A stretch of DNA of 64,000 nt from the NCBI GenBank assembly GCA_900498135.1, contig LR026961.1:4549211-4613210 (forward strand). The letters run 5' to 3'. The position numbers and the translations under genes were made by a program. Shown piece by piece: positions 1 through 64,000 of this stretch. This stretch comes from an uncultured Desulfatiglans sp. GTDB lineage: Bacteria > Desulfobacterota > DSM-4660 > Desulfatiglandales > Desulfatiglandaceae. The notes beneath the pieces were generated by a model that made no database searches, had not been told where the DNA came from, and saw nothing but the letters and a program-made list of their open reading frames with translations. Each line of letters starts with the position of its first letter. The stretch's first letter is position 1.

Positions 1-143
1 TCGGCGTCAATCTGCACGTTTGCTTGTGCGGCGACCTGCAGGTCGCCTCCGCGCAAACGCTTGATTTCCTTGATATTGGCCAAAAATCCTCATTTCCGGA
101 TTGGAAACTTAGTCCTACCGGAAAATCATTTCCGGATGGACAC
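1..143 (+). repeat. Palindromic repeat copy R1 (cut by window start)
   Basis: First of about ten copies of a dispersed palindromic element. The left arm lies outside the window. The central perfect palindrome GCGACCTGCAGGTCGC is at 31-46, the inner terminal motif CATTTCCGGATTGGAAAC at about 90-107, and the outer right terminus CATTTCCGGATGGACAC at about 127-143. Other copies are near 32.0, 36.5, 45.0, 47.1, 50.7, 55.4, 57.7, 57.9 and 59.7 kb. Short ORFs through it are by-products of the palindrome. Confidence 0.85.
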
Positions 144-699
144 GAATTAGCTTTCACGCTCCGATCACAAGTTTTTCAGGTCATGGATTCCGGCAAAGCT
201 CAGTCGCGGTTGACCAGCCAAATCTGGAGATCCAGACTGGTCACGTAAACGGTATGACGCCGATATGCGCAGTCCATACATGCACTCTGCCCTTTCATGC
301 TCTATAGCCTCTATCATAAATTGAACGCCCTAGTCGAAACTGACGATTCACTTGATGCCGTGAACGTCCCGTAGGAGAATGAGACACAAGCATGAAACAG
401 TAAAATTCAGCCGACGCAGGAAATTGGATGGCTGAATTTCGTTTTTCGGCGACCCAGGAGTACCACACGGCAATGCACAACTTCTTTGCGAACGAACGGA
501 GTCTCTTACCTGATATCGGGGTAAATCGGGTACACGGAAATAATAACCGCCGCGCACCTGTTTTCCATTCTGTTAGCAAAAATCCATAACGCCCAGCCAT
601 ATATCAGCGAAGAAATGGTTTATCTTAATAATTTGATCGGTCGGACATACAATTGCGAATCAAAAACTGATCTTAGTACGCGTTTTTTAGGAAAATGAC
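144..699. other. Intergenic, no gene recognised
   Basis: Nothing convincing was found. A 101-codon minus-strand frame at 295-600 has no recognisable domain and no clear ribosome binding site, so it is not called. The last bases before 700 carry the ribosome binding site of the DGC-domain gene. Confidence 0.5.
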
Positions 700-1077
700 A
701 TGTCAAAAGCTCAATGGCGTCTGTTTCTGTATACATGCTTTGGCGGCTGTGCTACAGGTGTATCAGCATCCAAGGCCCTCATCAGGTTGTGGGAAGAAAA
801 CCCCGAAGATATAAAAATTGCCTGCCTGCCTGCCGTGATAATACCTGGCAAGTTTAATGAAATGCTTAAATCAGCGGAAAAGCGGCTACTTGTTGATGCC
901 TGCAGTTTGCGATGCGGAGCGAAGCTTTTTAAAAGGGAGGGAATGTCAGTCGATTCCTATCTCGAGCTTACCTCTCGACTAAAAATTAATAAAGAGAAAA
1001 TCTTACCTTCGATAGATTTGCAAGAGGATGTTTATCAGCTTATTAAAATCGAAGTAGAAGTGCTGCTCCGAACTTGA
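700..1077 (+). CDS. DGC domain (putative zinc-binding) protein
   Basis: A 125-residue protein resembling the DGC-domain family of small putative zinc-binding proteins. An early Cys-rich segment (CFGGCATG, residues about 14-21) and a later V-D-A-C-S-L-R-C-G segment (about 66-74) supply the conserved cysteines; the family's Asp-Gly-Cys reads Asp-Ala-Cys here. The ATG at 700 follows a TAGGA-like ribosome binding site at 688-692. The family has no settled biochemical role and is often found in anaerobes near redox genes. The gene stands alone, followed by decayed DNA. Family assignment is from recalled motifs. Confidence 0.7.
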   Translation: MSKAQWRLFLYTCFGGCATGVSASKALIRLWEENPEDIKIACLPAVIIPGKFNEMLKSAEKRLLVDACSLRCGAKLFKREGMSVDSYLELTSRLKINKEKILPSIDLQEDVYQLIKIEVEVLLRT

Positions 1078-1107
1078 CGTTCTAATAGCACAAAGTCAAT
1101 GATATTG

Positions 1108-1503
1108 AGATTTATTGAAGCGTTTTCAGAGGAGAAGATTGTCTCTACACTGTCGATACAATTGAATTGGTCACATTTCAAGGAGATCATTCACCTTCAG
1201 CAGCCGTTGCAAAAAAAGTTTTAGGCCGAAATGTATCGGGTGGAAAGATGGAGCGTCCGCACCCTACGAAAAAAAGTCGGTTGAATGCTTTATGAACGGA
1301 CCGCCCTATCCATAAAACCGGCTGAGTTTGCGAAATTGGAGCTTGAGGCGTTGCGGGAAGAGGACCGCATGAGTCCCGATCTCATATTTCGCGGCCCTTA
1401 CCTGCTCGATTCTCTCGGTCCAAAGGGCGCCTATCAGGAAAAAGATCTGGAAGCGGCCATCCTGCGAGATCTGGAAGCGGCCATCATGGAACTTTCAGGT
1501 TTG
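1108..1503 (+). pseudogene. YhcG/DUF1016 PDDEXK nuclease fragment 1
   Basis: One continuous frame reads as the middle of a YhcG-family (DUF1016) PDDEXK nuclease: the W-S-H-F-K-E-I-I segment, then M-Y-R-V-E-R-W-S-V-R-T-L, then L-Y-E-R-T-A-L-S and the S-P-D-L-I-F-R block. It is interrupted by two in-frame stops, TAG after Q-K-K-F near 1222 and TGA just before 1285. After about 1503 the homology ends, so the catalytic C-terminus is missing. Intact family members are about 330-370 residues. A second fragment of the same gene lies at 7446-7667 with closely similar DNA over about 110 bp. Confidence 0.8.
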
Positions 1504-1639
1504 TCGCACGAATGGAAATGCCCGGCCACGTCACACCATCCACCCACGGCGCAGCTTCCCGCTTCAGATCGTAGTAGGCCTCCCGGAGCGTGTCCGTACT
1601 GTAGATGTGGTGAAGGAGCGCTGTAAATTGCAACGACCT

Positions 1640-2025
1640 ATCAGGAGGCCGTTTCGCTTTTCGTGTTCCGCAACTATCCCGGTAACATCCGGGAACTCGA
1701 GAACATCATCGAACACGCCTTCGTGCTCTGCCCGGAAGGACAGATCGAGGTCCACTGCCTCCCCGAAACGCTCAGCCGTTTTGGGCCGCCCCCGGTGGTG
1801 GAAACCGATATCCACTCGGCGGTGGAATCCGCGGAGACCCGGCTGATCCTGGACGCCCTCCAGCGCAGCCGCTATAACTGCGCCGCCGCCCGCGATCTCG
1901 GGATTCACAAGAGCACCCCCTACAGGAAGATGAAGAAGCTCGGAGTCGATCTTCCGGGAAAGGAACTCCGGGCGTCGGAAAGCGCTCGTCCAGGACCGGC
2001 TGAGTGCGATGACGACCCGCCTTGA
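1640..2025 (+). pseudogene. Sigma-54 response regulator C-terminal stub
   Basis: The frame encodes the end of a sigma-54 AAA+ activator: the N-Y-P-G-N-I-R-E-L-E-N motif (family W-P-G-N-I-R-E-L), followed by about 60 residues and a Fis-type helix-turn-helix (N-C-A-A-A-R-D-L-G-I-H-K-S-T). The receiver and most of the AAA+ domain (Walker A, GAFTGA) are absent, so it cannot hydrolyse ATP or contact sigma-54. A GTG at 1663 could start a 120-residue peptide, but a gene remnant is likelier. It follows the broken YhcG gene, which fits a deletion junction near 1510-1640. Confidence 0.8.
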
Positions 2026-2140
2026 AGTCGCATTTCTGCGACTGCCTTCGGCCCCCAACGTTCCCGCTGCGTCAGGCCCCGGTTCGATCTGATGCGTTGC
2101 CTGTACCTGTCCCTGTGGAACCCTCTTCAGAGGAGGAAGA

Positions 2141-3856
2141 ATGGCTGTAAAGAAGCCGACGGGCCTTCTGTTCGGCGTTGAAGAGCGCCCCCCCTGGTGG
2201 ATGACACTGATCCAGGGATTTCAGTATGTCTGCGTCTATGCCACCGGCCTGTTCTTCCCCGTGTTGATCGTCAGGGCCTGCGGGGGAACCGTGGACGAGG
2301 CCGGTTTCCTCGTGAGCATGTCCCTCTTTGCCGGGGGAATCGGCACCGTGGTCCAGGCCCTCTCACGGGGTCCGGTGGGGTCGGGGTATCTCTGCCCCCA
2401 GGCGTGCAGCCCCTCTTTTCTCACGGCGTCCATCCTGGCCGCCCGGACCGGGGGGCTGAGCCTTGTGTTGGGGATGACGGCCGTGGCGGGGGTTTTCGAG
2501 GCGGTCTTTTCCCGCTTCATCCAGCGCCTCCGGTTCTTGTTTCCCGTCGAGGTCACCGGCCTCATCGTGGCGCTGGTGGGGATCACGGTGATCCGGTTCG
2601 CCGGGCTGAACTTCCTCGGGCTGGACGGCGCCCTGGACACCGCTTCGGAAGCGCGGGAGGTTGTCACGTCGCTCGCCACCCTGGGGATCATGGTCTGTCT
2701 GAACGTCTGGAGCAAGGGCAGACTGAAGCTTTTTTGCGCGCTCATCGGCATGGCCGCGGGGTACATCCTTTCCTGGTTCGCCGGCCTGATCCCTCCGGAG
2801 CAGGCGGCTGCCGTCCAGGCGGCCCCGCTCATCTGGTTCCCGTTCAGTCACCATCCCGGGTGGTCCTTCAACGGCTTTCTCGTCGTACCCTTTCTGGTGG
2901 CGGTGCTGTGTTCCAGCCTGAAGACCGTGGGCGACCTGACGACCTGCCAGAAGATCAACGACGAGGCTTGGAGGCGGCCGGATCTGGCCAATATCAGCCG
3001 GGGCCTTCTCGCCGACGCGGCGGGATGTGTCACCGCCGGCCTGGCTGGGGGAATGGGGCAGTCTTCCTCTTCCACGATCGTCGGGCTTTCCATCGCGACG
3101 GGCACCACCAGCCGGATCATCGCCTACCCCATGGGGGCCCTGATGCTCCTGCTCGCCTTCTTTCCGAAGGTTTCCGCGCTATTCGCGATCATCCCCAAGC
3201 CGGTCATCGGCGCCACCCTCGTCTTTTCCCTGGCCTTTCTGGTGATCGCCGGTTTCCAGATCATCATGTCCAGGATGATCGATTCCCGCAGGACCTTCGT
3301 GGTGGGCCTTTCCCTGATCTTCGGGCTGACGGTGGACGTGATCCCGGAGTTCTTCAGCGGCGTGCACCCGTGGCTCCAGCCGATCTTCTCTTCGTCGCTG
3401 TCCACCGGGACCCTTTCGGCCCTCGTCCTGAATCTGATCTTCCGGATCGGGATCGCGAAGAAGGTGTCCATCGAACTGCCGCCCGACCAGGGGGCGTTCG
3501 AGGCGCTACCGCGCTTCATGGAGGAAAACGGGAAGGCCTGGGGCGCCCGCCGGGAGGTCATCGCCCGGGCCTCGGCCGCGCTGCACGAACTGATGGAAGC
3601 GCTCCTGAGCTACCACCTGGCGAAAGGACCGGTGAAGGTCCGGGCCGCCTTCGACGAGTTCAAGCTGGACATCGCGGTGGAATACCGGGGCACCGCGCTG
3701 GAGCTTCCGGCGGCCAAGCCGAACCTCTCGAAGCTGCTGGAGGACAGGGAGGAGCAGCTCAGGTTTTCGGGGGTGCTCGTCACGCGCCTCGCCGACAGGG
3801 CCAGGGTGTCTGTCAGGGGGGACGATTGCGTTGTCCGGATGCATTTCGATCACTAG
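2141..3856 (+). CDS. NCS2 family nucleobase permease with C-terminal extension
   Basis: A 571-residue membrane protein of the NCS2 (uracil/xanthine permease, SLC23) family, expected to carry nucleobases inward with a cation. The first ~440 residues have many hydrophobic helices and family-like stretches (GSGYLCPQACSPSFLTAS near residue 85, GLAGGMGQSSSSTIVG near 300). The last ~130 residues are soluble and unusual: a segment with A-L-H-E-L-M-E-A-L and a following D-I-A-V-E-Y-R-G resembles a degenerate histidine-kinase-type ATPase fold. ATG 2141 follows AGGAGGAAG. A shorter homologue without this tail is at 60243-61571. The substrate is not predictable from sequence. Confidence 0.85.
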   Translation: MAVKKPTGLLFGVEERPPWWMTLIQGFQYVCVYATGLFFPVLIVRACGGTVDEAGFLVSMSLFAGGIGTVVQALSRGPVGSGYLCPQACSPSFLTASILAARTGGLSLVLGMTAVAGVFEAVFSRFIQRLRFLFPVEVTGLIVALVGITVIRFAGLNFLGLDGALDTASEAREVVTSLATLGIMVCLNVWSKGRLKLFCALIGMAAGYILSWFAGLIPPEQAAAVQAAPLIWFPFSHHPGWSFNGFLVVPFLVAVLCSSLKTVGDLTTCQKINDEAWRRPDLANISRGLLADAAGCVTAGLAGGMGQSSSSTIVGLSIATGTTSRIIAYPMGALMLLLAFFPKVSALFAIIPKPVIGATLVFSLAFLVIAGFQIIMSRMIDSRRTFVVGLSLIFGLTVDVIPEFFSGVHPWLQPIFSSSLSTGTLSALVLNLIFRIGIAKKVSIELPPDQGAFEALPRFMEENGKAWGARREVIARASAALHELMEALLSYHLAKGPVKVRAAFDEFKLDIAVEYRGTALELPAAKPNLSKLLEDREEQLRFSGVLVTRLADRARVSVRGDDCVVRMHFDH

Positions 3857-3911
3857 CAGACCTTTGAAAAACGCCCATCTGCTGCGTTTCGCTCATCCTT
3901 CGTCCCTGAGG

Positions 3912-4139
3912 CGTGCCGAGCGGCTCGACGACCTGGGCATGCAGGTCCTGATCTGCGGGGGAATATCGGATTCCTATGCAAAAGTCATCGAGGCGCGCAG
4001 GATCGAAATCGTGCCCTTCGCGACCGGAAGCGTGCAGGAGGTCCTTGGGGCGTACCTGAGCGGTGACGTCTATCGGAAGCATTACCGGATGCCGGGGTGC
4101 GAAGACGGACACGGCAAACCTTTCTGCGGGAAAGACTGA
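3912..4139 (+). pseudogene. NifB/NifX family iron-molybdenum cluster-binding protein, 3' fragment
   Basis: The frame encodes about 75 residues matching the end of small NifX-like cluster-binding proteins: L-G-M-Q-V-L-I-C-G-G-I-S, then I-V-P-F-A-T-G-S-V-Q-E-V-L-G-A-Y-L-S-G and a final R-M-P-G-C. The N-terminal half is missing; upstream in frame lies the end of the permease gene and a short palindrome-rich spacer (3857-3911). Four bases separate it from the broken radical SAM gene, a pairing seen in intact form in anaerobes. Confidence 0.65.
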
Positions 4140-4142
4140 GGC

Positions 4143-4655
4143 ATGGAGCAGGGAAAATACCTTTTCGGCCCGGTTCCCTCCCGCCGCTTCAGGCGGTCTC
4201 TGGGAGTGGACTTGACCCCTTACAAAACGTGCAGCCTGGACCGCGTGTACTGCCAGATTAGACGCACCACCTCCAGGACCGTGGTCCCTGGCGAGTATGT
4301 TCCGGCGCAGGAGGTCATCGCGGAGATCGGCGCCTGGTTTGGAAACGGCGGAACCGCCATTTACATCACCCTTTCCGGTTCGGGCGAGCCGACACTGCAC
4401 GCCCGTTTCGGGGAGGTGCTCGAATTCATTCGGAGCCGCGGCGAGATTCCCGCCGTTCTCCTGAGCAACTGGACGCAGTTCCACCTCCCTCAGGTGCGAG
4501 AGGCCGCCTGGAAGGCCGACGTGGTGAAGGTTACCCTGAGTGCCTGGGACCAGGCATCGTTCGGCATGACAAAAATCCAGGCCTTGAGCACTTCGCCGAT
4601 AAACACATCCGTAATGGTCGGACCCGTTCCGAAGTCCACCTGTGTTGTTCGTTGA
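4143..4655 (+). pseudogene. Radical SAM protein, truncated, with a cluster Cys replaced by Arg
   Basis: The start matches a family of radical SAM proteins (K-Y-L-F-G-P-V-P-S-R-R-F, then S-L-G-V-D-L-T-P-Y-K-T-C). The cluster motif should read C-S-L-D-C-V-Y-C; here it is C-S-L-D-R-V-Y-C, a TGC to CGC change near 4240, which removes one of three ligands of the SAM-binding [4Fe-4S] cluster. The S-G-S-G-E-P-T-L motif follows. From about residue 148 the sequence becomes unrelated and stops at 170, where intact relatives run to 250-300. Two independent lesions argue for a dead gene. Confidence 0.75.
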
Positions 4656-4962
4656 TCTTTTTCTCTTGTATTACAATAATTTACCGACAGCAATTTTGGT
4701 CCTATTTTGCGTCGTTGATCCTATTATTGGTCCTAGACCCAAAAAACCAGCTGCGCCAGCGCCCGAATAGCCCTGTCAGGAAAGGCTCAGCCACTCTCCT
4801 CGCTCAAATGCTTATGGATGTCCATAGACATTGCCGATTTTGTATAGGTGCTTTCCCCTGTGCCCTAATTTTAGGACTTGTTGCTCGAATTCTAGCACTC
4901 AAACCGGGAAGGCAAAAGCAGAGAGCCTCTGCCGTCTTGTCCAGCAAGCTAACATTTTTTTC
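4656..4962. other. Intergenic, IS21-end-like motifs
   Basis: No gene. The pentamer-rich stretch 4693-4735 has GGTCCTAT and GGTCCTAG repeats spaced about 30 bp, similar to motifs at 17250-17275. This recalls the multiple repeats at the ends of IS21-family elements, and an istA remnant lies 1.7 kb downstream. Confidence 0.35.
4771..4804 (+). repeat. Direct repeat flanking the propeller gene, copy 1
   Basis: Thirty-four bases starting CCCTGTCAGGAAAGGCTCAG match 6463-6495 with about four differences. The second copy lies inside the istA remnant, so this copy is probably a displaced piece of the same IS. The two copies bracket the secreted repeat-protein gene. Confidence 0.6.
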
Positions 4963-6207
4963 TTAAAGGCTAGCACGCTGTCGTCTACTAATACCAACAT
5001 AACCAAAACCAAGAAGGAGCAGAGACAGGATAAGGAGACCCCACGACTTTAAAGTCGGCACGGGTACCGTGGATTCAGTAGGTGCCGGTCCCGGAGGTTG
5101 AGAGGATGCAAATCTCATGACTGTGGCCTTATCCGAATTTGCGTTATCTGAAAAAGCCACATACGGGGTGGACCCGTCCAGGGCTAGGCTTGGATAATCA
5201 ACGGCCCCGGCTGAGAAGCCTGCGGTGCCCACCGCTTCCCAAGTCGAACCGTTAAGCCGCATAACCGTAGCTTTATACGAATTAGCGACATCCTCATAGG
5301 CCACATATGGGGTGGAGCCGTCCAGGGCTAGGCTTGTATACCTGGCCTCCCCAGCGGAAAAGCCAGCATTGCCAACCACTTCCCAAGTCGAGCCATTAAA
5401 TCGCATGACCGTGGCTTTGTAAGGAGATACACCATCCGAAAAAGCCACATATGGGGTGGAGCCGTCCAGCGCTAGGCTTGTATACCTGGCCTCTCCGGCG
5501 GAAAAGCCAGGATTGCCAACCACTTCCCAAGTCGAGCCATTAAATCGCATGACCGTGGCTTTAAACGAACGTGTGCCATCAGAAAAAGCCACATACGGGG
5601 TGGAGCCGTCCAAGGCTAGGCTTGTAAATCTGGCCCACCCATCAGAGAAGTCTGCATTGCCCACCACTTCCCAATCCGTGCCATTATAGCTCATGACCGT
5701 AGCTTTGTAAGGAGATACACCATCCGAAAAAGCCACATATGGGGTGGAGCCGTCCAGCGCAAGACTCGGCATCCTACCGTCACCGACGGAGAAGCCTGCG
5801 GTGCCCACCGCTTCCCAAGTCGAACCGTTAAGCCGCATAACCGTAGGTTTATAAGAATTAGCGACATCCTCATAGGCCACATACGGGGTGGAGCCGTCCA
5901 GCGCAAGACTCGAATAGTAGACATCCCCGGCGGAGAAGCCCGCTGTGCCCACCACTTCCCAGGTCGAACCATTAAGTCGCATGACCGTGGCATTAAAAGA
6001 ATTTGCAACATCCGTAAAAGCCAAATAGGGGGTGGAGCCGTCTAGGGCCAGGCTCAGATAATAGGCTTCCCCGGCGGAAAAGCCTGCGGTGCCCACCACT
6101 TCCCAAGTGTCGACTGCTGGGGTGCTTATCGGAAAAGTCAAAACCAGCAGCAAGGCAAAAATGGCTATCACATGCCCATGTAACCCAGCACTCGTCTTTA
6201 ATCTCAT
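4963..6207 (-). CDS. Secreted seven-repeat (beta-propeller-like) protein with IPTL-CTERM tail
   Basis: About 414 residues. An N-terminal signal peptide (M-R-L-K-T-S-A-G then a hydrophobic stretch ending near S-T-P-A) is followed by seven nearly identical 48-residue repeats of the pattern W-E-V-V-G-x-A-G-F-S-A-G ... S-L-A-L-D-G-S-T-P-Y-V-A ... T-V-M-R-x-N-G. Seven repeats of this size suggest a seven-bladed propeller (inference). The C-terminus has V-P-T-L-K-S-W-G-L-L-I-L-S followed by a hydrophobic helix and Arg residues, the IPTL-CTERM sorting signal. The start at 6207 is preferred over the longer frame because it begins the signal peptide. Ligand unknown. It lies between IS21-related sequences. 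Confidence 0.8.
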   Translation of the reverse strand: MRLKTSAGLHGHVIAIFALLLVLTFPISTPAVDTWEVVGTAGFSAGEAYYLSLALDGSTPYLAFTDVANSFNATVMRLNGSTWEVVGTAGFSAGDVYYSSLALDGSTPYVAYEDVANSYKPTVMRLNGSTWEAVGTAGFSVGDGRMPSLALDGSTPYVAFSDGVSPYKATVMSYNGTDWEVVGNADFSDGWARFTSLALDGSTPYVAFSDGTRSFKATVMRFNGSTWEVVGNPGFSAGEARYTSLALDGSTPYVAFSDGVSPYKATVMRFNGSTWEVVGNAGFSAGEARYTSLALDGSTPYVAYEDVANSYKATVMRLNGSTWEAVGTAGFSAGAVDYPSLALDGSTPYVAFSDNANSDKATVMRFASSQPPGPAPTESTVPVPTLKSWGLLILSLLLLGFGYVGISRRQRASL

Positions 6208-6459
6208 CGGCAACCTCTCTTGGTGGCACCCAAATAGCATGGCAGATGACATTATCCAAAATTTAGCCCATGCGTTAAAAAGCCTAACCTGGGGAAAAAC
6301 CCCCTCCATAATGCTCCTGAGGGGTGTCTCATAGAATAATCAGGGGAATTTTCAGGAGACAGCCCTCCCTCCGAATGTTGCCAACACAAACAGCTAGGTT
6401 AATAGTGGCTATCGGTTCATACAGCCTTTTCTGTATAGCGTCAAGCAGAATCCCGCACA

Positions 6460-7431
6460 TTGCCCTTCAGGAAACGCTCAGCCGCTTTCCTCGCTGGGAT
6501 TCCCTGTAAAGTAATTATCGACAACCCGAAGTGCGCGATTACCCGTGCATGTTATTATGACCCTGATGTACAGCGCTCTTACGGGGACCTTGCGGAGGCC
6601 TACGGCTTCCTGATCAGCCCCTGCCCGCCTCGGGATCCGAAGAAAAAGGGCCGGGTGGAGAGCGGGGTCAAGTACATCAAAAGGAGTTTTTTGCCCTTGC
6701 GAGAGTTCCGCACCCTCCGCGATGCCAACGAGCAACTCCAGCGGTGGGTGCTCGAGGAGGCAGGCAACCGGATTCATGGCACGACCAGACAGAAGCCTTT
6801 GAGCGTTTTCGCCGAAACCGAGAAAGTGTTCCTGAAGCTTTTGCCCGACGTCGCACCAGAGATGGCCGTATGGACGCACACCAAGGTCCATGGCAACTGC
6901 CATGTGCAGTTCGAGAAGGCCTATTACTCGGCGCCCTTCAACCTCGTGCACCGCAAGCTCTGGCTCAAGGCAACGGAGAAGACCGTGAAGCTTTACAAGG
7001 ACTTTGAGCTTGTGGCGGTTCATCCTCGCCTCTACACCCCTGGAAGACACGCTACAGTGGATGAACATCTTCCACCCGAGGCCCTGGCCTATAAACTGCA
7101 GGATCCGCAATGGTGCCTCAAGCAGGCTGAGATGGTCGGCGAGCACTGCCACCGCCTGATCCGCAGACTTTTTAGCAACCGTGTCCTCGATAATCTGCGG
7201 GCCGCGCAGGGCGTCATCCGCCTCGGCAAGAAGTATGGCACCGGGAGGCTCGAAGAGGCCTGTGAGAGGGCCCTGCACTTCGATAACCCCCGCTACCGGG
7301 CCGTCAAGACCATCCTCGAGAAAGGACTCGATCAGGTCCCCTTCAAAGAGGAACCACAGCCTGCGCTCGCTTCGGTCTACCAGGCATCCGGCCGGTTCAT
7401 CAGAAAACGCTCTGAGCTTCAGGTTCACTGA
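6460..7431 (+). pseudogene. istA: IS21 family transposase IstA, N-terminally truncated
   Basis: The frame encodes the second half of IstA: the catalytic-core segment V-I-I-D-N-P-K-C-A-I-T with its Asp, the C-P-P-R-D-P-K-K-K-G-R-V-E segment with the DDE Glu, then the C-terminal beta-barrel domain (A-P-F-N-L-V-H-R-K-L-W). The N-terminal helix-turn-helix and first catalytic Asp are gone; intact IstA is about 500 residues, here 323. A strong ribosome binding site (AAGGAGG) and the first codons of istB follow at 7434-7454, but istB then breaks off into YhcG sequence. The element cannot transpose on its own. Confidence 0.85.
6463..6495 (+). repeat. Direct repeat flanking the propeller gene, copy 2
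   Basis: Matches 4771-4804 with about four differences, including one single-base gap. It is within the istA-like frame, just before the I-P-C-K-V-I-I-D-N-P-K segment. Confidence 0.6.
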
Positions 7432-7445
7432 GAAAGGAGGCGCCC

Positions 7446-7667
7446 ATGAATCCCATGAGTCCCGATCTCATATTTCGCGCCCCTTACCTGCTCGATTCTT
7501 TCGGTCCGAAAGGCACCTATCAGGAAAAAGATCTGGAAGCGGCCATCCTGCGGGAGCTGAAAACCTTCATCATGGAACTAGGCGTTGGCTTCACCTTTGT
7601 CGCACGAACGGACTTACAAACCTCTAGAAAGACTTTCTGTCGTGGATTTTTCTTGCACCGCCTATAA
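7446..7667 (+). pseudogene. istB start fused to YhcG/DUF1016 fragment 2
   Basis: The first codons (ATG-AAT-CCC after AAGGAGG) sit where istB should start. From 7455 the frame is YhcG/DUF1016: S-P-D-L-I-F-R-A-P-Y-L-L-D-S, then E-K-D-L-E-A-A-I-L-R-E-L and G-F-T-F-V-A-R. The match ends near 7610 before the catalytic core. The DNA is nearly identical to 1368-1480, which suggests duplication or gene conversion. After it comes the 19-bp sequence TTGCACCGCCTATAAAAAT (7653-7671), repeated at 17205-17223. Confidence 0.7.
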
Positions 7668-7671
7668 AAAT
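7653..7671 (+). repeat. 19-bp direct repeat, left copy
   Basis: TTGCACCGCCTATAAAAAT occurs exactly here and at 17205-17223. Both copies are followed by GGTCC/GGACC motifs. They bracket the 9.5-kb mosaic segment up to tRNA-Val. Confidence 0.7.
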
Positions 7672-7987
7672 GGTCCACACACCCTATGCACCCGTTATGC
7701 GGACAAAAAATTAGGCAACTCGGATGGCCTGAAAGCTATTTCTGAAATTGTGAGAATTCTTGCCGCCCTATTTTTTGGGCGTATACGTGTCTTTTGAAAC
7801 GGGCAGATGTAATCTGCAAAAAAATAAAAGCATTGACATCCGGCCCGATCTGATATTTATTAAGATAAATTAAATGCTTGTCCGATAATTTTTATGGTTT
7901 TTGCGGAGGTACAGCGCAGGGGGGGTAGTGAGATCTTGTGGCTGGCGTTGGTATCTTTATTCCTGGAGGGGTTGGGGAGGAAGGGCT
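7672..7987. other. Intergenic, no gene recognised
   Basis: No coding pattern was seen. The end holds the AGGAAGG ribosome binding site (about 7979-7984) of the next gene. Confidence 0.5.
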
Positions 7988-8419
7988 ATGAGAAAGGTTG
8001 GAATGCTGAAAATGGTCTTGGCTTTTTCATGTTGCTGGGTTTTGCTGTTAAGTGTCGGTGCGGCGGCAGAATCAGACGCTCCTTGCCCTATTGAACTATA
8101 CCCTGAATATGTGCAAATCGTAGCAGCTCCGAATGTGCTCAACCTCGAAAACGAAGGTCAGTGGGTGACCATTCATACTGATATTCCCTATTCGCAGGTC
8201 CTAGGGGAATCGGTTATGCTGAACTCTATCCCGATTTCTTGGGACAAATATGATAATCGAGGGTATTACGTCGCCAAGTTCGCAATGTCCTCGGTTAAGG
8301 ATATACTGTACGTCGGAGATTATAATACGCTTACATTTACGGGAATGACAATCGAAGCGGAAGCCTTTTGCGGATTCTGCGAGATTTTTGTAAAACAGGT
8401 CATTCCGACAGGCAAATGA
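7988..8419 (+). CDS. Secreted hypothetical protein
   Basis: A 143-residue protein not recognised as a known family. The ATG at 7988 is chosen over an upstream start because it follows AGGAAGG and begins a signal peptide (M-R-K-V-G-M-L-K, hydrophobic core, cleavage likely near G-A-A-A-E). The mature part has four cysteines (one near the new N-terminus, a C-G-F-C pair near the end) and a beta-rich look (Q-I-V-A-A-P-N-V-L-N-L). It is likely periplasmic or exported. A rho-independent terminator follows at 8511. Confidence 0.55.
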   Translation: MRKVGMLKMVLAFSCCWVLLLSVGAAAESDAPCPIELYPEYVQIVAAPNVLNLENEGQWVTIHTDIPYSQVLGESVMLNSIPISWDKYDNRGYYVAKFAMSSVKDILYVGDYNTLTFTGMTIEAEAFCGFCEIFVKQVIPTGK

Positions 8420-8848
8420 GGGTGTGCCGACTTATACGAATACTCTGAACTCACAATAGATCTGGACAAATGGAAAAGCTCGTACTGCCCTGACGGACAG
8501 AGATTTCCGCAAAAAGCCCCAACGGTTCACGGCGTTGGGGCTTTTTCCTATGAGAGGGATTTTTCCTAAAATACGACAGCACCATAGAATTCGTTCATCA
8601 AACACCGAAACTCGAAAAAAAACGATGTCAGCTCCACGTTTGATCTTACGAACTATTCCAATATATCGCTGCCACCATCCCCGAGGAGGCAAACAAATTT
8701 GCAATTGAAAGGAATGTTTCACCCAATCTTCCCTACAACCATCATGTACTACTACCAGGACACTCCCAACGCTCTCCGCCGACCAGCCATCGAATAGTCT
8801 CGTTCATGGTCGTCCTCCCCATGGATGACAACCATAACACTTGCGAGC
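8420..8848. other. Intergenic with terminator and a tiny reading frame
   Basis: Apart from the terminator at 8511-8546 no gene is seen. On the minus strand 8742-8807 encodes a 21-residue peptide (M-N-E-T-I-R-W-L-V-G-G) with a good ribosome binding site (GGGGAGGA). It follows the truncated DUF932 gene and may be the start of a lost gene. Confidence 0.4.
8511..8546. terminator. Bidirectional rho-independent terminator
   Basis: A 14-bp perfect stem AAAAAGCCCCAACG / CGTTGGGGCTTTTT with an 8-base loop (8525-8532). The A and T tracts allow termination in both directions. It is downstream of the secreted hypothetical gene. Confidence 0.85.
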
Positions 8849-9202
8849 CTAGTATCGATCCGACAAAAAGGCTCGGACATTTCCGTCCAGCGTCCGCACC
8901 AGTCGCTTTTCCGGCTGCCTTTCGAACCACCTGTTCACATTCCGCGCCAGGAGCTCCGGGGCCTCCGCCCGCATCTTCTCGTAGTACCGGCGGGGTATCC
9001 CCAAACGGTCCCCGATCTGCTCATGCGCGATGGATCCGATCCCATAGCGCTCGCGGCGGCCGTTTTCGATCTCGAGCGCCACCTCTTCTCCGCTCACAGG
9101 GATCATCTCCAGCTTTCCCGTCGGTGCGACATAGTCCTTTTTGCTGTTTTCGATCCTCGTGATCTCCTCCGCCAACTGCACCAAGTCCAATCCCTCGATC
9201 AT
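8849..9202 (-). pseudogene. DUF932 family protein, truncated
   Basis: The 117-residue frame matches the N-terminal third of DUF932 (phage/plasmid-related) proteins: D-Y-V-A-P-T-G-K-L-E-M, then Q-I-G-D-R-L-G-I-P-R-R-Y-Y-E-K-M, N-V-N-R-W-F and R-T-L-D-G-N-V-R-A-F-L-S-D-R-Y. It stops directly after S-D-R-Y, where intact relatives (about 300 residues) continue. This marks the segment as decayed prophage- or plasmid-type DNA. The function of the family is unknown. Confidence 0.7.
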
Positions 9203-9344
9203 CTTTCTTTTCTCCTCTCAGTCCTCGCCGCCGACCCCGCAGCCCCTCCGCGAGCCCCGGCGGCAGTTTACGTTGATGGCGGCATCCAACCGCCGGAATT
9301 CCCAAAATAGATGCCACTTAGGCAAAAAAATAGCCCCTTTAACT

Positions 9345-9566
9345 CTATTTACCCCAGCTTTCGACTTCCTTCTTCCAGTCGCGGGGAGCCGTCGGCCTGC
9401 GTTCTTCCTGATCCCTCAACATGAGCGAAACCCGCGCAATCGTCGCCCTCAAAGCGAAAAGCTCCCTCTGCAGACACTTCTCCCTCTCCAAAAGATCCGC
9501 GACCACCAAGTCCGCGTCCTGCCTTGAAATCTCCCTCATCAGCCTCGACCTCCACCCGGCGGCCAA
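9345..9566 (-). CDS. Small hypothetical protein, possible coiled coil
   Basis: A 73-residue frame upstream of the DUF932 stub on the same strand. The core (D-L-V-V-A-D-L-L-E-R-E-K-C-L-Q-R-E-L) has a heptad-like spacing of Leu and many charged residues. No family is recognised. A competing frame at 9349-9732 is Gly-rich and looks like a shadow. Coding status is uncertain. Confidence 0.3.
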   Translation of the reverse strand: MAAGWRSRLMREISRQDADLVVADLLEREKCLQRELFALRATIARVSLMLRDQEERRPTAPRDWKKEVESWGK

Positions 9567-9717
9567 CCCCGAAATTTTCGACCTCCGCCGCCAAATCCTC
9601 TTCCCCTCTCAACTCGGCTTTCAACCCCTGAGAGACACGCTTCGAGCGGTCAATCCAAAGCCCCCCGCGCCGCCCAGGCAAGCCGACTGTTTCCGTTTTC
9701 GCCTTGGCTTCGCAAGT

Positions 9718-10345
9718 CATGACCTCCGGCAAAGCCGGAGGCTTGAATTTGTGAACCGCTCAAAGCGGTAAATAAAATCGGGAGCCACCTGAAGGTGGCT
9801 ACTATTTGAACAAACCTAGCTGGTCGAGTTTTTTGTCGATTTCTTCGTGTCTTTTGATGTATTGCCGGATTACCTCTTCATCGTGACCGGCTGTAGAGAC
9901 GTAGTAGCCTCTTGCCCAAAAGTGAAGACCGGTAAAATTCTTCTGCTTTCCCATATATTGGTGAGCAACGTGAATTGCGCTTTTCCCCTTCAGATAACCG
10001 ACAATTTGGGAGACAGCATATTTTGGCGGAATTGATATCAGCATGTGGACATGGTCGCCTCGCAGATGTCCTTCATGGATTTTGCTCTCTTTGTGCGATG
10101 CCAATTCACGCAGCACGTCTCCCAAATATTTCCGTAACTCCCCGTAAAGAATCTTTTTTCGGTACTTCGGAATCCAAACCAGGTGATACTTGCAATCCCA
10201 TGCCGTATGGTTTAAGCTTTGAACGTTGTTCATCGAAAGCCTCCTTGAAAGTGATCTTTGACCGGTTCACAATCTTGGAGGCTTTCGTATATTCCCGGAA
10301 TTGTCAAACTTTGTGTGTCTCCCCGGCAAAGCCGGGGGTTTACTC
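9718..10345 (-). mobile_element. IS200/IS605 family element (tnpA only)
   Basis: A complete-looking IS200-type element of about 630 bp. It contains one Y1 transposase gene. Subterminal hairpins with the same core CCGGCAAAGCCGG occur at both ends: near 9722-9738 (CTCCGGCAAAGCCGGAG) and near 10320-10336 (CCCCGGCAAAGCCGGGG). These are the folded single-stranded ends recognised by TnpA in this family. Further small hairpins (9751-9768 and 9783-9800) lie downstream of tnpA. No target duplication is expected. Exact ends were not determined. Confidence 0.75.
9802..10233 (-). CDS. tnpA: IS200/IS605 Y1 transposase TnpA
   Basis: 143 residues, the usual full length. The HUH motif reads D-H-V-H-M-L-I-S-I-P (about residues 60-69) and the catalytic tyrosine is in V-I-R-Q-Y-I-K near residue 126. 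The N-terminal H-L-V-W-I-P-K-Y-R-K pattern is typical. It cuts and rejoins single-stranded DNA at the element ends. All key residues are present, so the enzyme may be active. A hairpin directly after the stop (9783-9800) can act as terminator. Confidence 0.93.
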   Translation of the reverse strand: MNNVQSLNHTAWDCKYHLVWIPKYRKKILYGELRKYLGDVLRELASHKESKIHEGHLRGDHVHMLISIPPKYAVSQIVGYLKGKSAIHVAHQYMGKQKNFTGLHFWARGYYVSTAGHDEEVIRQYIKRHEEIDKKLDQLGLFK

Positions 10346-10462
10346 GTATTAATTACCCAACCTGAAACGGCAACGCAAGAAAAAAAGTTTCTTGTTAGAA
10401 ATTTTCGCTTGCAATTTTTATAAAATGTTGTCAAGGTTCGAAAGAAAAACAGGAGAGAGATT

Positions 10463-10960
10463 ATGGGAAGAGCTTCACTATACCGGGGCCGCGGCCCGAC
10501 AGAGGGTGATATCGCAAAAACAGTCGGCCCTTATGAGAAGCGCTTTTGCAACGCCCTCAGGGAATGGGTCGACAAGAACCTCACCCACGGCGAGGCCACT
10601 GAGTACGCCCGGCACTTCGGCGTCAGCCGCCAGCAATGGTCGAACATACTCGCCGGCCGCCGGGGCATGACCGAATCCTGGCGGCGGAGGGTCGCCCGCG
10701 AACTCGGCTTGGACTACGAAGATATGGTCGCCGGGGATGACGAGCAGTCGCCGGTTGAAATCGAGGCCGGACTCATCAAGAGCCTCCTATTCCTTAAGAA
10801 GGAAGACATCGACGCCTACAACGAGGTCTTCGAAAGGATCGTCGGAAAGGCGACCATCCTGAAAAGCAAGCTTGCCTCGACGGACAGAGCATCAGACCGC
10901 AAGACACCGGCACCAAGGCGCTCCACTCCGACCGATGATCAAGAGGCGGCCGCCTGGTAG
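10463..10960 (+). CDS. XRE-type helix-turn-helix regulator
   Basis: 165 residues. A lambda-repressor-like helix-turn-helix lies at about 45-90: E-Y-A-R-H-F-G-V-S-R-Q-Q-W-S-N-I-L-A-G-R then R-V-A-R-E-L-G-L. The C-terminal part is charged with a low-complexity tail (A-P-R-R-S-T-P-T). The start follows AGGAGAGAG. Its position just before a phage-type integrase fragment suggests a prophage or island regulator. No repressor cleavage domain is visible. Confidence 0.7.
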   Translation: MGRASLYRGRGPTEGDIAKTVGPYEKRFCNALREWVDKNLTHGEATEYARHFGVSRQQWSNILAGRRGMTESWRRRVARELGLDYEDMVAGDDEQSPVEIEAGLIKSLLFLKKEDIDAYNEVFERIVGKATILKSKLASTDRASDRKTPAPRRSTPTDDQEAAAW

Positions 10961-11051
10961 TCTGGAAGCCTTATAGACCCCGCGAGCGGGCAGCCGCCCG
11001 CAGAGAGCAACTCCGGTCAGCATAACAGGATAAGATCCGAGAGGTTGATGA

Positions 11052-11570
11052 ATGGCAGTGAGGTCTCTACCCGACGGACGCTGGATTGTATACTGGAACG
11101 AGCGCACCCCCGAAGGGAAAACCGAATACAAAAGGCTCTATTTTGGGCGTGGCCCCTCGGCGGAAGCCCGTGCGAGGCGCAAAAACGAAGAGATGGGGTT
11201 CCTCTCAAGACGCCCCGAGAAGGAACCCGAACACTCAGGGCCTCTCTTTTTCGAATTGTCCAAGGCTTATTCAGAAAGCAAGCCCTTCAACGACAATAGC
11301 CTAGAGCAGCTCAAGATCCGCCTCAGCGCGAACATTCTCCCATTTTTCGGCCATCTTCCCGTCTTGGAGATCACCGAAGCCACAGCCGACCAGTACGTCA
11401 AGAAGCGGATCGCCGACGGCGTGAAGTTTTCCACCATCGCCCGCGAATTGACCGACGTCAAGGCGATCCTGCCCTGGAGCGCCACCCGCAAAATCATTCC
11501 CCCCAACCCTCTGAAGGATTACAAAGTGAAGCTTTTCGCGGCTTCTATTGAGACGTCAAATACAAAGTAA
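11052..11570 (+). pseudogene. Phage-type tyrosine recombinase, catalytic domain missing
   Basis: 172 residues: an N-terminal arm-binding-like domain (D-G-R-W-I-V-Y-W-N-E-R-T-P-E-G-K) and the core-binding SAM-like domain (S-L-E-Q-L-K-I-R-L-S-A-N-I-L-P-F-F-G). The reading frame ends just after P-L-K-D-Y, before the catalytic R-H-R-Y domain. Intact integrases are 350-400 residues. The gene breaks into AT-rich DNA within a few bases of a possible cassette boundary at 11578. It is not of the IntI type. Confidence 0.8.
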
Positions 11571-11613
11571 TACAAACCTTATACGCCTCGAATCGTCAAA
11601 GAAATTTTGAATT

Positions 11614-11880
11614 ATGCCAAAATACAATGTGGTGTTTGAATCTGAAGAAGATATTTATGGGATTGTTCCCAAGACGCATGATTGGGTACAGTATAAAGGT
11701 ATATTGAAGGTAAAGAATGGCGGGAAATTTCCGGTGTCACTCGACATGACCTTCGTTCCGCCTCACCCATTTGCGTTTAATATGCCTGACACACATTCAA
11801 TTAAGGGGATCACGATTACGGACGTGTATGTCAAAGTTGTTATATTTTTTAGTAAATTTGGAATAGAATTCCGGAATTAA
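11614..11880 (+). CDS. Hypothetical protein of putative gene cassette A
   Basis: An 88-residue frame not recognised. AT-rich codon use differs from the GC-rich flanks. It looks beta-rich (G-I-L-K-V-K-N-G-G-K-F-P-V-S-L). The context is telling: a CTTATACGC sequence at 11578-11586 precedes it and an attC-like site follows 20 bases after the stop, with GCGTATAAC complementary to that upstream sequence. This is the layout of an integron cassette with one gene. No clear ribosome binding site. Confidence 0.45.
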   Translation: MPKYNVVFESEEDIYGIVPKTHDWVQYKGILKVKNGGKFPVSLDMTFVPPHPFAFNMPDTHSIKGITITDVYVKVVIFFSKFGIEFRN

Positions 11881-11899
11881 AACCAAGAAGGGAGGAAGC

Positions 11900-12032
11900 G
11901 TATAACAATGGGGACAACCAGACCGCCAACAACGACGTGGTCATTGCCTTCCACTGCTCCGAAGAAAGGCAAGGGCAACCGGTAAGATGATTACCTCGCA
12001 ATGTTGGCGGCAGCTTACCCCCCCCGTTCGGT
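11900..12032 (+). other. attC-like recombination site 1
   Basis: A long imperfect inverted repeat directly after the 88-residue gene. R''-like GTATAAC is at 11900-11906 and R'-like GTTCGGT at 12026-12032, joined by a stem whose inner part CCGCCAACA (11923-11931) pairs perfectly with TGTTGGCGG (12002-12010). A further hairpin TTGCCTT/AAGGCAA sits inside (11944-11972). One extra A in the 5' strand resembles the extrahelical base of attC sites. GTATAAC is complementary to TTATAC at the start of the same putative cassette (11579-11584). Consensus matches are imperfect. Confidence 0.45.
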
Positions 12033-12053
12033 ATAATAAATTTAGGAACTAAG

Positions 12054-12704
12054 ATGAAGACCCTATTTATCTGCTTAGCCAATTCAAAGAAATTTGGTGA
12101 AAGATGTGTCGCTGGAATAGAAGTAAAAAAAGTTGGTGAAGTGTATCAACCCGTTGAAAAAGAGGGGAAGCCAAAATGGTTGAGACCGATCTCAAAATAC
12201 CAACATGGTGCCGTTAGGGAGGATTTAGTTGGCTGGATTAGATTAATGGATATTATAGAGATAGATCTCGAGGAATTATGCCAGAACGGCTATCAATCTG
12301 AAAACGCAACTTTTAAACCAGAGTCGATAAAGAGAATCGGGAATATAATACTATCTGAAAAACATTTAGACAGACTCATTGATATAAAACAATATAACCT
12401 ATTTGGAAATAGAGGGAAAGCGGTATCAGAGGATGTAATTGATTCCGTTGACCATTCTCTAACATTAATAAAAGTCACTGATTTTCAAATAGGTGGAAAA
12501 GAATCTGCTGACCAACTCAGAATAGATTTTGAATTCAATAATAATCGTTACGATCTGCCCATTACTGACATTGATTTTATTCAAAAATACAGTAAGAATA
12601 CTAAATTGCTGGAAAATGCAAGGTGTCTTTATTTAGCAATATCACTTGGCATTTATCATAATGGATGGCACTCAAAATTAATTGCTGGTATACTATATTT
12701 TTGA
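12054..12704 (+). CDS. Dual OB domain (DuOB) protein of a DUF488 cassette
   Basis: 216 residues, AT-rich, similar to proteins annotated as dual-OB-domain, which commonly neighbour DUF488 genes. Visible: M-K-T-L-F-I-C-L-A-N-S-K-K at the start, W-L-R-P-I-S in the first third (a usual DuOB landmark), G-I-Y-H-N-G-W-H near the end. OB folds typically bind nucleic acid or oligosaccharide; the ligand here is unknown. The start at 12054 lies 22 bases after the attC-like core GTTCGGT. The stop is two bases before the next start, so the three genes form one unit. Confidence 0.6.
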   Translation: MKTLFICLANSKKFGERCVAGIEVKKVGEVYQPVEKEGKPKWLRPISKYQHGAVREDLVGWIRLMDIIEIDLEELCQNGYQSENATFKPESIKRIGNIILSEKHLDRLIDIKQYNLFGNRGKAVSEDVIDSVDHSLTLIKVTDFQIGGKESADQLRIDFEFNNNRYDLPITDIDFIQKYSKNTKLLENARCLYLAISLGIYHNGWHSKLIAGILYF

Positions 12705-12706
12705 TT

Positions 12707-13342
12707 ATGGAACAAAATAAAAAGACTATATACACGATTGGTTATGCAGCGCATACAATCGAATCATTTATCGCAGCTTTGGAGGAATTCACCATAACCG
12801 CAATAGCTGATGTTCGGTCGCAACCTTATAGCAAGTTTAAGCCCGAATTTAACAAAGAAAATTTAAAAAGGACTTTGATAGGTTACGGAATAGAATATGT
12901 TTTTCTTGGCGATAATATCGGAGCTAGAATTAAGGCTCCCGAATGTTACAAAAATGGACAGATTGATTATGAATTAATATCTAAGCACCCTTTGTTTCAG
13001 GAGGGTGTCGGTCGCCTACTAAAAGGAATGGAAAAATTTTCAATTGCACTAATGTGTGCGGAAAAAGACCCTATAAATTGTCATAGGACGATTTTAATCT
13101 GTAGACACCTTAAAAGATATCAACTTAACATTTGTCATATACTTGATGCTAATACCTTGGAGAGTCAATCAGAAATCGAATTACGTTTGATGAAATTATT
13201 CCATTTAGATCAACCTGATCTTTTTATGCAAGATTCTGAACGACTTGAAGAAGCCTATTCCCGACAAGAAGAAAAAATCGCTTATGTAGCAGAAAATGAG
13301 GAAGATTATACAGCTAATCATAAAGGATTTAACAATGAATAA
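12707..13342 (+). CDS. DUF488 family protein, copy 1
   Basis: 211 residues. It begins T-I-Y-T-I-G-Y-A-A-H-T-I-E-S-F, then I-A-D-V-R-S-Q-P-Y-S-K-F (family D-V-R-x-x-P-x-S), L-G-D-N-I-G-A-R, and the conserved C-A-E-K-D-P-I-N-C-H-R motif. All family signature residues are present, so it is probably functional. DUF488 biochemistry is unknown; the Cys/His motif suggests catalysis or metal binding. The start at 12707 fits the 2-base gap from the DuOB gene. A charged tail follows the domain. The end overlaps the next gene by 8 bases. Confidence 0.8.
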   Translation: MEQNKKTIYTIGYAAHTIESFIAALEEFTITAIADVRSQPYSKFKPEFNKENLKRTLIGYGIEYVFLGDNIGARIKAPECYKNGQIDYELISKHPLFQEGVGRLLKGMEKFSIALMCAEKDPINCHRTILICRHLKRYQLNICHILDANTLESQSEIELRLMKLFHLDQPDLFMQDSERLEEAYSRQEEKIAYVAENEEDYTANHKGFNNE

Positions 13343-13778
13343 TAACAAATTATTTACAATCGGATTCACTAAAAAGAATGCAGAAACATTTTTTGAAAAA
13401 CTTATAAAATCTGGTATAGAAAAATTGATCGATATTCGTTTGAATAACGTTTCCCAACTTGCAGGTTTTACAAAAAAAGATGATTTAATCTATTTTTTGA
13501 AAAAGATATGTAACTGCGACTACGTGCATAAACCACTTCTTGCCCCAACAAAAGAAATATTAGACGCTTATAAGAAAAAAGAAATAACTTGGCTAGAATA
13601 TGAAAATCGATTTAATGATTTATTAGTTTCGAGAAAAGCGCATACCTTTCTGAGTTCATCAGATCTACATATGGTATGTCTATTGTGCAGCGAACCGACA
13701 CCCGATAAATGCCATAGAAGGCTAGTTGCTGAGTTTTATAAAAATTACTTTAAAAACATTGAAGTAATACATATATGA
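13335..13778 (+). CDS. DUF488 family protein, copy 2
   Basis: 147 residues from M-N-N-N-K-L-F-T-I-G-F-T-K-K-N; start chosen for AAGGA upstream and because it removes a longer overlap. It has L-I-D-I-R-L-N (family D-V-R), W-L-E-Y-E-N-R-F-N-D-L-L, and L-C-S-E-P-T-P-D-K-C-H-R. It differs clearly from copy 1 (I-R-L-N-N in place of V-R-S-Q-P), so the two are diverged paralogues likely acting together. AT-rich codon use matches its two upstream neighbours. Nine bases after its stop begins a second attC-like site. Confidence 0.8.
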   Translation: MNNNKLFTIGFTKKNAETFFEKLIKSGIEKLIDIRLNNVSQLAGFTKKDDLIYFLKKICNCDYVHKPLLAPTKEILDAYKKKEITWLEYENRFNDLLVSRKAHTFLSSSDLHMVCLLCSEPTPDKCHRRLVAEFYKNYFKNIEVIHI

Positions 13779-13786
13779 TAATTGTT

Positions 13787-13846
13787 TCCGAACATTCGCT
13801 TTTAGTCGACGCTCATACCCCGCGCGGCTGAAGCAGAGCCCTAGGC
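13787..13846 (+). other. attC-like recombination site 2 (59-base-element length)
   Basis: A 60-bp site with the order of a classical attC. R''-like TCCGAAC (13787-13793), spacer ATTCG, L''-like strand GCTTTTAGTCG pairing with CGGCTGAAGC (bulged T, two G-U pairs), and R'-like CCTAGGC (13840-13846). CCGAAC is complementary to GTTCGG at the start of the same putative cassette (12026-12031), as cassette logic predicts. The R' box departs from GTTRRRY at the first two positions, so this site may be inactive now. Confidence 0.5.
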
Positions 13847-13890
13847 AAACGCAAAATTATGAACCAGTATAGGCAATAATCAAGGAGAAA

Positions 13891-15906
13891 ATGATAGATA
13901 ACTTCAGAGGAAAAACCAATTTTATCTGGTCGGTAGCAGACTTGCTTCGGGGTCCCTATCGCCCAAATCAGTACAAGGATGTCATGCTGCCCATGACAGT
14001 GCTGCGTCGACTCGACTGCGTTTTGGAGCCGACCAAGGACATGGTGCTCGCCAAACAAGAATCGCTCTCCGGTGGGAAAGTCAAAAACGTCGACCTTATC
14101 CTCTGCCGCGTCACAGGGGTTCCTTTCTACAACACCAGCCGATATTCATTCGAGAAGCTCAAAGGCGATCCAAACAACATCGCCGCCAACCTTATCAGCT
14201 ATATCAAAAGCTTCTCAACTCGCGCCCGAGAGATCATCGAGAACTTCGGCTTCGAGGAGCACATCGGAAAGCTAGACAAAGCGGACCGGCTTTACCTGCT
14301 GGTCTCCCGATTTTGCGATATTGACCTGCATCCGCAGGAGGTCTCGAACCTCGAGATGGGCTACATTTTCGAGGAGCTTATCAGAAGGTTCAACGAGGCC
14401 TCGAACGAAGAGGCGGGCGACCATTTCACACCCCGTGAGGTGATCCGTCTGATGGTAAACCTGATTTTCATGCCTGACAGCGATGTGCTCACGACCAAAG
14501 GTATTGTCAAAACACTTTATGACCCCGCCTGTGGGACTGGAGGTATGCTGTCCGTTGCAGAGGATTATGTCCGGGAGCTGAATCCCGACGCCCGCCTGGA
14601 GGTCTTCGGTCAGGATTACAATGCCCAGGCCTACGCCATATGCGGGTCGGATATGATGATCAAGGGACAGGAGATCGAGCATATCGCCTATGGCGACAGC
14701 TTTACCGACGATCGTTTTCCCCGCCACAAATTCGATTACATGCTAGCCAATCCGCCCTTCGGCGTGGAGTGGAAACCCGAGGCTGACTTTATCAAGCGGG
14801 AGCATGACGAGCAGGGCTTCGGAGGCAGATTCGGGGCCGGTTTGCCGCGCATCAACGACGGGTCGCTTCTTTTCATGCAGCACATGATCAGCAAGATGAA
14901 GGACCCCAAGGAAGGCGGCACACGCCTGGCAATCGTCTTCAACAGATCACCGCTGTTCACCGGGGCAGCCGCATCGGGCGAGAGCGAAATTCGACGCTGG
15001 ATCATCGAAAACGACTGGCTGGAGGCCATCGTCGCGCTGCCTGACCAGTTCTTCTACAACACCGGCATCTACACCTACCTTTGGATCGTCACCAACCGGA
15101 AGGAGCCAAGCCGCAGGGGCAGGATTCAACTGGTGGACGGCACCAGCTTCTTCAAGAAGATGCGCAAGTCCCTCGGCAATAAGCGCCACGAAGTGTGCGA
15201 CGACCAGAGGGACGACATCACGCGGCGCTACGGCACGCTCAAGGAAGGCGAGCATATCCGCCTCTTCGATAACGAAGACTTCGGCTACTGCCGCATCACC
15301 GTCGAGCGTCCGCTTCGACTCAACTTTGCCGTGGACAAAGATCGCATCTCGCGGCTTGCCGAGACCAAGGCCTTCACAACCCTGGCCACCAGCAAGAAAC
15401 GCAAGGATACCAAGGCTGCCAAGGCAGAAATCGAAGCGGGCCAAAAGCTTCAAGAGGAAATTGTGGCTGCTCTTGATTCGCTCTCATCGCTCGGCATTGT
15501 CAAAGACCGAGATGAATTCTCAAAACACTTGAAGTCCGCCTTCAGAAAAGCCGGGATCAAGGTCCCCGGCGCGCTTTTAAATGCGATCCTCATGGCCTTG
15601 GCCGAGCGGGACGAAACGGCCAAAATCTGCACAGATGTCAAGGGCAACCCGGAACCTGATCCAGAGCTGCGCGACTACGAGAATGTACCGCTCAAGGAAG
15701 ACGTGGACGCGTACATTAAGCGCGAGGTGCTGCCGCACGTGCCCGATGCCTGGATTGACGAGTCTAAAACCAAAGTCGGCTACGAGATCAATTTCAATCG
15801 CTATTTTTACAAGTATACGCCGCCCAGACGGTTGGAGGAGATCGAAACCGACCTCAAGAAGATCGAGAAGGAAATCGCCGGCATGCTCGCGGAGGTGACG
15901 GAATGA
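13891..15906 (+). CDS. hsdM: Type I restriction-modification DNA methyltransferase subunit
   Basis: 671 residues. An N-terminal HsdM domain (S-V-A-D-L-L-R-G-P-Y) precedes the N6-adenine methylase domain with the SAM motif D-P-A-C-G-T-G-G-M (about residues 211-219) and catalytic N-P-P-F (about 287-290). The Y-I-F-E-E-L-I-R-R-F and F-T-P-R-E-V segments are typical. The C-terminal ~170 residues are a charged extension ending in a coiled-coil-like helix. It methylates adenine when paired with HsdS; no hsdS lies nearby. Overlaps rhuM by ATGA. GC-rich, unlike the cassette just upstream. Confidence 0.92.
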   Translation: MIDNFRGKTNFIWSVADLLRGPYRPNQYKDVMLPMTVLRRLDCVLEPTKDMVLAKQESLSGGKVKNVDLILCRVTGVPFYNTSRYSFEKLKGDPNNIAANLISYIKSFSTRAREIIENFGFEEHIGKLDKADRLYLLVSRFCDIDLHPQEVSNLEMGYIFEELIRRFNEASNEEAGDHFTPREVIRLMVNLIFMPDSDVLTTKGIVKTLYDPACGTGGMLSVAEDYVRELNPDARLEVFGQDYNAQAYAICGSDMMIKGQEIEHIAYGDSFTDDRFPRHKFDYMLANPPFGVEWKPEADFIKREHDEQGFGGRFGAGLPRINDGSLLFMQHMISKMKDPKEGGTRLAIVFNRSPLFTGAAASGESEIRRWIIENDWLEAIVALPDQFFYNTGIYTYLWIVTNRKEPSRRGRIQLVDGTSFFKKMRKSLGNKRHEVCDDQRDDITRRYGTLKEGEHIRLFDNEDFGYCRITVERPLRLNFAVDKDRISRLAETKAFTTLATSKKRKDTKAAKAEIEAGQKLQEEIVAALDSLSSLGIVKDRDEFSKHLKSAFRKAGIKVPGALLNAILMALAERDETAKICTDVKGNPEPDPELRDYENVPLKEDVDAYIKREVLPHVPDAWIDESKTKVGYEINFNRYFYKYTPPRRLEEIETDLKKIEKEIAGMLAEVTE

Positions 15907-16992
15907 GTGATAACCTGCCCGCTCCCGTTGATTCCAAGATACTGATATATCAATCCGATTCCGGGGAAACCCGCCTTGAGGTGCGGCTCCAGGATGAGTC
16001 CGTCTGGCTGACGCAAAAAATGATGGCGGAGTTGTTTCAAAAGGATATTCGCACGATCAATGAACATATCAAGAACGTCTATGAGGAAGGCGAGTTAGAG
16101 CCGGAATCAACTATCCGGAAATTCCGGATAGTTCAAACCGAGGGAAACAGACAGGTCGGTCGCCTGATGGATTTTTACAATCTCGATATGATCATCTCGG
16201 TGGGATATCGGGTAAAATCCGTTATCGCAACCCGCTTCCGCCAGTGGGCCACGGCACGGTTGCGCGAATACATTGTCAAAGGTTTCACCCTCGACGATGA
16301 GCGGCTTAAGGGCGGCAAGGGCCTGGTGGACTATTTCGATGAACTGCTGGCTCGCATCTGCGAGATTCGTGCCAGTGAGGCCCGGGTTTACCAGCGGATT
16401 CGCGAGATCTTCGCCTTGGCCCGTGACTACCGGGAGGGTGAGAAAGAAACGCAGGTCTTCTTTGCCACCATGCAGAACAAGATGCACTACGCCGCCACCG
16501 GCATGACGGCTGCCGAGATTGTCCGCAGGCGCGCCGACGCAGTCAAGGCCAACATGGGATTGACAACGTGGAAGGGCGGCCGGGTGCTGAAACGCGACGT
16601 GGGAACGGCCAAAAACTATCTGGACGCCAACGAAATCGATACGCTCAACCGGATTACAGTGATGTTCCTGGGATCAGGCGGAGTTCCGTGCCCAATGGCG
16701 GCGGGATATCCGCATGCAGGACTGGGAGGCGTTTCTCGACAAGTTCCTGTATGATACCGAGCTGCCCGTGCCGGCCAATGCCGGATCGGTCAGCCGCGAT
16801 GCGGCTCTTGAATGGGCGGACGGGCAATACGACGCCTTTGCCGCGCGGCGGCGTCTGGAAGCTGAATCCGAGGCCGAGACGCGGTACGTGGAAGACCTGC
16901 GAATCTCCGGCCGCGTCCTTGATCAAGAGCGTAAGAAGACGCCCCCGAAGCAACAGGAGGCAAAGGTAAAGAAGAAAGGGGGTAAGACATGA
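15903..16992 (+). pseudogene. rhuM: RhuM family protein with frameshift
   Basis: RhuM (virulence RhuM/Fic-DOC-associated) proteins are about 340 residues. The first frame gives Q-S-D-S-G-E-T-R-L-E-V-R-L, W-L-T-Q-K-M-M-A-E-L-F, then R-Q-W-A-T and the D-T-L-N-R-I-T-V-M-F-L block. One extra G at about 16670-16672 shifts the frame; the +1 frame continues D-Q-A-E-F-R-A-Q-W and M-Q-D-W-E-A-F-L-D-K-F to 16992. Dropping one G restores a full-length protein. RhuM genes are frequent companions of type I systems. A sequencing error cannot be excluded. Confidence 0.85.
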
Positions 16993-17170
16993 TGAATGGA
17001 AGCATGAAACACTCCGTTTTGCCCGCGATTCCCACCCAATGGACCAGAACGAAGAAATTACACCAAAATTCATGAACGAGGATCAATTCCGGGATGCGGT
17101 CAGCAAACATCTCCTCAAAGAGGTCTATGAAAAGATCCGATCTGAGAATAAGGTAAATGCCCAAATTTGA
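16993..17170 (+). pseudogene. Possible 3' remnant of hsdR or another RM gene
   Basis: A frame reading H-E-T-L-R-F-A-R-D-S then M-N-E-D-Q-F-R-D-A-V-S-K-H-L-L-K-E-V-Y-E ends with TGA at 17170. The last part looks like the C-terminal helix of type I endonuclease subunits, but the match is from memory and short. If right, a deletion removed hsdS and nearly all of hsdR. Confidence 0.3.
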
Positions 17171-17204
17171 GTGGCCTCTGCGCAGCCTTTCTATCGCAGA
17201 GTTT

Positions 17205-17325
17205 TTGCACCGCCTATAAAAATCCCCTGAAGCAGACCACCCATTTTGGTCCTATAAAATTGGACCACACCACCTGTCCACAATCCTTGTCCACGAATTT
17301 TTGTCCACAAAAATTGTGGACAAAA
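17205..17325. other. IS-end-like region with 19-bp repeat and TTGTCCACA motifs
   Basis: It starts with the second exact copy of TTGCACCGCCTATAAAAAT (17205-17223). Then come GGTCC-TATAAAATT-GGACC (about 17252-17270) and four TGTCCAC motifs in both orientations; the last two form a 12-bp hairpin (17299-17310 with 17314-17325). Such multiple repeats fit an IS21-type end. TTGTCCACA is also one base from a DnaA box. Confidence 0.4.
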
Positions 17326-17328
17326 AAA

Positions 17329-17357
17329 TAGGGCGGCCCGATTTCCGAGTCGCCCTA
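17329..17357 (-). terminator. Terminator of tRNA-Val
   Basis: A 9-bp stem TAGGGCGGC / GTCGCCCTA with one G-T pair. Read on the minus strand it follows the tRNA and is followed by seven T residues. Confidence 0.8.
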
Positions 17358-17373
17358 AGTTCTTGATTTTACT

Positions 17374-17448
17374 TGGTAGGCACGCGGGGATTTGAACCCC
17401 GGACCCCTACCGTGTCAGGGTAGTGCTCTCCCCCTGAGCTACGTGCCT
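17374..17448 (-). tRNA. tRNA-Val (anticodon GAC)
   Basis: 75 bases including an encoded CCA. Acceptor stem AGGCACG / CGTGCCT, anticodon stem CTACC / GGTAG around CTGACAC, and T-arm GGTTCAAAT are all present. It reads GUC/GUU codons. It borders a mosaic island with a truncated integrase, but no second copy of its 3' end was seen in the window. Confidence 0.95.
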
Positions 17449-17625
17449 GTGGAAAGCTAGTTAGATAGCAGGGGCCGGGGGTTCTTGTCAAGATCAATTC
17501 TTGCTTTCGCGCGATTTTGTGCCTTGCCGACGCAACGTGCGTTGCGGCACAGGCATCCGTCTCCAGCAGCAGACAAACGGCCATTTCACCACCACACGCC
17601 GAACGGGATCCGTGTCGACGGCGGG

Positions 17626-18870
17626 CTACAAGATCATCCCCACCAGCGCTCCGGTCATGCAGGTGGCGAGGGTGCCGGCCACGATGGATTTGAGGCCGAG
17701 GGCCACGATCTCGCTCCGTCTTTCGGGCGCCATGGTCCCCATGCCGCCGATCATGATTCCGAGGGACCCGAAATTGGCGAAGCCGCACATGGCGTAGATC
17801 ATGATCAGACGACTCCTCATGCCCAGGGCGCCCTCGGGCAGATTGGACAGGTCGATGTAGGCCAGGAGTTCGTTCAGGACCGTCTTGGTGCCCATCAGGG
17901 CCCCCGCGATGTGCGCTTCGGCCCATGGAACGCCCATGAGCCAGGTGACCGGTGCCATGACCCAGCCGAGGATGCGCTGGAACGTCAAGGCGCTGCCATG
18001 GATGTCGGGCCCGATCGCCAGAATCAGGTTGACGAGCTTGACCAGCGCAACCAGAACGACCAGCATCGCAATGATGCCAATGAGGAGCTTCGCCCCCTCG
18101 AGCGCCCCCTTGGTGATGGCGTCCATGGAGCTGTCCGCCATGCGCGGGATGGCGATGTCGCCGGAGGACGGCTCGCCCTCCTCCGGGACCATCACCTTGG
18201 CGACCGTAATGGCCGCCGGAACGCTGATCAGGGAGGCCGTCAGAAGGTGGCCCATAATGTCCGGCACCACCCGGCTGAGGATGCCGGCGTAGAGGACCAT
18301 CACCGTGCCCGCGATGGTCGCCATCCCCGAGGTCATGATCGTGAAGAGCTCGCTTCTCGAGACCTTTGCAATATAGGGCCTCACGATCAGCGGGGATTCG
18401 ACCATGCCCACAAAGACATTGACCGCACTCCCCAGGCCTTCGACCCCGCCGATCCGCATCAGGCGCACGAGCACCCAGGAGAAGGACCGGACCACGGCCG
18501 GAATGATCCTCCAGTAGAAGAGAAGAGAAGAAAGGGCCCCTATGACCAGAACAAGCGGGAGACCCCTGAAGGCAAAGACGTAGCTCAACCCGGGTGCCTT
18601 CTCGTCGAAAGGCAGCTCGGCCCCGCCCAGGTAGCCGAAGACAAAGCCGGTCCCTGCACGGGTCGCCTCCTCGATGAAGCCGACAACGGTGTTCAGTGAA
18701 AGAAAGAGGCCACGGCTGCCCGGCAGCTTCAAGAACAGGACGGCCAAAAGGACCTGCAGCGCAAGGCCGGTGCAGACAATGCGCAGCCTCACCCCCCGCC
18801 GGTTCTCCGAGAAAAGCCAGGCGACCGCAACCAGCGTCAACAAACCGAGCAGACTCTGCAGGTGCTCCAT
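17626..18870 (-). CDS. Concentrative nucleoside transporter (NupC/CNT family)
   Basis: About 414 residues of mostly hydrophobic helices. CNT landmarks: S-L-N-T-V-V-G-F-I near residue 60, F-V-F-G-Y-L-G-G, the N-V-F-V-G-M-V-E-S-P-L substrate-site segment near 160, and C-G-F-A-N-F-G-S-L-G-I near 360. It imports nucleosides with H+ or Na+. The start at 18870 (M-E-H-L-Q-S-L-L-G-L) gives the normal family N-terminus; an upstream GTG at 18912 would add 14 residues and lacks better support. It closes a compact minus-strand run that begins with miaA. Confidence 0.88.
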   Translation of the reverse strand: MEHLQSLLGLLTLVAVAWLFSENRRGVRLRIVCTGLALQVLLAVLFLKLPGSRGLFLSLNTVVGFIEEATRAGTGFVFGYLGGAELPFDEKAPGLSYVFAFRGLPLVLVIGALSSLLFYWRIIPAVVRSFSWVLVRLMRIGGVEGLGSAVNVFVGMVESPLIVRPYIAKVSRSELFTIMTSGMATIAGTVMVLYAGILSRVVPDIMGHLLTASLISVPAAITVAKVMVPEEGEPSSGDIAIPRMADSSMDAITKGALEGAKLLIGIIAMLVVLVALVKLVNLILAIGPDIHGSALTFQRILGWVMAPVTWLMGVPWAEAHIAGALMGTKTVLNELLAYIDLSNLPEGALGMRSRLIMIYAMCGFANFGSLGIMIGGMGTMAPERRSEIVALGLKSIVAGTLATCMTGALVGMIL

Positions 18871-18923
18871 AATGGGCCTGCGCCAGGTTCCTGCCAGGGG
18901 GAAGTCCTCCACCGGCGGGGCGC

Positions 18924-19478
18924 TCAGAGGCGCGGCGTTTCCTCCTCGCTCATTTTTCTGAACCAGTAACGCCCGTAATGAAGCCCGGAGGCGACGGTCA
19001 ACGCCGCCGTCACCCAGAACACCGGCTCACCGACCAACCCCCGCAGGTGGAGCTTTTCATCGGAGAGCACCACGAATATGCTGAGGAGCTGAAAAAAGGT
19101 CGTGATCTTGCTGACCACGGACGGGCACATGACCACTTCATGCCGGGTGATGAAGAGGATGAGGACCCCCAGGAGGATCAGCACATCCCGGCTGATGGCA
19201 ACCACCGTGAGCCACGCGGGGATGAAGCCGCGGGCCGCCAGGGCGATGAATGCCGCCACCAGCAGGATCTTGTCGGCAAGGGGATCGAGGAAGGCGCCGA
19301 TCTGGCTTTTTTGATTGAAGGCGCGCGCGATGAAGCCGTCGACCCCATCGCTCACACCGGCGATGACAAAGACGATCAGGGCGGCGGTCAGCCGGTCGTC
19401 CAGGAGGTAAATGACGAAGATCGGCACCAGGATGACCCGCAGGCTGGTGATCAGATTCGGGACCGTCATATCGCTCAA
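18924..19478 (-). CDS. pgsA: CDP-alcohol phosphatidyltransferase, probably PgsA
   Basis: 184 residues with about six membrane segments. The family motif is complete: D-G-V-D-G-F-I-A-R-A-F then G-A-F-L-D-P-L-A-D-K (about residues 43-70). PgsA joins CDP-diacylglycerol and glycerol 3-phosphate in the first step towards phosphatidylglycerol. The N-terminal M-T-V-P-N-L-I-T-S-L-R is typical of PgsA. The start overlaps the stop of the upstream secreted protein by 4 bases, so they are probably translated together. Head-group specificity is inferred from length and N-terminus. Confidence 0.88.
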   Translation of the reverse strand: MSDMTVPNLITSLRVILVPIFVIYLLDDRLTAALIVFVIAGVSDGVDGFIARAFNQKSQIGAFLDPLADKILLVAAFIALAARGFIPAWLTVVAISRDVLILLGVLILFITRHEVVMCPSVVSKITTFFQLLSIFVVLSDEKLHLRGLVGEPVFWVTAALTVASGLHYGRYWFRKMSEEETPRL

Positions 19479-20635
19479 TAACCCGAAGGTGAAACGGAAA
19501 AGATCAGCGCACCGTCAGGACCTGTTTCCCCCCTCATCGCGAAGGGGCGGTTCGGGCTCTGATCGACGACCGTGAGCAGCTGCGCCACGTCGCCCCTGAA
19601 GAGGACCTCGTAGCCGACCCCATCGCGCCCGGCGCGGCTGGGTTTGACCGACTGCACGCCGGGGACGCCGCTTGCAAGAAAGCTCTGGAACCGATTTACT
19701 TCCTCATAGGATCGGAAGCCTTTCAAAAACACCTCGAGCGTCCTCACTTCACCCGAAGCACGGTCCGGGGCCGCTGAACGCCCCTGCTGAAGCTCGGCGG
19801 CCGCCTTCCGGACCGCCCTGTCCAATGCGGCCAGATCGGACTCTTCCGCACTCCCGCCACCCCCCGGACTCTCGACAACGCGACTTTGAGCCAACACCTT
19901 CCGAGCGCGCACATCATAGACCTTCAGGTCGAGAGAAACCTTCCCCTCGCTTTGAACCTCGCTTCGGCCCGAGAGCACCCATTCCACCCCATACAACCCA
20001 CCCCAGCGGTAGATGTCCTCATCCCGCAGGTCCAGAGCACGCATCGACGCGGCGACGTCTTTGCCGGGGAAGGCGGTCACCCGGTTCACCGGATCGTAAC
20101 CCAGATCCTGGAACGTCTGATGCAGAAGGATCTCGGTCGTGTCGAGCGCCGGCTGCGCCATGGGATCTTTCCACCAGCAGGCCGGTTCGCCGTCTCGCTT
20201 CTCGGACACCATGAAGAGGATCTTGATCGGGGCGTTCGCTTCTTGGAGGAGGCCCGCTTTCTGAAGCTCCTTCTCGAGCATGGCGTCATTCACCCGCAGC
20301 CTGACGAGCACAAAAAGGCTCCCTTCCGATGCAACCTCCTGCAGGATGGCATACTCCTGGACAAGATCCGCGGATCTCGGGAGCACGTCCTTGAGGACCC
20401 GTTCAAGCCCGGACGCAAGCTGCGCGCTCTCCACGCGGTCAGCCACAGCCGCCTCGATCCCCTTCGCGAGGGCGGCGGCGATCGCCCCCTGCCTGGCTGC
20501 CGCCTGGTTCCCCGCCTTTATGGACGAACTGCCGATCACGCACCGGTCAGGCTGCTCCGTCATCTGCGCGAAGGCGGCTCCCGTCAACGCGGCCCAGAGG
20601 ATCGCCAGCAGAGCCGCTCCCTTTATCTGCTTCAT
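19475..20635 (-). CDS. Secreted protein with FlgT-N-like domain
   Basis: 386 residues from M-K-Q-I-K-G-A-A-L-L, a signal peptide cut near A-F-A-Q; the frame extends upstream but only this start makes a signal peptide. Residues about 30-120 (A-R-Q-G-A-I-A-A-A-L-A-K-G-I-E) look like the N-terminal domain of FlgT-type periplasmic proteins. A middle part (V-L-S-G-R-S-E-V) may be a lipoprotein/LpoB-like fold. The C-terminal 80 residues (E-V-F-L-K-G-F-R-S-Y) look like a small alpha/beta unit. Function unknown; not next to flagellar genes, so a motility role is doubtful. Confidence 0.6.
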   Translation of the reverse strand: MKQIKGAALLAILWAALTGAAFAQMTEQPDRCVIGSSSIKAGNQAAARQGAIAAALAKGIEAAVADRVESAQLASGLERVLKDVLPRSADLVQEYAILQEVASEGSLFVLVRLRVNDAMLEKELQKAGLLQEANAPIKILFMVSEKRDGEPACWWKDPMAQPALDTTEILLHQTFQDLGYDPVNRVTAFPGKDVAASMRALDLRDEDIYRWGGLYGVEWVLSGRSEVQSEGKVSLDLKVYDVRARKVLAQSRVVESPGGGGSAEESDLAALDRAVRKAAAELQQGRSAAPDRASGEVRTLEVFLKGFRSYEEVNRFQSFLASGVPGVQSVKPSRAGRDGVGYEVLFRGDVAQLLTVVDQSPNRPFAMRGETGPDGALIFSVSPSGY

Positions 20636-20758
20636 CAACCCACCCCCTGCTGAAACGATATCGTGCCTCGGCTGCACAGGGGCTATGGGTGAAAACCCGG
20701 CCGCCTGCAGCTTCTGAACCTCAATGCCCGCCAGATGCAAAGGACCGGCCATCTTCAA

Positions 20759-21727
20759 TCAGCCAGCCCTCGCGCCGCTCGAATCTGTGAGCGTATCGTC
20801 GTCTGTTTCGAGATGCCTACGGATTACGGCGAGCACCCTGTCCACCGCCTCGGGCGCCATCCAATGCATCTCCGGATCCGCCTTGAACCAGGTCAACTGC
20901 CGCTTCGCGTACCTCCGGGTGTCCCGCTGGAGCAGCGCCGCCGTTTCATCCATAGACCACCGGCCTTGTAAAAAACCCACGGCATGGCGATACCCGATCG
21001 CCTGCATCGGCTTCAGGTCCGGGGAGAACCCGCTGCGGAGGAGACCCTCGGTCTCTTCGACCAGGCCCGAGCGCATCATGTGGAGGCTGCGCACATCGAT
21101 CTTCTCATAAAGCTTCGATCTTGGAACGTCCAGACCGATCTTCAGGGCGCTGAGCGTCCCGTCGCCGAACCCGTGGGCACGGACCAGGGCGGAGGCCTTC
21201 CGCCGGGTCAGAGCCAGGATCTCCAGGGCCCGTGTGATCCGCAGCCCGTCGTGCGGGTGGATCTTCGCGGCCGCCTCGGGATCCAGCCGTTCGAGCCTCG
21301 CGTGCAGGCGCTCGAGGCCGCCATCCTTCCATTCCGCGATCAGGGCATTCCTCACGGCCGGATCGGACGGCGGCACGGGCATCAGACCCCCGAGGAGGCT
21401 CCGGATATAGAGCCCTGTTCCGCCCACGACCAGGCAGACCCTGCCGCGGCGGACGATGTCATGGACGGCCGGAAGCGCCAGGGAGCGGAAGATCGCCGCG
21501 TTGAACGGCTGGTCGGGGTCCACGACGTCGAGCAGGTGATGAGGAATCCCGGCCCTCTCGGAAAGGGTAGGCTTCGCCGTACCGATATCCATCCCGCGGT
21601 AAACCTGCATGGAATCGGCGTTCACCACCTCTGCGTCGAGGCGCTGCGCCAGTTCGACCGCCAACGCGGTCTTGCCGCCGGCCGTCGGTCCGGCGATCAC
21701 GATGACCTTGGACCGTTCCCGATGCAT
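20759..21727 (-). CDS. miaA: tRNA dimethylallyltransferase
   Basis: 322 residues. P-loop G-P-T-A-G-G-K-T-A-L near the N-terminus, then N-A-D-S-M-Q-V-Y-R-G-M-D-I-G-T-A-K-P and V-V-G-G-T-G-L-Y-I-R. MiaA transfers dimethylallyl to A37 of tRNAs reading UNN codons. Start at 21727 (M-H-R-E-R-S) preferred to 21748 because AGGGAGA lies just upstream. The T-W-F motif near residue 290 is present. Lies between mutL and the secreted protein gene, matching the frequent miaA-mutL neighbourhood. Confidence 0.95.
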   Translation of the reverse strand: MHRERSKVIVIAGPTAGGKTALAVELAQRLDAEVVNADSMQVYRGMDIGTAKPTLSERAGIPHHLLDVVDPDQPFNAAIFRSLALPAVHDIVRRGRVCLVVGGTGLYIRSLLGGLMPVPPSDPAVRNALIAEWKDGGLERLHARLERLDPEAAAKIHPHDGLRITRALEILALTRRKASALVRAHGFGDGTLSALKIGLDVPRSKLYEKIDVRSLHMMRSGLVEETEGLLRSGFSPDLKPMQAIGYRHAVGFLQGRWSMDETAALLQRDTRRYAKRQLTWFKADPEMHWMAPEAVDRVLAVIRRHLETDDDTLTDSSGARAG

Positions 21728-21843
21728 TGTCTCCCTGCAGGCCGTCATTGCAGCCTGTTCAAACGGCGCCCCGCACCTCCCCGGGCGTCATGCCTTGAAA
21801 CCCGAGCTCTTCGGTCTCCATCGAGGAAACGCTCGAGATACGC

Positions 21844-23595
21844 CTAGACCGAGCGCTTGAACATCCTCTCGAGCTCGTTGTAGCGGATTTGCCGGAAGAC
21901 CGGCCTCCCGTGGGGGCAGTGATCGGGCACATCGAGGCCCTTCAACTGCTCCAACAACCGCTCCATCTCCTCGCGCACGAGCCTGTCTCCGGCCCGGATG
22001 GCACCGTGGCAGGCCATCGTGATCAGCATCCGGTCGAGAAGATCCTCACCGCTCAAGGTGCGTCCCTCCTCGGCGAGGACGAGGAGATCCGACAGAAGCT
22101 TTCGCCAGTCCCGGTCTTTCAGGACGGCGGGCACCGCCCTCACGAGAAACGTATGGCCTCCGAAATGATCGAGTTCGATGCCGACCCGCAGGAGCTGCTC
22201 CCGCTGCTCGAGCGCCGTGCGCGCCTCCCGCGCACCCAGCTCGATCTCCAGGGGAAAGAGATGGGCCTGGGTAGCCAGGCGTCCGTCCCGGACCTGCTCT
22301 TTGAGGGCCTCGTAGACCACCCGTTCATGTGCGGCATGCTGGTCCACCATGACCAGACCCTCGGCCGCCTCGCAAAGGATGTAGCTTCGCCCCAGCTGGC
22401 CGATCACGGAAAGGGGCCGATCCTCTCCGCCAGGCGCCTCCGGCTCCTCCTCCGGGATGAAACGCCACGGCGGCGGATCCGACGGATCCGAGGCCATCGG
22501 ACCGTAGGTGCGCTCAGGCTCCGCGGCACGGAACCGGAACGCCTGTTCCATAGGCGGGGTGGCTGCGTCCATCCGAGGCGGCGCCGCTCCTGCAAAAGCC
22601 GCCGTCAACGGCGCCCCGAAAGACCTCTGAACCGTCTCGAAGACCGCCCGAAAGACCGCCTGGGCATTGCGGAAGCGGACCTCCTGCTTCGTCGGGTGGA
22701 CGTTGACGTCGACCTCCTCCGGGTCCATCTCGATAAAGACGAGCGCCTGCGGGTACTGGCCCCGCATCAGCCGCTGGCCGTAGGCATCCATCACCGCGCG
22801 GTGGATCAGGCGGTCCCGGATGCATCTGCGGTTCACATAGATCAGAAGACGGTCCGGACGCTTTCGGCTAAACTCTCCGGGCGCTGTGAAGACGCGGACC
22901 CTGAAGCCGCCCCATTCACTTTTGAGATCCGACATCGCTTCCGCGACATCCCGCCCAACCAGAGCGGACAAGCGGATCAGGGGCTTGTCCGAAGCAGGGA
23001 GGCTCAACAGCTCCCGGCCGTCCTCCTCCAGTTCGAAGGCGATCTCGGGGTAGGGCATGGCCATCTGCGTCACCGTGTCGACGACGTATCGGCCTTCGGT
23101 GCGGTCCGCCCGAAGGAATTTCCGGCGGGCCGGCAGATTGAAAAACAGATCACGCACCTCGACCGTCGTCCCGGGCGGGGCGCCTGCCTCGGTGATGGTG
23201 GACCTCCCCCCGCCCTCCATCTCGAGGCGCAAGGCGGCGATCTCATGATGAGGGCGCGAGGTGATGGAAAAGCGGGAGACGGAGGCAATGCTCGGCAGCG
23301 CCTCCCCGCGGAACCCCAGGGTGCGGATAGCGGAGAGGTCTTCTGCGCTCCGGATCTTGCTGGTCGCGTGGCGTTCGACGCACAGGGCCAGATCCTCGCG
23401 GCTCATGCCCACCCCACGGTCCGCCACCCTGATCGAGGCCCTTCCTCCCCTGCCGATCTCCACCGAAATCCGGTCGGTCCCTGCATCGATGGCATTGTCG
23501 ATCAGCTCCCTCACAACCGAGGCGGGGCGGTCGATCACCTCGCCGGCTGCGATCTGGCTCGCCAGCCGTTGGGGCAGAACATGGATGACGTTCAT
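21844..23595 (-). CDS. mutL: DNA mismatch repair protein MutL
   Basis: 583 residues. The GHKL ATPase domain starts I-A-A-G-E-V-I-D-R-P-A with R-E-L-I-D-N-A-I-D-A-G (general-base Glu and Mg-binding Asn kept), D-R-G-V-G-M, and T-L-G-F-R-G-E-A-L. The linker (about 340-400) is Pro-rich. The C-terminal domain has D-Q-H-A-A-H-E-R-V-V-Y-E and C-P-H-G-R-P, as in nicking-endonuclease-type MutL. It couples MutS recognition to strand cutting. Its stop is before miaA and it overlaps the start side of the phospholipase-like gene's stop by 4 bases (23592-23595). mutS is not in the window. Confidence 0.96.
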   Translation of the reverse strand: MNVIHVLPQRLASQIAAGEVIDRPASVVRELIDNAIDAGTDRISVEIGRGGRASIRVADRGVGMSREDLALCVERHATSKIRSAEDLSAIRTLGFRGEALPSIASVSRFSITSRPHHEIAALRLEMEGGGRSTITEAGAPPGTTVEVRDLFFNLPARRKFLRADRTEGRYVVDTVTQMAMPYPEIAFELEEDGRELLSLPASDKPLIRLSALVGRDVAEAMSDLKSEWGGFRVRVFTAPGEFSRKRPDRLLIYVNRRCIRDRLIHRAVMDAYGQRLMRGQYPQALVFIEMDPEEVDVNVHPTKQEVRFRNAQAVFRAVFETVQRSFGAPLTAAFAGAAPPRMDAATPPMEQAFRFRAAEPERTYGPMASDPSDPPPWRFIPEEEPEAPGGEDRPLSVIGQLGRSYILCEAAEGLVMVDQHAAHERVVYEALKEQVRDGRLATQAHLFPLEIELGAREARTALEQREQLLRVGIELDHFGGHTFLVRAVPAVLKDRDWRKLLSDLLVLAEEGRTLSGEDLLDRMLITMACHGAIRAGDRLVREEMERLLEQLKGLDVPDHCPHGRPVFRQIRYNELERMFKRSV

Positions 23596-24467
23596 AGCTT
23601 CAACAGATCAGGATCGATCACAAACGGCTCCGGCCGATTGGCGGGCCTTCGCAGACGCCGCGAAAACCATTTATGACAGGCCGACTCGATCGGCACCTTG
23701 CCCATGGGATCGAAGCGGAGGCAGGAACTCTCACCGGGGCGCGTGAGGATATCCTGCACCAGGCGGCAGGACAAATCGAGCGTCAGCGCGAGATACTGTT
23801 CGAAGAGCGGCCAGCGCGGCGTGCGCATCCCCCAGATCGCTTCGCGATTGGCATTCACGAAGCCGGTGAACTTGACCGACTGCGTGTAGAGGAGCTTGCT
23901 GGCGCTCATCCGGCCCCGGCTCTTCCCGCCGATGAGTCCGAGGATGGCGTCGCAGTTCGTGTGGTCCATCTTGAGAACCCGGTTCGCCAGCTGCGTGTAA
24001 TCGGTCCCGATCCAGTAATCGGCCTTGAGCTCCCAGTACAGATGGCCCATCCGGTTACCGGGCGGAAAGAGGCTGAGCATCTTGGGAATGAAGATATGAT
24101 GCGCCGCGACATCCGCCGCGAGATGGGACAGGAACCCATAGGCATAGGAGCGTTCTTGATCGTCGCGGGCCTCGCCGAGGAACTGGAACCCGCCCTCCCA
24201 GTGGTGCGGATGACTGTCGGCCTTCTTCTTCCCCTTGCCGATGAAAAAATCGGCCGCCATGCAGCCGTAAAGGTATTCGAAGGGATAGGCGGTCACCGCC
24301 CCGGCGATGGCCGGCAGGATCTCCTTCAGATGCCCCATCAGATGAAGGGCGGTGAGGGTGTGGACCCCCGGCCCCCACGCCAAAGCCCAATCGGCCTGCA
24401 GCCATTGAATGAATGTACCCAGCCCGAAAAAGCACAGAACCTTCAGAAAAAACCGTTTTCGCCCCAA
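23592..24467 (-). CDS. Zinc-dependent phospholipase C family protein
   Basis: 291 residues. A hydrophobic N-terminus (F-F-L-K-V-L-C-F-F-G-L-G) looks like a signal or anchor. The metal-binding pattern of the family is seen as W-G-P-G-V-H-T, C-M-A-A-D-F-F-I-G-K, H-P-H-H-W, F-L-S-H-L-A-A-D-V-A-A-H-H and W-E-L-K-A-D. These His and Asp residues would bind zinc. Whether it cleaves phospholipids is unknown; many family members in this phylum are uncharacterised. Translationally coupled to mutL by an ATGA overlap, so mutL is expressed downstream of it. Confidence 0.8.
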   Translation of the reverse strand: MGRKRFFLKVLCFFGLGTFIQWLQADWALAWGPGVHTLTALHLMGHLKEILPAIAGAVTAYPFEYLYGCMAADFFIGKGKKKADSHPHHWEGGFQFLGEARDDQERSYAYGFLSHLAADVAAHHIFIPKMLSLFPPGNRMGHLYWELKADYWIGTDYTQLANRVLKMDHTNCDAILGLIGGKSRGRMSASKLLYTQSVKFTGFVNANREAIWGMRTPRWPLFEQYLALTLDLSCRLVQDILTRPGESSCLRFDPMGKVPIESACHKWFSRRLRRPANRPEPFVIDPDLLKL

Positions 24468-24521
24468 AGTCGCTTTGCACTCCTTTATGATGGCTTCACC
24501 GCCGAAAAGGCGGCCAACGGA

Positions 24522-25793
24522 TCATTCCATCGCTTCTGCGATGGAGACCGTCCGATCGCCGAGCATGTTGACATAGCACCCGAGTTCATTGTCGTACCAG
24601 CCGTAGATGACGGCCTGCGTGATGGCGATCCGCACGCGTTCGGCCGGCGGGCCCGCCGCCGGGCGCGAGTCGATGCCGCAGACCTTCCCGAGGTCGATCG
24701 CCACCTCGGCGGTCCGCGTGAGCGTTTCGTGCCCCTCGATCAGGGCCGCCGCACGCGGCAGCCCGATGATATCGGAGGAGACGTTCTGCTCCTCCGAGTA
24801 ATGGAGGTACCCGCGCGCGTCCTTTTCGGCCGCCTCCCGGTAGACGGCGTTGATGTCCTCCCGCCGGATGCCCTCCCCGGTGGGGTCCTCCTGCAGATTC
24901 ACGACGAGGATGACGAGGGAGCCGGTCGAGTTCGGAATCCGGACCGACTCCGCCATGAACCCGATGTCCTTCATCTCGGGGATGACGAGCCCGAGCGTGT
25001 TGGCGGCCCCTGTGCTCGTGAGGATGATGTTGTTCAGGATGCCGCGGTTCTTCCGCAGATCGGTCGCCCCCGTGCCCGGCATCCGGTCGAGGACCTGCTG
25101 GGAGGACGTCACGGCGTGGATCGTGGCCATCGAGGCCGTCAGGATCCGGTCGGCTCCGAAGTGATCGAGCAGAGGCTTCACCATGTGCGCCAAACAGGTG
25201 GTCGTGCACGAGGCGTTCGATACGATCTTGTGCACCTTCGGGTCGTAGGCGTTTTCATTGACGCCCATGACGGTCGTCACCGCGTCCCCGGGCATCGATT
25301 TGGCCTTGTCCTTGATCTTGAAGGGCGCCGAGACGATCACCTTGCGCGCCCCTGCGGCCAGGTGCCCCCGCGCGCTCCCCTTCGGCGCGTCCACGGGCAG
25401 GGTGGGATCGATGAACTGCCCGGTCGTGTCGACCACCAATTCAACCCCGTTCGCGGCCCAGGCGATCTCCGCCGGGTTGCGCGTCTCCCGCAGGACCTTC
25501 ACCGGCACGCCGTCCAGGCGCAGGGTGCCGGCCGATTCGTCGAGCGCCTCGACCACCGGACCCGCCTGGTAACCGTAAAGGTAGCCGCCGAGCGACCCGT
25601 AGGTCGAGTCATGGACCATATAGTGCGCGAGATCCGCGAGGGAGGTGCCCACACCGCGCCCGACGTTGACCACCACCTCCCCGAAATATTTCCGGGCCAC
25701 GTGGTGCCAGAGCGTCATCTTGCCGATGCGGCCGAGGCCGTTGATGCCGAGTTTGCCTCCCTGACCGGATCCGCCGCCCATGATATCCGCCAT
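24522..25793 (-). CDS. gap: Glyceraldehyde-3-phosphate dehydrogenase
   Basis: 423 residues, longer than the usual 330-340. The NAD-binding motif G-I-N-G-L-G-R-I-G is at about 15-23 after a Gly-rich leader (M-G-G-G-S-G-Q-G-G). The catalytic segment is S-N-A-S-C-T-T-T-C-L-A near residue 195. The terminal part has W-Y-D-N-E-L-G-C-Y-V-N-M. Extra insertions lie in the NAD domain (V-N-V-G-R-G-V-G). It oxidises GAP or runs in the gluconeogenic direction. The PEP/pyruvate-binding gene ends 10 bases upstream, so the two are likely co-transcribed. Confidence 0.9.
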   Translation of the reverse strand: MADIMGGGSGQGGKLGINGLGRIGKMTLWHHVARKYFGEVVVNVGRGVGTSLADLAHYMVHDSTYGSLGGYLYGYQAGPVVEALDESAGTLRLDGVPVKVLRETRNPAEIAWAANGVELVVDTTGQFIDPTLPVDAPKGSARGHLAAGARKVIVSAPFKIKDKAKSMPGDAVTTVMGVNENAYDPKVHKIVSNASCTTTCLAHMVKPLLDHFGADRILTASMATIHAVTSSQQVLDRMPGTGATDLRKNRGILNNIILTSTGAANTLGLVIPEMKDIGFMAESVRIPNSTGSLVILVVNLQEDPTGEGIRREDINAVYREAAEKDARGYLHYSEEQNVSSDIIGLPRAAALIEGHETLTRTAEVAIDLGKVCGIDSRPAAGPPAERVRIAITQAVIYGWYDNELGCYVNMLGDRTVSIAEAME

Positions 25794-25803
25794 AGCAACC
25801 TCC

Positions 25804-28800
25804 TTATGCCGTTCGAACCTTTAATTTTCCAAGGTAAACCGTCCCGCTCCTCCCGTCAAGACTGATCCAGTCCCCGGCATTCAAAACCTGCCGGTCGAGC
25901 GAGCAGGCGCTGTCTTTTTCCATGCAGACGAGCGCCGTGCACCCCACCACGCAGGTCTTGCCGAGCCGATGGGCCACGATCGCCGCATGCGAGGTGGCTC
26001 CGCCGCGCGCGGTCAGAAGCCCGTCGGCCTCGTGGATCTCGACGATGTCGTCCGGCACGGTGTCCCCCCGCACCAGGACCAGGGGCGTCTCCGGCTCCCG
26101 GTGACGCCAGTCCGCGATCTCTTCCCGCTTGAAGACCACGCGCCCGACCATCGCGCCGCCGCTGACGCCCACGCCGTGCCCCAGCACGCGCGGCGGCTCC
26201 CCCTCCGCGATGTCGAAGGCCTGGACCTGCTTCCGCTCGCGGATCCCCATGTCGCGGGTCTGCAGAAAATAGAGGTGTTCCGGCTCAGGCCCCTCGAAGG
26301 TGAACTCCATCTCCTGCGGGGTCCAGCCGTTCTGGTCGATCAGGGTTTCAGCATAGCGCTTCAGGGCACGGAATATCCCCGGGAAGAGGGTTTCAAGGGA
26401 GCCCTCCCCGGCGCGCTCTTCCATGGCTGCCTGCTGCTCGGAGACCGGGAGGGTCGTCACCAGGCCCGAGACCACATCCTCCCCCTGATTGCCCGGGGTG
26501 AAGTCCCCCCAGAGGCGCACCATGTCGGCAGGCATCCGCGGGCTGTGGGTGAAAAGCACCCCCGCGCCCGAATCCCGCGACCGGTTGCCGAAGACCATGC
26601 CCTGCACGGTCACGGCGGTCCCCCAATCATCCGAGATCCCCATGATCTTCCGGTAGGCGGCGGCCTTCGGCGCAAACCAGGAATCGAACACCAGGTGCAC
26701 CGCAGCCATGAGTTGTTCCATCGGCTCGTCCGGAACCCGGATCCCCTGGCCGCGGACAAGCGCCGCATAGGCCAACGCGAGATCCTTCATCCGGTCGTCC
26801 GAAAACTCCCGCTTGTGGCGCACGCCGGCCGTTACCTTGTGCTCCTCCATGAGATCGTCGAAACGGTCCCGCGCGATGCCCCCCGCCATCCCGAAGGATT
26901 GCTGGAGCCGTCGAAACGTGTCCCAGGCGAACCACGCGCTGCCGCTCTCCTCCGCCAGGCGCTGCACGATCCTTTCGTCGAGGCCGATATTGAGGAAGGT
27001 CGTCATCATGCCCGGCAGCGAAATGGACGCGCCGCTTCTGACCGCCAGGAGGAGCGGCTTCTCGGGCCGGCCGAAGCCCCGTCCGGTCTCCTCTTCGAGG
27101 CGCGTGATCCCGCGCCGGAGATCCGCTTCGAAGCGGCGACGCACCGGTTCGTAATCCCGGACCAGTTCCCGGCCGCGGAAGACATCGGTCGTGACGATGA
27201 ATCCGGGGGGCACAGGCAGCCCCAGTTCCCGGATGCGGACGAGGTTCAGCCCTTTGCTCCCTAAATGGATGACGTCGTTCACCTCCGGCTCGACCGGGTG
27301 AAAGGGCGTCACGGCGCGCTGCGGCTCATAGTCCAGGAGCAGACGCAGCGACTCGGGCGGCAGCTCCTCCGACTGTTTCCTGAGCGTGTCGAGAATCCGG
27401 CCGATGAGGCGATCCAACGTCTGAAGGCCGAGCGACGAGGCGATCCGATCGCGCAGGAAGATCTCGCTTACCCGCTGGGCGAACCGTGTGCGGTCCGCCT
27501 CCCCGCCTTCCGGTTCCTGCGGGTCCCTGAAACGGGGGAGGATCCGCGTCAGAGGAACCTCGGAGGCCGCCCTCAGGAGGTTTTCCTGGTGGATGTTGTT
27601 GAAATAGTCCTGGACGATGTTCCCGACAGCCCGCGAGAAGCCCTGAAAAATGTCCACATACTGGCCGGCCGAGAACCCCCGGATCGCCAGGGAATGATCC
27701 AGGAGATTCAACTGCCGTTCGAGCTCCTTGCTCAGGATGCCGTCCACCGCAAGGGCGCGTGTGAAGAGGCGCAGGGTGTTCCGGATCTCCCGGAAGCTCC
27801 CCCGGGTGAGGAATCCGAGTTCGATCCTTTCGAGCAGGTTTTCGAAGCGCACGTTGACCAGGGCTTCGAGCCTGAAGGTCAGTCCGAGGGCATCGAATTT
27901 GGGCTCGTGGTAGCTCCCGTAGGTGGAGGGGATGTCCACCGCGAAGTGCCGCTTGTAATAGATGTCTTCCTGGGCCTCGAAGCGCTCGTCGGACAAGATC
28001 AGGTCCTTCAGCTTCTCGAGGTGGTCGAGGAGGCCTTCGAGCTGGCTGACCGGATCGGCCTCGTGGAGCGCCTCCCTGAGGCGCTCCACCCCGGGGAGGA
28101 CCCCCGGTCTGACCGCGCCGAGATAGGACTCGAGGTCGGTGTGGCCGTGTTCGTACTTTTGAAAAAGGAGGCGGTAGAGGCGGATCGCGAGCCGCACCCG
28201 TTCGGCCTCCTTGGGGTCGACATCGGAAGCCTCTGCGGCGGCATCCGCGATCGCCTCATCCGGGATGCGGAGCAGATCCTGCACACCCCGCGCCCCCGCC
28301 GCTTCGGCGGCCTGGCTGAGGACCGCGTGAACGCCGTCCAGGAAAGGGCCTTCGCTGCCGAGACGCTCATAAAGGCCTGGCGGGACATAGGGTTCGAGGG
28401 GGGCTTTCTCCCGGGTGAGCCAGTAGTGCAGAAGCCCCTCCATCAGCCCGACGATCCGGTTGCTGCTCTCGACATGGCTTTGTTTGCGAACGAAATGGAC
28501 CAGCGCGTCGCCCCGGCGCGTGATCTCATCCAGGCGCGTGCTCACGTCGCGCAGGGGGCCCTCGGCGCCGATGTCGTTGAAATAGGACGGAAAGAGACGC
28601 GCCAACTGCTTGACGAGATTGTAGACGGGGCGAACGCCGCTGTTCAGGAGCGCGGTGATGTCGCGGGGGAAGAGGTCGGTGTCCCGGATGAGGACGCCGC
28701 TCAGCCCCAGGTGGACGATCAGCGCCGACAGCAACCGCCTGCTCCAGCGCGGCTCGCATTCGATCAACCCGAGCCACGTGCGGATGTTCTGCACGTGTGC

Positions 28801-30003
28801 ATCGTTGGCCTGAAGCTGCCACTCGTCGGTGACCCCCCGGAAATCGGGCGCCTCGAAGCCCATGCCGATCGCACGGTCCTGGAAAAAGAGGATCAGCCCG
28901 CAGTCCCCGGTCTTGTAAACGGCCTGGCCGAGATTCAGGACGCAGGTCAGGGCCGTCCCCGGATAGGCGCCCGCCATGCGCTTCAGGATGGTAAAGGTCT
29001 TCTCGAGGGCCTCCCGGACCCGCTCGGGGCCCTCGTGCTCGATCAGGCGGACAAGCGTCCGGTTGATCTCGCGCAGGACGTCTTCGTGCAGAACGGCGAG
29101 CCCCTCCAGATCCATCATGTGCAGCAGGAACCAGAGCTTCCACATCCGGCCCGTCTCACCGCCGCCGCCCGCCTCCTCGATCGCCCTCGGGGCCGCTTCA
29201 TAGGCGGCTACGATCTCCCCGTAGCCGGGGAGCGCCAGGATGCGCTCGACGGTCTTCAGACCGTCCTCTTCGGAGGAGCGGAGCGCCTGTTCGAGGTCTT
29301 CGCGCGCTGCCGCCAGCCTCGCATGCCGGACATCGGCGAAGACGTCTTCGGGTACGGCATCCCCGTCCGGCGCCGCCTCGGCCCGAAACCATTCCAACGG
29401 ATCGGGCTGCGCCATCCACTCGTCATAGGCGGCCCGGTAGTAATCCGCCAGAAGGCGGCGCAGGGAGGCGACGGTGCAGTCCGGGGGCCCCGCATCGATC
29501 AGATCGCGACCCAGGCGGTTGATGCGGTAGAAACTCCGGACAAAGCGCCGGAAGAGGCCCTCCTCCAGGCACCGGATCGATTCGAACACTCGGTCCAGGA
29601 GCCCATAGAAGGCCGGGACCTCCCGGACGCCTTCCCGGATGACCTTCTGAAGCAGCAGAAGCAAGTTGTCCGCCGCATGCTGCTTGACCGATTCGCTCCC
29701 CGCGGACCCAAGCGCCATGAAGAAGATGTCGCAGTAGACCCCGGCCGCTTCGACCCCCTCGGGGTGGGTCTTCAACGCATGGAAATAGTTCAGCGCATAC
29801 CCCCGCGTCTCTTTGACGATAAAGGCCCAGTTGCGGTAGGGGTGGCAGACCTCCTCGAGGTACGTCTCGAGACCTTCCTTCAAACCCTGGAATTTTGCCA
29901 TGACCCGTTCGATCACCCGGTAGCGCTCGTCGACGGTGACATCCACGCGGGTGCAGGCCAGGTTGACTTCGAGTGCGCAAGATTCGGGCGGTTGCTTTTC
30001 CAT
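25804..30003 (-). CDS. Large PEP/pyruvate-binding (PEP synthase/PPDK-like) protein
   Basis: 1399 residues from M-E-K-Q-P-P-E-S at 30003; the frame is open 86 codons further upstream but that part is Arg-rich and not protein-like. Residues about 1-870 are a large helical region of no recognised family. The nucleotide-binding PPDK-N domain starts near 900 (G-S-K-G-L-N-L-V-R-I-R-E-L-G-L-P-V-P-P-G-F), and the phosphohistidine domain near 1340 (T-A-R-G-G-A-T-S-H-A-A-I-V-A). The TIM-barrel PEP-binding domain of PpsA/PPDK is missing. It may phosphorylate an unknown acceptor through a His, as rifampicin phosphotransferase-type proteins do. Precedes gap in the same unit. Confidence 0.75.
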   Translation of the reverse strand: MEKQPPESCALEVNLACTRVDVTVDERYRVIERVMAKFQGLKEGLETYLEEVCHPYRNWAFIVKETRGYALNYFHALKTHPEGVEAAGVYCDIFFMALGSAGSESVKQHAADNLLLLLQKVIREGVREVPAFYGLLDRVFESIRCLEEGLFRRFVRSFYRINRLGRDLIDAGPPDCTVASLRRLLADYYRAAYDEWMAQPDPLEWFRAEAAPDGDAVPEDVFADVRHARLAAAREDLEQALRSSEEDGLKTVERILALPGYGEIVAAYEAAPRAIEEAGGGGETGRMWKLWFLLHMMDLEGLAVLHEDVLREINRTLVRLIEHEGPERVREALEKTFTILKRMAGAYPGTALTCVLNLGQAVYKTGDCGLILFFQDRAIGMGFEAPDFRGVTDEWQLQANDAHVQNIRTWLGLIECEPRWSRRLLSALIVHLGLSGVLIRDTDLFPRDITALLNSGVRPVYNLVKQLARLFPSYFNDIGAEGPLRDVSTRLDEITRRGDALVHFVRKQSHVESSNRIVGLMEGLLHYWLTREKAPLEPYVPPGLYERLGSEGPFLDGVHAVLSQAAEAAGARGVQDLLRIPDEAIADAAAEASDVDPKEAERVRLAIRLYRLLFQKYEHGHTDLESYLGAVRPGVLPGVERLREALHEADPVSQLEGLLDHLEKLKDLILSDERFEAQEDIYYKRHFAVDIPSTYGSYHEPKFDALGLTFRLEALVNVRFENLLERIELGFLTRGSFREIRNTLRLFTRALAVDGILSKELERQLNLLDHSLAIRGFSAGQYVDIFQGFSRAVGNIVQDYFNNIHQENLLRAASEVPLTRILPRFRDPQEPEGGEADRTRFAQRVSEIFLRDRIASSLGLQTLDRLIGRILDTLRKQSEELPPESLRLLLDYEPQRAVTPFHPVEPEVNDVIHLGSKGLNLVRIRELGLPVPPGFIVTTDVFRGRELVRDYEPVRRRFEADLRRGITRLEEETGRGFGRPEKPLLLAVRSGASISLPGMMTTFLNIGLDERIVQRLAEESGSAWFAWDTFRRLQQSFGMAGGIARDRFDDLMEEHKVTAGVRHKREFSDDRMKDLALAYAALVRGQGIRVPDEPMEQLMAAVHLVFDSWFAPKAAAYRKIMGISDDWGTAVTVQGMVFGNRSRDSGAGVLFTHSPRMPADMVRLWGDFTPGNQGEDVVSGLVTTLPVSEQQAAMEERAGEGSLETLFPGIFRALKRYAETLIDQNGWTPQEMEFTFEGPEPEHLYFLQTRDMGIRERKQVQAFDIAEGEPPRVLGHGVGVSGGAMVGRVVFKREEIADWRHREPETPLVLVRGDTVPDDIVEIHEADGLLTARGGATSHAAIVAHRLGKTCVVGCTALVCMEKDSACSLDRQVLNAGDWISLDGRSGTVYLGKLKVRTA

Positions 30004-30259
30004 GCGGCGGCGACCCTGAAGAAGTCTGCAAAAAGGAAGCGGAGTCCGAGGGAACCTTCGAGATGGATTGACTCCGGAGGATATTTTTTTTATTTTATCA
30101 TCGCGACGGCCCCCAAGGCAATCCCCCCTTTCCCGAAGCGGCCGGTTTTCCGCTTTCCGTTGCGCTGTCCCCCCGGACCAGCTTTTCCTCGATTTCAGGC
30201 AAAGCCCTTCGCGGCCCCAGGAAAGAACCCTCAACCCTTTTTGATTCTGACGGCAGGTC

Positions 30260-30994
30260 ATGAAGGACGAAGCCGCATGGCGCAGGCGCGTCGAAGGCCA
30301 TCGCGAGAGGCTGCGTCAACGTTTTGTGGAAGGCGGGCTCGAACGCTTTTCGGATGAAGAGGTGGTGGAGTTTCTGCTGACGCTCGGAACGCCCCGGGGG
30401 GACCTCAAACCGGCGGCGAGGGAGGCCATGAAAAGCCTGGGGAGCCTTTCGGCGGTCCTTTCGGCGCCCCTCGAAAAACTGACGGCCATACCCGGGATCG
30501 GCGCCCGCAACGCCCTCTATCTCAAACTCGTTCACCAGGTCGCCGCGCGCTACCTCCGGGACCGGGCCGCCACCCAGCCCTTCTTCTCCTCGTCGCAATG
30601 CATCTTCGACTACCTGTTTCACAGCATGCGGGACCTCAAGCGCGAGGTCTTCAAGGTCCTGTTTCTGAACCGCAAGAACATGCTGATCGAGGATCGGGAT
30701 CTCTTTGCCGGATCGTTGACCGGGAGCGCCGTCTACCCCCGGGAGATCATGGGGCTGGCCCTGGAACTCAAGGCGGCCGCTCTCGTCTTCGTGCACAACC
30801 ACCCGTCCGGCGACCCCTCTCCCTCCCCGGAGGACCAGCGCCTCACGCGGGACCTCGTCTGGGCCGCAAAGCTCCTCATGATCCAGGTCCTCGACCACAT
30901 CGTGATCGGACACAACACCTATTACAGCTTCGCAGACCAGGGGCAGATCCGGCGGTATGCGGAGGATTACGACCAGCGCCTGCGCTCCATCTGA
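30260..30994 (+). CDS. radC: RadC family JAB/MPN protein
   Basis: 244 residues. An N-terminal helix-hairpin-helix part (I-P-G-I-G-A-R-N-A) is followed by the JAMM metalloprotease-like core H-N-H-P-S-G-D-P-S-P-S-P-E-D (about 175-188), with an upstream Glu in the Y-P-R-E-I-M segment. Historically called a DNA repair protein, but its activity is unproven. The start is 257 bases from the divergent PEP-binding gene, sharing a promoter region. A long GC-rich hairpin at 31161 ends the transcript region. Confidence 0.9.
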   Translation: MKDEAAWRRRVEGHRERLRQRFVEGGLERFSDEEVVEFLLTLGTPRGDLKPAAREAMKSLGSLSAVLSAPLEKLTAIPGIGARNALYLKLVHQVAARYLRDRAATQPFFSSSQCIFDYLFHSMRDLKREVFKVLFLNRKNMLIEDRDLFAGSLTGSAVYPREIMGLALELKAAALVFVHNHPSGDPSPSPEDQRLTRDLVWAAKLLMIQVLDHIVIGHNTYYSFADQGQIRRYAEDYDQRLRSI

Positions 30995-31160
30995 GAGCGC
31001 AAAGAGCAGCGCAGCCAGGGGGCGGGACGTATGCCAAAGCCCCGGAGGCGCCTCCCTCCAAAGGAGCGCCCAGGGTGCCTGCAGCAAAGGCCCATGAAAA
31101 GCGCAGCGGCCCCGGCACGGCCTCGGGAGCACCGGTCGGGGGCAAAGCCCGAAGACGCCG

Positions 31161-31194
31161 GCGGCGGCACCGTTTCGTGAACGGTCGCCGCCGC
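31161..31194. terminator. GC-rich hairpin between convergent radC and peroxiredoxin genes
   Basis: A stem of 14 pairs: GCGGCGGC-ACCGTT with AACGGT-C-GCCGCCGC, loop TCGTG, one bulged C. No T tract, so termination is likely but not classical. Confidence 0.55.
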
Positions 31195-31249
31195 GGGCAA
31201 GGGATATGGCTGATGCAGGGCCGCGGGGATGCAGCCCCTTCAAAATGCG

Positions 31250-31969
31250 CTATTCGCGCTCCATTTCCGGTTTCCAGACCTCCCAGACCTTCCCCACGAG
31301 GTCCGGCCCGGGCTTCAGGGTGAGCTTGCCGGGCCGCCATCCCGATGGGGTGGCCTCGGCCCCTTTGGTCGCTCTGACGTGCTGGAAGGCCTGAATCTGG
31401 CGAAGGGTCTCGGCGACATGGCGCCCGACCGGGGGCGTCAGGACCTCGTATCCCTGGATCACGCCGTCCGGGTCGATGATGAACCGGCCGCGGTTCTCGA
31501 CCCCGGCATCCTCATCGTACACCCCGTAGGCCAGCCCGACCTTCCCCCCACCGTCGGCAAGCATTGGGAAAGGCACGCCGTCTTTGACCATTTTGGACAA
31601 TTCGTAGTCGTTCCACATCTTGTGCACGAAGACACTGTCAACGCTCATGGACAGGACCTCGACCCCCAGTTTCTGAAACTCTGGATATCGATCGGCGACC
31701 GCCGATATCTCGGTCGCTCAGACGAAGGTGAAATCACCGGGGTAGAAGCACAACACCACCCATTTCCCCAAACACTCTGAGAGCTTTACGGCTGTGAACT
31801 CGCCCTTGTGATAGGCCGGAGCGACAAAATCGGGGGCTGGTTTTCCCACCTGGATCATCTTTCTTTCCTCCTTTGCCGGTGTCGAAGGTTGCGGTTCTTT
31901 GGCCTCGCCTGTCTGTCCGACCAAACCGCCGGTTGGACGCGCACAGCCCACTTTCGGCTTTTCCGCCAT
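31250..31969 (-). CDS. Selenocysteine-containing peroxiredoxin (AhpC/TSA, PrxU type)
   Basis: One frame of 239 codons with an internal TGA at 31718-31720. Before it: a leader with [12 protein letters not shown] and F-Y-P-G-D-F-T-F-V. After it: [14 protein letters not shown] and [11 protein letters not shown]. In ordinary peroxiredoxins the residue after F-T-F-V is the peroxidatic Cys of V-C-P-T-E, so UGA codes that residue as Sec. Frames on both sides are identical and intact. Downstream bases fold into a SECIS-like hairpin. It reduces peroxides with thiol donors. ATG 31969 follows GAGGAGG. Automatic annotation would split this gene in two. Confidence 0.92.
31684..31720 (-). promoter_or_regulatory. 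SECIS-like element of the peroxiredoxin mRNA
   Basis: Beginning at the UGA (31720-31718), the RNA folds as GAUAUC-GGC-[GGUC]-GCC-(GAUC bulge)-GAUAUC. The GGUC apical loop lies 18-21 bases after UGA. The E. coli fdhF SECIS also shows a GGUC loop at nearly this distance. An alternative 7-bp stem (31695-31701 with 31711-31717) is possible. Confidence 0.65.
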
Positions 31970-32000
31970 AGAAAACCTCCTCTATGCCATGATTAGTGAG

Positions 32001-32100
32001 TTTCCCTCCGGAAATGGTCCTTTTTCGGTTGCACCCGGTTTCCAATCCGGAAATGAGGATTTTTCTTCGCACCCTTCGGGTGCTCAGTCCCACCGCTTGC
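32001..32100 (-). repeat. Palindromic repeat copy R2 (fragment)
   Basis: Contains the terminal motif TTTCCCTCCGGAAATGG, the inner motif TTTCCAATCCGGAAATGAGG and part of the two-hairpin insert (CACCCTTCGGGTG then CCCACCGCTT). The palindrome centre and right arm are missing. Confidence 0.7.
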
Positions 32101-32242
32101 GTACCGTGAAAGATCCGGATCGACTCCTCCGTCGCCGCCGGAGCCGTCCGTCTCGATCGAGGCAGTCATGCGCCCCTAACATACCTTTCTCCGGGCAAAA
32201 GAGCAAGGATTCCCGGATGGCGGATCATCCTGCGCCCCCGGA

Positions 32243-33589
32243 TCAAATCTTGATTTCGATTTGGCCGAAGGCCCAATAGGCATCCTCATGGCTGCCGGTC
32301 TTTTCGACGAACTCGCCCGGGTAAAATCCTGCGCATCCCGCCATCAGCCCGATGCGAGGGCACACCTGATACTTCCAGATCAGATCGATCTCGTCCCCCA
32401 GTTCCGATCCGGAGGAGCCGGTCGGGTCCCACCGCATCTTTTTTCCGGTGCAGTAGTACCAGGCGTCCCGATCCTCCGCCAGGCGGAAATGGTGATAATC
32501 GAGGGACAGTTTCATCTTTTCGGCGGGTTTCACCCCCACGCCGACCTGGAGGTCCACCAGGTTCATCCAGGAAAACAGGTTCATCCGCCCGTAGTACAGA
32601 TCGATGGCGCCGAACACCCCGTCGAACGTCCCGTGTCTCCCGTCCTTGGGGTCATCGTCTCCGGAGGCGTAGCTGAGCGCGGCGGCCAGGCGCGGCTTCC
32701 AAGGCGCGGGGAAGGTGTAGCCGCCCTCGACGTTGAAGCCGAAGGCGCGAACGCTGTCCTGGCCATAATCCCCGAACTGGTAGGCGAAGGTGGAGGCGTA
32801 GTCCAGCCGATTCCACTTCCCCTTGGCATAAAAACCCACGGTCTGGACCAGCAGGTCTCCGAGCCCGGATTCGCCCTTGGTGGTCTCATCCGAATCGTAC
32901 TTGACGACGTAGAAGAGATCGAGCTTGTTATCGGGGACCGCCTTGATCTGCGCATAGGCTGCGTACGCCTTGTAGGGATAATGTTCGTCATCGAACTCGT
33001 CCTTGAGATAGAAGATGCGCTCCCCGGCAAAGACATCGACATCCACACTCTTGCTCTGCCACAGCAGCTTTCCGGCATCCCACGTGTAGCGGCCGACGTT
33101 GCCCCAGTCTCCGGGGCCAAAGATCCGGTTGTCTCCGTACTTGATAGCCTGCCTTCCCACCTTGAAGCCCAAGGGGGATTTTCCTATCTCCCGCCATTCC
33201 ATGAAGGCCTGCCGAAGGTCCAGCTCATTCAGGTAGGGGCAGCTCCGCCCGAAATCATCCTTGTCGAGATCGGAGAGAAAGAAGCGCGCATCCTGCAGCT
33301 GCACGAAAAACATCGCCTTCTGCGGAAGCCTGTAGCCCAGGTTGATCCTGACGCGCGTCAGCAGGACTTCATCGTCCCGCCCCGTCCCGTAAGTCTGGAT
33401 ATTGAACTGGTCCATATACTCATATCGAAAACGGACATTGGCGCTCAAGTCCAGCTTGCCGGGGCCGAGTTCGATCCCCTTCAACCGATCGTCCAGCCAA
33501 TCGGCCTTTGCCTCACGATGCACCGTCAACAGTCCGAAGGACCAGAGAACAAGAAAAATGATCAACACTCCAGCGGTTCTGGAAAACAT
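32243..33589 (-). CDS. Outer-membrane porin, alginate-export-domain type
   Basis: 448 residues. Signal peptide of about 30 residues (L-I-I-F-L-V-L-W-S-F-G-L-L) ending near A-K-A. The rest alternates polar and aromatic residues as in a beta-barrel and ends in I-E-I-K-I. Segments R-F-R-Y-E-Y-M-D-Q-F-N, V-G-R-Q-A-I-K-Y-G-D and F-F-V-Q-L-Q-D-A-R-F match the alginate-export family. The substrate is unknown; family members are general solute channels. It lies 24 bases upstream of the ABC ATPase stop, possibly in the same unit. Confidence 0.75.
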   Translation of the reverse strand: MFSRTAGVLIIFLVLWSFGLLTVHREAKADWLDDRLKGIELGPGKLDLSANVRFRYEYMDQFNIQTYGTGRDDEVLLTRVRINLGYRLPQKAMFFVQLQDARFFLSDLDKDDFGRSCPYLNELDLRQAFMEWREIGKSPLGFKVGRQAIKYGDNRIFGPGDWGNVGRYTWDAGKLLWQSKSVDVDVFAGERIFYLKDEFDDEHYPYKAYAAYAQIKAVPDNKLDLFYVVKYDSDETTKGESGLGDLLVQTVGFYAKGKWNRLDYASTFAYQFGDYGQDSVRAFGFNVEGGYTFPAPWKPRLAAALSYASGDDDPKDGRHGTFDGVFGAIDLYYGRMNLFSWMNLVDLQVGVGVKPAEKMKLSLDYHHFRLAEDRDAWYYCTGKKMRWDPTGSSGSELGDEIDLIWKYQVCPRIGLMAGCAGFYPGEFVEKTGSHEDAYWAFGQIEIKI

Positions 33590-33612
33590 AACCCTTTCCT
33601 TTCTGACGTTTA

Positions 33613-34635
33613 TCAGTCGTTCATTACCATCATATGTTCCGGCGGAATATGTATCCTGACGCGGTCTCCGGTGTGGAAAACCCGCTCGGTCGATGTATGG
33701 ATGACCAATGGCATGTCACCGTCGACCGTGATCTCGTTGAAATAGGGCTTTTCGAGCGTGTGGGTCACCGTCACAACAACCCCCTGTTTCTCGTTGCCGT
33801 TTTCACTCTCCAGGACCTCGATGTGCTCCGGCCTGACCACGGCAATGACCCTTCCTTTGAACGGGCTATTCTTTTCGAAGCGATGCTCCCCGATCCGGAT
33901 CACCGATCCGTCGCTCTCAGCTGGGAAGATGTTCTGGGATTTCACAAACCTCGCCACGAAGGCATTCTTCGGGCTGGACATGATCTCCTTCAGCGTGCCG
34001 ATTTGAACCAGCCGTCCACCGTCCATGATGGCGACACGGTCGGAGACATCGGCGGCCTCTTCGAAGTTGTGGCAGACGTGAATGAAGGTCGCATTCACCT
34101 TGCGCTGAATCTGCCTCAATTCTTTTGCCATCTCCCCCCTCAGATTCTCATCCAGGGCGCTCAAGGGCTCATCCAGGAGGAGCAGCCTCGGGTCCGTCGC
34201 CAGAGCACGTCCCAGGGCGACCCGCTGCTTCTCGCCGCCGCTCAGATTGAGGGGCATGCGATGACGGATATAGTCGATCCGGAGCAGTGAGATCATCTCC
34301 GAAACGACCTGGGCGATTTGATCCGCAGGCATCCTCCTCGCCTCCAGGCCGTAGGCGATGTTCTTTTCGACCGTCAGATTGGGGAACAGGGCGTAGTCCT
34401 GCGGGACATAACCTATGTTCCGCTCCTCCGGATAAAGGGAGGTCACGTCCTCTCCATCCACCAGGATGGTGCCGTTATCCGGCTTGTAGATCCCCGCGAT
34501 GTATTCGATCAGGACCGTCTTGCCGGCGCCGGTCGAGCCGAGGATGGAAAAATACTCCCCTTTGGGCACCTTCAGATCGATATCGTGGAGTGTGAATCCC
34601 CCCAGATTTCCACCGAGCTTTTTGACATCAAGCAT
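33613..34635 (-). CDS. Tungstate/molybdate-type ABC transporter ATP-binding protein
   Basis: 340 residues. Walker A G-S-T-G-A-G-K-T (about 32-39), signature L-S-G-G-E-K-Q-R (about 131-138), Walker B L-L-L-L-D-E-P. A TOBE-like domain fills the C-terminus (I-A-V-V-R-P-E-H-I-E-V). Similar to WtpC/ModC. It powers import by the two permeases directly upstream. Operon order: binding protein, repeat R3, permease, permease, ATPase, then porin. Anion specificity (Mo, W or sulfate) is not decidable here. Confidence 0.85.
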   Translation of the reverse strand: MLDVKKLGGNLGGFTLHDIDLKVPKGEYFSILGSTGAGKTVLIEYIAGIYKPDNGTILVDGEDVTSLYPEERNIGYVPQDYALFPNLTVEKNIAYGLEARRMPADQIAQVVSEMISLLRIDYIRHRMPLNLSGGEKQRVALGRALATDPRLLLLDEPLSALDENLRGEMAKELRQIQRKVNATFIHVCHNFEEAADVSDRVAIMDGGRLVQIGTLKEIMSSPKNAFVARFVKSQNIFPAESDGSVIRIGEHRFEKNSPFKGRVIAVVRPEHIEVLESENGNEKQGVVVTVTHTLEKPYFNEITVDGDMPLVIHTSTERVFHTGDRVRIHIPPEHMMVMND

Positions 34636-34647
34636 GATTTGATCTCC

Positions 34648-35568
34648 TTACCACACATAGCCCTTTGCCCCGATGCGGTGCATGGCGTAGACCGAAAGCC
34701 CCCCCACGAGCACCAGGACAAAGGCCAGAGCAAAGCCGTATTCCACGTTGCCGAACTCCACCTGGGCCCAGACGGCCACCGAAACCCAGTCGGCCTGATC
34801 CATCTGCAGCATTTTGGTCAGATCCGAAAACCGCGACGGAGGCAATTCCCGAAAGGTCCCGCAGAAGAAGAGGACCGCGCTGAACTCCGCCATTGCCCGA
34901 GTCCACGCCAGGATGATCCCGGCCACGATCCCGCTTTTGGCCAGAGGCAGGGTCACCGTGCGAAAGGCGCGGTAGCGATTACTGCCGAGCGACCGGGCGA
35001 TCTGCTCGAAGCGCGGATTGACGCTGTCGAAGGCGGCCTTCCAGGCGCTCATTCCGAACGCGAAAGAGAGCACCAGTGATGCGATGACCATGCCCGGAAA
35101 GATGCTGTGGGCGAACTTGAAGCCCAGGGCCTGCTGCAATTTCCACAAGGGGCCGTAGTTGAACATCACGATCAGGCAGATGCCGATGACTGAGCCGGGC
35201 ATCACCATCAGGGAAGAGAAAAGGACATCGATGAAGGATTTGCCGGGGATCTTGTACCGTGAAAGCCCATAGGCCGCGGGGATGCCCAGCACGGCCGCGA
35301 TGAAGGTCGTGAGGACAGTGATCGCGAAGGTCAGATTGAGCGACTTCCAGAAATAGGCATCCTTCCAGAATCCGCCTCCGAACTCGTTCATGATCTCCCG
35401 ATCCTCGCCCCATACCTCGGTGATTTCACGGGTTTCCACGGCTGCCTGATCTACGAAGAGCTGATCCAGGTTGCTCAGGAACAGGTAGGCGGAATAGAAG
35501 AACAGCAGACCGGCAAAAAAGGTGAAAAACAGATTGAACAGGCTGCGGCTGCGCCTTTTACCAGACAT
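34648..35568 (-). CDS. ABC transporter permease (tungstate/molybdate type) 2
   Basis: 306 residues with about six helices. The coupling loop of binding-protein-dependent permeases is E-Q-I-A-R-S-L-G-S-N-R-Y-R-A-F. A long periplasmic loop follows the first helix (about 35-65). Its start overlaps the end of the upstream permease by 11 bases, so the pair is translationally coupled and probably heterodimeric. Confidence 0.85.
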   Translation of the reverse strand: MSGKRRSRSLFNLFFTFFAGLLFFYSAYLFLSNLDQLFVDQAAVETREITEVWGEDREIMNEFGGGFWKDAYFWKSLNLTFAITVLTTFIAAVLGIPAAYGLSRYKIPGKSFIDVLFSSLMVMPGSVIGICLIVMFNYGPLWKLQQALGFKFAHSIFPGMVIASLVLSFAFGMSAWKAAFDSVNPRFEQIARSLGSNRYRAFRTVTLPLAKSGIVAGIILAWTRAMAEFSAVLFFCGTFRELPPSRFSDLTKMLQMDQADWVSVAVWAQVEFGNVEYGFALAFVLVLVGGLSVYAMHRIGAKGYVW

Positions 35569-36358
35569 TGCTTTTCCCTCCTATCCATTTCATCGCCGAT
35601 ATCGCCGACACGGCCATCAGGATGCACACAATGCTCATCGAGGTGACCCATCCCATCATTCCTCCGTTCCAGTCGAGATAGATCGCGAAGGGCATGATAT
35701 CCGTCTTCCCCTCGGTCGCCCCGACAAAGAGCATCAATCCCTCCCACTCGGCGGCGGCCCTTGCCCAGACGACGATCATGCTGGCGATAATGCCATTCTT
35801 CGCCATCGGGAGAATGACCTTGAAAAAGGTCCGTGCGGGCGACGCCCCCAAGCTGTTGGAAACCATCTCGAATTTGACGGGAATCATATCGAAGGTCGCC
35901 TTCATGAGCCGGGCGCAAAAGGCGGCGGTCACCGTAAACTGGACCAGGAGCACGCCGTATACGTTCCGGCCGATGTAGATGGCGTAATGTTCACTGATCC
36001 AGTCGAACGGGAAGCGGGTCGTAATGCCGAAGAGGAATGCACCGACCACCGCCGGGGAAACCACGATCGGCAAGTCGATGATCGTGGCGAACAGATACCG
36101 GCACGGAAATCGGAACCGCGAAAGGGCGTATCCCGCCGGTATCCCTATAATCAAGGAGAAGGAAGTGGACACCGTCGCCGTCCAGACCGTCAACCAGAAG
36201 CGCTCCCACATCCGGGATTTCGAGAAAAAATAGAGGGTGTCGTGCCAGCCGAGATAGATCCAGTTGCTCGCCACGAGCAGAACATAGACCGCCAGGACCG
36301 CGGCAACCGTTGTGGTGCACAAGGCCGGCCACCACCCCCCGCGAGACGTCAGAGTCAT
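35558..36358 (-). CDS. ABC transporter permease (tungstate/molybdate type) 1
   Basis: 266 residues with about six helices. The coupling loop reads E-M-V-S-N-S-L-G-A-S-P-A-R-T-F-F-K. Paired with the following permease and ATPase. Between it and the binding-protein gene lies repeat R3, so transcription from the binding-protein promoter must cross a strong palindrome. Confidence 0.85.
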   Translation of the reverse strand: MTLTSRGGWWPALCTTTVAAVLAVYVLLVASNWIYLGWHDTLYFFSKSRMWERFWLTVWTATVSTSFSLIIGIPAGYALSRFRFPCRYLFATIIDLPIVVSPAVVGAFLFGITTRFPFDWISEHYAIYIGRNVYGVLLVQFTVTAAFCARLMKATFDMIPVKFEMVSNSLGASPARTFFKVILPMAKNGIIASMIVVWARAAAEWEGLMLFVGATEGKTDIMPFAIYLDWNGGMMGWVTSMSIVCILMAVSAISAMKWIGGKSNVW

Positions 36359-36463
36359 GCTGATTCCTCCCTGTTCGGAATCTCCGGGCCCTTTCTGAAG
36401 ATCCGGAATAGCAGGATCGACGGATCGGCCCGAAAAACCGTTTTGTGGATGGAAACGGGCCAG

Positions 36464-36691
36464 GTGTCCATCCCGAAAATGATTTCCAGGTAGAACCCAG
36501 TTTCCATCCGGAAATGAGGATTTTTCTTTACACCCTCCGGGTGCTCAGTCCCACCGCTTCGCGGCGGGTCCCGGTTTGGCCAATATCAAGGAAATCAAGC
36601 GTTTGCGCGGAGGCGGCCTGCAGGTCGCCGCACAAGCAAACGTGCAGATTGACGCCGAGATTGGCCAAAAAGACCATTTCCGGATGGAAAC
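36464..36691 (-). repeat. Palindromic repeat copy R3, inside ABC operon
   Basis: About 228 bp, with the two-hairpin insert. Termini GTGTCCATCC and GGATGGAAAC. The central palindrome GCCTGCAGGTC is at about 36616-36632 with one mismatch. It starts three bases after the stop of the binding-protein gene (reading minus strand). Flanks AACGGGCCAGG and AACGGGTCAA are similar and may be remains of target duplication. Confidence 0.85.
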
Positions 36692-36694
36692 GGG

Positions 36695-37648
36695 TCAATC
36701 TCCGGCCCGCGTCGTCTTCTTCTGCCGTAAGACCTCCCTGGTCAGATCGCCCACCGTTTCCTCATTGACCGGGAAGGAATCATCCTTGACCGCCTTGGCG
36801 GCGTTGACCAGATATTGCATGTCCTGATCGGTCGTCCCATCCAGGCAGAAGCCCTGCTCGTCCACCGGGATCACAGGGTTGATCGCATAGGCATGCCGGT
36901 GGAAGACGGCTCGGCCCTCGCTCGAAAGGATGAAGTCCATCAGTTTTCGCGCGTCTTCTTCGTACCGGGCGAATTTCAGGATGCCGATCGGCAGACGGAC
37001 AATCCCGCGGTATTGGTGTTCGATCGGGATGATCTCCGCATCCCTCAGGTAAAGCACCGCCGTTGTCGCCCAGACGATCGTGCAGTCGATCGCCTTGTGC
37101 TGCGCGGCATTCCCCAGTTCTGGGATACACTTGGCGCTCAGGGTGGCATTCTCTTTGACCTTGTCCCAGATGCCCGCCTTTTCGAAGGTCTTTTGATGCC
37201 AGATACCGATGGCGCAGGACCGGGGATTGCCGAGGCCGACCCTTACACCGGGTTTGGCGAAATCCTCTATGCAAGTGATGTTTTTTGGGTTTCCGGCAGG
37301 CGTGATGATCACGGTCACAAAATAGGCAGGGATGTCCGTCTCAGGATTATAATCGGTCACAAACCCCCGTTCCACCGCCTGGAGCAGATAGAACTCCTCG
37401 CCTGGCATGAAGAGGTCCCCCTGCTTCGACCGGGTGATGTCCGCGATAAAGTAGCCGGATCCCTTATAGGAAAAATTGACGTGGATGGACGGGTTCCGCT
37501 CCTCGAAAATCTCCTTGATTTCATTCAGGGCGCCCCTCTGCCCCAAACCGGCATGGAAAAGCAGTTCTTTATCCTCCGCATAGGCATTGGAAAATAGGAA
37601 AAGCATGCCAACAATGCAAAAAATCGCCCAATTCTTGATCACATTCAT
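36695..37648 (-). CDS. Molybdate/tungstate-type ABC substrate-binding protein
   Basis: 317 residues. Signal peptide M-N-V-I-K-N-W-A-I-F-C-I-V-G to A-Y-A-E. Typical segments: H-A-G-L-G-Q-R-G-A-L near the N-terminus, D-L-F-M-P-G-E-E-F-Y-L, and Y-R-G-I-V-R-L-P-I-G-I near 225. Start 37648 follows AAGGAG; the frame runs 91 codons further upstream without signal or domain. It delivers an oxyanion to the permeases. R3 lies three bases beyond its stop. Confidence 0.82.
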   Translation of the reverse strand: MNVIKNWAIFCIVGMLFLFSNAYAEDKELLFHAGLGQRGALNEIKEIFEERNPSIHVNFSYKGSGYFIADITRSKQGDLFMPGEEFYLLQAVERGFVTDYNPETDIPAYFVTVIITPAGNPKNITCIEDFAKPGVRVGLGNPRSCAIGIWHQKTFEKAGIWDKVKENATLSAKCIPELGNAAQHKAIDCTIVWATTAVLYLRDAEIIPIEHQYRGIVRLPIGILKFARYEEDARKLMDFILSSEGRAVFHRHAYAINPVIPVDEQGFCLDGTTDQDMQYLVNAAKAVKDDSFPVNEETVGDLTREVLRQKKTTRAGD

Positions 37649-38129
37649 CTCGAACTCCTTTCGCTGAATGGTCGAACTGCACCACCGAGGCGCAGGCCTT
37701 GTTTGGCCGCCCCGAAGGGCGGGCGGGTTGAACATGCGGCGCCGTTGCCGGGCGTCGTCCATTGAGGCCGTGACGCAAACAGCCTGAAAAGCGGCCTTCA
37801 GCGTGTAGCTCGCGCTTGAAATCCATGTGCGCCGGGAGGGTGGCAAAGGTGGGTCCGTTGGACAGGAGGTCTGTGCCGCCGACGTGGCCGGAGGGATATC
37901 CGGCGGAATCGAGCAGAGCATCGTTCTGATCAGGTGAGCGTCGGGGACGGGGATGGTCTCCGAGGTTCTGTTCCGTTTTTTCAGCTGTCAGGCATCATTG
38001 AAATACCACCATAGCTCTACCGAAAACCGGCCTTGGTCACGGGGCTCGATGCTCTACCGCACCCGGCGTCCCAAACCCGGTTCGAAGGAGGTCAAAAAGG
38101 AAACGAGCTTTCGGGGCTTTGCCCTTTAT
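37649..38129. other. Intergenic leader of the ABC operon, no gene recognised
   Basis: 480 bases. It holds the promoter region of the ABC operon, a GC-rich hairpin CCGCCC-CGAA-GGGCGG near 37700, and no clear gene. A molybdenum-cofactor or tungsten riboswitch would be plausible here but no consensus could be matched. Confidence 0.4.
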
Positions 38130-38984
38130 TTACATTCCATGGCCTCCAGGCTCTTGCAGCGGGGCTTTATGATTGCCATTACCCCCTGAACGCCACGTCA
38201 TCACCAGGTAAAGAGCAATCCCGGCAATCATCACGGGGAAAAGGAAAAGCACCAACCCCTTGACCGGGTTCCTGCTGACAATCAGCCGCACGCTGGGCGT
38301 CCGGCCCTCGAACCCCGGTCCTTTCTTCTCCTTTGGCGGTGTAAAGCGCTTCAAGGTCACCTGGATGTCTTTCCAGGTAAACGGTTTCATGAAATAGGCC
38401 CTGCCCTGCGCCTGCGTTTCTCCGTTCCGCAAGAAGGCGACCTCGCAGAAATTGCCTTGTGAAAGCACAGCGAGCGGGACATGTTCATTCGGGCTCTGGT
38501 TCAGGAGCTTCATGTCGTCTTTGAAATGGACCTCTCCCACGGCGAGCGAGTAGCCTTGCGGCAGGGAAAAAGACTGGCCTTCCCTCAGCAGAATGTTTTC
38601 ATATCGGTATCCGAGCAGAAAGCTGCCGAAATGCCCGAGGGCGACCAGGCCGAACACGACATGGATGACCAGCATGACCATCCTCGAACGGAGAACGTTC
38701 CCCTTCATGAGCCGGATCAATTTGTTCCACGAACAGAAGACGAGATTCACGGCAAGGATGAGCATCCCGGAGCAAAGCCCGACAAACCAGACCTTCAGGA
38801 GCAAAGGCGGCTGCTTATCGCCTGAAAACCAGACAGGGACGAGCACGCTGTTCATGATCTTGAACCCGCCTTCGTAGACGGGCGATTCAGCGAGAAGAAG
38901 TCCCCATGCAAACCAGAAAACGAGCACAGCGAGGATGACCGTTGTGAACTGCATCGAGGAGAGGAGTTCATAGGTTCGTTTCAT
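38130..38984 (-). CDS. ResB-like cytochrome c biogenesis protein
   Basis: 284 residues. Begins S-S-M-Q-F-T-T-V-I-L-A-V-L-V, the ResB N-terminus. Four membrane segments; a periplasmic domain (about 130-245) contains V-H-F-K-D-D and W-K-D-I-Q-V-T-L-K-R. It holds haem-bound apocytochrome for ligation in system II together with CcsA. Start overlaps the CcsA-like stop by 4 bases. Shorter than typical ResB (about 450). Confidence 0.7.
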   Translation of the reverse strand: MKRTYELLSSMQFTTVILAVLVFWFAWGLLLAESPVYEGGFKIMNSVLVPVWFSGDKQPPLLLKVWFVGLCSGMLILAVNLVFCSWNKLIRLMKGNVLRSRMVMLVIHVVFGLVALGHFGSFLLGYRYENILLREGQSFSLPQGYSLAVGEVHFKDDMKLLNQSPNEHVPLAVLSQGNFCEVAFLRNGETQAQGRAYFMKPFTWKDIQVTLKRFTPPKEKKGPGFEGRTPSVRLIVSRNPVKGLVLFLFPVMIAGIALYLVMTWRSGGNGNHKAPLQEPGGHGM

Positions 38985-39727
38985 GACAGCGCCTTCACGA
39001 TCGTGACGGTGAGCATAACCATGGGGATCATCATACCGAGGAGGGCTTGGATATCATGAGAGATGGGGGGCTTCCCGGGGGGATGAAACGCAGCCATCAA
39101 CAGAAGAAGGATGATAGTGGATTGAAAGAAGGCGGTGCTCCAGTGCCAGAAATCCCCCCAGCCGTTCTGGCACCACAGAATCCCGGCGTATTCCGCACAG
39201 AGGAAGAAAAGCGCACTCAGTAGAAGAAAGTTACGCCCCTGATTGAACACCGGTCTGAGGGCTTTTTTCTCGCCCGGCCGCGACCTGAAAACGAAGAAAT
39301 GCGCCGCGGCGAAACAGGCGGAAGCCAACGCCAGGCACCGGAAACCATGGAACATGACGACCGACCAATCCGCATGGTGCAGCCTGTAGGGGGGCGGCTC
39401 TTTCGGGAAAAACAGGGTGACGACCAGGAGAACCACCACCTCGATCCAAACCCAGATCCCGACGCCCAGCCCGCCCTTTGCGGGAGCAGCGAGAAAGACC
39501 CCCAGCAGCGCCAAAAAGAACGTGGCAAAGAGGATACCGCTGAATATCTCGAAGACCGGTGCGACCCCGGAGACCAGCACAATAGCAGCGAGTACACATC
39601 CATTCAAGGCGACGCCCGCCACGGACAAGAATCTGGAAAGGCGATTCCACCCTAGGCAGACGGCTAGAAGCGTCGCGGCATAGGCAACCCAGATCGAGAC
39701 GTAACCTGGGAAAATGAAGGTTTTCAT
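38981..39727 (-). CDS. CcsA/ResC-like cytochrome c assembly membrane protein
   Basis: 248 residues with eight hydrophobic segments. The haem-handling W-G-x-x-W motif reads N-G-W-G-D-F-W-H-W-S-T-A near residue 195 (canonical: W-G-x-Y-W-x-W-D). His residues at H-H-A-D-W and A-A-H-F-F fit as haem ligands. With the ResB-like gene it makes a complete small system II pair, consistent with the multihaem cytochromes 13-16 kb downstream. Confidence 0.65.
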   Translation of the reverse strand: MKTFIFPGYVSIWVAYAATLLAVCLGWNRLSRFLSVAGVALNGCVLAAIVLVSGVAPVFEIFSGILFATFFLALLGVFLAAPAKGGLGVGIWVWIEVVVLLVVTLFFPKEPPPYRLHHADWSVVMFHGFRCLALASACFAAAHFFVFRSRPGEKKALRPVFNQGRNFLLLSALFFLCAEYAGILWCQNGWGDFWHWSTAFFQSTIILLLLMAAFHPPGKPPISHDIQALLGMMIPMVMLTVTIVKALS

Positions 39728-40071
39728 CGGACCGTTTCAACCCCTCCAAAAAACGTCTTTCCCGTCCCTGTCGTTCGGGGCTCATAACCCATTCAATACA
39801 GCGGGCCGCCCGGCATAAGCAAGCCCTGCACCCCGGCCGACCAGCCTCCGTCCGAGGTCCGACGCCCCGCATCTTTCCTGACGCTCTTCCATGGGGCTTC
39901 GGGCCCTCATAGTCTCAGAGGCAGCCCAGCCTCCTCCCAGCAAAAACAGTGCGGCAAGGACATTTTTCTTGACAGGCAATCGTATTGCCCATATATCTGA
40001 AACGACTTATATCAGCCATGATACATCTGTCAACCTGTTTTTCTGCGTTTTCGAAACCGAGGACCCCCATC
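39728..40071. other. Intergenic, no gene recognised
   Basis: Promoter region shared by the divergent CcsA-like gene and the plus-strand hypothetical. No repeat or RNA gene was seen. Confidence 0.4.
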
Positions 40072-40866
40072 ATGAAAGGTTATCATTCATCGCCCGTGGG
40101 CCTGGAGGCCCAGACCGGACCGCTGTTCCATCTCTATCTGCAGGAATCGGCCTTCGCCTTCCTGACACCCCGAAAGCTTGCCGACCCCACTCCATGCCCG
40201 GAGCACGCCGCTTTCATCCGAGAATTCAACAGCAAACTCGAGGCCGCGTCGGGCTGCGCGGCACTGAACGAACCGTTCCTCGAAGACCGGCTGGCGAACC
40301 TCGACAGGTGCGCCCTGATCAAGGATGATCTCTACTGGCTGAGCATCGCCCGGTTGACGGAACTGGCCCTCCTGTGCGCAGGAAACTACGCCGACGCCTG
40401 TGAATTCCAGCTCGTCGGCGACCTGCTTTTGAACCCGCGTGTCATCTACGTTCACGTTCGCGGGGAGGATTATCCAATCCTCAAACACCGCCACGAAGCC
40501 TTGACCGAGCAGTTCGGGCGGCGTGGATGCTCCACCAGCGACGTCATCGACTGGCTGAAACATGAAACGATCCTCGAGCTCAAAAAGGAAGCCCTTCTGC
40601 CATATCTGTATAAGCAAATGGAGGACGCCGGCTGTTTTTCGGAAGACTACCTCGAATCCATCCGGATGCGCAAGATTCGAATCGCTTCCTTGATCGCCTT
40701 TCTCACCAACGTTTCACTCAGTGATGCGGCTTCCATGCACCAGTGGATGCGCAGCGCCTCACCAAAGGACAGGAAAATGCTCGAATCCCGGCTGTGCCGC
40801 TTCGACCGGGGTATGTTCTTGAACTTAGGGTTGGAAATTCAACGAAAAACAGGGTTTGAAGCATGA
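40072..40866 (+). CDS. Hypothetical protein, about 264 residues
   Basis: Not recognised. From M-K-G-Y-H-S-S; an in-frame ATG at 40021 would add 17 residues. Mainly helical, many Cys and Leu (A-L-L-C-A-G-N-Y-A-D-A-C-E), with a beta segment R-V-I-Y-V-H-V-R-G-E-D-Y. No signal or membrane helix. It overlaps the DUF2080 gene by 4 bases, a coupled pair. Confidence 0.55.
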   Translation: MKGYHSSPVGLEAQTGPLFHLYLQESAFAFLTPRKLADPTPCPEHAAFIREFNSKLEAASGCAALNEPFLEDRLANLDRCALIKDDLYWLSIARLTELALLCAGNYADACEFQLVGDLLLNPRVIYVHVRGEDYPILKHRHEALTEQFGRRGCSTSDVIDWLKHETILELKKEALLPYLYKQMEDAGCFSEDYLESIRMRKIRIASLIAFLTNVSLSDAASMHQWMRSASPKDRKMLESRLCRFDRGMFLNLGLEIQRKTGFEA

Positions 40867-41087
40867 TCACTCCAATCCCTGACAACCTTTCGAAGAGGCA
40901 CGTCCCCAAAAAGGTCAACATGCGCGAAGCAGTCCCCAACAAGCCGCGGCCGAAAACCAAGGTTAAATTTGAGGTCTACGGGGAAGAGATGGTGGAAAAG
41001 AGCGTGAAGCTGAGCAGCAACAGCGGACGCGTTTACCTCCCCCCGGACTGGGTAGGCTCAAGAGTCAAAATTATTCGGATCGAGTGA
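40863..41087 (+). CDS. DUF2080 family (transposon-encoded type) small protein
   Basis: 74 residues. The last 35 match the DUF2080 pattern: V-E-K-S-V-K-L-S-S-N-S-G-R-V-Y-L-P-P-D-W then V-G-S-R-V-K-I-I. This resembles AbrB/SpoVT-like DNA-binding folds found with mobile elements, common in archaea. The N-terminal part is basic. Start ATG overlaps the previous stop. Confidence 0.65.
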   Translation: MITPIPDNLSKRHVPKKVNMREAVPNKPRPKTKVKFEVYGEEMVEKSVKLSSNSGRVYLPPDWVGSRVKIIRIE

Positions 41088-41489
41088 TCCCCTCTCCGCC
41101 CCACTTTTCTCTTTTCCTCCTGCAGATGAAACCCAAATGCGACGAGGCTTTCGGCGCCGTCTTGACCCCTCTCACCGACTCCAGCCCCTCTCTTCAGGCT
41201 GCCCCGCCAGGTTAGGCGACTTTATCTCCCTGCTCGGTCCTTTCCTTTTAGGAACCGCCCTCCCCTTGCCCGGCATCGCCTTTGCACGCCCCTTTTGCAG
41301 CCGGCCAAATTCATCCCATGGCAGCGCTTTTTGACGTCAAAAACCTTGTTTTAAGCCTTCCAGGAGCGCCTTTTTAAGTATTTTACGTTTATAAATCAGC
41401 AACATATCTTGGTCCGACCCCAAGAAAAAAGTTGACCGCAAAGAGAGGATGGTCTATTTTGAGGCCGCTCACAAGGATTCTCCGCAGGC
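41088..41489. other. Intergenic upstream of tRNA-Leu, no gene recognised
   Basis: No gene was seen. It contains the tRNA promoter region. A Cys-Pro-rich shadow frame at 41137 is not credible as protein. Confidence 0.4.
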
Positions 41490-41574
41490 GCGAGAGTGGC
41501 GGAACTGGCAGACGCGCTGGACTTAGGATCCAGTGGCTGATGCCGTAGGGGTTCGAGTCCCCTCTCTCGCACCA
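41490..41574 (+). tRNA. tRNA-Leu (anticodon TAG)
   Basis: 85 bases with encoded CCA. Acceptor GCGAGAG / CTCTCGC, anticodon stem CTGGA / TCCAG around CTTAGGA, a variable arm as in class II tRNAs, and GGTTCGAGTCC T-arm. Reads CUA and probably CUG. Confidence 0.95.
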
Positions 41575-41699
41575 ACCGCTCACCCCGTGGGATCACGATG
41601 GGCTCGACATCGGGGTAAACTTGATTGCGGAAAACCGGAATTCCCTCGCCTTCGCCTTGTAGTGGCCACGTTTTTCCTCTCCCATTTTTTATTGGGCTG

Positions 41700-42062
41700 T
41701 CATGATTGGATGTGCGCCTTCTTCTCCTCGAACTCCTGCCTGTCGATCTCCCCTCGGGCATAACGCTCCTTGAGGATGTCCAAGGCGCGGGAAGAACCAC
41801 CCCCAGATGAAGCGTGCGAGTCGCTTCGGGTGTTGTGCACCAGCCACCGGATGAGGAAGATCAGTCCGACGATGATCAGGATCCAGATTGCCAACATGAA
41901 AATGCCTCCGAACCACCCCATGCCCCAGCCGTCCATCATGCCCGGCCCCATGTGCCAGTCGCCGTATCCCCTCCACTGGGCGAACGCCCCCTGCGAGGGA
42001 AGAAGCACGGACAGCATTAGCGGCATTAGAACCATCCTTGTCGAAGATTGAAGAACTTTCAT
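41700..42062 (-). CDS. SHOCT-domain small membrane protein
   Basis: 120 residues. Signal peptide M-K-V-L-Q-S-S to A-F-A-Q, then a Trp/Gly/Met-rich stretch ([12 protein letters not shown]), one membrane helix, and a C-terminal SHOCT motif [14 protein letters not shown]. Start 42062 follows a perfect AAGGAGGT. The Met/His-rich part may bind copper. It is the last gene of the copper unit. Two decayed relatives lie at 46976-47420 and 59085-59604. Confidence 0.8.
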
Positions 42063-42179
42063 GGATACCTCCTTTTTTCGGGTCAATCTCACGCGGGATA
42101 TGTAGAAACCGGGAACAAGTTACTGAAGTCCGAATTTGTGAAGAAGAGCAACTCGCCGGGAGAAGAAGCAGATCCGCCC

Positions 42180-43037
42180 TCAAAACCATAGCTTCACGCC
42201 CGCCACAAAGGAGACGACCTCCGTTGTCTCCCCTTCGGCCTCCGCCAGGTCCGCCGTCTCCCCGAGCTTGCGGTTCCAGGAAACACCGATGTAAGGAGCG
42301 AATTCCCGCCGTATCTCGTATCGCAGCCGGAGCCCCAGCTCGATGTGGTTGATGCCCTGGCCGATCCCGTACTCCGCGACCTCATGGGCGGCGACCATGG
42401 TCTCGAGGCGCGGCTGCAGGATCAGCCGCTGGGTGAGGAGCAGATCGTATTCCAACTCGAGATCGGCCGAGAGGTCGCCGTGGGTACTGAGGTAGGCCGT
42501 CGCGTCCAGCTCGAACCAGTAAGGCGCCAGGCCCTGGAAGCCGAAGGCGCCGTAGCTGCGGCTTGGCTCCGGTTCGAAGTCATGGCGGAGACCGAGCTGC
42601 AGGTCCCAAAAGGTGGCGATGTTGCGGCTGTAGAGCAGCTCCGCTTGGACCTCCTCGAACGCCTCCTCGTCTGTCAGCCAGACCCCTTCGCTCTTGAGGT
42701 AGAGCTTGTCGTAATCCGAACCGGCCCAGGCCTTCATGTCCCAGAGAAGCAGCCCGTCACCTTCGTTGCTCTGGTACTCCAGGCGGTCCGCCTTGAAGAC
42801 AGCGAACATCTCGTTGTCGTGGATGGGCTGAAGACCGAAGTTCTCCTGCGGGCCGGATTGCGCATCGACGGCATATTTCCGGATGTCCTTGCCGGCCGGG
42901 GGAGGGGCTGCGGGCGAGCGGTAATCAGCGGGAAAATGGCCTCCAGCTTTCCCCGGGCCTTCATCCGCGGCCAGGCATGCAAGGGGCAGAAGGCACAGAA
43001 AGAAACATATCCGCCACGCTCTTTTTATGCTCTTCAT
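42180..43037 (-). CDS. copB: Copper resistance protein CopB (outer membrane)
   Basis: 285 residues. Signal peptide (R-I-C-F-F-L-C-L-L-P-L-A-C-L-A) then a beta-barrel typical of CopB: D-R-L-E-Y-Q-S-N-E-G-D-G-L-L-L-W-D and L-L-Y-S-R-N-I-A-T-F-W-D-L-Q-L-G, ending V-A-G-V-K-L-W-F. The usual Met-rich N-terminal copper repeats are short here. It begins 17 bases after the copA stop and is surely co-transcribed. Confidence 0.9.
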   Translation of the reverse strand: MKSIKRAWRICFFLCLLPLACLAADEGPGKAGGHFPADYRSPAAPPPAGKDIRKYAVDAQSGPQENFGLQPIHDNEMFAVFKADRLEYQSNEGDGLLLWDMKAWAGSDYDKLYLKSEGVWLTDEEAFEEVQAELLYSRNIATFWDLQLGLRHDFEPEPSRSYGAFGFQGLAPYWFELDATAYLSTHGDLSADLELEYDLLLTQRLILQPRLETMVAAHEVAEYGIGQGINHIELGLRLRYEIRREFAPYIGVSWNRKLGETADLAEAEGETTEVVSFVAGVKLWF

Positions 43038-43054
43038 TCCGATCCCGCCTTTTC

Positions 43055-44893
43055 TCATGCGACCCGCACCACCTGGAACATGCCGGCCTCCATGTGGTAG
43101 AGGAGGTGGCAGTGGAAGGCCCAGTCGCCCCTTTCAATGGGCGTGATGAGGACCGAGAGGACTTCGCCCGGTTTACTGAGCACGGTGTGTTTGAAGGGGA
43201 GTTTTTCGGCGCCGTTTTCAAGCTGCATCCACATCCCGTGCAGGTGAATGGGATGATCCATCATGGTGTGATTGACGAGGAAAAGCCGCAGCCGCTCGTT
43301 GTGGCGGAAGAGATAGGGCCCCGGGTGTTCGCTGAATTTCAAACCGTCGAAAGAGAACATGTAGCGCTCCATGTTGGCGGTGATGTGGATCGTCATCTCC
43401 CGGTCGACGGTGTCGGAATAGGGTTGGGGTTCGTTCGAGACGAGATCCTCGTAGGTGAGCACCCGCCAGCCCTCGTCGCCCAGGCCGAGGCCTGGCTCAT
43501 CCAGGCGGTAGCGCGGGTTCATGATCACCATGGCCACGTTGGACCGGGCTTTGTCCGGCATGAAGGGGGTGGGTCCGTTCGGGCCCGGGATCCGCGGGTC
43601 CTGAGGCGGGTTCATGGCGGCGTGCCCCATGCCAGGGCCACTCCCATCCATGTCGCTGATTTCCATCCCCGCTCCCTTATCGGTCCCGCGACCCGCCGCG
43701 GTTCCCTGGGCTGAGCCCATTTTGCCGTCCATGTCCATTCCGCCGTGAAGCATGCCGCCCATGCCGATGTCCTCGAGGCGCCTGACCGGGCGGGGCCGCA
43801 GCTTTGGCACGGAGGCCTCCATGCCTTTTGCCGGGGCCAGGGTGCCGCGGGTATACCCGCTGCGGTCAAGTGACTCGGCAAAAATGGTGAAGGCCTGTGC
43901 CCCGGGCGGCCTCACCAGCACGTCATAGGTCTCGGCCACGCCGATGCGGAACTCGTGTACCGGGACGGGGCGCACCGCCTTGCCGTCGGCCATGACCACC
44001 GCCATGTCCAGCCCCGGAATGCGCACATCGTAGTTGGTCATGGTGGAGGCGTTGATGAAACGCAGGCGGATGGTTTCGCCGGGATCATACAAGGCTGTCC
44101 AGTTCATGTCCGGGGAGTGGCCGTTCATGAGAAAGGTATACGTATAGGCGGTTACGTCAGCCAGGTCGACGGGGCTCATCCGCATCTTCCCCCACGCCAG
44201 GCGTTCTGCGAAGGTGGCCGAAAGGCCGCGCTCGCGGACATCTGCCATAAAATCCTGAATGGTCCGGCGCTGGAAATTGTAATAATGACCCATGAGGTTG
44301 ATGTGGCGGAAAATCGTCTCGGGGTCTTCGAAGGACCAGTCGGAGAGAACGACGGGGTAGTCCCGATCGCAAGAAAAAGGTTCGCCGTCCTCCGGGTCGA
44401 TGATAAGCGGGCCGTAGGTCCCGGTCTGCTCCTGGAACCGGGAGTGGCTGTGGTACCAGTAGGTGCCGGCCTGCTTCACCCGGAACCGGTATTCATAGGT
44501 TTCGCCCGGTGCGATGCCGGCAAAGTTGACCCCCGGCACGCCGTCCATGGGGAAGGGCACCAGGATGCCGTGCCAGTGGATGGAGGAGTGGGCCGTGTCA
44601 GGCAGATGGTTGGTTACATTGAGGACGACGTCGTCTCCCTCGCGCAAGTGGATGAGCGGCCCCGGCACCCTGCCGTTGACGGCGGTTGCGACCCCCTCGC
44701 GCCCATCGATACGGATCGGCGAGTAACCGATGGACAGATCGTAGCGCTGCTTGGGGCGCATACGGCTGATCCCGCTGGCATGGTTGAAAGCCCAGGCCGG
44801 CAGAGGCAAGGCACACTGAAGGCCAGCCAGGAACATGCCTGCTCCGGTAGCCTGCATAAATCGACGGCGTGTCATATGGCCGTTTTGGTGCAT
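43055..44893 (-). CDS. copA: Copper resistance multicopper oxidase CopA
   Basis: 612 residues. Tat signal T-R-R-R-F-M-Q-A-T-G. Four copper motifs: H-W-H-G-I-L-V near 105, Y-H-S-H-S-R near 148, H-P-I-H-L-H-G-M-W near 545, and H-C-H-L-L-Y-H-M near 592. A Met/Gly/Asp-rich insert (about 375-425) may bind extra copper. It oxidises Cu(I) in the periplasm. Start 44893 follows AGGAG; M-T-R-R-R at 44875 is an alternative. Repeat R4 lies 110 bases upstream. Confidence 0.95.
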   Translation of the reverse strand: MHQNGHMTRRRFMQATGAGMFLAGLQCALPLPAWAFNHASGISRMRPKQRYDLSIGYSPIRIDGREGVATAVNGRVPGPLIHLREGDDVVLNVTNHLPDTAHSSIHWHGILVPFPMDGVPGVNFAGIAPGETYEYRFRVKQAGTYWYHSHSRFQEQTGTYGPLIIDPEDGEPFSCDRDYPVVLSDWSFEDPETIFRHINLMGHYYNFQRRTIQDFMADVRERGLSATFAERLAWGKMRMSPVDLADVTAYTYTFLMNGHSPDMNWTALYDPGETIRLRFINASTMTNYDVRIPGLDMAVVMADGKAVRPVPVHEFRIGVAETYDVLVRPPGAQAFTIFAESLDRSGYTRGTLAPAKGMEASVPKLRPRPVRRLEDIGMGGMLHGGMDMDGKMGSAQGTAAGRGTDKGAGMEISDMDGSGPGMGHAAMNPPQDPRIPGPNGPTPFMPDKARSNVAMVIMNPRYRLDEPGLGLGDEGWRVLTYEDLVSNEPQPYSDTVDREMTIHITANMERYMFSFDGLKFSEHPGPYLFRHNERLRLFLVNHTMMDHPIHLHGMWMQLENGAEKLPFKHTVLSKPGEVLSVLITPIERGDWAFHCHLLYHMEAGMFQVVRVA

Positions 44894-44910
44894 GATGTGA
44901 TCGCTCCTGA

Positions 44911-44937
44911 GAGTCTGTAGGAGGACTCATTAGACTC
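44911..44937 (-). promoter_or_regulatory. Inverted repeat in the copA leader
   Basis: GAGTCT and AGACTC separated by 15 bases, just upstream of the copA ribosome binding site. It could be an operator or a leader hairpin. No copper regulator gene is near. Low certainty. Confidence 0.25.
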
Positions 44938-45003
44938 AAGTTTTGATAAGTGCACGTAAACAAATCCTCAATATATGTCTTATCATCTCATGAAGCTATT
45001 TAG

Positions 45004-45176
45004 TTTCCATCCGGAAATGGCCTTTTTGGCCAATCTCGGCGTCAATCGGCACGTTTGCTTGTGCGGCGACCTGCAGGTCGCCTCCGCGCAAACACTTGAT
45101 TCCCTTGATATGGCCAAAAATGCTCATTTCCGGATTGGAAACTGAGTTCTACCGCGAAATCATTTCCGGATGGACA
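45004..45176 (+). repeat. Palindromic repeat copy R4
   Basis: The clearest simple copy, 173 bp without the insert. Left terminus TTTCCATCCGGAAATGG, centre GCGACCTGCAGGTCGC at about 45063-45078, inner terminus CATTTCCGGATTGGAAAC, outer right terminus CATTTCCGGATGGAC. It is flanked by CTATTTAG at 44996-45003 and 45177-45184; part of this may be element ends if the target is TA. Confidence 0.9.
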
Positions 45177-45592
45177 CTATTTAGGAAGAAATGGATTTTG
45201 CAAGGAGTATACGAGGCCCTCTTTTGTTTTTATATCAAATTTGATGAGGTAATACCTTTCTTCATTCAAACAGCAGTTTGTTTTTTTATATTATCGCAAG
45301 AACCCTGTCTGTTTTTTGCGTTCACTCCATCACGCAATTGTCCGGAATAGCTGAGCAAGGATCCCTATTCCTAGAAGGCTCAGCCGGATTTCCAGAAAAA
45401 AACAGCCGCTGTCTTGGCAGCTTCTCCATACTGTGCCCAGAAGGATGTTTCCACGCTGAATTTCTGGTGCCAATCCCTGGGAAATTGAAATTTTCCCATC
45501 TGTAACCCTGGCTGTTCAGGCCGGAGACGATAGAATGCCCATTTGGAACGCCCGCACGAATCGCCTTCCTGAATTCCAAAAATGCTTTATAA
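45177..45592. other. Intergenic, no gene recognised
   Basis: AT-rich between R4 and the PepSY gene. No coding or RNA pattern was seen. Confidence 0.4.
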
Positions 45593-45913
45593 TTATCTTG
45601 GTCTTGTACGGCGCCGGATATCGAAAAATATCATGGTGCCGATAACCGTCTGAGCGAGAAGCCCTAGGCCCAACAGAATGCGATACAGACTCATCAAACC
45701 CCCGCTGCCGTGATGTATCCATCCGAGCACTGTGTGCCAAGACGAAGCCCTGTCCCCTATCCCATCATGCTCGTGCCCTTCACTGCTGTGAGCAGGCGTA
45801 GATTCGAACTCTGAAATCGTAATCAGCAGACCGCTACCGGCCTGAAAAATGATGAACAGGGCAATGATGATGCCGATGCTGCGGTGCCATTTTCTCATGG
45901 TGGTTTGATCCAT
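45593..45913 (-). CDS. PepSY-associated membrane protein, short
   Basis: 106 residues. Begins M-R-K-W-H-R-S-I-G-I-I-I-A-L-F after M-D-Q-T-T, the PepSY-TM N-terminus, then a second helix (L-L-G-L-G-L-L-A-Q-T-V-I-G). A His-rich loop lies between (H-S-S-E-G-H-E-H-D). GGGAG precedes the start by 8 bases. Position in a copper cluster suggests metal or redox handling. Larger family members have four helices; this is a two-helix form. Confidence 0.65.
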   Translation of the reverse strand: MDQTTMRKWHRSIGIIIALFIIFQAGSGLLITISEFESTPAHSSEGHEHDGIGDRASSWHTVLGWIHHGSGGLMSLYRILLGLGLLAQTVIGTMIFFDIRRRTRPR

Positions 45914-46112
45914 TCGATCACTCCCGTGAATTCTCCAAAAACCATGTTTTCAATAAAATGAGCTTGTTTCTTGCACATGTCTTCAACTCCGGGATGAGCG
46001 TCTCTGAACGCCCGCACCAAGATGAGATACACTGATCAATCTTAGGGGTTTAGCGCTTGTCCTCTTCTTGACAAGGCAAATTTCGGCAAAGTAGTGTGGC
46101 CTTCAGTGCTCA

Positions 46113-46652
46113 TCAGTAGGCGGATCGCATTTGTCCCGTATATTTGTCCACGAGGACCTTGTCCGCCAGGGAGCCGTCTTTGGTTTCGATGTCTACCTCG
46201 TAAGTGTCGTCTTTTTCCGTGATCTGGCCCATTTTGAGGTTGGGATTTCTTGTGTACCTCAGGTAGTCCTCAACTTGCCTCTTAATCTGGTCTTTATCCA
46301 GAGGCTTCTGGGGTTGCTGATACTGAGGCCCATAACCATACTGGGACTGGGGTTGAGGGCCGTAACCATATCCCGGTCCCATCATACCTGGCCCCATTCC
46401 AGGACCCATGCCATACCCTCTTCGCATCATTCCGGGACCCATGCCGTAGCCGCCTCCCATCATTCCGGGACCCATGCCGTAGCCGCCACGGGGGCCGAGA
46501 TATTGGCCGCAGTTGGGGCAGTAGTTACCGCCATAGCCTGGACCATAACCTCCTCCCATCATCGCTGGGCCCATCTGGGCGTTTCCGTCAGACACACAAA
46601 GCGCGAGCCCTGCAAACAAAACAACTGCCAAAACTGCAATTCCCTTTTTCAT
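46113..46652 (-). CDS. Periplasmic Met/Gly-rich protein
   Basis: 179 residues. Signal peptide M-K-K-G-I-A-V-L-A-V to G-N-A-Q. Then Gly-Tyr-Met repeats (G-M-G-P-G-M-M repeated five times) with C-P-N-C-G, and a PepSY-like C-terminal domain (V-E-D-Y-L-R-Y-T-R-N-P-N-L-K-M-G). Met-rich repeats suggest binding of copper(I) or silver; inference only. GAGAGG precedes the start. It sits between the oxidase genes and the copper ATPase. Confidence 0.75.
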   Translation of the reverse strand: MKKGIAVLAVVLFAGLALCVSDGNAQMGPAMMGGGYGPGYGGNYCPNCGQYLGPRGGYGMGPGMMGGGYGMGPGMMRRGYGMGPGMGPGMMGPGYGYGPQPQSQYGYGPQYQQPQKPLDKDQIKRQVEDYLRYTRNPNLKMGQITEKDDTYEVDIETKDGSLADKVLVDKYTGQMRSAY

Positions 46653-46975
46653 GGCAACCTCTCTGATTTTGTTTAAGATTAATGTTTCAAACTAATGATG
46701 ATCTCAATATCTGAAAATTTATCTGATAAAAAACTGGATTGATATGGGGTCAATTCTGTATCTACGACCTAAATAGTCCTTCAAACAGCAGATCCTCCGT
46801 TAAACTTCTTATTTCTGAAATGGCGGACATTTCTTTGAATAGCGAGTCGCCGTCCACGAGGAGATTCGTTGACCTTGAATATTTTATTTCTTTTAAATTC
46901 TAGCGTTCGCTCTAGAAATAGATTCATCGACTCTATCACCTCAGCCTATATTTCCAATCAATCTCCCATCAGACG
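46653..46975. other. Intergenic, AT-rich, no gene recognised
   Basis: Holds the promoter region of the Met/Gly-rich protein gene. No other feature was seen. Confidence 0.4.
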
Positions 46976-47420
46976 CTAGGCTTCAAGGTCTTTTTTAACT
47001 TGTCAAATTCCTTTTTTTTATTTCACCTCCGGCATAACGCTTTTTCAATATCTCCGTCCGACTCTCTCTTTCCGGACCTCCGCTGTCTCGGATGTCTTTC
47101 CTCTGGTTGAAGACAAATTCGATAGTATCCATCCGGAAATGATTTTGCGGTAGAACTCAGTTTCCAATCCGGAAATGAGGATTTTTCTCTACACCCTTCG
47201 GGTGCTCAGTCCCACCGCTTCGCGGCGGGTCCCGGTTTGGCTAATATTAAAGAAATCAAGCGCTTGCGCGGAGGCGACCTGCAGGTCGCCGCACAAGCAA
47301 ACGTGCAGATTGACGCCGAGATTGGCCAAAAAGACCATTTCCGGATGGAAAGATAACGACAACTGCGATAATCATTAAGATCAGCCACATGAATATTCCT
47401 CCATTGCCTCTGTATCCCAT
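46976..47420 (-). pseudogene. SHOCT-domain gene split by repeat R5
   Basis: The 5' part (47420-47355, minus) reads M-G-Y-R-G-N-G-G-I-F-M-W-L-I-L-M-I-I-A-V-V-V-I. The 3' part (47124-46976) reads E-F-V-F-N-Q-R-K-D, then R-T-E-I-L-K-K-R-Y-A-G-G-E-I-K. Between them lies R5. Joining them at GATA gives one membrane helix plus SHOCT protein of about 68 residues. A second lesion is an eight-A run near 47012-47019, one base short of keeping frame to F-D-K-L-K-K-D-L-E-A and stop. The gene is dead, by insertion and then frameshift, or in the reverse order. Confidence 0.8.
47125..47351 (-). repeat. Palindromic repeat copy R5, inserted in SHOCT gene
   Basis: 227 bp including the two-hairpin insert (CACCCTTCGGGTG and the CCCACCGC...GCGGCGGG stem). 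Ends TATCCATCCGG and CCGGATGGAAA. Flanked by GATA at 47121-47124 and 47352-47355, so the target duplication is GATA or just TA. Confidence 0.9.
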
Positions 47421-47838
47421 CAGCCGCCACTGCAGGTTTCATGAACTATGCGGTCACGTTTTTTGGAGTAACTACACGCACTGAAGAGTAGAGTCCAGCT
47501 CAGACCGGATTACACATTCCGGATGAACTTGTCTGGAGACGCCCTGGTAGCCCGGCTGGTTTTTCTCAACCGAGCATGCACCGCCGTAACAAAAAGCAAG
47601 CCATGGAAATGGAAGGTGTTAGCAGCTTAGCAAAACAAGCGGCCACTGCGGCCCGTTGGTTCTTCGCGGGATAAGTGAATAATCATCCTATTCTTCTTAA
47701 GTCTTCTTATTACGGGGAGCATAATGCATTTCCATTTCTACGACGCTGTTAGACGTTGATTCTCGGCAAAAGCCCTCACGTCCGAGATGGAAATATTTGA
47801 TGCCTCCAGTAATATTGAGGCATACCCTTCTCTCGGTT
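47421..47838. other. Intergenic, no gene recognised
   Basis: No coding pattern was seen between the split SHOCT gene and the copper ATPase 3' end. Confidence 0.4.
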
Positions 47839-49926
47839 TTACTTCGATATTCTCAGAAACCGCGCGTTAATGGCTACGATAACCGTGCTGAGAGACATCA
47901 GCACCGCTCCCATGGCTGGTGAGAGAAGCACACCATAACCATAAAGAGCCCCTGCAGCGAGAGGAATGGCAAAGGCATTGTAGCCGGTTGCCCAAGCCAG
48001 ATTTTGGACCATCTTTCGAAAGGTTGCCCGTGACAGGTCCAGGATCGCCACTGCATCGAGGGGGTTGCTGCGGACCAGGATAATGTCAGCGGTCTGGACA
48101 GCTACGTCGGTCCCTGCCCCGATGGCAATGCCCACATCCGCCTGCGCAAGAGCCGGGGCGTCGTTGACGCCGTCGCCCGTCATGGCGGTGATCAAACCTC
48201 TCGATTGCACCTCCTTGACTTTCTCAGCCTTGTCCTTGGGAAGGACTTCTGCAAAGTATTCGTCCAGTCCGATTTCTTCAGAAACCCATTTAGCAACGGC
48301 CTTGTTGTCGCCTGTAAGCATCATGCACCTGATTCCCATCCCCTTCAATTTGGAGATGGCCTCCTTCGATTCGTCCCTGATGATATCGGCAAGTGCAATG
48401 GCACCCTTCAGTTCGTCATCCACCAACACGAAGACAACGGTCTTGCCTTGTGAGTTGAACTTTTCTATACGTTCGTCATCCGTCGAAATGCTGTTTTCTC
48501 TCAGGTAACCAGGGCTGACAATCTTGATGTTCTTTCCCTCAACCTTGCCCTGGGCTCCTTTCCCAGGGATGGACTTGAAATCCTCCACCTGGGGCTGTTT
48601 TTCAGTCGAAGCGGCAATTCCCTTCGCAATGGGATGTTCAGAATGGCTTTCGATCGAAGCTGCATAGGCAAGCAGTTGCCCCTCACTCAAATCATCTGAA
48701 AACAACAAGGTGTCCGTTACACCAAACTCGCCTTTTGTCAACGTCCCGGTCTTGTCGAAGATGATGGCTTTAATGTTCCTCCCGCGCTCGAAGGATGCAC
48801 GATCCCTGATCAACAACCCGTTCTTGGCGGACAAGGCCGTGGATACCGCCACAACCAGTGGTACGGCAAGGCCCAGGGCGTGCGGGCACGTGATGACCAT
48901 GACGGTGACCGTCCGCTCCAGGGAGAAGGCAAAATCCCTGTTGATGATGACGAGCCACAGAAATAGGGTGAGCACACCGCAGGAGAGGGCGATGATCGTC
49001 AACCATAAAGCTGCCCGGTTCGCAAGGTCCTGGCTCCGCGACTTACTTTTCTGAGCTTCCTCGACGAGGCTGATCATTTGCGAGAGGAACGAATCCTTGC
49101 CGGTTTTCTGAACCTCAGCGGTCAGGGAGCCTTCTCCATTGATCGCGCCACCTATAAGCTTGGTTCCAACGCGCTTTTCGACCGGTTTGGATTCGCCGGT
49201 GAGCATCGCCTCATTGACTGAGCTTTCTCCATCTAATACTTCCCCGTCCACGGGTATCTTTTCGCCCGGTTTGATGAGGACTTTGTCTCCTTCCTTCAGA
49301 TCGGCAATGGGAATGTCTTTCGTACCGCCATCGGGCATGATCTTGTGTGCGTCGGAGGGCATGAGCTTGGCAAGCTCTTCCAGGGCGCGCGATGCCCCCA
49401 TTACCGATTTCATCTCGATCCAGTGACCCAGGAGCATGATATCGATCAGGGTAGCCAGCTCCCAGAAAAAGACCTTTCCGCTCAATCCGAATACAACGAC
49501 GCTGCTGTAGAGGTAGGCCGTGGTAATGGCTATGGCGATGAGGGTCATCATCCCCGGTTGTTTCTTCCCCAATTCATTGAAGAGGCCTTTCAGGAAAGGC
49601 CATCCACCGTAAAAGAAGACTCCTGTTGAAAGTGCCCAGAGGAGATAAACATCACCGGGAAATCTCAGTGCAGTCCGGATACCGAGGAAAGTTTGAATCA
49701 TCGGGGAGAGCAGAAGGATAGGGATCGAGACAGCCAAAGAAATCCAGAAGCGCCGCTTGAAATCGGCTACCATGTGTGCGTGGTGGTCAGCTCCGCCGCC
49801 ATGGGAATGATGTTTCTGGTGTTCAGCGTGGGCCTTACCTTTAGTGTTGTTTTTGTGGGTTTCGCCTTTATCGGGAGCGCCTGATTCAGAACGGTGATGA
49901 CCATTTAAGGCGTCAGAGCTTGGCAT
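47839..49926 (-). CDS. Copper-translocating P-type ATPase, CPH (CopB) type
   Basis: 695 residues. N-terminal His-rich tail ([17 protein letters not shown]) in place of a CXXC metal domain. Phosphorylation site D-K-T-G-T-L-T-K, A-domain L-T-G-E-S-K-P-V, hinge [12 protein letters not shown]. The transport motif is C-P-H (I-T-C-P-H-A-L-G-L), marking the P1B-3 group, which exports Cu(I)/Cu(II). It is the inner-membrane partner of the periplasmic copper proteins encoded downstream. The stop is close to R5 side decay. Confidence 0.93.
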
Positions 49927-49938
49927 GCGGCTCTCCTT

Positions 49939-50598
49939 TCATATATCAATCTTGTCGATGTAGCTTTTAATCGTTTCGCCGGAAGATTGCAGATCATATT
50001 TTTCACTTTCATGCAGATTTATGCGTATCTGTTTCGATATCCCGTTCTTGTTTAAGACGCAGGGAATGCTTATAAAAAGGTTATTTAAATCGTAATAGTT
50101 GTCTATGAGGCTTGAAACCGTCAGAACACTGTTTTCATCTCTCAATATGGAGTTTATAATTTTGACTAAAGCTAGCGCTATGGCGAAATTTGTGTATCCT
50201 TTTCTGTTGATAATTTCATATGCTGCATTTTTTACCTGATCAAAAATACTTTTTTTCTCATCCATGGAGCAGTTTTTTCCGCATATCGTGCAGTAATCTG
50301 ACAAAGGAAGCCCCGCGATGTTTACCTGACTCCATACGGGGACCTCGCTGTCTCCATGCTCGCCAATGATATAGGCATTGACATTCCGTGGATCTACCTG
50401 GCAATGTTGGCTCAGGAGAAACCTGAACCGCGCTGTGTCAAGCGAAGTTCCAGAACCGATGATCCGGTTCATGGGGTATCCTGAAATTTTGATGGCAACA
50501 TAGGTAAGGATGTCCACCGGATTGGAAACGATCATGATGAGCGTCAGTACCCAATGCCCCCCCAGCGTGCCCGCAATGCTCTGCCCAAGGGTATTCAC
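49939..50598 (-). pseudogene. L-lactate dehydrogenase, N-terminal half lost
   Basis: 219 residues matching the second part of lactate/malate dehydrogenases: M-I-V-S-N-P-V-D-I-L-T-Y, G-S-G-T-S-L-D-T-A-R-F, and the catalytic G-E-H-G-D-S-E-V-P-V-W. The NAD-binding Gly motif (first ~105 residues) is missing. The C-terminal AT-rich part is intact. Upstream a different short frame (M-A-M-G-L-I-E-I-F-I-V-G-W) joins it near 50600. Repeat R6 lies just beyond. It cannot bind NAD. Confidence 0.75.
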
Positions 50599-50723
50599 CG
50601 TGTCACCGATGGATGAATTCTGGCCTTTTCCTTGCGTTGCCCGAAATTATAGATGCTGGCGATCGTGGCACTAGGCAACCAACCGACGATGAATATTTCG
50701 ATCAATCCCATTGCCATCTCCCA

Positions 50724-50776
50724 CCATTCCGGACTGGAAACTTAGTCCTACCGCGAAATCATTTCCGGATGGATAC
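50724..50776 (+). repeat. Palindromic repeat copy R6 (right end only)
   Basis: Contains the inner terminus CATTCCGGACTGGAAAC and outer terminus CATTTCCGGATGGATAC with their 28-bp spacer. The palindrome body is missing. Confidence 0.75.
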
Positions 50777-50824
50777 TAGCTAAATTTTGAAATTCATATA
50801 TGTATATACCAATGTATAATATGT

Positions 50825-51088
50825 CTATATGTCACATATAATATCTGCTTTTTGGTTTTCATCGTGAAGTGCTTTTATCGGAAATTTGTGAACTTTATAA
50901 TATTTTGGCGCAAGCCCCTGATGCATCATCATTTTGATTAATCTGAAACGATTTTCACTATAAAATCTTGCTTCAATCTCGGCGTTCCGGGCCATGCAAC
51001 GAATATCCTCATAATGACTGTCCTTGTGCGTCGCGTCCAGATTTTTTGCGTTAATCTTCATATCAATATGTTCGTTGTAGTAGGCCAT
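50825..51088 (-). CDS. Small hypothetical protein, AT-rich
   Basis: 87 residues, M-A-Y-Y-N-E-H-I-D-M-K-I-N-A-K-N; not recognised. Rich in Met and charged residues, no signal or membrane part. AT-rich codon use unlike the flanks suggests acquired DNA. Coding is uncertain. Confidence 0.4.
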   Translation of the reverse strand: MAYYNEHIDMKINAKNLDATHKDSHYEDIRCMARNAEIEARFYSENRFRLIKMMMHQGLAPKYYKVHKFPIKALHDENQKADIICDI

Positions 51089-51655
51089 TAGTTCTATGAG
51101 CGCTTCACATCATTCACAGTTTTGTTATTGAGATATTGCGAATGAATTTGTCATTATAATTAAAAAAACTGAAAAGAATAGGCATTGTTATATTTCTCAT
51201 TATTTATCTACGCTTGTATGCTTACGTATATTATTGTTTGAATTGCATAATAAATTCATGAAAATATAAAATTAATATCTTGCATAAGACACATAGGTAT
51301 TTTTTTGCTAATAAGGATCGCTTTTGATAGACGAGTGTGAAAATCCGAAATGAGTTGATTACTATAAAATCTCTCATATCGTATTGAATCAAGATCGGGG
51401 CTATTCCGCAATGGGGTACAAGCTTTATCTTTTTTTGCATTGAGAAAAACGGGTGTGTTTGGATATTCCCAAAGTTCAAGATCTTGAACTCAAAGCCTAA
51501 AGCACTGTCCAGATCACGCCGCGGCCTGGGAACCCGACGATGGTGTTGCGATGTAAAAATACAGGACCGACCCCATTTGAAGGGTGCGTTATTGGTCGTA
51601 GAGTAAGATTGGCTCGTATCGGTGGTGTAGGGACCAGCAGGGTGGTTTGACTTAT
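51089..51655. other. AT-rich intergenic, no gene recognised
   Basis: Very AT-rich to about 51480, then GC-rich again. A 165-codon minus frame (51231-51728) has no domain and overlaps the CHRD gene start. Confidence 0.4.
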
Positions 51656-52168
51656 ATGATGGTAAAAAATATGCCTTTTCGCAACCTTTACGCAGCAGCG
51701 CTCTTCCTGGCCTTCCTGACTCTGCCATCGCCCGGAAGGGGGGGCATGACTGATCGGATGGAGCACTTCCACTGCTCCATCCGACTAGAGGACAACGTCA
51801 TGGCATCGGCCGAATTCAGCGTCTCTGAAGATGAGAGCGCCATTCGCTACAAACTCGAAGTCAACCATGTCGATAATATCACGATGGCTCATCTGCACCT
51901 GGGCTGGATGGGGCACATTGGAAGCCCCGTCGTTTGGCTTTATCCTCAGGGACCACCGCCAAGACTCATCAAGGGGCCATTTACGGGGGTCCTCTCAGAA
52001 GGGACCATCACGAGCGATGACCTCCGCGGGCCCTTGCGCGGGAGGCCTCTGTCCGTGCTGCTTGGCCTGATAAAAACCGGGGAAGTGTATATCAATATCC
52101 ATTCGAAGGAGCACCCCCACGGTGAAATCTGCGGGCCAGTCGTCCTGAAGGGCGACCGGCAGCATTAA
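51656..52168 (+). CDS. CHRD domain secreted protein
   Basis: 170 residues. Signal-like start (N-L-Y-A-A-A-L-F-L-A-F-L-T-L) then one CHRD domain: A-E-F-S-V-S-E-D-E-S-A-I-R-Y-K-L-E-V, A-H-L-H-L-G-W-M-G, V-Y-I-N-I-H-S-K-E-H-P-H-G-E-I-C-G. The H-x-H and H-P-x-G-E motifs are typical. CHRD domains are often extracellular, of unclear function. It is 200 bases upstream of the multihaem cytochrome. Confidence 0.8.
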   Translation: MMVKNMPFRNLYAAALFLAFLTLPSPGRGGMTDRMEHFHCSIRLEDNVMASAEFSVSEDESAIRYKLEVNHVDNITMAHLHLGWMGHIGSPVVWLYPQGPPPRLIKGPFTGVLSEGTITSDDLRGPLRGRPLSVLLGLIKTGEVYINIHSKEHPHGEICGPVVLKGDRQH

Positions 52169-52371
52169 GCGTTGACTGAAAACGGCCCAATGGCTGTTCC
52201 ATTCATCTTCCTTTTCCGATCGCGGCCTTCAAAAGGCCGGTGCGCCCCCTTGTTCCCAATGTGTTGCAGACCCAGGACGTTCACCTCAACCGTGAAAAGG
52301 CGGTTTTTCAGCGGACGAATCAACGACGTATGCAGGCGTTCCGAAAATCTTCTCGTTTTCAAAGGGGTCGC

Positions 52372-53139
52372 ATGAAAAAGGCGTGTTGCTTCCTGCTCAT
52401 TTTGGCCCCGTTCCTCGCTGCGCTGCTTCTTTCCTGCGCCAGCCCGCAAAACGGCGGGATAGCGCTCCTTCCGCCCATAGAAGGGGCCGAGGCGGTGGGA
52501 ACGGAAACCTGCGCCTTGTGCCACGAGGGAGTGGTGGAGCGCTTCCGTTCGACCGATCATGGCAGGTATTCAGGCTCAATGGAGGAGGGTGAAATCCTGG
52601 GTTGCGAATCCTGCCACGGTCCGGGAAGTCTCCACATGGAGGCGGGCGGCGGCGTGGGGCAGTATATCATCAATCCAGCGAGGAATCCGGAGCCGTGCTT
52701 CGCATGCCACCTGTCTGTGAAGGTTACGTTCAATCTGGAGGTTCATCACCCGGTGAGAGAGCAGCGGATGAATTGCGTGGACTGCCATGACCCCCACGGG
52801 AAGGATATCTACAAGGCGAAAGGCATGCGTGTGGGCAGGGAAAATGAGGTCTGCATGCAGTGCCACAAGGAGCAGGTCCGCCCGAGGGTCTTCGAACACG
52901 AAGCTCTCCGGGATGGATGCACGATCTGCCACGGGCCGCACGGCGCGATCAACGACAAGATGCTGGTTGAGAACGATAACAACCTGTGCCTCAAATGTCA
53001 TGCCCAGATCGCGATGCCCCGCTCCATCACCATGGGCGATTTTTCCCACACCACCCGTCTTGCGGAGGGGACATGCTGGAGCGCCGGGTGCCACACGGCT
53101 GTGCATGGCTCGGACATCAACCCACACCTGAGGTACTGA
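52372..53139 (+). CDS. Lipoprotein multihaem c-type cytochrome
   Basis: 255 residues. Lipobox L-L-L-S-C at residue 22. Seven CXXCH haem sites: CALCH, CESCH, CFACH, CVDCH, CMQCH, CTICH, CLKCH. An eighth possible site has wider spacing, C-W-S-A-G-C-H (CX4CH). Similar to DmsE/MtrA-like cytochromes of outer-membrane conduits. Start 52372 after AAGGGG, chosen over the upstream ATG because it gives the lipobox. The barrel gene begins 4 bases after its stop, so the two are one unit. Role inferred: moving electrons across the outer membrane. Confidence 0.9.
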   Translation: MKKACCFLLILAPFLAALLLSCASPQNGGIALLPPIEGAEAVGTETCALCHEGVVERFRSTDHGRYSGSMEEGEILGCESCHGPGSLHMEAGGGVGQYIINPARNPEPCFACHLSVKVTFNLEVHHPVREQRMNCVDCHDPHGKDIYKAKGMRVGRENEVCMQCHKEQVRPRVFEHEALRDGCTICHGPHGAINDKMLVENDNNLCLKCHAQIAMPRSITMGDFSHTTRLAEGTCWSAGCHTAVHGSDINPHLRY

Positions 53140-53143
53140 TAAG

Positions 53144-55159
53144 ATGGCGATGGGGAGGCACACTGCCCGGACAGCCACATTGCTCGTCCTTTTCCTCTGC
53201 GGGGCCGGGGCAGCCGAAGGTGGTGCTTCAGAAGGCGACCATTCCTGGACCTTTGAAATGTCCCCTGCTGCCCAATATGCCATTGTGGACGGGGATGAGA
53301 GAAAATTCAGCGAGGACTGGTGGATGCCGAATGGTTGGATGGTCGGCCTCGAAAGATTTTTCTTCAAAAAACCATTGGGCGGGGGCTGGACATTCAATAT
53401 GGAAGGTCACGCGCTCTTTCCCGGTGACGATTACCGGGTTGACCTTCTGCTCGAGAAGGCAGGCTATGGTTTCGTTCGCGGCCGGTACGGGGAGTATCGC
53501 AAGTATTTCGACGACACCGGTGGATTCTTCCACCCCTTCAGGATTCCTGCGTTCAGTCTGGACCGGGACCTGCAACTCGATATCGGTGAACTGGCGCTGG
53601 AATTCGGGATCACGGTGCCTGAATGGCCCGAGATCGCCGGGGGTTATGAGCGCCGGTTCAAAAAGGGCGAGAAATCCCTTCTCCAATGGGGAAGCGTTGC
53701 GGAAGACGGCCTGACAAGAAAGATCTACCCTGCCTATAAGGAAGTCGATGAAAAGCTCGATGTCTTCAAGGTCAAGGTCAGCCATGACATCAGCGGGATT
53801 CATTTGGAAGACAGCGCCCGGTATGAAAGGTCGAGAATTGACACCGGCCGTTTCGAACAGGAGTTCGACATCCAGAGCGGCGAGGCCGAGAGCGTAAGCG
53901 TCTACGAGAGCAGCGAGTACGATGCGCTCTACAACACGCTTTACCTCGAGAGCCGGTTTCACGAGAAGGCCTATCTCTCCATGGGTTATCTCTACAACGA
54001 CCTCGATGGGGATGCCGCGTTCCGGATGTTCACGGTGCCATTCGGCCCGGAACCTTTTGACAAGGACTGGTCCACGAGCCTGGTCGATTTCGAACAGGAA
54101 AGCCACGTCCTTAATTTGAACGCGATGCTGGGCCCCATCAGAGACCTGAGCCTCCAAGGGGGAATTCAAGGCGAATTTATCGAGAGCCGGGGCAGAACGA
54201 AAGCGGAGCTGCTGGAGACGAGTTTCGGGGGGGAGGTTGGCTCGCCGGAGACGGAAGGCCGGAGCAGCGTCGACAGGAATGGTTTCGATGAGTCCATCGA
54301 ACTCCGGTATGGAGGTATTCCATATACGGCGCTCTATGCGGAAGGGAAGTGGACGCAGCAGGAAATCGATCTGTTCGAGGACGAGTTCGAAGACGGTGTC
54401 CTTGCCTTTGAACGCCTCACGGACAGCGACGTGAGCCGCAGAAGGTACACCTTTGGCGTCAGCACCTCCCCCATTCGCCGCTTGACCCTGTCGGGGCACT
54501 ACCGGCGCAGCGTGCGCAAGAATGACTATGACCACAAAATAGACTCGGAAGAATCAGGTTATTCGGCCTTCATCGAAAAACAGGAATGGACCAGCGACGA
54601 GATCAAGGCCAAGATCGGCGCCAGGATGACTGCCCGGCTCAAAGGAAGCCTGCAGTATCAGTTCGTCGACGCAAAAATCGACACCGCTTCCGCGACCCAA
54701 CCTCCGAGCCTTGTCGAGTCCAACGGCTACAAGGCCAACATCTACAGCCTGAGCCTTACAGCCTCGCCGACGGCCAAAATGTATGTGACGGGCATCTTCT
54801 CCTACAGTGACATATCGTCGGAGAGTTTCGACAACGGGGCGGGATCCGTCGTTGGATACGATGGGGATGTCTATTCCTTCATTGGGACGGCAGGCTGGTC
54901 GATCGGGAAGAACACCGATCTTACCCTGGAGTACCTCTACAGCGGCTCGGATAACTTCCAGGATAACTCCGAAGAGGGACTGCCGCTGGGAATCGATAAC
55001 GATCGCCACGGACTCCGGCTGGGATGTTCACGGAAAATAAATGATCAGCTCAAGGTTCGGTTCAAGTATGGATTTTACAAATACACAGAGGACAGCAACA
55101 ACGGGATTGACGACTATAGAGCACATTTGCTTGGACTAGCGTTCGAATATGCATTCTAG
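53144..55159 (+). CDS. MtrB/PioB-like outer-membrane beta-barrel of an electron conduit
   Basis: 671 residues. Signal peptide (T-L-L-V-L-F-L-C-G-A-G-A-A) and then alternating beta-strands with many charged and Tyr residues to a final L-A-F-E-Y-A-F (C-terminal Phe as in barrels). Length and strand number match MtrB/PioB-type sheaths that hold multihaem cytochromes. No C-x-x-C near the N-terminus. Tight coupling to the cytochrome gene supports a porin-cytochrome complex. The electron partner outside is unknown; no outer-surface cytochrome is in the window. Confidence 0.75.
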   Translation: MAMGRHTARTATLLVLFLCGAGAAEGGASEGDHSWTFEMSPAAQYAIVDGDERKFSEDWWMPNGWMVGLERFFFKKPLGGGWTFNMEGHALFPGDDYRVDLLLEKAGYGFVRGRYGEYRKYFDDTGGFFHPFRIPAFSLDRDLQLDIGELALEFGITVPEWPEIAGGYERRFKKGEKSLLQWGSVAEDGLTRKIYPAYKEVDEKLDVFKVKVSHDISGIHLEDSARYERSRIDTGRFEQEFDIQSGEAESVSVYESSEYDALYNTLYLESRFHEKAYLSMGYLYNDLDGDAAFRMFTVPFGPEPFDKDWSTSLVDFEQESHVLNLNAMLGPIRDLSLQGGIQGEFIESRGRTKAELLETSFGGEVGSPETEGRSSVDRNGFDESIELRYGGIPYTALYAEGKWTQQEIDLFEDEFEDGVLAFERLTDSDVSRRRYTFGVSTSPIRRLTLSGHYRRSVRKNDYDHKIDSEESGYSAFIEKQEWTSDEIKAKIGARMTARLKGSLQYQFVDAKIDTASATQPPSLVESNGYKANIYSLSLTASPTAKMYVTGIFSYSDISSESFDNGAGSVVGYDGDVYSFIGTAGWSIGKNTDLTLEYLYSGSDNFQDNSEEGLPLGIDNDRHGLRLGCSRKINDQLKVRFKYGFYKYTEDSNNGIDDYRAHLLGLAFEYAF

Positions 55160-55364
55160 CGGATATATTTATCTTAAATTTGAAATTTTTGCTGAAAATT
55201 TTCTTGAATAAGTTGCATGGCACATAAATATCTCATTGCTGAGTTAAGAGATATTTCAATCCCGTATTTTTGGGGTCATTACTCATTTTAACAGGTTAGA
55301 ATGTCATTTTCTGGTTCTAAGATCTCTTTCCGCAGCCTTTAGATATCCACAGCATTATAATGTA

Positions 55365-55540
55365 GTTTCCATCCGGAAATGGTCTTTTTGGCTAATCTCG
55401 GCGTCAATCTGCACGTTTGCTTGTGCGGCGACCTGCAGGTCGCCTCCGCACAAATACTTTATTTCATTGATATTGTCCAAGAATCCTCATTTCCGGATTG
55501 GAAACTGGGTTCTACCGAGAAATCATTTCCGGATGGAAAA
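55365..55540 (+). repeat. Palindromic repeat copy R7
   Basis: 176 bp, no insert. Between the convergent barrel and cytochrome genes. Left end TAGTTTCCATCCGG, centre GCGACCTGCAGGTCGC at about 55427-55442, right end CATTTCCGGATGGAAA. Flanks TAATGTAG / AAATGCAG are similar. Confidence 0.9.
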
Positions 55541-55587
55541 TGCAGCTTTTGGAGATCTCGAAGGCGTCTACGGCATCGCAAAGACAT

Positions 55588-56253
55588 TTATTGCTGAAGG
55601 GAATATCGACGTGTCCTCCGTGGTTTGGCCCGCCCCTCTCCGAGCGGATGGGACATCAAAAGATTTTGCCAACTGGTGGTGACGTGGCAGCGCCAGCACT
55701 CCAGTACCGGAAAGGACAGGTCCTGCGATCCCATGCCGTGGGCCGATTTGATCTTTTTCCAGAACTCTTTATCGTGGTGCGAGTATGGGGCCTTATGACA
55801 GCGATGACAGTTTTTCCTCTCCCTCGGCGAATGCCGGTACCCCGGTACATCCCACGTCTCGATGGCATGGCACTCCCGGCACCGGCTACCGAAAAGCCCT
55901 TCATGGATATCGGTGTGGCAGTCGGTGCACTGAAGTCTCCCGCTCAGCATTGTGTGATCCATCCTCGCAATGCTCCCATGGAGCCCCTGATGCTCTCTAT
56001 GGCACTGCAGGCACTTGTCCTCTGCCTGATGGAACCGAAGCTCTCTCCTCATATCCGAGACGTCAGAAAACTCGTGACACTCCAAGCATTGAGCCTGCGA
56101 GACACCTCTCCACGGAACATGGCAGAGTTCGCACTCTTTGAACTCGACGTGAAATGTACTCAATGAGCCTGGTTGCGCAGCCCCTTCATACTGGAAGAGC
56201 CAGAACCACAACGCCGCGGAAGCGAGTATCGCTGCGATGTAGAGGAGCTTCAC
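55588..56253 (-). CDS. Seven-haem membrane-anchored c-type cytochrome
   Basis: 221 residues from the GTG at 56253. One N-terminal membrane helix (L-L-Y-I-A-A-I-L-A-S-A-A-L-W-F-W). Haem sites: CELCH, CLECH, CLQCH, CTDCH, CRECH, CHRCH, CWRCH, seven in all. Pattern fits cytochrome c7/NrfH-like periplasmic carriers. GAGGTGG is just upstream of the start. Overlaps the b-type gene by 4 bases. Likely takes electrons from the inner membrane and gives them to the outer conduit. Confidence 0.88.
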   Translation of the reverse strand: MKLLYIAAILASAALWFWLFQYEGAAQPGSLSTFHVEFKECELCHVPWRGVSQAQCLECHEFSDVSDMRRELRFHQAEDKCLQCHREHQGLHGSIARMDHTMLSGRLQCTDCHTDIHEGLFGSRCRECHAIETWDVPGYRHSPRERKNCHRCHKAPYSHHDKEFWKKIKSAHGMGSQDLSFPVLECWRCHVTTSWQNLLMSHPLGEGRAKPRRTRRYSLQQ

Positions 56254-56969
56254 GATGCCCACCTCAGACCGTAATAGAGAACCGTGACAATGTGAAGGAT
56301 GATGAAAGCGAACAGAAATATGGTCAGCACGTGGTGCACGCGCATCCATTTGGAAAACAGGGACTTGGTGGATTCGAAAAACAAGGAGGTGTACTCCAGT
56401 TGACTGATCGACTCCGCTAGATCCACGAGTTGTTCGCACCGCGCTTTCTGGGCTTCGTCGGCTTGTCTTTCTATCGGAGCGTCAATGTCTTCCGCCGTTT
56501 GAACATGCCCGGGGGCATCACGGATTCCACATGTGGAGAGATCGTTCCGGCGAGCGCGAAAAGAGTCCTTGAGCGTTGCGAGTTCACGCTGCTGATCTTT
56601 CAGCGTTTGGCTGACGCTCCGGAAAAGAAATCTTCCCGTGATGCCGCTCAGTACAACCAGCAGCATGGCTGTGAACGTCAGCACCCCGATCAGGCTATCC
56701 AGTTTGTGGCCGGAGTGAACGACGACCAGCGAAGGCCCGGCGAGCCCAAAGAAGATATGCGTCGATATGGGGTTCTGCCTGCCGCGCCGGCCCAGGACCC
56801 GCTTTCGAAAGGGATAGAGAAGGGTGAGGAACATCATCGCCGCGCCGGTCATGCCGATCAAATGTCCGGCGAGGCTACCCGCAAACCGCGGGCTCTGGTG
56901 GAAGAAGAATCCCCCTACCAGTACGAGAAAAAATAGGGCGAGCAAACGGTTGGTGTCCCTGTCGATCAT
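56250..56969 (-). CDS. Membrane b-type cytochrome-like protein
   Basis: 239 residues from M-I-D-R-D-T-N. Four membrane helices with His residues set for haem: G-H-L-I-G-M-T-G, H-I-F-F-G-L-A-G, V-V-V-H-S-G-H-K, and R-V-H-H-V-L-T-I. A long charged loop (about 125-190) separates helices 3 and 4. It may pass quinol electrons to the seven-haem cytochrome (inference from order). GAGG precedes the start. Confidence 0.7.
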   Translation of the reverse strand: MIDRDTNRLLALFFLVLVGGFFFHQSPRFAGSLAGHLIGMTGAAMMFLTLLYPFRKRVLGRRGRQNPISTHIFFGLAGPSLVVVHSGHKLDSLIGVLTFTAMLLVVLSGITGRFLFRSVSQTLKDQQRELATLKDSFRARRNDLSTCGIRDAPGHVQTAEDIDAPIERQADEAQKARCEQLVDLAESISQLEYTSLFFESTKSLFSKWMRVHHVLTIFLFAFIILHIVTVLYYGLRWAS

Positions 56970-56977
56970 AGCTGCCC

Positions 56978-57240
56978 TCACGCATCAAGTGTTACGTCCA
57001 TGGTGGGTACGGCAACGCAGGGAAGGATCAGCTTCTTTGCGATGTCCTCCTTGTCGAGGCCCTCGGTTGTCTCCATCTCGACCTCACCCGACATGAGCCT
57101 GTTCCTGCATGTGCCGCAGAAGCCCTGCCTTCAATCGCTGTCGATTTCTATGCCGTATTCTTCGGCAAGATCCAGGATGTCTTCGACACGGTCTTCCCAA
57201 TCCAGGACCTTTTCCGATTTCCGGAATTCGATCTTATCAC
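56978..57240 (-). pseudogene. [2Fe-2S] ferredoxin with frameshift and UGA at a ligand
   Basis: The reading frame from about 57230 gives I-E-F-R-K-S-E-K-V-L-D-W, D-L-A-E-E-Y-G-I-E-I-D-S-D, then TGA, then R-Q-G-F-C-G-T-C-R-N-R-L and L-P-C-V-A-V-P, ending at 56978. Plant-type ferredoxins have Cys where the TGA lies (57131-57133). At the 5' end GTG-ATA-AG-ATC is one base short of a start (GTG-ATA-AAG-ATC). Both lesions suggest decay, but Sec insertion at the ligand is not excluded. It sits in the electron-transfer block. Confidence 0.65.
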
Positions 57241-57605
57241 ATATTCTTTTTCTCCTCCCTGAGCAGTTCCTCCAGGATCTGCTTCGTCCTTCTGTGCCTC
57301 AGGAAAAATGCCGCCGTGGCGCCCAGGAAAAAGAGAACCAGGAATAGCATGACAAAAAAGTGTGGCCACGACATGCCGAGGATTCCTTCTTTCCGCTCCA
57401 GGTATTTCGGCGATATCTTCATCTCTTCGCGAAACCAACGGATGTCGGTTCCGTTCGAATCGGCCGACTCCCCTGTCCCCGCTTGGGCGAGGCAGGCATT
57501 CGGGCCCGGATGTAACGGAAACCCTGATCGCTCTGATATCAGGCTGGAGGGAAGGGCCAAAGCCAGAAGTGCAAACAACATCCATTTCAGCGGGTCATCA
57601 TACAT
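57237..57605 (-). CDS. Small two-helix membrane protein
   Basis: 122 residues. First helix near the N-terminus (L-K-W-M-L-F-A-L-L-A-L-A-L), a polar periplasmic part of about 60 residues, second helix (H-F-F-V-M-L-F-L-V-L-F-F-L-G-A), and a charged tail (Q-I-L-E-E-L-L-R-E-E-K-K). Family unknown. It ends on the start of the ferredoxin remnant, so it belongs to the minus-strand electron-transfer unit. Confidence 0.55.
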   Translation of the reverse strand: MYDDPLKWMLFALLALALPSSLISERSGFPLHPGPNACLAQAGTGESADSNGTDIRWFREEMKISPKYLERKEGILGMSWPHFFVMLFLVLFFLGATAAFFLRHRRTKQILEELLREEKKNM

Positions 57606-57746
57606 GGACTCTCTCCTTCAGAGGACGATCGACTTCAGCTGTCTGCCCAGCTTGCCCCCATTGGGGGGCTGTTGACCTCGCGAGAGGATTCGATAACGCC
57701 CCCGGTTCGAGGAGACCCTGTGCCTGGGCCATTTCCTTCTATTTTG

Positions 57747-57920
57747 TTTTCATCCGGAAATGATTTCCCGGTAGAACCCAGTTTCCAATCCGGAAACGAG
57801 GATTTTTGGCTAATATCAAGGAAATCAATCGTTTGCGCGTTGGCGACCTGCAGGTCGCCGCACAAGCAAACGTGCAGATTGACGCCGAGATTGGCCAAAA
57901 AGACCATTTCCGGATGGAAA
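57747..57920 (-). repeat. Palindromic repeat copy R8a
   Basis: 174 bp, no insert. Termini TTTCATCCGGAAATG and CATTTCCGGATGGAAA, centre GCGACCTGCAGGTCGC at about 57844-57859. Followed directly by a tandem half copy. Confidence 0.9.
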
Positions 57921-58017
57921 TCAAGCGTTTGCGCGGAGGCGACCTGCAGGTCGCCGCACAAGCAAACGTGCAGATTGACGCCGAGATTGGCCAAAAAGAC
58001 CATTTCCGGATGGAAAC
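57921..58017 (-). repeat. Palindromic repeat copy R8b (tandem half copy)
   Basis: 97 bp repeating the right half of R8a, from TCAAGCGTTTGCGCGG to GGATGGAAAC. It begins in the middle of a left arm and lacks the outer end, as expected of a tandem duplication. It ends two bases before the stop of the histidine kinase gene. Confidence 0.85.
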
Positions 58018-58019
58018 TG

Positions 58020-59030
58020 TTATGAAACGGTCGGCAGCCGCAGAGAGAACGTGACGCCTCCCTCGGGATTTGAACGTAGGGAAATCGTTCCTCCGTGAGC
58101 CTCCACGATTTTCTTGACGATGGAAAGCCCGAGGCCGGTGCCACTCTTCTTGGTGGAATAGAAAGGTTCGAATATTCTGGCGCGCTGCCCTTCCTCGATG
58201 CCGCAGCCGCAATCGGAAACCTCGAGCACTGTTTCACCTTTTTCCACGCGGGTTCGGATCTGGACCGTCTGACCGGAGGGCGATGCCTGAATGGCATTCG
58301 TCAGCAGGTTGACAAGGACTTGTTTCATTCTATTTCTGTCGAGAAGCTGGGGTGCGATCTTGGGGTCGAGGTCTGTTTCGAGGACTACACCCCCCGCCTG
58401 AGCCACGGGTCCGAGGGCCGCTGCGCATTCCTCCGACAAACCGTTGACGCTTTCAGGTTTCCTGTCGAGTTCGAGCGGGCGCCCAAAGTCCAGCATGTCT
58501 TTGACCATGGCCTCCAGCCGGGCTGTTTCGCTCACCGCGAGTTCGAGCTTCTTGCGACTCTTCTGATCAGCTTGCAGCTCCCTGGATACCTGGCTCACGA
58601 ATCCTCCGATGGCCATCAAGGGGGATTTCATGTCGTGGGCGATTTCGGCCACTGCCCTTCCTATGGCGGCGAGTTTTTCGGCCTCTAAACGTGCGGCGTG
58701 CTCCTTCCTCTCTTTCTCCGCCAGGTAGCCCAGGACCAGGGCGATGAAGACATACAGGGCGCCTTCGAAGAGGAGGTTGAAATCATGCGAAAAACTTCGC
58801 CACCGGTAGATCCCGAAGGGAAGATAGAAGAGGGTGGCCGCCGCTGAGACCGCCACGGCTCCCCTCAGGCCGAACCAGAAACTTCCCAGGATCAGGGGGA
58901 GGTAAAAGAGCATCCGGTAGGCGGTGTGGCGGACCATTCGCTCGGGCACCGTGAGGTAATGGAGGGCGCAGATCGCCAGAATCAGGAAAACGATGGCGAA
59001 AATCTTGAAGTTCTTGTGCCGGAAAGTCAT
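58020..59030 (-). CDS. Sensor histidine kinase
   Basis: 336 residues from M-T-F-R-H-K-N-F-K. N-terminal membrane part with about four helices (to residue ~105), no separate sensor domain. H-box E-I-A-H-D-M-K-S-P-L near 135, N-box N-L-L-T-N-A-I-Q-A near 240, D-C-G-C-G-I and G-T-G-L-G-L-S-I-V-K-K in the ATPase. GGGAGGTGAAG precedes the start. No response regulator is adjacent. Signal unknown. R8 follows its stop immediately and may serve as terminator. Confidence 0.9.
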   Translation of the reverse strand: MTFRHKNFKIFAIVFLILAICALHYLTVPERMVRHTAYRMLFYLPLILGSFWFGLRGAVAVSAAATLFYLPFGIYRWRSFSHDFNLLFEGALYVFIALVLGYLAEKERKEHAARLEAEKLAAIGRAVAEIAHDMKSPLMAIGGFVSQVSRELQADQKSRKKLELAVSETARLEAMVKDMLDFGRPLELDRKPESVNGLSEECAAALGPVAQAGGVVLETDLDPKIAPQLLDRNRMKQVLVNLLTNAIQASPSGQTVQIRTRVEKGETVLEVSDCGCGIEEGQRARIFEPFYSTKKSGTGLGLSIVKKIVEAHGGTISLRSNPEGGVTFSLRLPTVS

Positions 59031-59084
59031 GGGGTCTTCACCTCCCTGGGAATAGATTTGAGTCTTTCCGAGCATTCACCATCA

Positions 59085-59604
59085 TGACGTTGGCCATCGC
59101 CGCCATCAAGTGTTAGAGGTTGCGCCAGTGCTGCAACCAATGCCCGGAGTTGTCTCCCATGAAATCGATTTCCGCCTGGCCCTTCCGGTTCAAGAGAACG
59201 GTGTCCTTTTGGATCCATTCGCCAGGGGTTAGCCGCGGGTTCACCATTTTGAAGGAATCTCCCTATTCCTCGAGATTTCGCAGGCCTAGCATCTGAGCAT
59301 TTTTCCCCAGCGTGTCAAAGGTAGATCTTTCAACACACTATCAGAGACCGGAACGCCGTGCCAGTGGATAGTGGATTTTTCGGTGAGAGATTTTTCCAGC
59401 ACGATCTGGATCATAATCTCCTTCCCTGAGGCGTATTTTTGATCCGGGGACCTTTCCGTCGCAAGTCCACGCCCAGACGTCCATCATCCACGGCCCCGTG
59501 TGCCAGTCGCTGTATCCTTTCGCTTGGGCAAAGGCCTCCCGGAAGGTGAAAAACACCGGGATAGCCCCCAGGAAACCCAGTAATGAAGATCTGAGGAATT
59601 GCAT
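59085..59604 (-). pseudogene. Multicopper oxidase remnant, internally deleted
   Basis: The 5' part (59604 down) has a signal-like start, A-K-G-Y-S-D-W-H-T-G-P-W-M-M-D (also found in the SHOCT gene at 41700) and D-G-K-V-P-G-S-K-I-R-L-R-E-G-D. After a frameshift near 59420, S-T-I-H-W-H-G-V-P-V is read, a copper-binding motif. The 3' part (about 59230-59085) reads T-P-G-E-W-I-Q-K-D-T-V and S-G-H-W-L-Q-H, then a stop. Most of the middle is gone. Confidence 0.65.
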
Positions 59605-59687
59605 GGGTACCTCCTTGTTATCTGAAAAATGGTTCTATCTCTAAAAACGCATGAGATCCGGAACAGGGTGTGGAAAAAAACTGAAGC

Positions 59688-59855
59688 GCGGAAATAATTT
59701 CGCGGTAGGACTAAGTTTCCAATCCGGAAATGAGGATTCTTGGCCAATATCAAGGAAATCAAGCGTTTGTGCGGAGGCGACCTGTAGGTCGCCGCACAAG
59801 CAAACGTGCAGATTGACGCCGAGATTAGCCAAAAAGACCATTTCCGGATGGAAAC
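59688..59855 (-). repeat. Palindromic repeat copy R9
   Basis: 168 bp, left end worn (GCGGAAATAATTTCG). Central palindrome has one mismatch (GCGACCTGTAGGTCGC). Right end CATTTCCGGATGGAAAC followed by TA. Confidence 0.85.
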
Positions 59856-60242
59856 TACTTACAAAAGGAACTTCACGGGTTCTTTCAACTTTTTTTATCT
59901 TCCGACCGCTCCGCAAGAAAGGTGACCGCTAGCCGTGATATCCTCTCGACCCACCAACGACTGACCATCGAGTTCAATGTGAAAGAACAAGACACGGTCC
60001 AGCGCAAGCACCTGCGCCTCTGTAGCAGCGTTGAACCCGAACATCAGGAAGCCTATCAGAACCTGGGGCTAAAGGAGGTCCCCAGGCCAAGAAAATGGCG
60101 ACCGTAAAATGAGTAGTGGCCACAAAATCGCCGAACATAGTGAAATTTCAGCCCTTGGTAAAAAAATGGCAAACTTGGGCTAGAACCTTGATAGTCCGGG
60201 TATTTTACAGAACCAGGGAAGATCCTGAGAATCGTTGGCAAG
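59856..60242. other. Intergenic, no gene recognised
   Basis: Nothing convincing was seen. It lies downstream of the NCS2 permease stop. A 61-codon plus frame (59922-60107) has no features. Confidence 0.4.
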
Positions 60243-61571
60243 TCACGTTGTTTTCGGCATTTTCCCCAGGCGCAGGACCTGGTTGAGGAAAACTGCGATT
60301 ACGGTGCTCAGCGTCAACGATGACTCGAAGAGCGGTCTGATGGCATGAGGAATGTCGACAAAAAGGGAGGGGAGCAGATCAAGGCTCAATCCGAAAATAA
60401 TCGATATGCCGATCACAAAGGTTTTGCGGTTATCTATACCCGCCCCAAGTATGATCTGAATCCCTGAAATGATCATGAAGCAGGTGACAAAAATGAGGAT
60501 GGCCCCCATCACCGGCATCGGCATGAGTGAAAGAATTCCGGTTATCTTAGGAAAGAAACCGAAGAGGATGAAGAGCGCGCCAGCCATGTACCCGATGTAA
60601 CGGCTGGTAGCACCTGAGGCGGCGCTGAACGCTACATTGCTTGCCGAGGTGTCTGAAGCCATTCCTCCCAGCAGACCCGAGACCGTCACGCAGCAGGCAT
60701 CCGCCACAAGCCCGTTGCCGATGCGCTTCGTATCAGGCTGTGTCCATTCCGTGTCATTGATCTTTTCACACATGATGAGATTGCCGAATGACTTGAGCGC
60801 CCCGGTAATAGAGACGATGGCAAAGATTGGGACCAGCGACCACTTGAAAGTGATGTCCAGCATCCCTTTCGTTGAAGGCAATGCCAGCCACGGTGCGGCG
60901 TCAATCATATGAAAGTGCTCCCTGGTCAACAACCCGGCAGGGAGTGATAAGAGATAACCCGTGATTAATCCGCCAAGGACACTGTAAAGTTTGAGTCTCC
61001 CCTTGCCCCAGATATTTATGCCAATCATAACGAGCAGGGTCACGAATGCCACAGCCACGCACATTCCCTGGATTGGTTCGCCTTCGTAGTTGATGCCTAG
61101 GCATTTGGAGACGCCCAGCGGAATGACCCCCACCGCAACCATGAAAACCACCAAGCCGGTTATTTCAGGGGGAAAAAGAAATCTGATACGCGGAAGCGCC
61201 CGGGCGAAGACAATTTCGACAAGACCGGCAACGATGGTCATGCCGCGCATCAAGGGCAGACCCCCAAGCCATGCCGCCGTCATAGAGGCAGTAAAGAAAT
61301 TCGGCCCGCACAGGTTCGGACAGAGGTACCCGGATCCAAACCAGCCGAACCGAAATGCCTGGAAGATGGTACCCAACCCGGAGGAGATCATCGTAAGCGC
61401 AACAACAGAGCGAAGCAGGTCGAAGCCGCCGCCGATTTCCGTCACAAGGACGACCGGAAGCACGAGCGTGCTTGACATGAGAAAAGTGTGCTGAAAGCCT
61501 AAGAGAAACAATGAGAAGAACGGCAGCTTGTCGTCGACACCGTAGATGAGTTTTTCGGGTCTCTTGGCCAC
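60243..61571 (-). CDS. NCS2 family nucleobase permease
   Basis: 442 residues. Landmarks as in the first copy: G-F-Q-H-T-F-L-M-S-S-T-L, G-S-G-Y-L-C-P-N-L-C-G-P-N-F, G-G-M-A-S-D-T-S-A-S-N-V-A-F-S-A-A-S-G. About 12-14 helices, no soluble tail. It probably takes up uracil, xanthine or a related base. The Cache-domain gene lies 10 bases upstream, so the two may be linked, for example as a sensing and uptake pair. Confidence 0.88.
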   Translation of the reverse strand: MAKRPEKLIYGVDDKLPFFSLFLLGFQHTFLMSSTLVLPVVLVTEIGGGFDLLRSVVALTMISSGLGTIFQAFRFGWFGSGYLCPNLCGPNFFTASMTAAWLGGLPLMRGMTIVAGLVEIVFARALPRIRFLFPPEITGLVVFMVAVGVIPLGVSKCLGINYEGEPIQGMCVAVAFVTLLVMIGINIWGKGRLKLYSVLGGLITGYLLSLPAGLLTREHFHMIDAAPWLALPSTKGMLDITFKWSLVPIFAIVSITGALKSFGNLIMCEKINDTEWTQPDTKRIGNGLVADACCVTVSGLLGGMASDTSASNVAFSAASGATSRYIGYMAGALFILFGFFPKITGILSLMPMPVMGAILIFVTCFMIISGIQIILGAGIDNRKTFVIGISIIFGLSLDLLPSLFVDIPHAIRPLFESSLTLSTVIAVFLNQVLRLGKMPKTT

Positions 61572-61581
61572 GGCACTCTCC

Positions 61582-62493
61582 TTACTGTTTCATCCAGATG
61601 GGTGATGCAAGAAAGAAATCCGATCCGACCAGAAAGGTCTCATGGCCGATCCTGACCTTCCTGACATACGCCAGTTTGCGTGACGCAGCGACGGAACCCG
61701 GCCGGGGCCAGAGATGCTGTACCCATACCTCATCGTTTTTTTGGAGTTTGTCGATGATTTCCTTCATGACGGGCCGCCCGATGGCGTCCCGGTACAAGGT
61801 GAGATCACGACCCTCCTTTTTCGGAAAGGCCGGATCGACCAAGGCCCGCCCCCTTTCGTCCGTCACCCAGATAAAGATATTGAAGAAACTGTAGCGTGAA
61901 GAGGGGTTGAGGAACTCTTTGAATGCTGTTGCCTTGCCTTCGGCCATCAGGAGGTCCACGGCGCTTTGGGCATTCTCCTGCACCATGACCTTCTCTATCT
62001 TGAGAAAATGGAGCCCGGCACCGATCGCCCATACCTGCCCATCGGGCATGACCGCCTTGCGGACATAGGCGCCCTTCCACTTCGGCTCGAACTCGTTCTG
62101 TTCCTGCCAGAGATAAAAAACCCAGCCATGGGCATCCCTCTGAGGCTTTCTGCAGACGTCGGTGACGAAACGGACCATGGGTTTGCCGTTCATGTCTCTG
62201 AGATCCATGAGGTTCTTGCCTACCAACTCCGGAATGGCGGGGTGAAAAATGCATTTTCCCGCGCTATCATAAACAAACAGAAAACAGTGATCGCCGAACC
62301 AACGGGACCCCTTCCGGTTAAACTCGACAAAGGAGTCACCACCCTCGCTTTCCAGGAGCATCGCCGCATCCTCAACGAGTTTTACCAGCCGTTTCGTATC
62401 CTCATACAAATATCCGCTCAACCGGTCATCAGCATGAAGATGGCCGGCATAGCAGAACAGAACTAAGAAGATGACCAGAATACGGAGCCCCAT
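61582..62493 (-). CDS. Secreted Cache domain (ligand-sensing type) protein
   Basis: 303 residues. Signal peptide (I-L-V-I-F-L-V-L-F-C-Y-A-G). Two Cache-like units: one with F-V-Y-D-S-A-G-K-C-I-F-H-P near 75 and W-V-F-Y-L-W-Q-E near 125, another with V-T-D-E-R-G-R-A-L-V-D-P near 210. No transmitter domain, so it is a free periplasmic binding protein. Ligand unknown. Its pairing with the permease suggests a small-molecule role. Confidence 0.8.
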   Translation of the reverse strand: MGLRILVIFLVLFCYAGHLHADDRLSGYLYEDTKRLVKLVEDAAMLLESEGGDSFVEFNRKGSRWFGDHCFLFVYDSAGKCIFHPAIPELVGKNLMDLRDMNGKPMVRFVTDVCRKPQRDAHGWVFYLWQEQNEFEPKWKGAYVRKAVMPDGQVWAIGAGLHFLKIEKVMVQENAQSAVDLLMAEGKATAFKEFLNPSSRYSFFNIFIWVTDERGRALVDPAFPKKEGRDLTLYRDAIGRPVMKEIIDKLQKNDEVWVQHLWPRPGSVAASRKLAYVRKVRIGHETFLVGSDFFLASPIWMKQ

Positions 62494-63296
62494 GACGGCC
62501 CTCCATCAAATCTTCAACGTCTTCAGGTTTAATGCCCAACCTTCCGCCACATGAACTGCGGTGCACGGACCCGTACGCATGATGGTGTGGGAGAGCGAAG
62601 GCCGTGAGGCCTCCCCCTGTCTCGATCAAATCGACGATAGAGAAAATAGGGAATGTCTTGATTGCAGGACTACACAAGTACCCAGAACCATTAAAATTTC
62701 TCGAAGTCAAGGGCGGCAGATCATCCTGGTTGTTAAGTCAATATCGCATGAGACAGCTAAAAGTTACAGTTCATCCGGTTTTTGCGTACCTGAGAGTCGA
62801 AAAAAGTGGACGATGACGTTTTCCTTTCCGGTGAACGCCAATTCGCCAAGAAGGAGGAAGCCGATCATGTCCACGAGCCATTTGTACCATGGGTGCGACG
62901 TCAAAGGCTATGACTACGTCAACGTAAAATAGCAGGAAGGAGCTGTGATTTTCATACTGTGACCGAAACGATTCGAGTCATAAACCTCCGTCTCGATCAA
63001 CCGCCACATCTCAGCCCGGTCCTTTCCCTTCCAGTGATGTGGACCCCAAGTATGGGAGCCGTTTTCCAAAGGTTTTCAGAGCCAGTTGATTTTTTCCGAT
63101 CGAGCGAATGTGAAATAGATGTCCATATCAAGGTGCTCTTCGATACCCCACCTGGAGATCACTGTCACCAGGCCCATATGAAAGAGCTACGGTCTGTTTC
63201 CTGCACCGCAACTCCATCGGCAATCTCAACCAGATGCGCTGCCGCCCTGTTCCATCCACGTTGTATCAGCCTTGGAGACATGTGCAGGAACACTGG
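62494..63296. other. Decayed intergenic, possible group II intron tail
   Basis: No intact gene was seen. About 62545-62640 contains TGAACTGCGGTGCACGGACC followed by CGTACGCATGATGGTGTGGGAG, which recalls sequences after group II intron reverse transcriptase genes. Minus frame near 62960-63010 reads M-W-R-L-I-E-T-E-V-Y, maybe a gene remnant. Both are weak. Confidence 0.3.
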
Positions 63297-63818
63297 TTAT
63301 CTATCAGACCTGAACGAATCAAAATCAGTTTTTTCTATGAGCGTCCTGATTTTCGCCCGCGGGAGCGCTGCACCTGATGCAACAACACGCCCATTGATGA
63401 CAAGGGCTGGCATTCCCATTACGCCATAGGTTCCGATCTCCTTGATGTCCCTAATATGCCGGATACTTGCCGACAGATCGAGTTCCGTCAGCACGGACAT
63501 CACTTCCATCTCCATCCGGTCGCACTGAGGACAGCCCGGACCGAGGATTGCAATATCCAGCCGGCCGCAGGCCGCCTCATCTTCATAAGGCAATCCGCAG
63601 TGCTTTTTGTACTCGCGGAGGAATGCGCGGGCATAATCATCAAGGGCCCTGGCAGGAATATAATTCTTTCCTCTGAGCCTTTCTAAGAGTTCAGCCTTGA
63701 TGTCTTCGTCCGATCCCTCGATGGGCCCGTCATAGACATCGGCAAGAGCCGCCTGCAGGCCTATTATGCCTACAGTTTGACCCTTCACCCTGATTTGAGA
63801 AATGCTATTCCGATCCAT
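63297..63818 (-). CDS. Glutaredoxin/thioredoxin-like protein with N-terminal extension
   Basis: 173 residues from M-D-R-N-S-I-S-Q. Residues ~1-85 form a helical N-terminal domain (V-K-G-Q-T-V-G-I-I-G-L, then R-A-F-L-R-E-Y-K-K-H-C-G). Residues ~90-165 are thioredoxin-like with the active site G-P-G-C-P-Q-C-D and the cis-Pro segment G-M-P-A-L-V-I-N-G. The C-P-Q-C motif suits the small archaeal-type redox proteins. GGAG precedes the start by about seven bases. Function unknown, perhaps linked to metalloid or redox stress. Confidence 0.8.
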   Translation of the reverse strand: MDRNSISQIRVKGQTVGIIGLQAALADVYDGPIEGSDEDIKAELLERLRGKNYIPARALDDYARAFLREYKKHCGLPYEDEAACGRLDIAILGPGCPQCDRMEMEVMSVLTELDLSASIRHIRDIKEIGTYGVMGMPALVINGRVVASGAALPRAKIRTLIEKTDFDSFRSDR

Positions 63819-64000
63819 ATCTGCACTCCACCGCCCGTCACCTTTCGATGCCAAAAAATCCCCGGATTCCAACCGAGTTCCAGATAGCCTCTCCTCTGTT
63901 CTCCAGAAATCGGCTTAGATTTACATATTTCTATCTATAAATATACCCTTCATGGGATCCCTGTCAATATCTCGGAAATCCCGATGTCTCTCCGGGACAG

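Follow-up and report, generated by a model that had tools for sequence, protein, structure and literature searches.

Whether the AT-rich genes at this locus are the cassettes of an integron, and if so what has become of the integrase, is the question addressed here. We analysed a stretch of 64,000 nucleotides from an uncultured Desulfatiglans sp., which we refer to as the window, and an earlier note on this DNA had proposed that it contains a cluster of integron cassettes lacking an integrase. In our view the array is likely, on the sequence evidence described below, to be an integron remnant without an integrase gene, made up of an attI remnant, a first cassette (cassette A) and a second cassette that carries a three-gene PDC-M45 operon. 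The features that we assign are collected in Table 1.

Table 1. Features of the array and its immediate flanks (window coordinates).
Feature	Position	Strand	Remarks
Truncated phage-type tyrosine recombinase	11052..11528	+	N-terminal and central domains only; ORF to 11570
attI remnant	11522..11567	+	Crossover G11567/T11568; 84–85% identity to two intI-adjacent attI
Cassette A	11568..12026	+	Limits: attI crossover on the left, M45 cassette 5' core (GTTCGGT) on the right
88-aa ORF of cassette A	11614..11880	+	Orphan
Site A (probable attC of cassette A)	11900..12032	+	R'' GTATAAC 11900–11906; R' GTTCGGT 12026–12032
M45 cassette	12027..13840, right end approximate	+	5' core GTTCGGT; layout as in relatives
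DuOB protein, PDC-M45A	12054..12704	+	PF22557 6e-40; PDLC04653 9e-30
DUF488 protein 1, PDC-M45B	12707..13342	+	PF04343 2e-21; PDLC04657 7e-76; CAEKDPINCHR motif
DUF488 protein 2, PDC-M45C	13335..13778	+	PF04343 3e-20; PDLC04658 5e-62
Site B	13787..13846	+	R'' TCCGAAC 13787–13793; R' without GTT
hsdM, type I restriction	13891..15906	+	Right flank, outside array

The attI remnant and its counterparts in the genome

The genes of the array differ in composition from both flanks, as had been noted before: the GC content is 0.33 for the trio and 0.38 for the cassette A ORF, compared with 0.58 and 0.55 for the flanking DNA. The left end of the array was located by searching the whole genome with an 85-base query spanning the start of cassette A. 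Besides the query itself, only two convincing matches were found (C1:484603–484652 and C1:466602–466648; 84–85% identity over about 50 bp), and both of these sit directly 5' of integron-integrase sequence. The 46 bp of the attI remnant gave a local alignment score of 60, compared with a null maximum of 28. The two intI loci have a 699 bp block in common (665 of the 699 positions are identical), which ends where the first cassette starts. The window keeps only the last 46 bp of this block and departs from it at the same base, AAAG/T, where the slash marks the crossover, so that all three attI copies diverge exactly at that point. It is this match, ending at AAAG/T, that leads us to group the attI remnant, cassette A and the M45 cassette as an integron remnant without intI. 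The core ACAAAG/T also resembles the published minimum of the class 1 delta-attI, delta-attI1, which is AAACAAAG/TTRRRY (PMC12901181).

The breakpoint common to the attI copies moves the left boundary of cassette A to 11568; the TTATAC that had been taken as its 5' core begins eleven bases further on, at 11579. The inverted relationship described for that core nevertheless holds at the corrected boundary, where GTAATAC complements the R'' box of site A at six of seven positions. Upstream of 11522 the sequence is that of a phage-type integrase which ends before its catalytic half. The fragment shares 46% identity with residues 20–183 of a 380-residue integrase (L171) and has a weak Pfam match to Phage_int_M; no C-terminal half of the integrase was found in the window.

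No match to the integron-integrase model TIGR02249 was found at the locus, in agreement with the earlier note, which had reported no intI in the window and had suggested that one be sought elsewhere in the genome. The best genome matches are two loci near 485 and 467 kb, both of which are pseudogenes, and the genome, the record of which is estimated to be 98% complete with 3% contamination, yielded no intact intI. The first pseudogene (485005–485944) scores above the TIGR02249 cut-off and contains a frame change and an in-frame stop, and the second (467001–467300) is an N-terminal fragment. An assembly or sequencing error may lie behind the broken intI; two lesions are present, however. The integron at 485 kb (C1:484603–485945; L111:4603–5945) comprises attI and the intI pseudogene. 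Its first cassettes hold an uncharacterised 369-residue gene followed by a SIR2 and HerA pair, both of which match PADLOC defence models, and more attC are found at L111:12568, 13857 and 19338, across intI from these first cassettes. The locus at 467 kb (C1:466601–467299; L110:6601–7299) has a second attI and the 5' part of intI, is 95% identical to the 485 kb copy over 699 bp, and contains an intI reading frame that runs on for 363 residues into unrelated sequence. Integrons are present in 38 of 80 related genomes.

The surroundings of the array raise the possibility that it arrived with a genomic island, through homologous or phage-type recombination that brought in the attI remnant and the old attC together, IntI having acted elsewhere. 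We consider this unlikely, although it is the strongest of the alternatives. A type I methylase gene, a RhuM gene, the truncated phage integrase and a tRNA-Val gene give the region an island-like setting, and the genome has no intI that we found to be functional. Against this, a search of the window for a direct repeat of the tRNA end found none, and arrival with an island would alter the place of insertion and not the nature of the element. Of the genes concerned, hsdM has a copy in the same genome at C1:1474019 which is 86% identical at the DNA level, with similarity that begins at the start codon and none upstream. The RhuM family gene (PDC-S05; window 15903–16992) is split at about 16714–16754 into two overlapping frames and is therefore probably a pseudogene. 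The tRNA-Val(gac) gene (window 17374–17448) closes the GC-poorer island on the right, and on the left an IS200-type transposase gene (Y1_Tnp; window 9802–10233, minus strand) lies upstream of the genes for the HTH protein and the integrase. No promoter was identified for the array, promoter-like matches across the region being at chance level, and an Rfam search of the window gave no matches.

The two cassettes and their recombination sites

The preferred reading, that of an integron remnant, also depends on the two sites that the earlier note had described as attC-like. Regular-expression scans of the window for a perfect attC returned chance hits only. The sites were judged by a home-made attC scorer and by two covariance models built in this analysis, R1 and R2, the E values of which are rough. 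The scorer was trained on 18–20 sites, among them one (L111:3383) in the wrong orientation. Aligning long and short attC together with MAFFT misaligned the L' boxes; R1 was for this reason made from short-loop sites only, eight in number and including the upstream site of L035. R2 was trained only on attC from arrays and plasmids, without M45 sites.

Site A is probably the attC of cassette A, as judged from its score and its fold. It is the top plus-strand match in the 64 kb when the scorer is trained on other attC (score 27.3). With the M45-adjacent attC left out of the training set the score is 25.8 and an unrelated hit on the minus strand reaches 26.5, which puts site A about level with the best hit that chance gives in 64 kb. 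Among 74 upstream flanks of M45 operons it ranks third, and the top four (L035, L031, the window and L034) are all members of the cassette-borne clade described below. The bottom strand of site A folds at z = −3.4. Neither R1 nor R2, both trained mainly on short-loop attC, reports the site. The 181 bp region of site A occurs only once in the genome and matches no plasmid, and a GC-rich frame within it, NNDVVIAFHCSEERQGQPVR, may alternatively be read as a coding remnant. The 88-residue ORF of cassette A has no Pfam or PADLOC match and no relative among the 80 related genomes.

The R'' box of site B begins 8 nt past the stop codon of the trio. R1 ranks the site second in the window (9.4 bits, E = 8.2, or 0.33 over 2.6 kb) and R2 ranks it first (13.4 bits, E = 1.3), and both models place it where the earlier note had placed it; with E values of 1.3–8.2 over the window it is weak on its own. 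The R' position reads CCTAGGC, without the essential GTT, and the bottom strand folds no better than shuffled sequences (z = +0.7). Site B does align with the attC of the closest relative, L030, with a score of 42 compared with a best score of 30 among 2000 shuffles. In the M45 cassette the 5' core, GTTCGGT, pairs with the R'' TCCGAAC as had been claimed, at six of seven positions and not at all seven; for randomly chosen window positions, a 6/7 match lies no more than 20 nt away in 1.9% of cases. Comparison of these sequences indicates that site B is the decayed attC of the M45 cassette, a decayed copy of the L030 site.

The claim of two attC-like sites is partly confirmed, on different grounds for each, by a weak covariance-model match and homology to L030 for site B and by our own scorer and the predicted fold for site A. 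IntegronFinder by default looks for at least two attC (PMC12444791). A covariance-model check, which the earlier note had proposed, returns site B weakly and leaves site A unreported. Since one attC is decayed and the other probable, automated detection may miss this array.

It is also conceivable, and in our estimation very improbable, that a stray M45 cassette was placed by IntI at a secondary chromosomal site (attG) inside the phage integrase gene, attI being uninvolved. The integrase homology does stop within 40 bp of the junction, and lone cassettes at non-attC sites seem to be present among the relatives (L030 ends at G/ATGGC, and no upstream attC was found for L036). However, the 46 bp leading up to the junction match two intI-adjacent attI and end at the same base, and the trio is preceded by a probable attC.

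The PDC-M45 operon and its relatives

The matches in Table 1 bear out the assignment of a DuOB gene followed by paired DUF488 genes. Since the three proteins match the PADLOC models M45A, M45B and M45C, the trio (12054–13778) is already known as a candidate defence operon. The earlier note had thought such a trio unusual; it is instead a widespread operon, found in Thermodesulfobacteriota, Cyanobacteria, Planctomycetota, Verrucomicrobiota and others. DuOB and DUF488-N3 were reportedly defined in an earlier paper. No experimental work on the antiphage activity of PDC-M45 was found in the literature searched. Relatives of M45B on plasmids share less than 46% identity with it, and none was found in viral contigs.

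The model of the DuOB protein (pLDDT 87) resembles the tandem-OB DNA-binding domains of HIN-200 proteins (Foldseek E of about 1e-4, TM 0.38), as well as other tandem-OB nucleic-acid binders. In DUF488 protein 2 the CSE and CHR residues are invariant across 20 homologues. DUF488 may have a rhodanese/phosphatase-like fold; fold searches gave PTP-like chains at Z of about 7, mixed with tetrapyrrole methylases, with Foldseek E values above 0.02, and indicated no firm family.

The same trio is seen beside attC in other genomes, as the cassette reading had anticipated. Sites resembling attC lie directly 3' of the trio in L030, L032, L034, L036 and L040, and in L037 there is one at a distance of 62 nt; upstream attC, belonging to preceding cassettes, were found in L031, L034 and L035. 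The R'' box GCCGAAC stands 7–8 nt past the stop codon in L032, L034 and L036, and in L031, L034 and L036 the 5' core GTTCGGC complements the 3' R'' GCCGAAC at all seven positions. In L030, the trio of which is 78% identical to that of the window, the attC comes right after the stop codon and is detected by R1 (38.4 bits, E = 6e-7) and by R2 (E = 2e-4). The upstream site of L035 has an E value of 4e-12 with R1, for which it was a training site, and of 9e-7 with R2, for which it was not. Seven of 83 M45 3' flanks score at least 22 as attC when the scorer is trained on other attC, compared with about 1–1.6% of random stretches.

In the M45B tree the window copy falls within a 14-member clade (support 100/98), ten rows of which are labelled as having attC; these labels were set by eye and not blind, and that of L033 is based only on an R''-like motif. 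With these labels, the attC character requires four changes on the tree, compared with 10.6 in shuffles, and none of 500 shuffles gave a value as low. The relatives taken together indicate, at the level of sequence, that PDC-M45 moves as an integron cassette in one lineage. The genome contains another complete M45 trio (C1:1683867–1684909; L112), which lies outside the cassette clade and with which no attC was found. In Microcystis aeruginosa an attC-like site of about 41 bp (L102:3902–3942; 20–22 bits with R1 and R2) follows an M45 operon with its genes in the order BCA.

That chance attC-like motifs merely surround an ordinary AT-rich defence operon is the least credible alternative, since the attI match and the attC of L030, to which may be added the equivalent position of the attC in relatives and their clustering in the clade, outweigh the failure of the covariance models to report site A and the E value of about 1–8 for site B alone. 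The cassette-borne relatives, the clade and the attI remnant together lead us to regard the earlier description of a cluster lacking an integrase as right, with the attI remnant now added to it.

Proposed origin and significance

The following order of events, the recombination by a particular IntI and the function of M45 are inferred. An IntI of the family represented by the pseudogenes near 467 and 485 kb would have put the cassettes into attI at AAAG/T, using the folded bottom strand of attC. A later deletion or recombination would have removed intI together with most of attI, leaving what remained fused to the phage integrase fragment, and the right end of the array would have decayed afterwards. 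With intI and part of attI lost and the right end decayed, the array would be fixed in place unless an IntI acts on it from elsewhere. M45 itself would be an antiphage system in which recognition of nucleic acid is the task of DuOB, as a tandem-OB protein, and the chemistry falls to the DUF488 pair, whose Cys and CHR motifs are conserved.

As a cassette array without an adjacent intI, the array resembles a CALIN, which lacks intI by definition, and differs in that it retains an attI remnant. It shares with delta-attI a partial attI with the crossover core kept beside a cassette; a delta-attI upstream of a cassette gene, as in the Tn1404 example, is described as non-excisable (PMC12901181). The attI remnant differs in belonging to another integron family and in being truncated by fusion to a phage integrase and not within an array. 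All three genes of the trio match PDC-M45, but most relatives of that operon have no attC that we found in their flanks, whereas the clade that includes the window copy is mainly cassette-borne.

Integrons, both chromosomal and mobile, are described as stores of antiphage systems by Darracq 2025, Getz 2025 and Kieffer 2025, as these are cited in passages of PMC12444791 and PMC12409362. The present genome is similar in that defence-type genes occur as cassettes, in the 485 kb array (SIR2, HerA) as well as here; it differs in bacterial lineage and in that a three-gene candidate operon, PDC-M45, is contained in one cassette. Because integron-borne defence systems were, according to those passages, already reported in 2025, we regard the array as a fresh example of a recognised phenomenon and not as a novel type of element.

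We offer only tentatively the broader proposal that M45 may be a working antiphage system with a HIN-like tandem-OB sensor and a DUF488 enzyme pair, mobile through integrons as a three-gene cassette in one lineage, and that the integrons of Thermodesulfobacteriota and their neighbours may be a reservoir of multi-gene defence cassettes. The array provides a clear case of an integrase-less integron with a readable attI. It extends the known cargo of integrons by an entire candidate defence operon, beyond the usual Vibrio and clinical settings, and the M45 operon would appear to move as a single cassette in several lineages. The existence of a cassette-borne clade makes M45 an easy choice for functional tests.

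Follow-up and report, generated by a model that had tools for sequence, protein, structure and literature searches.

The locus raises the question of whether a short repeat lying across a small reading frame was inserted into a gene that had been whole and, if so, by what means. We addressed this in the window, that is, the whole 64,000-nucleotide stretch of chromosome analysed, from an uncultured Desulfatiglans sp. An earlier note on this DNA had proposed that the repeat entered an existing SHOCT gene. We observed that the 227-bp repeat breaks a small minus-strand gene, with its start ATG at 47420, after residue 23, and that its limits (47125, the G of GTATCCATCC, and 47351, the last A of GGATGGAAA) are exactly those that the earlier note had given. 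The reading that we favour, at a probability of roughly 0.9, is that a MITE moved by an ISNCY transposase split the SHOCT gene with a duplication of about 6 bp, and that the junction later lost three bases and two frame shifts arose at A runs. The features are listed in Table 1.

When the flanks were joined at the GATA common to both sides, with zero bases restored, a single frame of 59 residues was obtained, in which ...AVVVI runs on into EFVFNQRKD (MGYRGNGGIFMWLILMIIAVVVI-EFVFNQRKDIRDSGGPERESRTEILKKRYAGGEIKK). This one-frame join had been predicted from the letters alone, and it was borne out by tblastn with the joined 59 residues: the alignment ran through the join, ungapped over residues 1-59, in seven homologues (L125, L126, L140, L118, L119, L120 and L116), at 50.8-59.3% identity and E values of 1e-18 to 5e-15. 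These homologues are from MAGs labelled Desulfotignum, Desulfobacteraceae or Desulfatibacillaceae. Since the alignment is ungapped over residues 1-59, the spacing across the join is conserved too, and the join is not a product of chance. As the GATA fixes the register, the join is also independent of how the target duplication is read.

A scan of named prokaryote genomes gave 133 relatives, of which 80 were kept. Four full-length homologues passed the Pfam SHOCT cut-off; the window's own reading, which ends short of the end of the SHOCT domain PF09851, gave no PF09851 match. The two halves were not separate conserved genes in the relatives, which instead carried one uninterrupted gene. Judged from these alignments, a single gene was present before the insertion, and the proposal of an insertion into an existing SHOCT gene stands. 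The predicted product is a small membrane protein with a SHOCT domain, whose function would have been lost.

The neighbourhood of the gene is also shared. In two homologous loci (L116 and L142), a CopA-type ATPase, 53-63% identical to the ATPase of the window, is followed by the gene after a gap of roughly 100-150 bp, in the same order as in the window, and an ATPase is also found near the gene in other homologous loci. The window gene resembles the SHOCT small membrane proteins beside copper P-type ATPases in its 59-residue ungapped homology and its ATPase neighbour, but differs from them in being split by a MITE and in carrying two frame changes. No close copy of the split gene was found in the other 98 genomes surveyed. 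Its C-terminal half gave only weak matches beyond the host genome among the 99 genomes searched, which makes it probable that only the host lineage acquired or kept the gene. A search for the empty site in the sister genome gave no unique-flank match, and no strain with an empty site at this exact locus was found. The copper region also contains, adjoining the split gene (46113-46652, minus strand), a 179-aa glycine/methionine-rich, secreted-looking protein with MGPGMMGGGYG repeats and one CPNC, for which there was no Pfam or NCBIfam match.

Table 1. Features of the split gene, the focal MITE copy and the other copies in the window.
Feature	Position	Strand	Basis
5' half of split gene (start codon, membrane segment MGYRGNGGIFMWLILMIIAVVVI)	47352..47420	-	ungapped homology to intact genes
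3' half of split gene, SHOCT-type end (EFVFNQRKD...EILKKRYAGGEI...)	46976..47124	-	homologue alignment; frame shifts at two A runs before stop
Copper-type P-type ATPase, directly upstream of split gene, same strand	47839..49926	-	TIGR01511, 635.6 bits
Focal M-class MITE copy, 227 bp (consensus of the family, 228)	47125..47351	+	nhmmer, 274.8 bits, model built from 20 copies in the genome
Left terminal inverted repeat GTATCCATCCGGAAATG	47125..47141	+	sequence reading, arm comparison
Right terminal inverted repeat (CATTTCCGGATGGAAA on + strand)	47336..47351	-	sequence reading, arm comparison
Left copy of putative 6-bp duplication TCGATA	47119..47124	+	same register as the 6-bp duplications at 19 other copies
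GATA, putative rest of right duplication copy after 3-nt junction loss	47352..47355	+	junction comparison
Second M-class MITE copy	36464..36691	+	nhmmer model, 267 bits
S-class MITE copy, without middle module	45004..45176	-	MITE profile search
S-class MITE copy, exact 6-bp duplication TAAATA	55366..55538	-	MITE profile search, duplication analysis
S-class MITE copy, with an additional right module immediately after it	57748..58016	+	MITE profile search
S-class MITE copy	59689..59854	+	MITE profile search

We further examined the 3' end of the gene. Past ...YAGGEI the homologues continue in a single frame to the stop; the window passes into a second frame (EFDKLKK) and then a third (KKDLEA) before the stop at 46976. 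The two shifts were located at an 8-A run and a 6-A run. The earlier note had described a one-base loss in an A run, and it was right about a frame change in such a run but not about the count, which is two. These changes may be sequencing errors, in which case the MITE alone breaks the gene. We give this a substantial, though somewhat less than even, chance: both changes lie in homopolymers, where assemblies of long reads typically go wrong, and the genome is a single contig, but long A/T runs were not clearly depleted in this assembly, the length ratios falling as in other MAGs. This statistic is not decisive, since run lengths that give no clear homopolymer loss leave both decay and assembly error possible. 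It is rather unlikely that the gene had died first through the frame changes and that the MITE entered a pseudogene. The position of both A-run changes near the 3' end agrees with such an order, as does the lack of a close copy in the other genomes; however, there is no other break in residues 1-59, which match intact genes at 50-59% identity; this suggests a short decay time, and the order of lesions is not readable from one genome. We infer that the insertion into a whole gene came first. The MITE end also provides an in-frame ATG for the 3' half (MDTIEFVFNQ..., 46995-47132, minus strand), with no obvious ribosome site.

The focal repeat is made up of a left module, one double-hairpin module of ~52 bp and a right module, and its ends are GTTTCCATCCGGAAAT inverted repeats, the 19-nt terminal arms being 89% complementary. 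There is no transposase gene inside it and no ORF of more than 78 aa overlaps it; the longest overlapping ORFs are mechanical frames that run on into the flanks. The repeat is a non-autonomous MITE. When an HMM of 20 copies was run over the window and about 90 chromosome stretches, three size classes were seen (S, M and L, of 176, 228 and 276-280 bp) that carry 0, 1 and 2 of the ~52-bp modules, together with solo left modules and direct copy-copy fusions. In the 4.8-Mb chromosome, the right-module 23-mer gave 289 matches at up to 3 mismatches and the terminal 12-mer gave 334, against 0 for each in the reversed control. The repeat was matched at dozens of chromosomal places at 87-95% identity, and scores were obtained for about 40 nearly complete copies of the 227-bp form.

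The ~52-bp module contains two hairpins, in which the two sides of the loop-closing pairs change together, between C-G and G-C: among 24 copies, pairs 70-76 were changed in 9 and pairs 92-98 in 11, and none was broken. Across genera and families of one order, the best matches of the right module had 75-82% identity. We consider it doubtful that selection maintains the right and double-hairpin modules, as RNA structures or as structures to which proteins bind, with an ISNCY transposase as the means of their spread, which would make the family not purely parasitic. Some further arrangements were seen among the copies. Three and four consecutive right-module matches, exactly 142 bp apart, at G000:C1:803200-803506 and 3015781-3016229, form short tandem arrays of the inner part of the element. 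A solo left module of ~50 bp lies between GCTCGTG copies (L059, 2867-2918) and is perhaps an even smaller mobile form, and at L048 (about 1620-1800, relative) another small inverted-repeat element (GGCTGTCCGGGAAT...ATTCCCGGACAGCC) sits directly beside a copy of the MITE family.

To count target duplications, the element ends were set at GTTTCC...GGAAAC, which left 73 measurable copies. Exact flanking duplications of 6 bp were found at 19 of these (0.39 expected in shuffles) and of 7 bp at 6 (0.10 expected); the other 48 had neither, which indicates that many copies are old or recombined. The preferred target is approximately TANNTA, often preceded by C and followed by G. An 8-bp duplication, with ends at TTTCC/GGAAA, was rejected, as exact 8-mers flanked 0 of the 73 copies in the GTTTCC/GGAAAC register, where 6-mers flanked 19. 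Long open frames were rarer at empty sites than at random points, by what is a crude proxy for genic location. The focal copy has only the four bases GATA in common between its flanks (47121-47124 and 47352-47355), outside the usual register of the family, and its right junction reads GGAAA/GATAACG as against the usual GGAAAC/NNNNNN. Since the family duplicates 6-7 bp, this GATA is best read as what is left of the 6-bp duplication TCGATA after a probable loss of three bases at the right junction. A duplication of 'GATA or TA' had been suggested previously; a duplication is upheld, while its length is 6 bp, and sometimes 7, in the family.

The genome gave 20 DDE_Tnp_1 matches. Three of these loci (L203, L206 and L207) belong to a 1691-1696-bp element with ends TTTCCATCCGGAAA and its inverse; TTTCCATCCGGAAA...TTTCCGGATRGAAA surround a 465-aa open frame, with one internal stop in L207. 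The 455-aa protein scored 438.9 bits against the NF033593 ISNCY transposase of NCBIfam (cut-off 325), its Pfam domains are DUF772 and DDE_Tnp_1, and the L206 element has TAAATA on both flanks. At the other DDE_Tnp_1 loci of the genome, no transposase element was found to be bounded by MITE-type ends. IS1595 had no match in the host genome, which ruled it out as a partner there. The MITE consensus and the IS are identical over 14-15 bases at either end, with no significant match between their interiors, so the MITE did not arise by simple internal deletion of this IS. The genome of the dispersed repeat, with its terminal inverted repeats and 6-bp duplications, also holds an IS with the same ends.

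The relatives were examined as well. The sister genome (G001) has MITEs, and no IS copy was detected in its draft assembly, which can lose repeats. Related transposases, 61-67% identical, occur in G016, G066 and G070 and adjoin altered ends, GTGYCCATCC. ISNCY copies in relatives end in GTGYCCATCCAKWAAT (L217-L219) and the MITEs of relatives have the left end GTGCCCATCCACAAAT (L034, L037 and L040); the left end GTGCCCATCC was seen in relatives' MITEs, including L040 within G016 itself. As altered ends occur on the ISNCY copies and MITEs alike, the ends of the one element vary with those of the other, which is what trans-mobilisation predicts. From these comparisons, the MITE is probably mobilised in trans by the ISNCY transposase. 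Separately, the same ~150-bp flank (ending ...GTTTCATAACAG) reaches the terminal repeat of a MITE (L003, 1349-1514) and of an ISNCY copy (L203, 260-425), with a further copy at G000:C1:4334103-4334249 (95%), and may represent end-to-end recombination or a hitch-hiking segment.

Together, these observations suggest the following course. The ISNCY-family DDE transposase of the 1.7-kb IS would recognise the MITE through the 15-bp ends that both carry and would insert a copy into the small membrane SHOCT gene beside the copper P-type ATPase. A staggered cut would duplicate about 6 bp, TCGATA, and divide the gene after residue 23; the right junction would later lose three bases, and the 3' half would now shift frame at two A runs. 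It is very improbable that the repeat instead belongs to the structured intergenic repeats, of REP/REPIN or regulatory-RNA type, and spread by some other route, its place in the gene being a rearrangement: its palindromic form, its closing pairs that change on both sides and the absence of any Rfam family match, which makes a new structured repeat possible, are in keeping with this, but the MITE family has 6-7 bp target duplications and shares its ends with a DDE IS, both in the host genome and, as an altered version, in relatives. REPINs and REPs are recognised by an inverted REP pair, a RAYT tyrosine transposase and no target duplication, and here duplications of 6-7 bp are present. Duplications of this kind are not known for RAYT-moved REPINs.

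The MITE and its partner can be compared with known systems. Correia elements of Neisseria are bacterial MITEs. MITEAba12 of Moraxellaceae is another (PMC6382973). The window family is like these in being short, in having terminal inverted repeats and target duplications but no transposase gene, in reaching hundreds of copies, as in the high-copy cases, and in occasionally interrupting a gene. It is unlike them in its ends, its 6-7 bp duplication, its ISNCY partner and its 0, 1 or 2 inserted double-hairpin modules. The partner is placed within the ISNCY insertion sequences at family level, as its transposase passes the NF033593 cut-off and its length is 1.7 kb, whereas the focal element lacks a transposase gene. 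The duplication length of ISDol1 agrees with the 6-7 bp of the MITE family. An ISDol1-type subgroup of the ISNCY insertion sequences has been named (PMC8147514).

MITEs, their IS partners and the interruption of genes by MITEs are well known (PMC6382973). No publication describing this MITE sequence family was found in the literature searched, which was mostly not subscription journals and is weak evidence in this respect; the family appears to be undescribed. The repeat is now tied to an insertion event with a known before-state and a probable transposase, and this high-copy MITE family with its natural partner could serve for tests of trans-mobilisation and of the gain or loss of modules.
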